Positions 1 to 35,964 of a DNA stretch of 35,964 bases are shown here, in pieces. Position numbers and translations under genes: made by a program. Below the pieces are notes generated by a model. It searched no databases, was not told the DNA's origin, and saw only the letters and a list, made by a program, of their open reading frames with translations. Origin of the DNA: Alphaproteobacteria bacterium (GTDB lineage: Bacteria > Pseudomonadota > Alphaproteobacteria > SHVP01). Location of the stretch: positions 1 to 35,964 of the forward strand of contig JAPYRS010000013.1 in NCBI GenBank assembly GCA_029936875.1, given 5' to 3'. Each line of letters opens with the position of its first letter. Position 1 is the stretch's first letter.

Positions 1-18
1 GACCAAGTGTCACCGCCA

Positions 19-891
19 CTAAGAGCCAATGTTTTCAGCGATAACCAGCCAAAACATGGCGACCGCGATCACGGCAAAAAGAACGCCGATTGATCGTTCC
101 ATCACCCGGGCCGGTATTCTTCCTTACAATCTCGGACCGATCTGGCCGCCAATGATGACCGCAGGAATTGTATACATGACGAGGTTCCAGGGGACCGTCG
201 AAGCCCCACCGTCTGCGATCAAGCGGCCGATCTGGGTGAAGGATGCAGAGGCAACGATAACAATCACTACGAACACGGAGGTCGCGGCTGCAACCGGTAT
301 GGGTACACGATTTCGTTTCACCAATTGCGGCATCACCACTTCGCCAATGCCGACGCCCAACAAACCCGTTAAAAATGCGCCGAACCCGGTCGCCAGACTG
401 GCGATACCCTGACGGGGTTTTCGAAATTCGTAAACTTTGCCGTCTCGACCGGTGACCTTCCGCATCGGGCGCGCATCGGCGGCGCCCGCCGAACTCTCGG
501 AAACGCCGGCGGATATTTCGGTCGGCGCATGATGACGAACCATGATGATCGCAAGCACAAGCATCAGCCCCGCATAAGCACCTTTCAGAATTCCCGGTTC
601 CACCAGGAGCAATAGAAACGCCCCAATAATTGCCACAGGGACGCCGACAACAATGAACGGGACCGCACTGCTAAAACTGATAAGACCGCGCCGGTAATAG
701 CCGACGAACCCGGATGAAAATCCGAATGTCTCGGTCAAGAACGCCACCGAAATTGCGGCAGCCACTGAATCAAGCGGATATTCCGGCCCCAGCAGCGGAA
801 AAATAATAAGAAAAATCGGCGTGAAAAGAGCGGCGCCGCCGATGCCGCTCAGCATCGCGGTTGTGGCGATCATCATCGATACCGGAAACAT
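19..891 (-). pseudogene. TauE/SafE-family sulfite/organosulfur exporter, interrupted by an in-frame TAA
   Basis: This is a polytopic inner-membrane permease of the TauE/SafE (DUF81) family, which exports small sulfonates or sulfite. The frame from 891 shows the family's start region (TTAMLSGIGGAALF), several hydrophobic helices, a charged central loop and the second repeat (GFGAFLTGLLGVGIGEVVMP). It stops at TAA 126-124 directly after GGQIGPRL. The same frame continues past the stop with GRIPARVMERSIGVLF and a last hydrophobic helix to TAG at 21-19, as expected for the missing C-terminus; the family usually has Gln where the stop is. Upstream of the ATG at 891 the same frame reads EDHIDFTLYWF, also family-like, but has no ATG, GTG or TTG before an in-frame stop, and the ATG lacks a Shine-Dalgarno sequence. 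The gene lies 170 bases beyond thiL. The family is clear; exact substrate is unknown. Pseudogene status assumes the sequence is correct. Confidence 0.8.
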
Positions 892-1061
892 GAACCAATA
901 AAGCGTGAAATCGATATGGTCCTCAGTGCCGCCGCGGCAAGGTCCAGCTGTTTGGAAGAAGGAAAATAATCAGCGTGCCGATATAACTCGAACGGCGAAG
1001 TTGGTCGGTAAAAATTCCGTGTCCCACCAATGCCCGCCGCAGGTCGGGCGAGCAATTGCCG

Positions 1062-2051
1062 CTAGAAGTGGGTGAAACCACCTTTTTCAAATGTCATGGG
1101 ATCGCCGTTGGTGCCGCGGATAGACACACCTTCACCTTTTACAATATTTCCAATGGCGGTGATCGGAATGCCGAGTTCGATGCTGAGATCGTCAAAAACT
1201 CCGGCGAGATCCGGCGGAGCGGTGAACAACAACTCGTAGTCGTCGCCGCCGGTCAAAACCCGGACCGCATTGTCGCTTGTTACATGGTCGTCCGATTGAT
1301 CGACACACTTTCGGGCGGTGGTTGAAAGCGGCACCGACGAAAATTCGATCTCCGCAGCAACACCCGATTGATCGACGATATGACCAAGGTCGGCGACCAA
1401 CCCATCCGATACGTCGATACAGGCATGGGCGAGCCCCAAAAGCCGGGCACCAAGTGTCACGCGTGGCTCGGGTAATAGGAGACGGGTGCGCAGGGCCTGA
1501 AGGTCGTTCGGATCATCGACAGTGATTTTTCCGGTGTCAGCGGCAAGTGCGAGCGCTGCATCGCCAATCGTCCCGGACACAAAAATTTGGTCGCCAACCT
1601 TCGCGCCGGATCGCCGCAACGCCGCCCCTTCCCGCAATTCCCCAAGCGCTGTGATGTTGATGGTAAGCGATCCCGGCGTCGCAACCGTGTCGCCGCCTGC
1701 AAGTACCACCGCAAACAATTCGTTGTCGGCGGCAAGACCTTTTGCAAAACTTTCGATCCAACCGTCGGCAAGATCGTTGGGGAGGGCGAGCGAAAGAAGA
1801 TACGCCTTTGGCCGTGCGCCCATCGCCGCCAAGTCCGATAGATTGACGCGAAGCGCCTTTCTCGCGATCACATCGGCAGCCGCATCGGCGGCAAAATGAA
1901 CGCCTGATACCAGCATGTCGGCGGTCGCCACCAAATTATGACCAGGCAACGCACTCATTCGGGCGGCGTCGTCGGTTAGCCAAAAGCCATGCGCCGCATC
2001 GGACAAGGGCGCGAACAAATCCCGAATGAGATCAAATTCACCTCGCGCCAC
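1062..2051 (-). CDS. thiL: thiamine-monophosphate kinase ThiL
   Basis: Cytosolic kinase that phosphorylates thiamine monophosphate to thiamine diphosphate with ATP, the last step of cofactor synthesis. The 329-residue product has the family length and motifs: GEFDLIRDLFAPL at the N-terminus, the acidic metal-binding stretch TADMLVSGVHF near residue 44, NLSDLAAMGARP, AGGDTVATPG, and IDVSDGLVADLGHI further on. It starts with GTG. It is the last gene of the riboflavin operon, 35 bases after nusB, a placement common in alphaproteobacteria. It ends with TAG and no terminator hairpin is evident after it. Confidence 0.95.
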   Translation of the reverse strand: MARGEFDLIRDLFAPLSDAAHGFWLTDDAARMSALPGHNLVATADMLVSGVHFAADAAADVIARKALRVNLSDLAAMGARPKAYLLSLALPNDLADGWIESFAKGLAADNELFAVVLAGGDTVATPGSLTINITALGELREGAALRRSGAKVGDQIFVSGTIGDAALALAADTGKITVDDPNDLQALRTRLLLPEPRVTLGARLLGLAHACIDVSDGLVADLGHIVDQSGVAAEIEFSSVPLSTTARKCVDQSDDHVTSDNAVRVLTGGDDYELLFTAPPDLAGVFDDLSIELGIPITAIGNIVKGEGVSIRGTNGDPMTFEKGGFTHF

Positions 2052-2086
2052 GGCGTCAGGCTCCCGGTCCGGGTTGCGGTATCGAA

Positions 2087-2617
2087 TTAAGGGGCGGCAG
2101 CCGTCTTCGGCGCGCTTTGATCAGCGCTCCGAACGTCTTTTGCAATGGTGTCGAGGACGCCATTGGCCAGCGAGGGCTGGTCTGAATCAAAGAAGGAATA
2201 GGCGATGTCCACATATTCACTCAGGATGACGGGACCGGGAACGTCCGGCCGATACAATAATTCGTACACACCGCACCGGAGAATGGCGAGCAATATCCGC
2301 TCGAGGCGCTCGGGCGTCCAGTTGCCCTTGAGGGCCGCACCAATGCGCCCATCAATTTCCGCCACCCGGCCGAGCGTTCCTTCAACAATATCGCCGAAAA
2401 GAGCGGTATCGGTCGGACCCGCTTCCACATCGGAATCTTCCTGGTCGAATTTAGTGTCGCCCGGTTTACTTTTGAAACGGTGGGCGACAAATTCAGCAAC
2501 AACATCAGCCGCCGAAAGTCCGGTAAGTTCGGATTGGTAGAGAGCCTGAACCGCGGCCAACCTTGCTGCGCGGCGGGGCCCGGACGGCGAAGAAGCGCGG
2601 TCGTCGCCTGCGCTCAT
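2087..2617 (-). CDS. nusB: transcription antitermination factor NusB
   Basis: Small RNA-binding protein that, with NusE (S10), assembles the antitermination complex on rRNA leader boxA elements. The 176-residue product begins with a short polar extension, then the NusB core RRAARLAAVQALYQSEL, the central helix containing VEGTLGRVAEIDGRI, the stretch ERLERILLAILRCGVYELLYR, and VILSEYVDIAYSFF near the end. The last 20 residues are low-complexity and probably disordered. Its ATG overlaps the ribH stop by four bases, so the two are translationally coupled, as in many alphaproteobacterial rib operons. Confidence 0.95.
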   Translation of the reverse strand: MSAGDDRASSPSGPRRAARLAAVQALYQSELTGLSAADVVAEFVAHRFKSKPGDTKFDQEDSDVEAGPTDTALFGDIVEGTLGRVAEIDGRIGAALKGNWTPERLERILLAILRCGVYELLYRPDVPGPVILSEYVDIAYSFFDSDQPSLANGVLDTIAKDVRSADQSAPKTAAAP

Positions 2618-3075
2618 CGCGGCGGCAAAAAGCCGCGTTTCACATCGATCATTTTCAATGCAGCGGCGGCAGCTTGCCCACCTTTGTTACCACTGGATGT
2701 CGAGGCGCGGGTCATGGCCTGGTCTTTTGTCTCACAGGTCAAGATGCCCATGCCGACCGCCAGCGAATATTGAACGGCGAGGTCGTTAATCCCGTGAATT
2801 GCCTCACGGCAAACGTGGTCGTAGTGATCCGTCTCACCGCGCACGACACAACCGAGCAGGATGAAACCATCAAAGCGGCGGCGGCCCCCAACCAGCTCCA
2901 TTGATCGCACCGCCATACGCAGTGCCGCCGGAATTTCAAACGCGCCCGGTACCTCGACGATCAGGTGCGTTCCATCAACGGCTTCGATCGCCGCGACCGC
3001 GCCTTTAACAAGTTCATCGGCGACGTCTTCATAAAAACGCGCGTTGATAACCAGAATGTAGGGGCCTTCGCTCAT
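2614..3075 (-). CDS. ribH: 6,7-dimethyl-8-ribityllumazine synthase RibH
   Basis: Condenses 5-amino-6-ribitylamino-uracil with 3,4-dihydroxy-2-butanone 4-phosphate to lumazine, the penultimate step of riboflavin synthesis. The 153-residue length is typical. Visible motifs are VINARFYEDVADELVKGA, the substrate loop VPGAFEIPAAL, and GCVVRGETDHYDHVC, which holds the catalytic His. Only one ribH is present in the window. The start codon overlaps the ribBA stop and the stop overlaps the nusB start, each by four bases, giving a tightly coupled string. Confidence 0.96.
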   Translation of the reverse strand: MSEGPYILVINARFYEDVADELVKGAVAAIEAVDGTHLIVEVPGAFEIPAALRMAVRSMELVGGRRRFDGFILLGCVVRGETDHYDHVCREAIHGINDLAVQYSLAVGMGILTCETKDQAMTRASTSSGNKGGQAAAAALKMIDVKRGFLPPR

Positions 3076-4214
3076 TTCGAATTATCCGACTCTTTATTGA
3101 GGCTGCGGTGTCCGACGATCGATAAACCGTAGCCATCGAGACCGACCACGGGACGAGGCGTATTTGATAGCAGAATCATCTTACTAACCCCTAAATCACG
3201 AAGTATTTGCGCGCCAATACCATAGTCCCGAAGCGCTGGTTTGGGCGAATTCTTGTGGGCCTCAGCGAGAACCCGTGTCGAAAGACTATCGGCGCGCGAT
3301 TCCCGGATAATCACGATAACGCCGCGGCCTTCTTCGGCCACCGCATTCATCGATGCCGCGAGCGAGGTCCCTTTTTTCGGTGAGGCCCCAATAGCATCAA
3401 GAAGGTTGAGCTGATGAACGCGAACCAGTACCGGTTCGGGTCCAGAGACATCCCCTTTGACGAGCGCGACATGTTCGACGTAGTTCACGGTGGTCGCGTA
3501 GATTTGAAAACGGAACATGCCGCCATGCGGGCTTTCGATTGTCGAATCGATGATTCGCTTGATCGTTGTGTCGTTTTTCCGGCGATAGGCGATCAGGTCG
3601 GCAATGCGGGCGACTTTGAGGCCGTGTAGTTGGGCAAACTTCACTAGGTCCGGCATCCGCGCCATGGTGCCATCATCGTTCATGATTTCGCAGATCACGC
3701 CGGACGGATTGAATCCGGCGAGCCGGGCGATGTCGATTGCCGCCTCCGTATGGCCGGCGCGTTCCAGCACACCAGCGGGGCGGGCGACCAAGGGGAAGAC
3801 GTGGCCCGGTGTCGATATATCATGGCGGCCACTTTCGGGATCGATGGCAACGGCGACAGTGCGCGCCCGGTCCGCCGCAGAAATTCCGGTGGTGACGCCT
3901 TCCCGCGCTTCAATCGAAACGGTGAAAGCGGTTTGATGGCGGGTCTGATTGGCCCGGGTCATCAATTCGAGACCGAGTTCAGAGCAGCGCTTTTCCGTCA
4001 TCGCAAGGCAAATAAGACCGCGCGCGTGCTTGGCCATAAAGTTGATTGCGTCCGGCGTCGCCATGTCGCCCGGAATGAGAAGGTCGCCTTCGTTCTCGCG
4101 GTCTTCGTCATCGACCAGAATAATCATCCGGCCTTTGCGAACGTCGTCGAGAATTTCATCAATCGATGAGAGATAATCGTCGTGGCTGGAAATATCAGAT
4201 AGCGCACTCGACAT
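3072..4214 (-). CDS. ribBA: 3,4-dihydroxy-2-butanone 4-phosphate synthase with degenerate GTP cyclohydrolase II half (RibBA/RibBX type)
   Basis: The N-terminal domain (about residues 15-210) converts ribulose 5-phosphate to dihydroxybutanone phosphate. It has the metal-binding signature [12 protein letters not shown] at 35-46, [10 protein letters not shown], and the substrate segment [17 protein letters not shown] at 151-167. The C-terminal half (about 215-380) has the length and fold cues of GTP cyclohydrolase II ([38 protein letters not shown]) but lacks the zinc-binding cysteine signature of that enzyme: no cysteine is present in this half. Such RibB-X proteins are known in Proteobacteria, so GTP cyclohydrolase II activity must come from another locus. 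The gene sits between ribE and ribH. It ends with TGA inside the ribH start. Confidence 0.93.
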
Positions 4215-4802
4215 TTAAGCGACCTCTTCAAGACGAGCGACGTATCGCGCGATGGTATCGATCTCGACATTGACGGTGGAGCCGACCACGAGATTGGCAA
4301 AGGTCGTGGCCTTTTGGGTATAGGGAATGATGTTGATGCCAAAGCGATCCCCTTCGACCTCGTTGACCGTTAAGGAGACCCCGTCGAGCGCAAGCGAACC
4401 TTTTGATGCCACAAACCGCATCAGATCGTGAGGCCCTTCAAATACAAAGCGGATTGAATCGCCTTCCGGGTGCTGTTCGATCACTTTCGCCGTTCCATCA
4501 ACGTGACCCGTAACGATATGGCCACCCATTTCATCTCCGACCCGAAGGGCACGTTCAAGATTGATCCGCGTCCCTTCCTTCCAACCGCCAAGGGTCGTTT
4601 TCGACAACGTCTCAGCCGACGCATTAACCGCGAACCAGCCGGGTCCTTTATCGACCACCGTAAGACAGGGACCGGAGCACGCGATCGACGCACCGAACTC
4701 GATTCCTGCGGTATCGAACGCCGTATCGATTTCAAAGCGGACGTCGCCCGCCTTCTCGATTGACCGCAATTGGCCCACATCCGTGACAATACCTGTAAAC
4801 AT
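4215..4802 (-). CDS. ribE: riboflavin synthase alpha chain RibE
   Basis: Catalyses dismutation of two lumazines to riboflavin. The 195-residue protein shows the two tandem lumazine-binding repeats: MFTGIVTDVGQL at the N-terminus with SIACSGPCLTVVD, then MGGHIVTGHVDGTAKV followed by LDGVSLTVNEVEGDRFGINIIPYT. Length is normal for the family. It abuts ribBA with no intergenic base and lies 10 bases after ribD, so all rib genes here probably share one transcript. No FMN riboswitch is seen in the short joins. Confidence 0.96.
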   Translation of the reverse strand: MFTGIVTDVGQLRSIEKAGDVRFEIDTAFDTAGIEFGASIACSGPCLTVVDKGPGWFAVNASAETLSKTTLGGWKEGTRINLERALRVGDEMGGHIVTGHVDGTAKVIEQHPEGDSIRFVFEGPHDLMRFVASKGSLALDGVSLTVNEVEGDRFGINIIPYTQKATTFANLVVGSTVNVEIDTIARYVARLEEVA

Positions 4803-4812
4803 GGCCCCTTAA

Positions 4813-5955
4813 TTAAGTCTGAAAGTCATAGGTTTCCAGTAAATCCGTACCCACAGTTCGTACAGCGGTCAGGCGGAACCCGGGCATATCCGAAAGCGCC
4901 TCGATTCCAAATGGTGCCGACGCCCCTAATCCATCGTTGCCGATCACGCTTGGCGCCCGGAACCATTCAACCCGATCGACCACGCGCTGGCGCAAAAAGG
5001 ACGCTGCGGTGTGACTTCCGCCCTCGACCAGAAGACGGGTAATACCCTTCTTGGCCAACAAGCCGAGGATGAAACCGAGGTCGAAATGGCCGTCCTTTGC
5101 TTTCGCTTCAATCAATTGAACGCCGCAATCCTGAAACGCCTTGCGCCGCCCGGAATCGACGTCGTGACGGGTAATAAACCACGTCGGCTGGTCAACGGCC
5201 CCGGCGACAAGCCGATGGATAAGAGGCACCCGAAGCCGCGGATCGATGACGATGCGCACCGGCGAGCGATTTTCGAGCCCTGGAAGACGGCAGCGAAGGT
5301 CCGGATTGTCAGCCACCGCCGTTTGCGCGCCAATGAGAATGGCGTCGTGGGAAGCGCGCAGGTTATGCGCTTCGGCGCGCGCCGCCTCGCCCGTAATCCA
5401 TTTGCTTTCGCCTGCGTGCGTTGCGATTTTCCCATCGAGCGTTGTTGCAAACTTCAGCGTGACCATCGGCCGGCCTGATTCAATGCGCGCGAAAAATCCG
5501 GCGTTGAGGCGTCGTGCCTCGTCTAAGCAAAGACCGAATTCGGTTTCGATGCCTGCGTCCTGCAACGCCTTTGCGCCCTTCCCGGAGACACGGGGATCGG
5601 GATCTTCGATCGCTGCAATTACTTTCCCCACACCGGCTTCGATCAAGGCGTCCGTGCACGGCGGAGTTTCGCCTTGATGTCCGCAGGGCTCAAGCGTGAC
5701 ATAGGCGGTGGCGCCTTTGGCGTCGCTTCCGGCGCGTTCTAACGCTTCGGTTTCGGCGTGCGGGCGACCGCCGACGCCGGTCCAACCGCGACCGACCGTC
5801 CGGCCGTCCTTGACCAACACACATCCAACTGCGGGGTTCGGCCAGACATTACCCAATCCTCTCGCCGCGAGGCCGAGCGCAGTCTGCATATGGTCCCGAT
5901 GGCGCATATGGCGCCAACGGCCAAGGTCTTGGGAATCAGTCGCTGTTGCCGCCAC
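4813..5955 (-). CDS. ribD: bifunctional diaminohydroxyphosphoribosylaminopyrimidine deaminase / reductase RibD
   Basis: Carries out deamination and then NADPH-dependent reduction of the pyrimidine intermediate in riboflavin synthesis. The deaminase domain (about residues 20-150) has the zinc site HAETEAL (His66, Glu68) and [11 protein letters not shown] (Cys91, Cys100). The reductase domain (about 160-380) begins at [18 protein letters not shown] and includes [26 protein letters not shown] and [14 protein letters not shown]. The chosen ATG lies 20 bases inside the 3' end of nrdR. An internal Met17 (MRHRDHM) is an alternative start that would avoid that overlap. Total of 380 residues fits the family. 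Confidence 0.95.
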
Positions 5956-6397
5956 TCATTTCGCCTATGAAATCCTCGAAGTCGCGCGCTTCGCGGAAAT
6001 TTCGGTAGACGGAGGCAAAACGGACATAGGCGACCTGATCGAGGCTGGCGAGTGCATCCATCACCAACCCGCCGATTTGTTCGGTCGTGATTTCCGCTTC
6101 ACCAAAACTTTCAAGGCGGCGGACAATGCCATTGATCATGCGATCGACGCGGTCCGGCTCGACCGGTCGCTTCCGCGTCGAGATCAATATCGAACGTGCC
6201 AACTTGTCGCGGTCGAACGGCGCACGCTGGCCATTCTTTTTGACGACAGTCAGCTCGCGCAGTTGAACCCGCTCGAACGTGGTGAACCGTGACCCGCACG
6301 CCTGGCAGTAACGCCGACGACGAATCGCTGAATGATCTTCTGCAGGCCGAGAGTCTTTGACCTGGGTGTCTTCATTTCCGCAAAACGGGCAGCGCAT
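5936..6397 (-). CDS. nrdR: transcriptional repressor NrdR
   Basis: Nucleotide-sensing repressor of ribonucleotide reductase genes. The N-terminal zinc ribbon uses Cys3, Cys6, Cys31 and Cys34, followed by the ATP-cone domain ([20 protein letters not shown] onward, about residues 51-140). The 153-residue length is standard. It lies between glyA and ribD, the usual alphaproteobacterial position, so its expression is tied to one-carbon and flavin genes. No ribonucleotide reductase genes are in the window, so its targets are elsewhere. Confidence 0.97.
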
Positions 6398-6450
6398 ATT
6401 ATTCTCCGATTATCCCGTCCCAAATTCCCGACGCCACCGGCGCCGGCCCA

Positions 6451-7761
6451 TTATGAATTCCCGCCGTAGATCGGGAATCGTGCACAAAGCGCGGTTGCCC
6501 GCGCCGCAATGCGTTTCTCAACGTCTTCGTTAGCATCCGGATTGGCAGCCAATCCGTCCAAAACCTCGACAATCATCTCGCCCACTTCGCGGAATTCGGC
6601 GATGCCAAAGCCGCGTGTCGTCGCCGCTGGTGATCCCAACCGGACACCCGACGTAATCGTTGGTTTTTCCGGATCGAACGGGATGCCGTTTTTGTTGCAG
6701 GTGATGTTGGCGCGTTCCATCGCGGCCTCGGCAACTTTGCCGGTCAGGCCCTTCGGCCGAAGATCGACCAGCATGACATGTGTATCGGTGCCGCCGGTGA
6801 CGATATCGAGACCGCCTTCAATCAGGCGGGCGGCGAGCGCACGGGCGTTATCAATGACCGCCTGCGAATAGGCGCGAAAGTCGGGCTGGAGCGCTTCCTT
6901 GAAGGCAACCGCTTTGGCGGCGATGACGTGCATCAGGGGCCCGCCCTGCATCCCCGGAAATACGGCGCTATTCACTTTTTTCGCGATCGCCGCATCATTG
7001 GTCAGCACCATGCCGCCGCGCGGGCCGCGTAATGTCTTGTGCGTGGTGGTCGTCGCAATATGGGCATGGGGAAACGGACTCGGATGTACGCCGCCAGCAA
7101 CAAGACCGGCGAAATGCGCCATATCGACCATCAACAACGCTCCGACTTCATCGGCAATTTCACGAAAGCGGGCAAAGTCGATTTGCCGCGGGATGGCCGA
7201 ACCACCGGCGACGATGAGTTGCGGCTTGTGCGCGCGCGCGAGGGCTGCAACTTCGTCAAAGTCGATTAACGCGTCTTCACGACGAACGCCGTATTGAACC
7301 GCGTTAAACCACTTGCCGGACTGATTGGGCGGTGCGCCGTGGGTGAGATGACCACCAGCGGCAAGCGACATGCCCAATATTGTATCGCCCGGTTTGATCA
7401 GCGCCATGAATGCGGCCTGGTTCGCTTGCGAACCTGAACTCGGCTGGACGTTGGCAAATTCGCAATCAAACAATTGCTTGGCGCGATCGATCGCGAGGCG
7501 TTCGGCAACATCGACAAATTCACAGCCGCCGTAATAACGACGTCCGGGATAGCCTTCGGCGTATTTGTTGGTCAGTAACGAACCCTGCGCCTCAAGCACG
7601 GCCGGGCTCACAATATTTTCCGACGCGATCAGTTCGATCTGGTCTTGCTGGCGTCCGCTTTCGCCGACAATGGAGGCGAACACCTCCGGATCATCGCGCG
7701 CAAGTTCTGCGGCGAAAAAGGAACTCGGTGCACTATTATGCTGGGCGGCCGGCTGCGACAT
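6451..7761 (-). CDS. glyA: serine hydroxymethyltransferase GlyA
   Basis: PLP enzyme interconverting serine and glycine with transfer of a one-carbon unit to tetrahydrofolate. The 436-residue protein has the PLP-lysine motif [14 protein letters not shown] (Lys242), [21 protein letters not shown] near the N-terminus, [14 protein letters not shown], and [12 protein letters not shown]. It supplies glycine, the co-substrate of the 5-aminolevulinate synthase encoded nearby, although that gene lies beyond a terminator. The start is 11 bases after rpiB, so the two are co-transcribed. Confidence 0.97.
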
Positions 7762-7772
7762 TTAGGCTCTCG

Positions 7773-8240
7773 TTATTTGACTTCGCGAAGGTGAACTGGC
7801 GCTTGGCCGTCTTTGTTATCAATCTTGGCGACGCGGGCAATGTGCCGTCCGCCTTCAAAATCGGTGGCCAGAAAAGCGCGGACGCAATCTTTGGCGAGTT
7901 CGCCGTCCATCAAGCGCGAACCAAGTGCGAGGACATTGGCGTCATTATGTTGGCGCGCAAGCCTCGCCGTTTCAGCGCTATGGCAGACGGCAGCGCGCAC
8001 GCCGAGGTGGCGATTTGCGGCCATCGCGATACCGATGCCGGAGCCGCAGACGGCGATGCCGATTTCGGCTTTTCCATCCAGAATTGCAGTGGCGATGGCA
8101 TGGCCATAGTCGGGATAATCGACGGAATTTTCATTATTGGTTCCGAGGTCGAGAACGGTGTGGCCTTCAGCTGTCAGCATTTCGCTCACCGCTTCTTTGA
8201 GCGCAAAACCGGCATGATCAGCGGCAACCGCAATTGTCAC
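7773..8240 (-). CDS. rpiB: ribose-5-phosphate isomerase B RpiB
   Basis: Interconverts ribose 5-phosphate and ribulose 5-phosphate; the latter is the substrate of RibBA downstream. The start is set at GTG 8240 because a purine-rich GAGGGG lies about 8 bases upstream and the family N-terminus (VTIAVAADHAGFALKE) begins exactly there. The frame is open up to 8294, but those residues are not family-like. Motifs include DYPDYGHAIA, the active-site stretch VCGSGIGIAMAANR with its cysteine, and HNDANVLALGSR. The 155 residues are a normal length. It heads the operon that continues into glyA. Confidence 0.92.
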   Translation of the reverse strand: MTIAVAADHAGFALKEAVSEMLTAEGHTVLDLGTNNENSVDYPDYGHAIATAILDGKAEIGIAVCGSGIGIAMAANRHLGVRAAVCHSAETARLARQHNDANVLALGSRLMDGELAKDCVRAFLATDFEGGRHIARVAKIDNKDGQAPVHLREVK

Positions 8241-8510
8241 TTTGAAAGCCCCTCGAATCGTAAATTCGCCCCTGCCGAGCGAGCCGGTAGGCATACCATA
8301 TGTCGAAGAATGAGGCTAGCGTCCCCCAACTTGTTGGTCGTCCTATGGAAAAGTCCGGGTCAAACCCCAACATCCGGCCCATGAAATCGGCATAAATTCC
8401 GGCCTGAAACGAACATTTTGGCCGCTCAATTGGCCTCATATGCACGCGTCCAGCGGTCCTGCCCGAACCTGTAAATACGCGTTTCGCTGTGGCTTGGACA
8501 CGAACGGGGA

Positions 8511-8706
8511 TCAGCCCAAATGCCCGTCTCTTTTCAGAACATATTCGAGTTTCTAAACCGCGACCCGTTTCAATTCCGCCTCTGACCGTTGTTGCGTCGC
8601 CTACAATTGAAACTTCGATGTTGGTTATCGGATCGATTGCGGCGACCTTGATATATCGCCCGCGCGGGGTGAATTCGATCAGGTATTCGCGGCGGCGCTC
8701 AATCAT
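8511..8706 (-). pseudogene. DUF6898-like small protein gene, frameshifted and with an internal TAG
   Basis: The frame from ATG 8706 reads MIERRREYLIEFTPRGRYIKVAAID then ITNIEVSIVGDATT, resembling the short alphaproteobacterial proteins I know as DUF6898 (about 65-75 residues, function unknown). After GDATT the expected sequence moves to the next frame: SEAELKRVAV, a TAG at 8555-8553, then KLEYVLKRDGHLG and TGA at 8513-8511. One extra G near 8586-8588 (ACGG for ACG) would restore the first break; family members usually have a basic residue at the TAG. The original frame runs on as unrelated sequence to 8218, overlapping rpiB. The family name is from memory; the two-frame continuity is directly visible. 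Confidence 0.72.
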
Positions 8707-8763
8707 TGTCGAACTTTAGCAGGGATTGGTTCGATTGCGGCAACCGAATGAAATTGCGCAGGC

Positions 8764-8810
8764 ACGAAAAAGGGCGGGCATAAAAAGGGCGGGCATGAAA
8801 AAGGGCGGGC
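8764..8810. repeat. three tandem copies of a 15-16 base GGGCGGGC/A-tract unit
   Basis: Three near-identical units lie head to tail at 8764-8779, 8780-8794 and 8795-8810, each an A5 tract followed by GGGCGGGC (plus strand). On the minus strand each unit is GCCCGCCC followed by a T5 tract, which is the downstream arm plus U-tract of the hemA terminator next to it. Two units therefore look like duplications of a terminator half. Confidence 0.85.
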
Positions 8811-8825
8811 CATCACAGCCCGCCC
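8798..8825 (-). terminator. rho-independent terminator of hemA
   Basis: On the minus strand, 25 bases after the hemA stop codon, an 8-base perfect GC stem (GGGCGGGC with GCCCGCCC, plus-strand arms 8818-8825 and 8803-8810, 7-base loop between) is followed by five T residues. The same 3' arm and T tract occur twice more just downstream, see the repeat at 8764-8810. Confidence 0.85.
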
Positions 8826-8849
8826 CTAAATTTGTTCGACGGTCGTTGC

Positions 8850-10067
8850 TTACGCGGCGACCCGTTCCAATCCGTGGACCGACCAGACTTCGTTCAGTCC
8901 TTCCACCAGATGCTCAATCATTTCATTGGTATGCATCGGGCTCGGCGTGAAGCGAAGACGTTCGGTTCCGCGCGGCACCGTCGGGTAATTGATCGGCTGC
9001 ACATAAATGCCGTAATCATTCAGCAGCATATCGGACGCCCGTTTGCAGCACGGCGCATTGCCAACCAGCAACGGAACGATATGGCTAACCGACGGCATAA
9101 CCGGCAAGCCATTCTCCCGGAACATGCGTTTTAGCGTCGCTGACCGTTCCTGGTGGCGAGCGCGAAGATGCTCAGCCGTTTTCAGAACCTGGACGCTTTT
9201 CAGTGCACCGGCTGCAAGCACCGGTGAAAGCGCTGTCGTGAATATGAATGAGGATGCGTAGCTGCGAATTACATCGACGATAGTTGCAGACGCCGCAATG
9301 TATCCGCCCATAACGCCAACCGCTTTGCCGAGCGTACCTTCGATGACGGTAATCCGGTCCATCAGGCCTTCGCGTTCTGCGATGCCGCCGCCGTGTTTAC
9401 CGTAGAGGCCAACTGCGTGAACTTCGTCGAGGTAGGTCATGGCGCCGTACTTGTCGGCGAGATCACAAATTTCTTTGATCGGCGCAATATCGCCGTCCAT
9501 CGAATAAACAGATTCGAACACAATCAGCTTCGGTGCATCCAGAGGCGCATCACGCAGCAGGTCTTCGAGGTGTTCGAGGTCGTTGTGACGGAAAATCCGC
9601 TTGTCTGACTTGCTGCCGCGCATCCCTGCAATCATCGAGGCATGGTTGAGTTCGTCAGAGAAAATTATGCAGCCCGGCATCAATCCGGCGAGCGTCGAAA
9701 GGCTGGCCTCATTGGAGATGTATCCGGAGGTGAATAGAAGCGCTGCCTCTTTGCCGTGCCAAGCGGCCAGTTCGCGCTCGAGAAGGACATGGTAATGTGT
9801 GGTGCCGGAGATATTCCGGGTCCCGCCAGCGCCAGCGCCGGTTTCATCAATCGCTGCATGCATGGCGTTGCGAACATCGGGGTGCTGGCCCATACCGAGA
9901 TAATCATTGCTGCACCAGACGACGACTACGTCTTCGGTGCCATCGTCGAGGTAACGGGTGGCATGAGGGTACTGACCTGCATGGCGCTCGAGTTCCGCAA
10001 ATACGCGATAACGGCCCTCTTCTTGGAGAGCTGTAATTTTATCTGCAAAAAAGCGTTGATAATCCAT
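8850..10067 (-). CDS. hemA: 5-aminolevulinate synthase HemA (C4 pathway)
   Basis: PLP enzyme condensing glycine and succinyl-CoA to 5-aminolevulinate, the first step of tetrapyrrole synthesis in alphaproteobacteria. The 405-residue protein begins [21 protein letters not shown]. It has [45 protein letters not shown], and the PLP-lysine motif [16 protein letters not shown] (Lys248). It ends with TAA before a strong terminator. It is divergent from gcdH, sharing a 243-base intergenic region. I saw no confident promoter there, and the purine stretch GAGAAAT upstream of the ATG is a weak ribosome site. Confidence 0.97.
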
Positions 10068-10263
10068 GATTTCTCGTTCCGGTTCGTTAGGGGCCGTTAA
10101 TCAAGCCTCTTAACTTTCCGACATTTAGCTTTATAGAACCTTAAGCTAAGCCCTTCAAATCAGACAAATAGTCGCAGTCGGGACAATTTCCAGCTATTTT
10201 AGCCCAATATATACCGGACCGGATCGATCAACCGGGAACCTCCGGTCGGAATACCGCCGGTTT

Positions 10264-10279
10264 GGCCCCGCTTGGGGCC
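10264..10279 (+). other. GC hairpin in the gcdH leader
   Basis: GGCCCC and GGGGCC form a 6-base perfect stem with a 4-base GCTT loop, ending 20 bases before the gcdH ribosome-binding site (AGGAG at 10299-10303). There is no U tract, so it is not a standard terminator. A role in leader structure is a guess. The rest of 10068-10310 holds AT-rich stretches but no promoter I can defend. Confidence 0.3.
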
Positions 10280-10310
10280 GGCTGGAACCATACCATTAGG
10301 AGTATCGTCG

Positions 10311-11525
10311 ATGAGCACGTCCGCAGCGCCCGCCACCAAACCACAGAAAATTGAAGCCCAGGCCTTTCGATGGGACGACCCCTTTCGGCTTGAGGACCAG
10401 TTGAGCGAAGAAGAGCGTTTGATCCGCGATACGGCGCGCGACTATTGCCAGGACAAACTCATGCCCCGGATTGTCGAGGCGAACCGGCATGAAATCTTTC
10501 ACCGCGAGATCGTCAATGAAATGGGCGCGCTCGGGCTGCTAGGGCCGACCATTCAAGGGTATGGCTGCGCCGGTACCAACTATGTGAGTTACGGCCTGAT
10601 CGCGCGCGAGATCGAACGCGTCGACTCCTCCTATCGTTCAGCGATGAGCGTGCAGTCGAGCCTGGTCATGTGGCCGATCTATACCTACGGCACCGATGAA
10701 CAGAAAGATAAGTTTCTGCCGCGGCTCGCGACCGGCGAATTACTTGGCTGCTTTGGCCTCACCGAACCGGATCATGGTTCCGACCCCGGTGGCATGAGGT
10801 CCCGCGCCAAAAAAGTCGACGGCGGCTTTAGCCTCACCGGCAACAAAATGTGGATCACCAATTCGCCGATCGCCGACGTCTTTGTCGTCTGGGCCAAAAA
10901 TGACGACGGCAAAATTCGCGGCTACCTTTTGGAAAAAGGAATGAAGGGTCTGTCGGCACCAAAAATTGAAGGCAAGTTCAGCCTTCGCGCCTCGGTCACC
11001 GGCGAGATCGTCATGGACGAAGTTTTCGTGCCCGATGAAAACGAATTTCCTGAAATCACCGGTCTTGCCGGTCCGTTCGGCTGCCTCAACAATGCGCGCT
11101 TCGGAATCGCCTGGGGCGCGATGGGCGCAGCAGAATTTTGCTGGCATGCCGCGCGCCAATACACCTTGGACCGTAAACAATTTGGCAAACCGCTTGCGGC
11201 CAACCAATTGATCCAGAAAAAACTTGCCGACATGCAAACAGAGATCGCGCTCGGTCTTCAGGCTTGCCTGCAGGTTGGTCGATTGCGGGATGCGGGCCAG
11301 GGTGCGCCGGAGATGATCTCGCTGATCAAGCGCAACAATTGCGGCAAGGCACTCGATATCGCCCGAGTCGCACGCGACATGCATGGCGGCAACGGGGTGA
11401 GCGATGAATTTCACGTCATTCGCCATGTCATGAATCTGGAGGCCGTCAATACCTACGAAGGGACCCACGACGTGCACGCGCTGATTTTGGGCCGTGCACA
11501 AACGGGATTGCAGGCGTTCAAATAA
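10311..11525 (+). CDS. gcdH: glutaryl-CoA dehydrogenase GcdH
   Basis: FAD-dependent acyl-CoA dehydrogenase that oxidises and decarboxylates glutaryl-CoA to crotonyl-CoA in lysine and tryptophan breakdown. The start is ATG 10311, with AGGAG eight bases upstream; the frame is open 13 codons earlier but without a ribosome site. The 404-residue product closely follows glutaryl-CoA dehydrogenases rather than generic acyl-CoA dehydrogenases: [71 protein letters not shown], and [17 protein letters not shown] with the catalytic base Glu383. It stands alone on the plus strand. A receiver-domain remnant follows 51 bases later. Confidence 0.95.
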
Positions 11526-11576
11526 TTTGAGCGTCCAATTCCTTATTCCGGGTTGAACAACGGGATAGCGTGAGAT

Positions 11577-11762
11577 ATGGCCGATATTCGAAAACTAGAC
11601 CGCGATGTGAAAGTCATCGCCATCTCCGGCGGCGGTCAGACCGGCGGCTTCAGTAACTATCTCGATATGGCAGAAAGATTGGGTGCGAATGCGTCGCTCG
11701 CGAAACCATTCACGCAACAGCAGCTTTTCGAAATTGTTGAGGTGACGCTAAACGGCGAATGA
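11577..11762 (+). pseudogene. C-terminal remnant of a single-domain response regulator (receiver domain)
   Basis: The 61 residues are the second half of a CheY-like receiver: DVKVIAISGGG is beta-4 with its loop, AERLGANASLAKPF carries the conserved Lys of beta-5, and the closing helix ends TLNGE. The first half, with the acidic pocket and phospho-acceptor Asp, is absent. No frame of the 51 bases between gcdH and this ATG encodes it, and an in-frame TGA sits two codons before the ATG. The fragment cannot be phosphorylated and is most likely debris of a deletion. Its 3' 106 bases are overlapped antisense by the marR frame. Confidence 0.75.
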
Positions 11763-12310
11763 TTTCGCCGCCTGGCAGCATCCAATATTTTTCCGCCGCC
11801 ACCGTAACGAATTTCGTCACTCCAGAAGCGTTCCAGCGCTTGAAGCGTCTCGTTCATTTCGTTGGTTCGCGTATCGGTCAATGGGCCGCGCCCCAGCGTT
11901 TCGACATGACGCTCATAGAGTTCGTTGATTTGCGCATACAAACCCAAACCCTTCTCAGACAAACGAAGCCGCACCGAACGCCGATCGTAGGGGGAGCGCT
12001 CCTGTTCCAAATATTCGTTTTCGACCAGCTTTTTGACGTTGTAGGAAACGTTTGAGCCGAGGTAGTAGCCGCGGCTGGTCAATTCGCCGACGGTCATTTC
12101 GCCGTCGCCGATATTGTAGAGAATCAGCGTCTGAATGTTGTTGATGTCCTGGGTGCCGAGCCGGTCCAACTCGACCTTGACCACATCAAGAAACCGCCGA
12201 TGCAGCCGCTCAATAAGCTGCAGAGAACTGAGGTAAACGGTCTCCATCGGATCGGCGGATTCATTGCCTTCTGATTCCGCTTCATTTTCCGGTGGACTTT
12301 GGTCGGTCAT
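11657..12310 (-). CDS. MarR-family winged-helix transcriptional regulator with aberrant C-terminal tail
   Basis: DNA-binding regulator of the MarR group. After an acidic N-terminal tail, residues about 25-165 form the dimer and winged-helix core: LQLIERLHRRFLDVVKVELDRLG, INNIQTLILYNIGDGEMTVGEL, the recognition-helix region TSRGYYLGSNVSYNVKKLVEN, and the wing EYLEQERSPYDRRSVRLRLSE. The family-like part ends at about ALERFWSDEIRY. The remaining 45 or so residues run antisense through the receiver remnant and look non-native, suggesting that the ancestral stop was lost. A purine-rich AGAGAAG precedes the ATG. It is divergent from hemB. Its ligand and targets are unknown. Confidence 0.85.
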   Translation of the reverse strand: MTDQSPPENEAESEGNESADPMETVYLSSLQLIERLHRRFLDVVKVELDRLGTQDINNIQTLILYNIGDGEMTVGELTSRGYYLGSNVSYNVKKLVENEYLEQERSPYDRRSVRLRLSEKGLGLYAQINELYERHVETLGRGPLTDTRTNEMNETLQALERFWSDEIRYGGGGKILDAARRRNHSPFSVTSTISKSCCCVNGFASDAFAPNLSAISR

Positions 12311-12401
12311 TGGAATTCTTCTCTACTTGCAGGGCCGAAGAACCGGCGTCTTGGGAGTCGGCGTTCTACCAATTCACTCATCTGGGGTGGGTTATAGTAT
12401 A

Positions 12402-12411
12402 TTTAATTAAA
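12402..12411. promoter_or_regulatory. AT-rich palindrome between marR and hemB
   Basis: TTTAATTAAA is a perfect 10-base palindrome inside an AT-rich island (about 12391-12417) in otherwise GC-rich DNA. It lies 92 bases upstream of marR and 134 bases upstream of hemB. MarR proteins commonly bind AT-rich palindromes in their own divergent promoter regions, so autoregulation is plausible. No promoter hexamers are clear enough to name, and chance occurrence is possible. Confidence 0.3.
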
Positions 12412-12494
12412 ATACGATCCAATGCCGTCAAATTGGTTAACGCGAGCGCCGACACCGGCCAAATCGGCACCATTATTGGGTTTTCAGGACATAA

Positions 12495-13789
<1,295 letters not shown>

Positions 13790-13791
13790 TT

Positions 13792-13820
13792 GGCCGGGCG
13801 CGGTGTAAATTCGCGCGGCC
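13792..13820. terminator. possible bidirectional terminator between convergent genes
   Basis: GGCCGGGCGCG and CGCGCGGCC can pair (two-base bulge) around a 9-base loop in the 32-base gap between the small membrane-protein gene and the convergent decarboxylase gene. There is no clear T tract on either side, so it is a weak call. Confidence 0.3.
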
Positions 13821-13821
13821 T

Positions 13822-15021
13822 CTACGAGACTGGACCGACAGTCAAAAACTTTTCCACCCGAAAGCCATTGAAGTTTGTTGCCAGCGCGTTTGAGTAAGCG
13901 CCGACCTGGGCGACTTCAATCCAGTCCCCGGCGCGGACGTCATCGGGAAGTATCCATGTGAAGGGCAGAACGTCGGTCGAATCGCATGTCGGTCCAAACA
14001 CCGTGAATTGAGATTCACCTGTTGCCTTTTGGCGATTCTAAGCGCGAAGGAGCGCAACCGAAAAAACAGCTTTGCCATGCACCGTCTCGGAGAGGCTGCC
14101 AAGGACGCCGTCATTTATGTAAAGCACTTTTTCCTTTCGAAGTTCAACCCGAACTACAAGCGAGACACCGTTCGCGACCAGCGCACGCCCGGGCTCACAC
14201 AGCACCGCGACATCTGGTGCAAGCTCCAATCGGTCAACACCGGACTTGATTTCATCAAAAAAGACTTCGAGCGGCGGCACGACGACGTTCGGGTAGGCCG
14301 CGGGGAAACCGCCGCCTACATTGAGCGAGGATATCTTCACGCCGGATTTCTTCAAGACGTCCGACACCATGACCAGTGCAACACGGTACGCCTCCGCGCT
14401 TGCGCATTGCGAACCGACATGAAACGAAATGCCCGGTCGGAATCCGCATGCCGCAACGCGCTGCAAGAGGACGGCGGCTTGCTCCGGTGTCGCGCCGAAT
14501 TTTGTTGATAGATCGAATGTCGCAAAACCGCTGGGTGTCGCCATGCGGACGGCGATTTCACAATCGGGACCGGCCACGGCCGCAACCTTCGCCAGTTCGT
14601 CAACGTGATCAACCGTAAAGTGGCGAACACCGAATTGGTGATAAGCGTCAGCAATTGCCTCTCGGGATTTTACCGGGTGGTGAAAATAGATCTCCGCATT
14701 CGGCACCTGCCGGCGAACCGCCTCAATTTCCGGAAGCGAGGCCGCATCAAAGCGAGAAACGCCTGCCGCCGCAACGGCGCCAACAATAATTGGCTGCGGA
14801 TTACATTTAACCGCATAGAGAACTTTGCCCGGAAATCCGGCGAGGAATCGCTCCGTCTCCCGCTGAATGATGGCGCGGTCGATACAGAAAACGGGAGTGA
14901 CAGGCGCAGTTCGTGCGACCACGTCGGCAGCGTCCACAAAATGGCCGCCGAAATTGATGTCCAGGCTGAGCGGCGCCGCAGTGTCAAATCGCGTATTGGC
15001 GGAGAATGCCGATTCCATCAT
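13822..15021 (-). pseudogene. ornithine/lysine-type PLP decarboxylase (fold type III), interrupted by an in-frame TAG
   Basis: Group IV (alanine-racemase-fold) amino-acid decarboxylase, the family that makes putrescine or cadaverine. From ATG 15021 (GGAAA just upstream) the frame has the PLP lysine in VLYAVKCNPQP (Lys72), SRFDAASLPEIEAV, GISFHVGSQC, LNVGGGFP and the phosphate-binding CEPGRALVA, then ends at TAG 14040-14038 after about 327 residues. The same frame continues beyond TAG: NRQKATGESQFTVFGPTCDSTD and then DWIEVAQVGAYSNALATNFNGF to a TAG at 13824-13822. This part holds the catalytic Cys-Asp pair and dimer-interface residues, so a truncated product should be inactive. The frame is also open to 15117 upstream. 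It is divergent from the acylase. Programmed readthrough is possible but unsupported. Confidence 0.82.
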
Positions 15022-15245
15022 GAGTTTCCGTAATGAAACTGTTTTTGGCCTAACCCAAATTCCAGTCACTGATCCAATATCTAGCCGATTTGGACCAAAT
15101 TGAGGGTCCACCGTCAAGGCGTTTCCAAACTTTGCTCGCCACCAACCAAGAAGCCGGTCGCGGCGTAATTTTGCCTACCACTTTTCTTTGACCTCCCGGG
15201 CACCATTCGGCTAAATAGTCCATGAAAATCAACGGAGTTCGGCAA

Positions 15246-17636
15246 ATGCGCTGGCTGTTTCGAGTCCTACTTGTCCTCATCGTCGTCGGCGTCGGCGGCG
15301 GCGGCGGCGCATACATCTGGTTGCGCGGCTCATTGCCGACAATTGACGGATCGATCAGCGTTTCGGGAATCAGCAACCCGGTCGAGATCGTCCGCGACCG
15401 AAACGGCATCCCGCACATATATGCACGCTCGACGATTGACGCCGCCTTCGGGCTTGGTTTTGTCCATGCACAGGACCGGCTCTGGCAAATGGAAATGAAC
15501 CGGCACATTGGTGCCGGCCGAATCTCTGAAGTCGTTGGCGAAGTCGCGCTCGGCAACGATAAGTTTTTGCGCACGCTCGGCATTTATGACGCGGCGGAGA
15601 AAACCTTTGCCAATCTCGACATCGAAACCCGCGCCTCGTTGGAAGCGTATGCGGCCGGCGTCAATCAATACCTGACCACGCGGTCGGGGCCACTTCCGCT
15701 CGAGTTTATAATTCTGGGTCATGAACCTGAACCCTGGAAGCCGGCTGATTCACTTGTATGGGTGAAGATGATGGCGTGGGATCTTGGCGGCAACTGGGCC
15801 GATGAGTTGTTGCGCGCACGCATGCTGCGCACGCTTTCTTCGGCACAAGTGGCGCAACTGTTTCCGCCCTATCCTTCTGACGGCGAGATTTCACTTGAGG
15901 AATATGCGGAACTGTTTGACCGGCTGCCGCTTGATGAACTTTGGGCGGCGACTGACGGACTTCGCCCTGATCGCGCCAATGGTTCCAACAACTGGGTCGT
16001 CAGCGGCGACCGGACCGCGACCGGCAAACCGCTTCTTGCCAACGATCCGCACCTAAGTTTGGGTGCACCGGCGCTATGGTACTTCGCCCATATGAATGCG
16101 CCCGGTCTTAATGTGATCGGCGCGACGCTGCCGGGTGTGCCATCGGTTGTGCTTGGCCGCAATGATCACATCGCCTGGGGCTTTACCAATACCGGGCCGG
16201 ATGTGCAGGACCTGTTTATTGAGCGGCTCGACCCAAACAATTCCGATAACTACCTGACACCCGACGGATCGCAACCATTCACCATTCGGGATGAAGTCAT
16301 TCGCGTCAAAGACGGCGAAGACGTTCCGCTTCGTGTACGAATCACGCGCCACGGCCCGATTATTTCCGACATTGTTGATTCGTTTCGGGATGGCCTTGGC
16401 GATAACGAAATGCTGGCCTTTTCCTGGACGGCGCTTCGCCCCGACGACCTGACCGCCCAGGCCGGCCGCAAAATTAATACCGCGCAAAACTGGACCGAGT
16501 TTGTCGCCGCTTTAAGGGAATTTCACGCGCCGCAACAAAACATTGCCTATGCCGATGTGGACGGCAATATCGGCTATTATGCTCCTGCCCGCGTGCCGAT
16601 TCGGAGAAACGGGAACGTCGCCAACGGGCTCGTCCCGGCACCCGGTTGGGACGGAAGCCACGACTGGGTTGGCTTCATTCCGTTTGATGAACTGCCGCAT
16701 CTTTACAATCCGGCTGGTGGCGCCATTGCGACGGCAAACAACAAGGTCGTCTCGGACGACTACCCTTATTTCCTGACGACCGACTGGGCACCGCCGTTTC
16801 GGGCGGAACGAATCAACGAGTTACTGAAAGCGCGGGACAAACATTCGATCGAAAGTTTTCGCGCCATGCAGGGCGATATATTTTCGCCGCTCGCCGTCGA
16901 GTTTCTTTCCCATCTGGTGCAATCGGACGTCCGCGGCGATCGGCCTCAGGCGGCGATCAAATTGCTTCACGAGTGGGACGGAAACATGGACCGCCGTAAA
17001 CCGGAGCCGTTGATTTTCTCGGCCTGGTACCGGGAACTCACGCGCCTCATCTACGCCGATGAACTCGGCGACATCTTCGAGGACTATTGGAATACGCGGC
17101 CCATATTTCTTCGCAATATCCTGAACAATGACCCGGTTTGGTGTGATGACATCACGACCGACGCGGCCGAATCCTGCTCAGACCTCGCTTCCCGGGCATT
17201 AGTGAGCGCTATATTTTTTCTCAGCGATACCTACGGCGATGATATCGAGAAATGGCGTTGGGGCGATGCGCATTCAGCAAGAAGCGCGCACGCTGTTTTC
17301 TCCGGACAACCGATCGTTGGCGATCTTTTTGAAATCGATATTCCATCGGACGGCGGCGCCGAAACACTCAACCGGGCAATATTCAAAATGAACGATTCGG
17401 AACACCCGTTCCGGCAGTTCCATGGCCCGAGCCTGCGCGCGATTTACGATCTCGAACACCCCAATCGATCGCTGTTCATTCATTCGACCGGACAGTCCGG
17501 CAATCGTCTCAGCGGCTCCTTTTCAGATTTTTCGGAACGCTGGCGCGATATCGAATATGTCCCAATGACAACGCAGCGGGAAGACATTGACGCGGGCGCA
17601 ATGGGGACACTCATCCTCGAACCTTCTGGCTCCTGA
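15246..17636 (+). CDS. penicillin acylase-family N-terminal nucleophile hydrolase
   Basis: Secreted or membrane-anchored amidase made as one precursor that cleaves itself to expose an N-terminal Ser. ATG 15246 is preferred because GGAG lies about nine bases upstream; ATG 15222 in the same frame has no ribosome site. Residues about 2-27 are a hydrophobic, Gly-rich membrane anchor or signal. The alpha-subunit region includes VEIVRDRNGIPHIYA and GLGFVHAQDRLWQME. The processing site precedes SNNWVVSG, giving nucleophile Ser247. The beta subunit has LLANDPHLSLGAPALWYFAH and GFTNTGPDVQDLF. At 796 residues the length is normal for acylases of beta-lactams, acyl-homoserine lactones or related amides; the substrate is not predictable. 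Its end lies 10 bases before ilvA. Confidence 0.92.
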   Translation: MRWLFRVLLVLIVVGVGGGGGAYIWLRGSLPTIDGSISVSGISNPVEIVRDRNGIPHIYARSTIDAAFGLGFVHAQDRLWQMEMNRHIGAGRISEVVGEVALGNDKFLRTLGIYDAAEKTFANLDIETRASLEAYAAGVNQYLTTRSGPLPLEFIILGHEPEPWKPADSLVWVKMMAWDLGGNWADELLRARMLRTLSSAQVAQLFPPYPSDGEISLEEYAELFDRLPLDELWAATDGLRPDRANGSNNWVVSGDRTATGKPLLANDPHLSLGAPALWYFAHMNAPGLNVIGATLPGVPSVVLGRNDHIAWGFTNTGPDVQDLFIERLDPNNSDNYLTPDGSQPFTIRDEVIRVKDGEDVPLRVRITRHGPIISDIVDSFRDGLGDNEMLAFSWTALRPDDLTAQAGRKINTAQNWTEFVAALREFHAPQQNIAYADVDGNIGYYAPARVPIRRNGNVANGLVPAPGWDGSHDWVGFIPFDELPHLYNPAGGAIATANNKVVSDDYPYFLTTDWAPPFRAERINELLKARDKHSIESFRAMQGDIFSPLAVEFLSHLVQSDVRGDRPQAAIKLLHEWDGNMDRRKPEPLIFSAWYRELTRLIYADELGDIFEDYWNTRPIFLRNILNNDPVWCDDITTDAAESCSDLASRALVSAIFFLSDTYGDDIEKWRWGDAHSARSAHAVFSGQPIVGDLFEIDIPSDGGAETLNRAIFKMNDSEHPFRQFHGPSLRAIYDLEHPNRSLFIHSTGQSGNRLSGSFSDFSERWRDIEYVPMTTQREDIDAGAMGTLILEPSGS

Positions 17637-17646
17637 AGACGACACG

Positions 17647-18867
17647 ATGCCCCTTCTGTTTGCCGATATCGAGCAAGCGGCGCGGAATATCGCCGGTGCC
17701 GTTCAACGGACGCCGTGCACCCATGCCCGGACGTTATCGGAGCTGACCGGCGCCGAGATATTCGTCAAATTTGAGAACCTTCAGTTTACGGCTTCGTTCA
17801 AAGAACGAGGCGCGCTTAACAAATTGAAATCGCTTTCCGATGCAGCGCGGCAAGCGGGCGTTGTTGCGGCCTCTGCCGGTAACCACGCTCAAGGCGTCGC
17901 TTATCATGGTCAACGGCTCGGCATTCCCGTGACAATTGTCATGCCCAAACATACGCCGCTTACAAAGGTTGAACACACCCGCGGTCACGGCGCGGAGATT
18001 ATTCTCGACGGCGCAGACCTCACCGAAGCCTCCGCCGCCTCCGATCGGATTGCCGATGAAAGGTCGCTAACCACGGTTCACCCGTATGACGACGACCTGA
18101 TTATCGCCGGACAAGGCACGATCGGCCTCGAGATGATGCAGGACGTACCTGACCTCGATGAAATTCTCGTACCGGTCGGTGGCGGTGGCATGATTTCCGG
18201 CATCGCCATCGCCGCAAAGGGCATAAATCCTAACATTCGCATCACTGGCGTCGAGGCGGACCTATACCCAACGATGCAGGAAGCCCTTGCCGGGCGGCCA
18301 CCGCCGCCTGGAGGGCCAACGGTTGCGGAAGGCATTGCTGTCAAGCAGGTCGGTGTGCGCAACATCGTTTATGTGCGTGAATGGGTCGACGGATTAGTCA
18401 GTGTCTGCGAAACCGATATTGAGCGCGCGATAACGCTTTATCTGAATGTCGAGAAAACCGTTGCCGAAGGCGCCGGCGCTGCAACGCTGGCCGCTATCCT
18501 TGCCGACCCCGATCGCTTTCGAGGCCAGAAGATTGGCGTGGTGCTGAGCGGCGGCAATATTGATCCGCGAATTCTCGCGTCCGTCATCATGCGCCAGTTG
18601 GTTCGGGAAGGAAGGATCGTAAGGCTTCGAATCGAACTCTCCGATGTGCCGGGACAGTTGGCCAATGTTGCCAAAATTTTCGGCGAGACCGACGCCAATA
18701 TTATTGAAGTCCACCACCAGCGAACATTTTCCGATGTGTCGGCGAAGGGAACCGACATTGATGTTGTCTGTGAGTTACGCGATGCCGAGCATACGCGCGA
18801 TCTGATCGCCGCACTCGAAAACTGTGGCTATTCCGTCGAACGGCTGAGCGGCCCGCTTGATCTCTAG
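17647..18867 (+). CDS. ilvA: threonine ammonia-lyase (threonine dehydratase) with ACT domain
   Basis: PLP enzyme that deaminates threonine to 2-oxobutanoate (isoleucine synthesis or threonine breakdown). The start is ATG 17647; the frame is open back to 17587, inside the acylase gene, but family similarity starts at PLLFADIEQAARNIAG. The PLP lysine is in FTASFKERGALNKL (Lys52), the phosphate loop is PVGGGGMISGIAI, and VEKTVAEGAGAATLAA marks the end of the catalytic domain. A single ACT domain (about 328-400, RIELSDVPGQLANVAKIFGE) follows, the arrangement of the shorter 400-residue biosynthetic or catabolic type. Probably co-transcribed with the acylase. ilvA versus tdcB cannot be settled from sequence alone. 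Confidence 0.93.
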   Translation: MPLLFADIEQAARNIAGAVQRTPCTHARTLSELTGAEIFVKFENLQFTASFKERGALNKLKSLSDAARQAGVVAASAGNHAQGVAYHGQRLGIPVTIVMPKHTPLTKVEHTRGHGAEIILDGADLTEASAASDRIADERSLTTVHPYDDDLIIAGQGTIGLEMMQDVPDLDEILVPVGGGGMISGIAIAAKGINPNIRITGVEADLYPTMQEALAGRPPPPGGPTVAEGIAVKQVGVRNIVYVREWVDGLVSVCETDIERAITLYLNVEKTVAEGAGAATLAAILADPDRFRGQKIGVVLSGGNIDPRILASVIMRQLVREGRIVRLRIELSDVPGQLANVAKIFGETDANIIEVHHQRTFSDVSAKGTDIDVVCELRDAEHTRDLIAALENCGYSVERLSGPLDL

Positions 18868-18873
18868 CTCAAA

Positions 18874-19395
18874 CTAAAGGGACGGTGCGGCGAGTTCGTT
18901 ATAACCGCCGCGAAAATACAACAAGGGACCCTTGTCCGGATCATAGGCGTAGCGCTGAACACGACCCAGAATCATTAGGTGGTCACCGCCGTCGTAGGTG
19001 GTTTCCAAAGTGCATTCGAATATCGCCATCACGCCGGGCAGAACCGGACTACCGGTTTCGCCAAGTGTGTAACCGAGATCTTCGCAAGTGAAATCACCCT
19101 CGTTTGAAGCAAAGCGATCCGAAAGATTAACCTGATCGGCGGCAAGGACATTGACACAAAAATGTCCGTTATCAATAAAATTGGCGAGCCGCCGGCCGAC
19201 CCGATCGAGGCTGAAGACGATTAGCGGGGGATCGAGCGAGACCGAGCTGAAGGAGTTCACTGTGACCCCAACGGACCCGTCACCGTTCCCGGCGGTCCCA
19301 TGTTTTTGATGCGTCGTTACGACCGAGATACCGGTCGCAAAACTGCCAAGCGCACGACGGTAGTCGCGTGAATCGTCTATCGTCTGGCTCTTCAT
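18874..19395 (-). CDS. flavin reductase-like FMN-binding protein
   Basis: The 173-residue protein matches the flavin reductase domain (HpaC-like): RALGSFATGISVVTT, VGVTVNSFSSVSLDPPLIVFSLDR, and FCVNVLAADQVNLSDRFA. A glycine-bearing segment FECTLETTYDGGDHLMILGRV follows, with LLYFRGGY near the C-terminus. Such proteins reduce free FMN or FAD with NAD(P)H for a partner monooxygenase. No monooxygenase is in the window, so the partner is unknown. It converges on ilvA with a six-base gap. Confidence 0.92.
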   Translation of the reverse strand: MKSQTIDDSRDYRRALGSFATGISVVTTHQKHGTAGNGDGSVGVTVNSFSSVSLDPPLIVFSLDRVGRRLANFIDNGHFCVNVLAADQVNLSDRFASNEGDFTCEDLGYTLGETGSPVLPGVMAIFECTLETTYDGGDHLMILGRVQRYAYDPDKGPLLYFRGGYNELAAPSL

Positions 19396-19427
19396 GGGAT
19401 CGAATTAGTTTTCAAAACGTGTAATCC

Positions 19428-19456
19428 ACAAACAAGGGCCCCGGAAACCGGGGCTC
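19428..19456 (-). terminator. hairpin with T-rich tail, minus-strand terminator
   Basis: A 9-base stem (core GCCCCGG/CCGGGGC, arms 19436-19444 and 19448-19456, 3-base loop) is followed on the minus strand by TTGTTTGT. It sits 32 bases upstream of the flavin reductase start, so it would stop minus-strand transcription arriving from the 19466-19720 side, which implies a transcript there. Confidence 0.5.
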
Positions 19457-19465
19457 TGGCAACAC

Positions 19466-19582
19466 TCAGTAAGCCGCCGCGATTATAGAGATCGAAACGC
19501 CTGCCGGAACACAAATATTGGCTTGATCGCCACGGTCACCGACCTGGCGGGCCATCCCGTGCCGGGTTTTCAGGGCGGCCAT
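19466..19582 (-). CDS. possible 38-residue ORF of unknown function
   Basis: From ATG 19582 the frame encodes a short basic N-terminal part (MAALKTRHGMARQVGDRGDQ) and a hydrophobic end (ICVPAGVSISIIAAAY), then TGA ten bases before a hairpin with a T-rich tail. The frame is open much further upstream without an obvious start, so a longer or degraded gene is also possible. I recognise no family and the ribosome site is weak. The terminator placement is the main argument for it. Confidence 0.22.
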   Translation of the reverse strand: MAALKTRHGMARQVGDRGDQANICVPAGVSISIIAAAY

Positions 19583-19720
19583 ATTGCCGACATCCCCGCA
19601 ACGGGGTAATAAATACCTAAGTCTTTCAATTGCATAGTGACCATGAGACGGGACGAATTCGTTGGTATGGTCGCGTTCGTCGTCCCACTCCGATCTGCGC
19701 GACGATTGAAGTAAGGTTCT

Positions 19721-20573
19721 ATGTTTTTCATTATCGGTTTAGTTGTCGTCATCGGCTCGGCACTCGGGGGTATTTGCCTCACGGCGACGTCGCCGTGCTC
19801 AACCAGCCTCTCGAAGTCCTGATCATTCTCGGCGGCGCGATGGGCGGTTTCATCATTGCCAACCCAAAGCCGGTTCTGGGCGCGGTCGTCAAAACCCTGG
19901 GACGCCTGCTTAAAGGTCCGCCGCAAAACAAGAAACCCTACCTCGAACTTTTGACGCTTCAATACGCAATTTTCCGGCTCGCCAAATCGAAGGGCATGTT
20001 GACCCTCGAGACATATATTGAAAATCCAGAAGAAAGCGCTTTGTTCGGCGAATATCCGAAGTTTCTGAAGAAGAAGGCCGCCGTCACCTTCCTCTGCGAT
20101 TACTTGCGCCTGATGACCATGGGTACCGACAACCCGCATGAAGTCGAGACGCTTCTGGAAGAAGATATTGAGGCCATGCACGAAGGACCGATTCAGGCCT
20201 CCGACGCCATTCAGGCGATGGCCGACGGACTGCCGGCGTTTGGCATCGTCGCCGCTGTTCTCGGTATCATCAGCACGATGGGCAGCATTACCGACCCCCC
20301 CCCGAGGTTCTTGGTGAGAAAATCGGCGCGGCGCTAGTCGGAACATTTCTCGGAATTCTCATGGCCTATGGATTGGTTGGCCCGATGGCCTCCAATCTTA
20401 AAGGCTATGCCGATATCAAATATTTCAACTGCATCAAGGCCGGACTTCTTGCTCATATGCAGGGATACGCACCGGCGGTCTCGGTCGAATTTTCGCGAAA
20501 GATATTGATGCCGCACGAACGCCCAAGCTTCCTTGAATTGGAAGAAGCCTTGGAGGATGCACCGAGCGCATAG
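19721..20573 (+). pseudogene. motA: flagellar motor stator protein MotA, two frameshifts
   Basis: Inner-membrane stator subunit that couples ion flow to flagellar rotation. ATG 19721 (AAGG upstream) begins MFFIIGLVVVIGSALG; at the G5 run 19764-19768 the frame breaks and continues as YLPHGDVAVLNQPLEVLIILGG in the frame one base earlier. It carries EYPKFLKKKA and LGIISTMGSITD, then breaks again at a C9 run (20295-20303) and continues as EVLGEKIGAALVGTFLG and MAYGLVGPMASNLKGY to TAG 20573. Put together, the pieces give about 285 residues, full MotA length. One base added to each run, or two removed at the C run, restores the frame. As read, no complete MotA can be made. Confidence 0.85.
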
Positions 20574-20588
20574 CGTAAGGAACAGCTT

Positions 20589-21466
20589 ATGTCCGAAGGC
20601 GGCCATGCAATAATAATCAAGAAGGTCCACAAGGGTGGGCACGGGGCCATCACGGCGGCGCTTGGAAAGTTGCCTACGCCGATTTCGTGACCGCGATGAT
20701 GGCCTTTTTTCTGTTGCTATGGCTTCTCGGCGCAACGACCGATGAACAAAAAGCCGGTCTTGCTGATTATTTTGCGCCAACAACCGCAACGACGGCGCGG
20801 GCGAGTGGCGCCGGCGGCATGTTGGCTGGCCGTTCACTTTCGGATGACGTGGTGCTGGTCGGCGAAGGCGGAACGCCTTCGGTTGTCGTTTCGGTTGAAC
20901 CACCGCCAATCGTTTCCGGTAGCGCCGCGCCGACCGACGAAGAAATCGAGCAAGCGGCCGCAGCGGCAGAACAGGAGATGTTCAATGACGCGCTCGAGCA
21001 GATCAAACAGGCGCTCGCCGATTCAGAGGAACTTTCGGAGCTCAGCCGCAACCTGCTGATGGATATGACCAGTGAAGGCATGCGAATCCAAATTATTGAT
21101 CAGGAAGGCGGGTCTTTGTTTGAGAGTGGATCCGCCAGAATGGCACCGCATACAAGAAAGCTTCTTGCGCAGATTGCGCAGGTCGTAAGCCGTCTTCCCA
21201 ATAACCTCTCCATATCCGGGCATACGGATGCGTCGCCATTCCAGCGCGGCGACTATGGCAATTGGGAATTATCGGCTGATCGTGCCCTCGCCAGCCGCCG
21301 CGTGTTAATCGAATCTGGAATCGACCCGGACCGAATTGCCAAGGTATCAGGGCGCGCCGATCATGAGCCTTTAGTCGCTGAAGATCCGTTCTTGCCAGAG
21401 AACCGCAGAATCAGCATTGTCCTCCTGCGCGGTGCAACAGTACTGCCGCCGGAATTGCAAAAGTAA
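20589..21466 (+). pseudogene. motB: flagellar motor stator protein MotB, one frameshift near the start
   Basis: Peptidoglycan-anchoring stator partner of MotA. ATG 20589 has AAGGA nine bases upstream and begins MSEGGHAIIIKKVHKGGHG. The frame then breaks at the G4 run about 20641-20644 and resumes one base earlier as HHGGAWKVAYADFVTAMMAF. That part contains the ion-binding Asp of the single transmembrane helix (AYADFVTAMMAFFLLLWLL). As read, the first frame ends at TGA 20688 after 33 codons. The rest is intact: a charged linker, then the OmpA-like domain (LFESGSARMAPHTRKLL, ISGHTDASPF, NWELSADRALASRRVL, ENRRISIVLL). Initiation at the internal ATG 20696 would lack the N-terminus and the Asp. 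It lies 15 bases after motA. Confidence 0.85.
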
Positions 21467-21500
21467 CTTCGATCGAAATTGTGAGAATGCACCTCAGTTC

Positions 21501-22229
21501 ATGAACCACCCCGCTGATCAAGATTTACTACGCTTCTACCGAACGCGCTCGACACCGTGCCCCTATTTGGAAGGACGGGAAGAGCGGCTGATATTTACCA
21601 GACTCGATGCGAATAACTCCGAGTTCGCGCACGATGTTTTGGCAAAAGCGGGGTTTCGCCGCAGTCACGATATCGCCTACCGGCCGGACTGCGACGACTG
21701 CAAGTCCTGCCAGCCGGTGCGAATTCTCGCTCGCGAATTTCAACCCTCCCGGTCGATGAAAAAAGCCGTGAGTCGCAACCGCCACCTTACGCGTCATGTT
21801 TTGGAGCCGGTTGCTACTGAAGAACATTTCAATCTGTTTGCGAATTACCAGACCGCCCGCCACGAGGGCAGCTCGATGGTCGAAATGGATTACGACGAAT
21901 TCAAATCCATGATCGAGCAAACGCCGGTTGATACCCACCTGTTTGAGTATCGGGATGAAGACGGCAAACTTGTTGGCGGCGCCCTGACGGACCGGCTCGC
22001 GGACGGGATATCGATGGTCTACAGCTACTACGATACCGGGTCCGAACAGCGCAGCCTCGGCACATTCATCGTCCTTGACCACGTCGCCTACGCGGCCGAC
22101 GCGGACCTCCAGTTCGCCTATCTGGGTTACGCCATCGACGGCTGTGCTAATATGGCCTACAAAACGCAGTATCAACCGATCGAAGGCTATGGGGTCGACG
22201 GTTGGGTTGCCATACCAAAACCTAAGTAA
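21501..22229 (+). CDS. bpt: arginyltransferase / aspartate-glutamate leucyltransferase Bpt
   Basis: Aminoacyl-tRNA-protein transferase of the N-degron pathway; bacterial Bpt adds Leu to proteins starting with Asp or Glu, marking them for ClpS-ClpAP. Start ATG 21501 gives 242 residues, the family length; the frame is open earlier into motB but without family sequence. Motifs are RTRSTPCPYLEGREERLIF, FRRSHDIAYRPDCDDCKSCQPVRI with its cysteine cluster, and the acetyltransferase-like C-terminal half with SMVYSYYDTGSEQRSLGTF and YLGYAIDGCANMAYKTQYQP. It follows motB by 34 bases and is intact, unlike the mot genes before it. Confidence 0.95.
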   Translation: MNHPADQDLLRFYRTRSTPCPYLEGREERLIFTRLDANNSEFAHDVLAKAGFRRSHDIAYRPDCDDCKSCQPVRILAREFQPSRSMKKAVSRNRHLTRHVLEPVATEEHFNLFANYQTARHEGSSMVEMDYDEFKSMIEQTPVDTHLFEYRDEDGKLVGGALTDRLADGISMVYSYYDTGSEQRSLGTFIVLDHVAYAADADLQFAYLGYAIDGCANMAYKTQYQPIEGYGVDGWVAIPKPK

Positions 22230-22311
22230 AAACAGCCATTTAGCCGCAATTATACGACTCGGGTATACCCGTTTATCGCGAAAGGGTGTCCACCGCTTAT
22301 CACAAAATCAT

Positions 22312-22340
22312 TTGTTGCCCCAGAAGGTCACCCCTATAAT
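22312..22340 (+). promoter_or_regulatory. sigma70-type promoter for dctP
   Basis: TTGTTG (22312-22317), a 17-base spacer and a consensus TATAAT (22335-22340) precede dctP. A start site near 22347 would leave a leader of about 70 bases. The -35 box is imperfect. This is the best promoter match I saw in the window. Confidence 0.55.
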
Positions 22341-22418
22341 TTCCGCACTTGATGGGAAGGGTCTTGATAAGAGGCTCGCGAAAATAATTTCAGAAAATAA
22401 TGATTCGGGAGGTCCCCA

Positions 22419-23516
22419 ATGAAAAGGCGTGAATTTATCAAAGGCGCAGCCGTCGCAGGCGCAGCGGCGGCCGCATCGACAGTAATTTCGGCTCCGGCAT
22501 TATCGCAGGGCCGCAAAGAGTGGATTGTTGCATCATCGTTCGGCAAGGCCGGTATCCTCGGTCGTCATCTCGATGCGTTTGCAGACTTTGTTACCGCGGC
22601 CACAGGCGGCGAACTTTCGATGAAGGTTTTCCATGCTGGCGAATTGGTCGGCGCATTTGAAAACTTTGACGCCGTTGAATCCGGCACCGCACAGATGGGC
22701 CTCGGCGCCCCGTACTATTGGGCCGGTAAATCAAACGCGATTTCATTTATCGCTGCGATGCCATTTGGATTGAATGCTCAGGAACAGAATGCCTGGTTCT
22801 ATTATGCCGGTGGTATCGAAACCGCTGACAAAATCTACAATCAGTTCGGCATGAAGTTTTTCCCGATGGGAAATACCGGCAACCAAATGGGCGGTTGGTA
22901 CAACAGAGAAATTAATACGATCGAAGATTTCCAGGGCCTTAAGTTCCGCATGCCGGGCCACGGTGGTGAAGTTCTCAAGACGTTCGGTGTCAACGTTGTT
23001 CTGCTTCCGGGCGGCGAAGTTCTTTCGTCCTTGGCGTCAGGCGCGATCGATGGCACGGAATGGATTGGGCCTGCGGCCGATATGGGCTTTGGTCTCTACA
23101 AAGCAGCGAAGTACTACTACTTCCCGGGCTGGCATGAGCCTGCTACAGTTCTTGATGGGTTCATCAACCTTGATGCTTGGAATGCTCTGACCGATTCGCA
23201 ACGTGCGGTGATTGAGCGCGGCGCAGCAGCAACAAACATGCTGATGCTGAGCGAATTCCAGGCGCGTAACGACGCCGCCCTTCAGGCGTTGATCAACGAG
23301 CATAAGGTCGACCTTCGCAAATACCCGGACGCCGTCCTCAACCAGATCGGTGCACGGGCCGGTGAAGTCCTTCAGGACATCGCCTCACGCGATGCGCTTT
23401 CAAAATCGACTTTTGAAGCGATCGTGAAATTCCGGCGCACGGCATTGCGTTGGACCAACACCTCGGAAGGCGCATTCGCCAAGGCGCGTGCGTTACCGTT
23501 TAAGTTCCCCGGCTAG
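22419..23516 (+). CDS. dctP: TRAP transporter substrate-binding protein, DctP family, Tat-exported
   Basis: Periplasmic binding protein of a tripartite ATP-independent transporter. The N-terminus MKRREFIKGAAVAGAAAAASTVISAPALSQG is a twin-arginine signal (RRxFIK, Gly/Ala-rich core, cleavage near ALS-QG). GGGAGG sits seven bases before the ATG. The mature part includes NAISFIAAMPFGLNAQEQNAW, MGNTGNQMGGWYNREI, LKFRMPGHGGEVLKTFG, and DGTEWIGPAADMGFGLYKAAKYYYFPGWHEP, typical of the alpha-keto-acid-binding (TakP-like) group, which often works as a dimer. At 365 residues the length is normal. A strong terminator follows. The membrane subunits are encoded convergently. Substrate specificity is inferred only from resemblance. 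Confidence 0.93.
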   Translation: MKRREFIKGAAVAGAAAAASTVISAPALSQGRKEWIVASSFGKAGILGRHLDAFADFVTAATGGELSMKVFHAGELVGAFENFDAVESGTAQMGLGAPYYWAGKSNAISFIAAMPFGLNAQEQNAWFYYAGGIETADKIYNQFGMKFFPMGNTGNQMGGWYNREINTIEDFQGLKFRMPGHGGEVLKTFGVNVVLLPGGEVLSSLASGAIDGTEWIGPAADMGFGLYKAAKYYYFPGWHEPATVLDGFINLDAWNALTDSQRAVIERGAAATNMLMLSEFQARNDAALQALINEHKVDLRKYPDAVLNQIGARAGEVLQDIASRDALSKSTFEAIVKFRRTALRWTNTSEGAFAKARALPFKFPG

Positions 23517-23540
23517 ATACGCGGAACTTACATATATTGA

Positions 23541-23571
23541 GGGGCGGGTCTTGGGGCCCGCCCCTTTTTTT
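23541..23571 (+). terminator. rho-independent terminator of dctP
   Basis: A 10-base stem (GGGGCGGGTC with GGCCCGCCCC, one G-T pair), a 4-base loop and seven T residues, starting 25 bases after the dctP stop. It isolates dctP from the convergent dctM, whose stop is 22 bases further on. Confidence 0.93.
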
Positions 23572-23592
23572 GTGAGAATGTGGCTGGCCGCC

Positions 23593-24966
23593 TTAGAAAA
23601 TAGCGCGCGGCAACCAGGTCGCAATTCCTGGAAACACGGCGATTATTCCAATCGCTGAAAGCTGAATGACGACGAACGGTAAGACGCCCCGGTAAATATC
23701 AGTTGTCTTGATCTCCGGTGGGGCCGCACCCCGCAGATAAAACAGCGCAAATCCGAACGGTGGCGTGAGGAAACTGGTCTGAAGGTTGATCCCGATCATG
23801 ATCCCAAGCACCAGCGGATCGATGCCAAGCGCAATCAGGATCGGCCCGACGATGGGGACCACCACAAAAATGATTTCAATGAAGTCAAGGAAAAACCCGA
23901 GGAAGAAGATCGCCGCCATGACGACAAACATGGCGCCGAACAATCCGCCCGGCAGGTCGGAAAGAAACTCCTCGATCAATTCATCGCCGCCAAAACCCCT
24001 GAATACGAGCGAAAACATCGACGCCCCGATCAGGATCAGAAAGACCATCGAGGAAATCTTGGTCGTCTCCTGACCGACATCGCGAACCATGCTCCACGTC
24101 AGCCGCTTGTTTTTGACCGCCAATAGCGCAGCGCCGATGGCGCCAACGGCCGCTGATTCTGTTGGCGTCGCGATGCCAAACAGGATCGAACCGAGAACGG
24201 CAACGATCAGGAACATCGGCGGGACGATACCTGTGATAACCAACCAGAACAGTGGCGGTTGATCGGGTTGTGGCGGGACAATCGGGCTCGAACTTGGCTT
24301 CCATATCGCCATGAAAATCTGCCAGCAGATGTAAAGCCCAACCAGCATCAGGCCCGGAAGCAGCGCGCCGGCAAACAAATCGATGACGGTGACGGGTTCG
24401 GGCGCGAGATCGCCGCCGAGCGCTGCCGCCGATTCGTTGGCGCCCTGAAGAATTTCGGCGAGCAGCACAAGGACGATTGACGGCGGAATAATCTGGCCGA
24501 GGGTACCCGACGCACATACAAGGCCGGTCGCGAGTTTCGGGTCATACCCCATCCGCAGCATGATCGGCAGGCTCAAGAGACCCATCGTCACCACGGTCGC
24601 GCCGACAATACCGGTGGACGCCGCCAGCAACATGCCGACCACAATCACGGAAATTCCGAGGCCCCCGCGCAACCGGCCAAATAGCAGCCCCATTGTTTCT
24701 AAAAGCGCGCCAGCAACGTTGGATCGCTCCAGCATTACCCCCATAAAGATGAACAGCGGTACCGCGACCAACACGTCGTTGGTCATGGTGCCAAATATTC
24801 GGAGCGGGTAGGCACCCAGCATTCCCAACGGAAATATGCCCATCCAGTCACCAAGAAACGCGAACAGAAGGGCGACACCGGCAAGCGTGAGGGCAACCGG
24901 GAACCCGGTCAGCAAAATTGCCAGGACCGTCATGAACATGATGAGGCCAAGGACTTCAGGTGCCAT
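23593..24966 (-). CDS. dctM: TRAP transporter large permease DctM
   Basis: Large membrane subunit of the TRAP carrier that performs ion-coupled uptake. The 457 residues are almost wholly hydrophobic with about a dozen helices. Family motifs are VLVAVPLFIFMGVMLERSNVA, TGIVGATVVTMGLLSLPIMLRMGYDPKLATGLVCASGTLGQIIPPSI, and GIMIGINLQTSFLTPPFGFALFYLRG. A central insertion with a soluble Pro-rich loop (SSSPIVPPQPDQPP) makes it slightly long. Its ATG overlaps the dctQ stop by one base (TGATG), so translation is coupled. Confidence 0.95.
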   Translation of the reverse strand: MAPEVLGLIMFMTVLAILLTGFPVALTLAGVALLFAFLGDWMGIFPLGMLGAYPLRIFGTMTNDVLVAVPLFIFMGVMLERSNVAGALLETMGLLFGRLRGGLGISVIVVGMLLAASTGIVGATVVTMGLLSLPIMLRMGYDPKLATGLVCASGTLGQIIPPSIVLVLLAEILQGANESAAALGGDLAPEPVTVIDLFAGALLPGLMLVGLYICWQIFMAIWKPSSSPIVPPQPDQPPLFWLVITGIVPPMFLIVAVLGSILFGIATPTESAAVGAIGAALLAVKNKRLTWSMVRDVGQETTKISSMVFLILIGASMFSLVFRGFGGDELIEEFLSDLPGGLFGAMFVVMAAIFFLGFFLDFIEIIFVVVPIVGPILIALGIDPLVLGIMIGINLQTSFLTPPFGFALFYLRGAAPPEIKTTDIYRGVLPFVVIQLSAIGIIAVFPGIATWLPRAIF

Positions 24967-25523
24967 CAGAGTCCCTCCGCCGCTTCGGTTGGTGAATCGT
25001 CTTCCGCTTTTTCGACATCGATCCCGGCGAGCGTCAGCAAGCTTCGGAGCACGAGCGATAATCCCTGCAGCGCGAACAGCACACAGAAGGCGAGGATCAC
25101 GCCCTTAATCAAGAAAAGGCCGGGCAACCCGCCGGCCTCGGGGGAGGCCTCGAGCCGCCCAAATGAGCGTTGCACCATCGGCACGGCTTTGGTCCAGGTG
25201 ATCCAGAGCAGTGGGAACAACAGAAACGTGGTGCCAATAATATTAACGACCGCCTGATAGCGCGCGCTCGCGGTTCGATAAAAAACATCGATCCGGACGT
25301 GCCCGTTGTGAAGCAGTGTGTAACCGGCGCCGAGCATGAACACGGTGCCATGCATCCAGGTGTAACTTTCCTGCATCCAGATCCAGCCGATGGAAAAGAA
25401 ATAACGGAGAACGACGACCAAAAAGACGTTGAGCACCATGAGAATGGTTAACAGCGAGACGGCACGACCAACAGTATCGTTGATCCAGTCGAGCCCTCGG
25501 ACGATCGGGATCAGTCCACGCAA
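24966..25523 (-). CDS. dctQ: TRAP transporter small permease DctQ
   Basis: Small four-helix membrane subunit of the TRAP carrier. I place the start at TTG 25523: AAGGAG lies eight bases upstream, giving a 185-residue protein beginning near RGLIPIVRGLDWINDTVGRA. The frame is open 12 codons further to 25559, but those codons contain the ribosome site itself. Helices are visible at AVSLLTILMVLNVFLVVVLRYFF, the signature segment WMQESYTWMHGTVFMLGAGYTLLHNGHVRIDV, a third at VVNIIGTTFLLFPLLWITW, and a fourth near GVILAFCVLFALQGLSLVL. It is co-transcribed with dctM. Confidence 0.9.
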   Translation of the reverse strand: MRGLIPIVRGLDWINDTVGRAVSLLTILMVLNVFLVVVLRYFFSIGWIWMQESYTWMHGTVFMLGAGYTLLHNGHVRIDVFYRTASARYQAVVNIIGTTFLLFPLLWITWTKAVPMVQRSFGRLEASPEAGGLPGLFLIKGVILAFCVLFALQGLSLVLRSLLTLAGIDVEKAEDDSPTEAAEGL

Positions 25524-25677
25524 GTCTTGTTCTCCTTGGAGGATACGCAGGGACACCAAACGGCTACTGCTTCGATATTTACCGGAGGCACCCGTATTAA
25601 GCCAGCGCCTTTGGCCGGCGCCGCCCCCTTTTTGAATCGCGATTTACCACAATTTCGTGTGGCGACGGGCGCGCGTC

Positions 25678-28002
25678 CTAATTGGTGAACCGGTTGCTGC
25701 GCGGAAATCCCTTGGGCGCAAGCCTGCCCGCCTGCGCGCGCTTGCCCTCCCATGGCATGAGATCCTCAATCAGATGGACACGACTGCCGCTGTGAAAGGG
25801 AAGACCGTCAACCCGGACGAAAGCGATGGCATCGTTGAGGCCGCCGTCCTTGTAGTGTTGCAGTGTGATGCCCCGGCCCCGGCTCATTTCCGGCAGTTCG
25901 CTGAGCGGGATCACGAGCAGTTTTCGATTCTCACCAATCAGTCCCAAACTATCGCCGTCGGCCGGCGTGCAGACGGTCGCCTCAACATCGCCTTTGACGT
26001 TGAGAACCTGCTTGCCGTTTCGCGTTTGGGCGATGACGTCTTTTTCCTCCGCGATGAAGCCGCGGCCATCACTGGAGGCGACAACCAATCGCCGATCCGG
26101 CTGGTGGACGAATAACGAAATAATGTCTTCGTCGTTGCCGAGATCGGTAAACAGCCTTATCGGCTCGCCGTGACCGCGACCGGCCGGCAAGCGGTCGCAG
26201 GGGATCGTGTAGAAGCGCCCGTTGGTGCCGAACATCAGAATCTTGTCTGTCGTTTCCGCGTGAATCCAGAAACGGGCGCGGTCGCCTTCTTTGTACTTTG
26301 TATCGCCGCCGGGATCGGCGTGGCCACGCACGGTTCGAATCCATCCTTTTTCGGAACAAATTACGGTGACGGGTTCGCGTTCGACCATCGCCTCCAACGG
26401 CATTTCCGTTGGTTCCGGCGCCTCGCCGATGGTAGTGCGGCGGGCGCCAATTTTGGTGGCCGGTCCAAACTTCTTTTTGATGTCCTTGATCTCAATGACG
26501 ATCACCGACCAGCGTTTGTCTTTGTCGCGCGTGAGGCTCTTCAGAGACTTCCGTTCTGTCGCGAGCTCATCGTGCTCCGCCTTCAGCTGCATTTCCTCCA
26601 GCCTCCGCAGCGAACGAAGCCGAAGATTTAGGATGGCTTCGGCCTGCGTGTCGGAAAGCTTGAATTTCTTCCTTAATCGCGGCTTCGGATCGTCGTGTTC
26701 GCGAATAATTTTGATGACGGCATCAATGTTGAGGAAGGCAATGAGATAGCCCTCGAGAACTTCAAGCCGCGCTTCGATTTTCCCGAGGCGATAACGGGTC
26801 CGCCGCAGCAATACCTCATGGCGGTGATCGAGAAACGCCTGCAGCGCTTCCCGCAAATTCATCACCACTGGCGTGCGGCCGCGATCAAGAACATTAAGAT
26901 TGAGGCTGATCCGCACTTCAAGGTCGGTGGTGCGAAACAGCATTTCCATCAGCGTGTCTGCATCGACCGACCGGTTCCGCGGCTCCAGAACGATCCGCAC
27001 CTCTTCGGTCGATTCGTCGCGAATATCGACCAGCAATGGCAGTTTCTTGGCCCCGAGCAGGTCGGCAATACGTTCGATCAACCGCGACTTCTGAACCTGG
27101 AATGGAATTTCGGTGACGACTACCTGGTAAGTCCCGTGACCGACATCTTCCATTTCCCATTTGGCGCGGAGGCGAAACGATCCGCGGCCGGTGCCGTAGG
27201 CTTCCTTGATCGCGGCTTTCGTCTCGACAAGAACGCCGCCGGTTGGAAAATCCGGACCCGGCACAAGTTCGACCAACTTCGCAATGGTGACACGCGGGAA
27301 CTTGATCAGATGGAGAAGCGCGTCACACAGTTCACCGGCATTATGCGGCGGTATCCGTGTCGCCATGCCGACCGCAATGCCGCTTGACCCATTGGCGAGT
27401 AAATTCGGAAACGCCGACGGGAGGACAATCGGTTCTTCTTCCTCCTCGTCGTAGGTCGAGCGAAATTCGACCGTGTCTTCGGCAATGCCAACCATCATCG
27501 CTTCGGCGACTTCGGTGAAGCGCGCCTCGGTGTAGCGCATGGCGGCGGCATTATCGCCGTCGATATTGCCAAAATTCCCCTGCCCATCGACCAGCGGGTA
27601 ACGCGCAGAAAAGGATTGAGAGAGCCGGACAAGCGCGTCGTAGACGGACTGATCACCGTGCGGGTGGTATTTGCCGATGACGTCGCCAACAACGCGGGCG
27701 CACTTTTTGAAACCCGATTTCGGATCGAGTTTGAGTACCCGCATCGCGTACAACAAACGCCGGTGAACCGGTTTCAACCCGTCCCGAGCATCGGGAAGGG
27801 AGCGCGCCGTAATCGTCGAAAGGGCGTAGGCGAGATAGCGATCGCCGAGGGCGCGCGAAAGCGGCTCATCAATGATTGTGCCGCCGTTTTCAGCCGGTGC
27901 GGACTTCGATTTCCGCGGGGAAGGGGGTTTTTTCACCGATTTCGCGCTGCGCAGAGAATTTTTTGGATTGGAAGATTTAGTGGCCACGCGGCCATTATAC
28001 AC
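25678..28002 (-). CDS. parC: DNA topoisomerase IV subunit A ParC
   Basis: Breakage-reunion subunit of topoisomerase IV, which decatenates daughter chromosomes. The 774-residue protein has a basic N-terminal tail (about 1-40), then PLSRALGDRYLAYALSTITARSLPDARDGLKPVHRR and GKYHPHGDQSVYDALVRLSQ (the quinolone-determining region). The active-site Tyr157 is in AAMRYTEARF. The C-terminal half shows a reduced beta-propeller with GRGHGEPIRLF-type turns. This spacing and ending match ParC rather than GyrA. The frame begins with GTG 28002; a second GTG at 27987 sits where transcription from a TATAAT at 27999-27994 would begin. It is 15 bases after recO. Confidence 0.95.
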   Translation of the reverse strand: MYNGRVATKSSNPKNSLRSAKSVKKPPSPRKSKSAPAENGGTIIDEPLSRALGDRYLAYALSTITARSLPDARDGLKPVHRRLLYAMRVLKLDPKSGFKKCARVVGDVIGKYHPHGDQSVYDALVRLSQSFSARYPLVDGQGNFGNIDGDNAAAMRYTEARFTEVAEAMMVGIAEDTVEFRSTYDEEEEEPIVLPSAFPNLLANGSSGIAVGMATRIPPHNAGELCDALLHLIKFPRVTIAKLVELVPGPDFPTGGVLVETKAAIKEAYGTGRGSFRLRAKWEMEDVGHGTYQVVVTEIPFQVQKSRLIERIADLLGAKKLPLLVDIRDESTEEVRIVLEPRNRSVDADTLMEMLFRTTDLEVRISLNLNVLDRGRTPVVMNLREALQAFLDHRHEVLLRRTRYRLGKIEARLEVLEGYLIAFLNIDAVIKIIREHDDPKPRLRKKFKLSDTQAEAILNLRLRSLRRLEEMQLKAEHDELATERKSLKSLTRDKDKRWSVIVIEIKDIKKKFGPATKIGARRTTIGEAPEPTEMPLEAMVEREPVTVICSEKGWIRTVRGHADPGGDTKYKEGDRARFWIHAETTDKILMFGTNGRFYTIPCDRLPAGRGHGEPIRLFTDLGNDEDIISLFVHQPDRRLVVASSDGRGFIAEEKDVIAQTRNGKQVLNVKGDVEATVCTPADGDSLGLIGENRKLLVIPLSELPEMSRGRGITLQHYKDGGLNDAIAFVRVDGLPFHSGSRVHLIEDLMPWEGKRAQAGRLAPKGFPRSNRFTN

Positions 28003-28017
28003 GAGATATGGGGCCGG

Positions 28018-28746
28018 CTAGCCCCTAAGGCGGTCAATAAATCGCCCACGGGAGGCCGGCAACTTGCCGTGGAACGAGGCGCCGACATGGTTCTCAAGGA
28101 AATGGCCGGTCAGTGCGAGGCCGTCGTGAATGGCGTCGTTGCCCGGCGTAGCGCCGTTGCCACCGTTCAACAGGAAGGCTGGCAATCGCAACAGTCGTCC
28201 GCCATAGGGGGCCGCCGCCTCTTCGCACACGGCGCGGCCGGTGCACGGTGAAACGTGAGTAAGATTTTCGGTGACGCCGGTCGCCGCACATTTCGAAAGA
28301 TCGAGGCCAAAGCCAAGTTCGGCCAAAAGGCCAAGTTCCCAACGCACGTAAACCGCCTGCCAATCGGGCGCGTGTTCAAACGATGCCATCAGGATACGGA
28401 AGGCCGCATACAGCGCCGGATGCGATTCCCGTTCCGGCATCAACGCTTCGGCGATCGCGCAGGCAGAGGCGAGGCCGGCAAGTTTATCGGCTTCACCCAA
28501 CAAGGGTCCGGCACGGCCCCCTGAGAGTTCGACCGTGTAACTCCCGAGATGTTCAGACAGGCGCGCCCGCCAGCTTGCCGCGATCTCATTGCCAGGCTGC
28601 AGGATTCCGCGGAGACGCCGACCACTGCCGCCGCGCACCAGGCCCGCGTGTCGGCCGTGTTCCCGCGTAAGAACATTGACGATGGCCGACGACTCGCCGT
28701 GCTTGCGCGCGGAAAGTACGAAGCCGCTATCGGTCCAGTGCATCAT
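28018..28746 (-). CDS. recO: DNA repair protein RecO
   Basis: Recombination mediator that loads RecA on SSB-coated gaps with RecR. Start ATG 28746 overlaps the era stop (ATGA) and begins with the family sequence MMHWTDSGFVLSARKHGESSAIVNVLT; the frame is open further upstream inside era. The OB-fold N-terminus is followed by ARHAGLVRGG-like sequence (REHGRHAGLVRGGSGRR), EADKLAGLASACAIAEALMPERE, and a C-terminal domain with LGFGLDLSKCAATG and VCEEAAAPYGGRLLRLPAF. The 242-residue length is typical. Confidence 0.94.
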   Translation of the reverse strand: MMHWTDSGFVLSARKHGESSAIVNVLTREHGRHAGLVRGGSGRRLRGILQPGNEIAASWRARLSEHLGSYTVELSGGRAGPLLGEADKLAGLASACAIAEALMPERESHPALYAAFRILMASFEHAPDWQAVYVRWELGLLAELGFGLDLSKCAATGVTENLTHVSPCTGRAVCEEAAAPYGGRLLRLPAFLLNGGNGATPGNDAIHDGLALTGHFLENHVGASFHGKLPASRGRFIDRLRG

Positions 28747-29666
28747 TTTTCGGGAAACTCGAGGCCCATTTCGCGGTACCGCTCCGGATCGTCGCCCCAT
28801 TTTGGGCGGACTTTCACAAACAGAAACAAATGAACGAGTCGCTCGAACAATTCTTCAAGCTCAACCCGCGACGCCGTGCCGAGTTCCTTGATCTGATGGC
28901 CGCGTTTGCCAAGGACAATGGCTTTTTGCGTGTCCCTTTCAACATAGATGACCTGCTCGATGCGGACGCTGCCGTCGTCCCGGTCTTCCCATTTTTCTGT
29001 CTCAACGGTGGTCGCATAGGGAAGTTCCTGACGCAGCGCGATAAACAGTTTTTCGCGGGTAATTTCGGCGGCCAGTTGGCGGAGCGGTATCTCGGCGACC
29101 TGATCTTCGGGATAAAGCCACGGACCTTCGGGAAGGCGGGCAGCGAGATCAATCATCAGGTCGGGAAGACCGTCACCGGTAAGCGCCGAAATCATATAGG
29201 TATCGGTAAAATCACCAGCGTTCTGCAGCGCTGCCGCGAGGCCCAGCAGTTCCGGTTTCTTCGCCTGATCAACTTTGTTCAGCGCGAGGATCGCTTTTTT
29301 CCCCGACTCTTTCAGTTGGTTGGCGATATGGCAGCTCTCGCCGTCGGCCTTGTTGCCTTTCGCCCTGTTTGCATCAATCAGCAAAACCCGGATGTCGGCA
29401 TCATTTGATCCGGTCCAGGCGGCGCGGACCATCGCCCGGTCAAGACGGCGCTTAGGCTCAAATATGCCGGGCGTATCGACAATAATGATCTGCGTGTCGT
29501 CGTGAATGGCGATACCGAGGATTCGCGCTCGAGTGGTCTGCACCTTCGGTGTGACAATGGCGACTTTCGACCCGACCAAGGCATTCAGCAATGTCGATTT
29601 TCCGGCGTTGGGCGCGCCGATCAAAGCAACGTACCCGCATCTCGTTTTTTTCGTTTCTGACGTCAA
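28743..29666 (-). CDS. era: GTPase Era
   Basis: Essential GTPase that binds the 3' end of 16S rRNA and aids 30S assembly. G1 GAPNAGKS is at residues 17-24, G3 DTPG at 64-67 and G4 NKVD at 130-133. The C-terminal KH domain (about 210-300) includes EIPLRQLAAEITREKLFIALRQELPY and AIVLGKRGHQIKELGTASRVELEELF. The length of 307 is normal. Its ATG overlaps the rnc stop, continuing the rnc-era-recO coupling common to many bacteria. Confidence 0.97.
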   Translation of the reverse strand: MTSETKKTRCGYVALIGAPNAGKSTLLNALVGSKVAIVTPKVQTTRARILGIAIHDDTQIIIVDTPGIFEPKRRLDRAMVRAAWTGSNDADIRVLLIDANRAKGNKADGESCHIANQLKESGKKAILALNKVDQAKKPELLGLAAALQNAGDFTDTYMISALTGDGLPDLMIDLAARLPEGPWLYPEDQVAEIPLRQLAAEITREKLFIALRQELPYATTVETEKWEDRDDGSVRIEQVIYVERDTQKAIVLGKRGHQIKELGTASRVELEELFERLVHLFLFVKVRPKWGDDPERYREMGLEFPEK

Positions 29667-30355
29667 ACCTCTGGCTCCACTATCTCAAGAAGTGCGGTTG
29701 CGGCGGCTTGCTGGGCGCGGCGTTTTGACGACCCCTGCCCGCTTGCCTTGTCACCAACCCCGCCCATTTCAACTTCAATTGTAAAGGTCTTGTCATGCGG
29801 CGGCCCGGATTCGGCGGTCACCGTGTAGACCGGCTCTGTCGCGTCATGGGCGTGCGCCCATTCCTGCAACGCCGTTTTGGCATCTTTCGGCGCTGACGCG
29901 ACCGCCACCGCACGGGCGTCCCAGTAGCGATGGATGAACTCGGCTGCAACTTCCAATCCGCCGTCAAGGAAAAGCGCGCCGATTACCGCCTCGCAGGCAT
30001 CGGCGAGGATGGCCGGTTTTTCCATTCCGCCGGACGCCCGTTCACTGTGACTGAGGAAGAGAAAATCGCCAAGTTCGATTTCGATCGCGACACTGGTCAG
30101 GCTTTCCGCCCGCACCAACGCGGTCAATTGTAGGGCGAGCGTGCCGGCATCGGCGCCCGGATAAATCTTCAAAAGATGATCGGCGATGACCAAGGCCAGG
30201 ACGCGGTCGCCGAGAAATTCAAGGCGCTCGTAGTCGGCGCTTTTGGCGGTCCCGGATTCAACGCTGGAATGGGTGAGCGCTTCTTCGAGTAGCGCCGAAT
30301 CTTGAAAACGGTAGCCCAGCGCCGCATTAAGTTCGTCGCGCGGGCGGGATGTCAC
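29663..30355 (-). CDS. rnc: ribonuclease III
   Basis: Double-strand-specific endonuclease for rRNA and mRNA processing. The signature ERLEFLGDRVLALVI is at about residues 43-57 and the second metal-binding helix EAVIGALFLDGG has Glu122. A C-terminal double-stranded RNA-binding domain (about 158-228) ends SGQGSSKRRAQQAAATALLEIV. The product is 230 residues from GTG 30355; no clear ribosome site precedes it, so coupling with lepB 46 bases upstream may matter. Its stop overlaps the era start by four bases. Confidence 0.96.
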   Translation of the reverse strand: MTSRPRDELNAALGYRFQDSALLEEALTHSSVESGTAKSADYERLEFLGDRVLALVIADHLLKIYPGADAGTLALQLTALVRAESLTSVAIEIELGDFLFLSHSERASGGMEKPAILADACEAVIGALFLDGGLEVAAEFIHRYWDARAVAVASAPKDAKTALQEWAHAHDATEPVYTVTAESGPPHDKTFTIEVEMGGVGDKASGQGSSKRRAQQAAATALLEIVEPEV

Positions 30356-30401
30356 GACAAAAACCGTGAGCGAAGTGTTGTCCTAAAGATTGACCTCGTC
30401 C

Positions 30402-31151
30402 TCAAAGTCCGGAAATCCCCCGGAACATGCGCGAAAATCTTGTCGAAGACGGCCACGCCCAAGCTTGCCAAAACCTTGCGCTGCCATCGGTCGAGAAGAA
30501 TAAAAACTCGGCGCGGCCCACCAGGTTTTCCGCCGGTACCTGGCCAACACCACTCGCAAATCGACTATCGAGTGAATTGTCTCGATTGTCGCCCATCATG
30601 AAATAGTGACCTTCGCGAACCGTGAACACCCGGGTGTTATCGTTGCCGCCGTTTTCGATGAGGTCGAGGGTCCGATAGCTGACACCATTTGGCATCGTCT
30701 CAAGATACTGTGGGACACGGTGAACGTTGCCGCCCGCATTCTGCACGACAAAATCGTTGATCCGCTCGCGCGGAATCGCCTTTTCATTGATGTGCAGGAC
30801 GCCGTCAATCAACTGCACCCGGTCACCGGGCAGACCGACAACGCGTTTGATGAAATCGGTTTTGTTGTCGCGCGGCAATTTGAAAACCACGACGTCACCA
30901 CGTTTCGGCGGCCGCTCAAAAATTCGCCCCGAGAACAAGGGCAAACTGAACGGCAGCGAATGATGGCTATATCCAAGGGAGAATTTCGATACGAAAAGAT
31001 AGTCACCCACCAGCAACGTTGGCAGCATTGATTCAGATGGAATGTTGAACGGCTCGTACGCCACAGTCCGAATGCCGACGGCGATTAGAATGGCGTAAAC
31101 GACTGTACGAACGGTATCGAAAACACCGCCCTTATCCTTACTCTTTGCCAC
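30402..31151 (-). CDS. lepB: signal peptidase I LepB
   Basis: Membrane serine protease that removes Sec signal peptides. I choose GTG 31151 because AAGGGA lies six to eight bases upstream; the open frame to 31232 has a longer N-terminus without family support. A single transmembrane helix (about residues 12-31, VRTVVYAILIAVGIRTVAYEP) is followed by the nucleophile box FNIPSESMLPTLLVGDYLFV (Ser41) and the general-base Lys102 in DFIKRVVGLPGDRV. Box E is GHYFMMGDNRDNSLDSR. The 249-residue length and the position before rnc are usual. Confidence 0.95.
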   Translation of the reverse strand: MAKSKDKGGVFDTVRTVVYAILIAVGIRTVAYEPFNIPSESMLPTLLVGDYLFVSKFSLGYSHHSLPFSLPLFSGRIFERPPKRGDVVVFKLPRDNKTDFIKRVVGLPGDRVQLIDGVLHINEKAIPRERINDFVVQNAGGNVHRVPQYLETMPNGVSYRTLDLIENGGNDNTRVFTVREGHYFMMGDNRDNSLDSRFASGVGQVPAENLVGRAEFLFFSTDGSARFWQAWAWPSSTRFSRMFRGISGL

Positions 31152-31262
31152 GAATTTCCCTTTTTGGCCGATCGGACCCGGCATAGATGTGCTGGGCCGG
31201 ACAGGCTTGCCGTCCGGCGCCGATCTTGTCAAGGCATGAGCCCCATTCGCATCGCCAAGGCC

Positions 31263-31670
31263 TCAGGATCCCGAGAGCGGCACGGCGCTTATGATGACGA
31301 TGGCTTCAGCGATCGGTTCTTCGTCGGTGATCGTAAGATCGATCTGCGGCTGCATCCCGGATGGGGTCAATTCTTCGAGCCGCTTCAGCGCCCCCCCGGT
31401 CAGGACCATCGAAGGTTTTCCACCCGGTAAATTGATCACGCCGAGGTCACGCCAGAAAACACCGCGACGAAACCCGGTGCCGAGCGCCTTTGAACAGGCC
31501 TCTTTGGCAGCAAATCGACGGGCATAGGAAGCGGCACGATTTTTCCGACGCTCTGATCGGGCTTGCTCAATTTCCGTAAAGACACGCTGCACGAAGCGGT
31601 CGCCGAAACGATCAAGTGTTTTCACGATACGCCGGATATCGACGAGATCGTTGCCAAGTCCAATGATCAT
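31263..31670 (-). CDS. acpS: holo-[acyl-carrier-protein] synthase AcpS
   Basis: Transfers 4'-phosphopantetheine from CoA to acyl carrier protein. Start ATG 31670 gives the family N-terminus [15 protein letters not shown] with metal-binding Asp8; the frame is open to 31709 inside pdx[16 protein letters not shown] holds Glu57 and the CoA-binding lysines. The 135 residues match the family. It follows pdxJ by 13 bases in the conserved pdxJ-acpS-lepB order. Confidence 0.95.
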
Positions 31671-31683
31671 TTGATCGCCACGT

Positions 31684-32439
31684 TCACGCGCTTTCGGCGC
31701 CAAGCGCATCGGCGCGGGCGCGGTCCATCAAAGCGCGCATTCGTCTGATCGCACTATCGAGGCCGCCAAAGATGGCCTCACCAATCAGGAAATGCCCGAT
31801 ATTTAACTCGACGACGGACGGAATTGCGGCGATCGGCGCGACGGTGTCGAAACCAAGGCCGTGGCCCGCATGACATTCAAGCCCGAGATCGGCAGCGATC
31901 TGTGCGCCTTCAACAATGCGTGCGAGTTCATATTCACGGTCGCGGCCCTCGGCAAGGCAATAGGCGCCGGTATGAAGTTCAACCACTGGCGCGCCAATAT
32001 TGCGGGCGGCCATGATCTGTTTTTCATCTGGCTCAATAAACATTGATACCCGGATTCCGGCATCGACCAGTGTGCCAACATAGGGCGTCAATATATTCTG
32101 GGTGTTATGAACGTTCAGTCCGCCTTCGGTCGTCCGTTCTTCGCGACGTTCGGGGACGAGACAGGCGGCGTGAGGTTTATGACGGAGCGCGATCCTTTGC
32201 ATTTCCGCGGTCGGCGCCATTTCAAGGTTGAGCGGGCGTGTCACCGTCTTCATCAAGCGCTCGATGTCATCATCGGAAATGTGACGGCGGTCTTCACGGA
32301 GGTGGGCGGTAATGCCGTCCGCACCTGCATCAACAGCGAGCTTGGCAGCGCGAACAGGATCCGGATGGGGGCCACCGCGCGCATTTCGAATTGTTGCGAC
32401 GTGGTCGATATTGACGCCGAGACGAAGCGCAATGTTCAT
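31684..32439 (-). CDS. pdxJ: pyridoxine 5'-phosphate synthase PdxJ
   Basis: Closes the pyridine ring of vitamin B6 from 1-deoxyxylulose 5-phosphate and amino-acetone phosphate. ATG 32439 overlaps the stop of the DUF2062 gene and begins [22 protein letters not shown], the family start; upstream codons to 32553 are not family-like. TIM-barrel motifs include [37 protein letters not shown], and [31 protein letters not shown]. The 251-residue length is standard. Its product feeds the several PLP enzymes seen in this window. Confidence 0.96.
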
Positions 32440-32999
32440 AGGACGACGCCTTCTTTTTTCGCCTGTTTCTTTTCTTTGCGCCGAACCCTTGCTGCGCGCG
32501 CACGTTGGTACCCGGCAACCAGGTATCGCACCGTAAAATAGGTCGCGATCCAAACAACGATAAAAGTAAGCACGGCGCCAATTCCCATCGGCAGCAAAAC
32601 ATCGCCAAAATTATCCCGCAAAAACGCCATCGTGAATTCCTCGGTCGGAAGTTCACGACCGGAGATGCCCAAAATCCAGTTGCCGAGCGAATAAATCCAG
32701 ATCCAGATCAAAGGGAATGTCCAAGGGTTGCCGACCACAGTGCCAAGCGCTGAACCAATAACGCTGGCGCCGATCACCCAGGCGAGCAGTGCGCCCAGCA
32801 AAAAATGGAAACCGATCAGCGGTGTAAAGGAAATCGCAACCCCGCAGGCGACACCGGCTGCGATGCTGTAAGGCGATCCCGGCAGACGGCTTACGCGGTG
32901 AGAAAGATAGACCATCGAGCGCCGCCATCCGGCACGCGGCCATATAAAATTCCGCAAATGAAATACAAAAGTTGCCGGGCGTTTTCGTCTAAACAACAT
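32436..32999 (-). CDS. DUF2062 domain membrane protein
   Basis: The 187-residue protein has a basic N-terminus, then [35 protein letters not shown] and [14 protein letters not shown], the hallmarks of DUF2062, with about three transmembrane segments. The last is near [23 protein letters not shown], and the tail is strongly basic ([17 protein letters not shown]). Function is unknown. It lies between pyrE and pdxJ with a four-base overlap to the latter, a conserved neighbourhood in alphaproteobacteria. Confidence 0.9.
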
Positions 33000-33009
33000 G
33001 ACGTACGCC

Positions 33010-33597
33010 CTACTTCAGCCCTCTGCTGCCGGGTTTGATCGCCGGGATCGCACTGAGTTCCGGCGGCAAATCGTCAGCATCAAAGGCCGGCACTTTGTAA
33101 CCGGTTAGCGAAATCATCGGCAGACCGAGATCAACTTCGCCGTCGCTGCGGTCGATCAGGCAGCTTGCGGCAACAGTCCTGCCGCCAAAATCGCCAATAC
33201 ACTTAATGCATTCGAGCGAACTTTTGCCGGTGGTAATAATGTCTTCGGCCATCAGAACGCGCGCGCCTTCTTCGAGCTCAAAGCCGCGGCGAAACGTGAA
33301 TTCGCCGTCAACGCGCTCGGTAAACATTGTTTGCACGCCGAGCTGCCGGCCCATCTCATAACCAACAACAACGCCGCCCATCGCCGGCGATACAACCACG
33401 TCGATCGCGTCCGCACCGAGCCGTTCATGAATTTTCTCAGCGAGCGCCTTGCACAATCGCTCCGCCCGTTTGGGATCCATCAGCACGCGTGCACACTGAA
33501 GATAGACCGGGCTGTGCTTACCAGACGAAAGAAGAAAATGCCCTTCAAGTAACGCACCGGCATTGCGAAATTCATCGAGCACGGCTTCACGGTTCAT
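33010..33597 (-). CDS. pyrE: orotate phosphoribosyltransferase PyrE
   Basis: Adds ribose 5-phosphate from PRPP to orotate in pyrimidine synthesis. The PRPP loop LMAEDIITTGKSSLE is at about residues 115-129, with FLLSSGKHSPVYLQC near the N-terminus and VVVSPAMGGVVVGYEMGRQLG in the middle. The 195-residue length fits. Its ATG overlaps the rel stop by four bases, so translation follows rel. Confidence 0.95.
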   Translation of the reverse strand: MNREAVLDEFRNAGALLEGHFLLSSGKHSPVYLQCARVLMDPKRAERLCKALAEKIHERLGADAIDVVVSPAMGGVVVGYEMGRQLGVQTMFTERVDGEFTFRRGFELEEGARVLMAEDIITTGKSSLECIKCIGDFGGRTVAASCLIDRSDGEVDLGLPMISLTGYKVPAFDADDLPPELSAIPAIKPGSRGLK

Positions 33598-35744
33598 CCT
33601 CTCACCCTCGTCACCGTTTGCATCGAGGGGTCGGCCCGCAATGCGGCGACAATGTTGGACAGATGTTTGGCGTCCTGCACTTCGACATCAACAAGGAATT
33701 CAAAGGTTTCGGGCGAGCGGCTGATAATTTTCAAGTTACTAATGTTTCCAAGATTACTGGCAATGACCGAGGTCATCGCATTCAAACTTCCCGGCTGGTT
33801 CATCAAAATGATCTCGATACGCCCGACCTGGAACTCGGCATCATCGCCGTCTACCTCCCACGAGACATCAAGCCAGGATTCCGGAGAACTTGAATAGTTC
33901 TCCAGGCTTTCACAATCAATAGTGTGAATTGTCACACCTTTCCCCTGATTGATGATGCCGACGATCCGATCTCCCGGAAGCGGATAACAACAGGTGGCAA
34001 GATGCACCGCCATGCCCGGTATCAGACCCCGAATGGGGATTGCGCGATCACCGCCTTTGGCCGTCCGGGAACGTGAAAAGGCACCCGCCAAGCTGCGGAG
34101 GCCAAGGCGCCGTGCCGGTTTTTCGCCCGGAAATACGGCTTCCACGACGTCACGCGCGGTTAATGTCCCGTCGCCCACTTTTTCGTGCACCTCGACGACC
34201 GTCTCGACGCCAAGCCGCACCAGCACATTTTCCAGGGCCTTGTCGGTGAGCTCGCGCCCGCTACTTTCGAACGCCCGTTCCAGCATCGCCTTGCCGAGAT
34301 CAACAAATTCGGAGCGCTCCCGGTTTCGGACAAAACGGCGGATCGCGGATCGCGCCTTACCGGTAACGACAAATCCCTCCCATGTCGGCGACGGCGTTTG
34401 CGCCTTGGATCGAATGATTTCGACCTGATCGCCGTTGTGAAGCTCCGTTTGGAGCGGCGCGATGCGGCCATTTACTTTGGCGCCGACAGTGGTATCGCCA
34501 ATCTGGGTATGAACGGCGTAGGCAAAATCAACCGGCGTCGCACCGCGCGGCAGCGCAATCAATTCGCCTTTTGGCGAGAAACAAAACACCTGGTCCTGAA
34601 ACATTTCCAGCTTAGTGTGCTCGAGAAATTCTTCCGGGTTGGAGGCGTGGTCCATGATCTCAAGCAATTCCCGAATCCACCGGTACTCGGAAATCTCGGC
34701 CGGCTTGCCTGGCTCCTTGTAGGTCCAGTGTGCTGCAACGCCGAGTTCGGCGATTTCGTGCATTTCCTGGGTCCGAATTTGAATTTCAATGCGCTGTTTT
34801 TCCGGCCCGATCACCGTCGTATGAATCGAGCGGTAATTGTTCCGTTTCGGCGTCGAGATGAAATCCTTAAAGCGGTTCGGCACCATTCGATATGCGCCAT
34901 GAACCGCGCCAAGCACGCGGTAACATTCCTCGATACTAGGCACAACAATTCGAAACGCCATCACGTCTGACAGTTGTTCAAACGAAATGTTTTTCCGCTC
35001 CATTTTTCGCCAGATTGAATAGGGTCGTTTTTCGCGCCCCTCGATGTGCGCTTCCATTTTCTGCTCGCCCAGTGTCGCTCGAAGCTCATCACATATCCGG
35101 TCAACGAGATCGCTGCCGTCCGCACGCAGAAAGTCGAGACGCGCGAGGACGGACTTCTGAGCCTCTGGATTGAGTTCGGCGAACGCCAGGTTTTCCAGTT
35201 CTTCCTTGATCGCCTGCATGCCGATGCGCTCCGCGAGCGGCGCATAGATATCCATCGTTTCCCGCGCAATGCGGAGGCGCTTTTCTTCATCCTGCAGAAA
35301 GTTGAGCGTCCGCATGTTGTGCAGGCGATCGGCGAGTTTAACCAAGAGGACCCGAAGGTCATTGGACATCGCCATCAAAAGCTTGCGGAAGTTTTCGGCC
35401 TGCGGCGATCCGTCGACCGCCATTTCGAGGCGGGTCAGTTTAGTAACGCCGTCAACGAGGAGAGCGATTTCCTTGCCGAAATCATTTTCAATTTGTTCGA
35501 GCGTTGCAACGGTGTCTTCGACGGTATCGTGCAGTAGCGCCGTTGCGACGGTCGCACCGTCGAGTTTGAGGTCGCTGACAATACCGGCAACTTCTAGAGG
35601 GTGAGAAAAATAGGGGTCGCCTGACGCCCGCACTTGCGAGCCATGGGCCTTCATCGAAAAGACGTAGGCCCGGTTCAGCATGTCCTCGTCGACACCGGGA
35701 TCGTATTTTCGAACCCGATCAACAAGATCAACTTGGCGTATCAT
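33594..35744 (-). CDS. rel: bifunctional (p)ppGpp synthetase/hydrolase (Rel/SpoT)
   Basis: Makes and degrades the stringent-response alarmone. ATG 35744 (MIRQVDLVDRV) is the likely start; the frame is open ten codons earlier. The hydrolase HD domain (about 20-190) keeps His48 (YFSHPLEVAGI) and HDTVEDT (His72, Asp73), so hydrolysis is expected. The synthetase domain (about 240-350) has ISFEQLSDVMAFRIVV, TPKRNNYRSIHTTVIGP and EIQIRTQEMHEIAELGVAAHW. TGS domain: VFCFSPKGELIALPRGATPVDFAYAVHT. A helical/zinc-finger-like part with HLATCCYPLPGD and a C-terminal ACT domain follow. At 716 residues it is full length. This is the usual single long RSH gene of alphaproteobacteria, after rpoZ. Confidence 0.96.
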   Translation of the reverse strand: MIRQVDLVDRVRKYDPGVDEDMLNRAYVFSMKAHGSQVRASGDPYFSHPLEVAGIVSDLKLDGATVATALLHDTVEDTVATLEQIENDFGKEIALLVDGVTKLTRLEMAVDGSPQAENFRKLLMAMSNDLRVLLVKLADRLHNMRTLNFLQDEEKRLRIARETMDIYAPLAERIGMQAIKEELENLAFAELNPEAQKSVLARLDFLRADGSDLVDRICDELRATLGEQKMEAHIEGREKRPYSIWRKMERKNISFEQLSDVMAFRIVVPSIEECYRVLGAVHGAYRMVPNRFKDFISTPKRNNYRSIHTTVIGPEKQRIEIQIRTQEMHEIAELGVAAHWTYKEPGKPAEISEYRWIRELLEIMDHASNPEEFLEHTKLEMFQDQVFCFSPKGELIALPRGATPVDFAYAVHTQIGDTTVGAKVNGRIAPLQTELHNGDQVEIIRSKAQTPSPTWEGFVVTGKARSAIRRFVRNRERSEFVDLGKAMLERAFESSGRELTDKALENVLVRLGVETVVEVHEKVGDGTLTARDVVEAVFPGEKPARRLGLRSLAGAFSRSRTAKGGDRAIPIRGLIPGMAVHLATCCYPLPGDRIVGIINQGKGVTIHTIDCESLENYSSSPESWLDVSWEVDGDDAEFQVGRIEIILMNQPGSLNAMTSVIASNLGNISNLKIISRSPETFEFLVDVEVQDAKHLSNIVAALRADPSMQTVTRVRG

Positions 35745-35797
35745 GACGCCAGGGCAGAAAATCCGCCCGAACAAAACTCTCGATTAATGGTATCAGC

Positions 35798-35824
35798 CGC
35801 CGGCATGGGCATTTGCCCCCGGCG
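35798..35824. other. bulged inverted repeat between rpoZ and rel
   Basis: CGCCGG/CCGGCG outer arms (6 bases) and GGGC/GCCC inner arms (4 bases) enclose a 4-base loop, with a 3-base bulge. It lies in the 102-base gap between rpoZ and rel. There is no T tract, so it may be an mRNA-stabilising or attenuating structure rather than a terminator. Confidence 0.35.
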
Positions 35825-35846
35825 AAAACGGATTGAAGGCTGGTGC

Positions 35847-35964
35847 TCAGCCCTCTTCCGGTTTGGGCGTTTCATTTGCGGGTTCAGCTGGCGCCGGTGC
35901 GGATTCGGCAGTTTCAACTGGCGCCGGTGCGGATTCGGCGGTTTCGTCTGCAAACGGTGTACTC
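35847..35964 (-). CDS. rpoZ: RNA polymerase omega subunit RpoZ, C-terminal end only (cut by window edge)
   Basis: The last 38 codons of a gene that starts beyond the right edge. The frame reads STPFADETAESAPAP, a second ETAESAPAP, then AEPANETPKPEEG and TGA 35849-35847. The conserved omega core is outside the window; identification rests on the acidic Ala/Pro-rich tail and on the fixed rpoZ-rel order in alphaproteobacteria. The tail is low-complexity and probably disordered. Other acidic-tailed proteins are possible. Confidence 0.65.
   Translation of the reverse strand, partial: STPFADETAESAPAPVETAESAPAPAEPANETPKPEEG
35891..35950. repeat. two tandem 30-base repeats within the rpoZ tail
   Basis: Copies at 35891-35920 and 35921-35950 differ at three positions. 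Each encodes ten residues (ETAESAPAPV-type) on the minus strand, so the repeat lengthens the acidic tail without shifting frame. Confidence 0.85.

Follow-up and report, generated by a model that had tools for sequence, protein, structure and literature searches.

A frameshifted motB in a non-motile lineage is already known. The excerpted text of PMC2743711 describes a frameshift in motB and an insertion in fliP in the non-motile Burkholderia mallei, as well as flagellar pseudogenes in Brucella, where fliG is the gene most often affected. Non-motile genomes across bacteria often still contain stator and rotor genes according to excerpts of PMC12199754, whose authors judge there that flagellar losses by and large happened long ago and could not put them in order. 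In Campylobacter jejuni 81-176, spontaneous motA mutants have been obtained (PMC3928116, in excerpt). The locus presented here, as far as these partial sources allow a comparison, resembles that of B. mallei in carrying a frameshifted motB in a lineage without motility, but B. mallei retains numerous flagellar genes, whereas most were not found in our assembly and the stator is a remnant. It shares with Brucella the decay of alphaproteobacterial flagellar genes through frameshifts and stops, although the flagellar clusters of Brucella have been retained. The leftover stator and rotor genes recall the losses surveyed in PMC12199754, except that the break here looks recent. The C. jejuni mutants likewise have a broken motA in non-motile cells, but are variants inside one strain of a flagellated species. 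The present case is ordinary in kind and early in stage, and its value lies in that early stage: no flagellar apparatus turned up in the assembly, and the breaks in stator and flagellin genes look fresh.

The window, that is, the whole stretch of DNA analysed (35,964 nucleotides), is an entire contig (C54) of an assembly (G000) of 2.70 Mb in 223 contigs, with a completeness of 94.5% and a contamination of 2.3%. The closest named relatives of its MotB are Alphaproteobacteria, Sneathiella included. Short coding-like segments to which no gene was assigned were also seen at about 11575-11759 and 13591-13781. The stator locus comprises the following features:

19721-20573, forward strand: motA pseudogene, from ATG 19721 to TAG 20571-20573, in three pieces and three frames
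19766-19770, forward strand: G5 run following MFFIIGLVVVIGSALG, where motA first loses its frame
19774-19995, forward strand: profile match to the MotA_N domain, within motA
20295-20303, forward strand: C9 run with the second frameshift of motA, longer than any other G/C run of the window
20589-21466, forward strand: motB pseudogene, from ATG 20589 to TAA 21464-21466, in two pieces
20643-20646, forward strand: G4 run where motB is frameshifted, by a net offset of -1 (or +2)
20681-20683, forward strand: codon for the Asp that is conserved in the transmembrane helix of MotB, with no preceding in-frame start

Translation of motB from ATG 20589, which is preceded by TAAGGA, gives MSEGGHAIIIKKVHKGGHG and then runs out of frame, ending in a product of 33 residues with no membrane helix. 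Homologous sequence (HHGGAWKVAYADFVTAMMAFF...) resumes in another frame just past the G4 run and continues up to the TAA; this downstream piece matches the OmpA and MotB_plug profiles and shares 72% identity with MotB of G001, a comparison genome with flagellar genes in which motB is open. The conserved Asp, which is known to carry the ion in MotB, lies in the downstream frame, where no ATG, GTG or TTG separates its codon from the preceding stop at 20576; the earliest start codon, GTG 20687, is already past it. This rules out rescue of the MotB channel by an alternative start, and the transmembrane Asp is not part of any single open frame for motB. The preliminary description had placed a motB frameshift ahead of the ion-binding helix, and the positions of the G4 run and the Asp codon confirm this. 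It had also held that five G are needed at the run. The site of the break stands, whereas five G presupposes one particular ancestral spacing: in the 24 readable loci of 30 asked for, the spacing is KGGHGHHGG in six and KGGHGGHHGG, the presupposed one, in one, with other residues in the rest. Since both spacings are found among relatives, five G represents one of two possibilities and only the net offset of the event is known.

The two long pieces of motA are 71% and 69% identical to the MotA of G001. An in-frame deletion of two residues, absent from all nine aligned relatives, is also present. The MotA_N, MotB_plug and OmpA domains are all there, but spread over separate frames; the net offset is identical at all three breaks (-1, equivalently +2), and the proper frames of both genes are free of nonsense codons. 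The locus belongs to the MotA/MotB stator family as a pseudogene, and not as a working member. With motB broken once and motA twice, it yields no functional stator pair as the assembly stands, in agreement with the preliminary description.

Breaks at homopolymers could be bridged during translation, as such runs can be slippery and conservation of the coding sequence extends to either side of each break. However, programmed frameshifting would have to rescue MotA and MotB through three consecutive events, and single open frames encode MotB in G001, G002 and G006 and MotA in G001. The open MotB genes rule out a frameshift that is shared or programmed, and we give this explanation practically no credence. 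Phase variation, in which slippage in the C9 run would switch motA on and off, deserves slightly more attention given that no other G/C run of the window is as long, that excerpts of PMC8355987 describe phase variation through G/C tracts in Campylobacter, and that those of PMC3928116 describe high-frequency motA mutation in C. jejuni. Against this, three separate breaks in two genes would have to revert jointly, two of the runs have a length of only four or five G, and no flagellar apparatus was found for which switching would matter, making this a very improbable account.

A second MotA-like/MotB-like pair was matched in all nine relatives. In each of these the second MotB is an open frame of 211-257 aa, whereas in G000 only its last 132 residues were found, behind two in-frame stops on a contig (C158) that holds just 145 bases upstream, so that another arrangement elsewhere is possible. 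For its MotA partner, matched in the nine relatives, a search of G000 returned nothing better than E 0.03. The second MotA match of G002, close to the end of a contig, covers residues 69-274 only, and in G005 the match lies in two frames. The only MotA_N and MotB_plug matches of G000 are those in the window. Its other MotA_ExbB matches are on C83, where the protein reads as TolQ, and on C58, where the match is under the cut-off; a second intact stator was not found. The preliminary description had advised checking for a second stator pair and for flagellar structural genes elsewhere: the first check thus turned up only a truncated MotB with no MotA match, and the second, given next, found no FlhA, rod/hook or FliM-sized gene.

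Ten genomes of the family, G000 among them, were compared by profile search. FliG_C was matched in nine, FliMN_C in ten and Flagellin_N in nine; FlhA was matched in six and the rod/hook domain Flg_bb_rod in seven, neither of them in the 94.5% complete G000. The same two profiles found no match in G003 (100% complete) or G005 (99%). In each of these three genomes the single FliMN_C match is a frame of 81-86 aa, whereas the six FlhA-bearing genomes have frames of FliM size (357-399 aa) and others for a longer FliN (122-158 aa), the names FliM and FliN being assigned from frame lengths; the sole match of G000 is a short FliN in an ORF of 81 aa, with no FliM-sized or long FliN match. Core flagellar genes are absent from G000 within the limit set by its completeness. 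Its only flagellin match (C197; L139:1200-2010) is split across frames. The split separating its two long pieces is firm, since all four relatives in the comparison are matched by each of them; a further break near the start has weak similarity as its basis. The G000 fliG starts at a contig end and shows an in-frame TAA (C115:32-34), a weak indication at a contig edge. If the missing flagellar genes resided on unbinned contigs or an unbinned replicon, flagella would have been kept and only the motAB stator broken or miscalled. The incomplete assembly and a motB without signs of relaxation would both accord with this, but the flagellin is broken, a truncated form is all that was found of the second MotB, its MotA partner was not found, and several contigs would have to have been missed, since flagellar genes lie on several in G001 and G006. 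We consider such an outcome improbable.

Branch lengths bear on how recent the break is. With two outgroups, the motB branch of G000 measured 0.154 and 0.162 against 0.176 and 0.168 for G001, giving ratios of 0.88 and 0.96. For the control genes (ParC, threonine dehydratase, arginine-tRNA-protein transferase, DctM, DctP and DctQ) the G000/G001 ratio ranged from 1.16 to 1.84, orthologs being best tblastn hits, of which DctP and DctQ of G006 (37-40% identical) are perhaps not orthologs. With ten other outgroups, the G000 branch of motB was longer in four; for motA, it was somewhat longer in seven of eight with the middle piece and in one of eight with the last piece. The later parts of both stator genes are well conserved, as had been noted at the outset: 86 of 87 near-invariant stator positions (24, 18 and 45 over the three pieces) are intact in G000, and all 87 in G001. 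Relaxed protein evolution, a mark of pseudogenes left by flagellar loss, is not seen in motAB, a pattern that fits recent inactivation only. Since motB evolved at about the rate of G001 and near-invariant positions were kept, the stator would have been under selection until lately, and judged from these sequence comparisons the motAB break looks recent.

A pristine motB protein sequence would also be expected if the breaks were homopolymer miscalls in the reads or the assembly and the organism's motA and motB work. All three breaks do lie at G/C runs. However, each Pfam match of the other 32 genes examined in the window falls in a single open frame, and none of their 100 G/C runs of at least 4 is shifted, against three of three in motAB (Fisher, 5.7e-6, for a test framed after the fact). 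For a wider background, 26 stretches (271 kb, about 236 kb coding-like) were scanned, and the notion of an otherwise frameshift-free genome was given up in view of five genes, two of them clear cases and three probable ones:

L138:2368-3275: EamA transporter, clearly frameshifted, in two frames, the first half just below the Pfam cut-off
L181:7007-9735, forward strand: histidine kinase, clearly frameshifted, with protein parts in two frames
L165:7055-9396, forward strand: second histidine kinase, probably frameshifted
L167:7097-8688, forward strand: cyclase, probably frameshifted
L169:6957-8046, reverse strand: DUF4131 protein, probably frameshifted, match below cut-off

Long run-on pairs in L172, L177, L180 and twice in L182 were judged by eye to be ordinary neighbouring genes. 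The census relied on a home-made codon model that missed the first motA break and whose cut-off for choosing candidates would have excluded the second; the background count is therefore an undercount. Given five frameshifts per about 234 kb, so undercounted, three within the roughly 1.75 kb of motAB have a P of 8e-6, and pure random error is therefore an unlikely cause. By the same reckoning P is 1.6e-4 for two breaks in the flagellin gene and 0.018 for one. Inactivating mutations are concentrated in motility genes, though not exclusive to them.

Systematic error is a different matter. Four of the five background frameshifts repeat the net offset of motAB, so that nine of ten (two in motA, one in motB, two in flagellin and five others) share one net offset, as systematic single-base errors would, and at least two, probably five, further genes are affected in about 234 kb. 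Either decay of G000 with a bias towards deletions or systematic miscalls could account for this. The frameshifted non-motility genes look dispensable, which would favour decay; the concentration of breaks in motAB, the intact G/C runs in its neighbours and the failure to find flagellar genes in the assembly also speak against miscalls, and we regard working motA and motB genes as unlikely.

The data presented above have led us to favour a model, with a probability of roughly 0.7, in which the flagellum was lost from this lineage and motA and motB became pseudogenes only recently. Slippage at short G/C homopolymer runs is the most likely way in which their frames would have been broken. The motB message would then give only the 33-residue peptide, which lacks a transmembrane helix, so that no ion channel would be formed, and motA would be broken twice over. 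The flagellum was probably lost first or simultaneously, with the stator genes broken after selection had ended. Loss of the remaining apparatus means here absence from a 94.5% complete assembly in 223 contigs, and absent genes may be unbinned. Given that other, dispensable-looking genes are frameshifted too, decay could be under way, at an early stage, across the whole genome.

Relatives of G000 add to this picture. In G005, motB is a tail only, at a contig start, and adjoins genes for arginine-tRNA-protein transferase and topoisomerase (names read from the sequences), which are found close to motB in G001 and the window as well. Decay in the flagellum-less G005 is similar to that in G000, and flagellar loss seems to have been repeated in the family; G000 together with G003 and G005 offers several datable stages within one family. 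In G002 and G006 (L146 and L142), motB lies behind a threonine dehydratase gene, and neither motA nor flavin reductase was matched in these fetched stretches.

G003 and G005, without FlhA or rod matches, contain an open full-length FliG (363 and 372 aa) along with the short FliN (81-84 aa), at the following loci:

L117:9626-10717, L118:13922-15040, L145 and L143: FliG and short FliN loci of G003 and G005

Possibly, this FliG and short FliN form a rotor-like pair with another job. Caulobacter fssA/fssB were considered as an explanation of the extra FliG/FliN and set aside, as the excerpted description presents them as secreted proteins and makes no mention there of FliN. A further, speculative proposal to which we assign a low likelihood is that the stator and the second FliG/FliN pair had a joint, flagellum-independent role in the family that has just ended in G000. 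If true, it would explain both how selection on motB could continue in full once the flagellum had been lost and why G003 and G005 have kept a full-length FliG and the short FliN. Open flagellin genes are also present in these two genomes, where FlhA was not found, with two matches in G003 and five in G005 (L156 and L157 among the loci). Near fliG in both genomes lies a gene that, by eye, resembles that of a pentapeptide-repeat protein.
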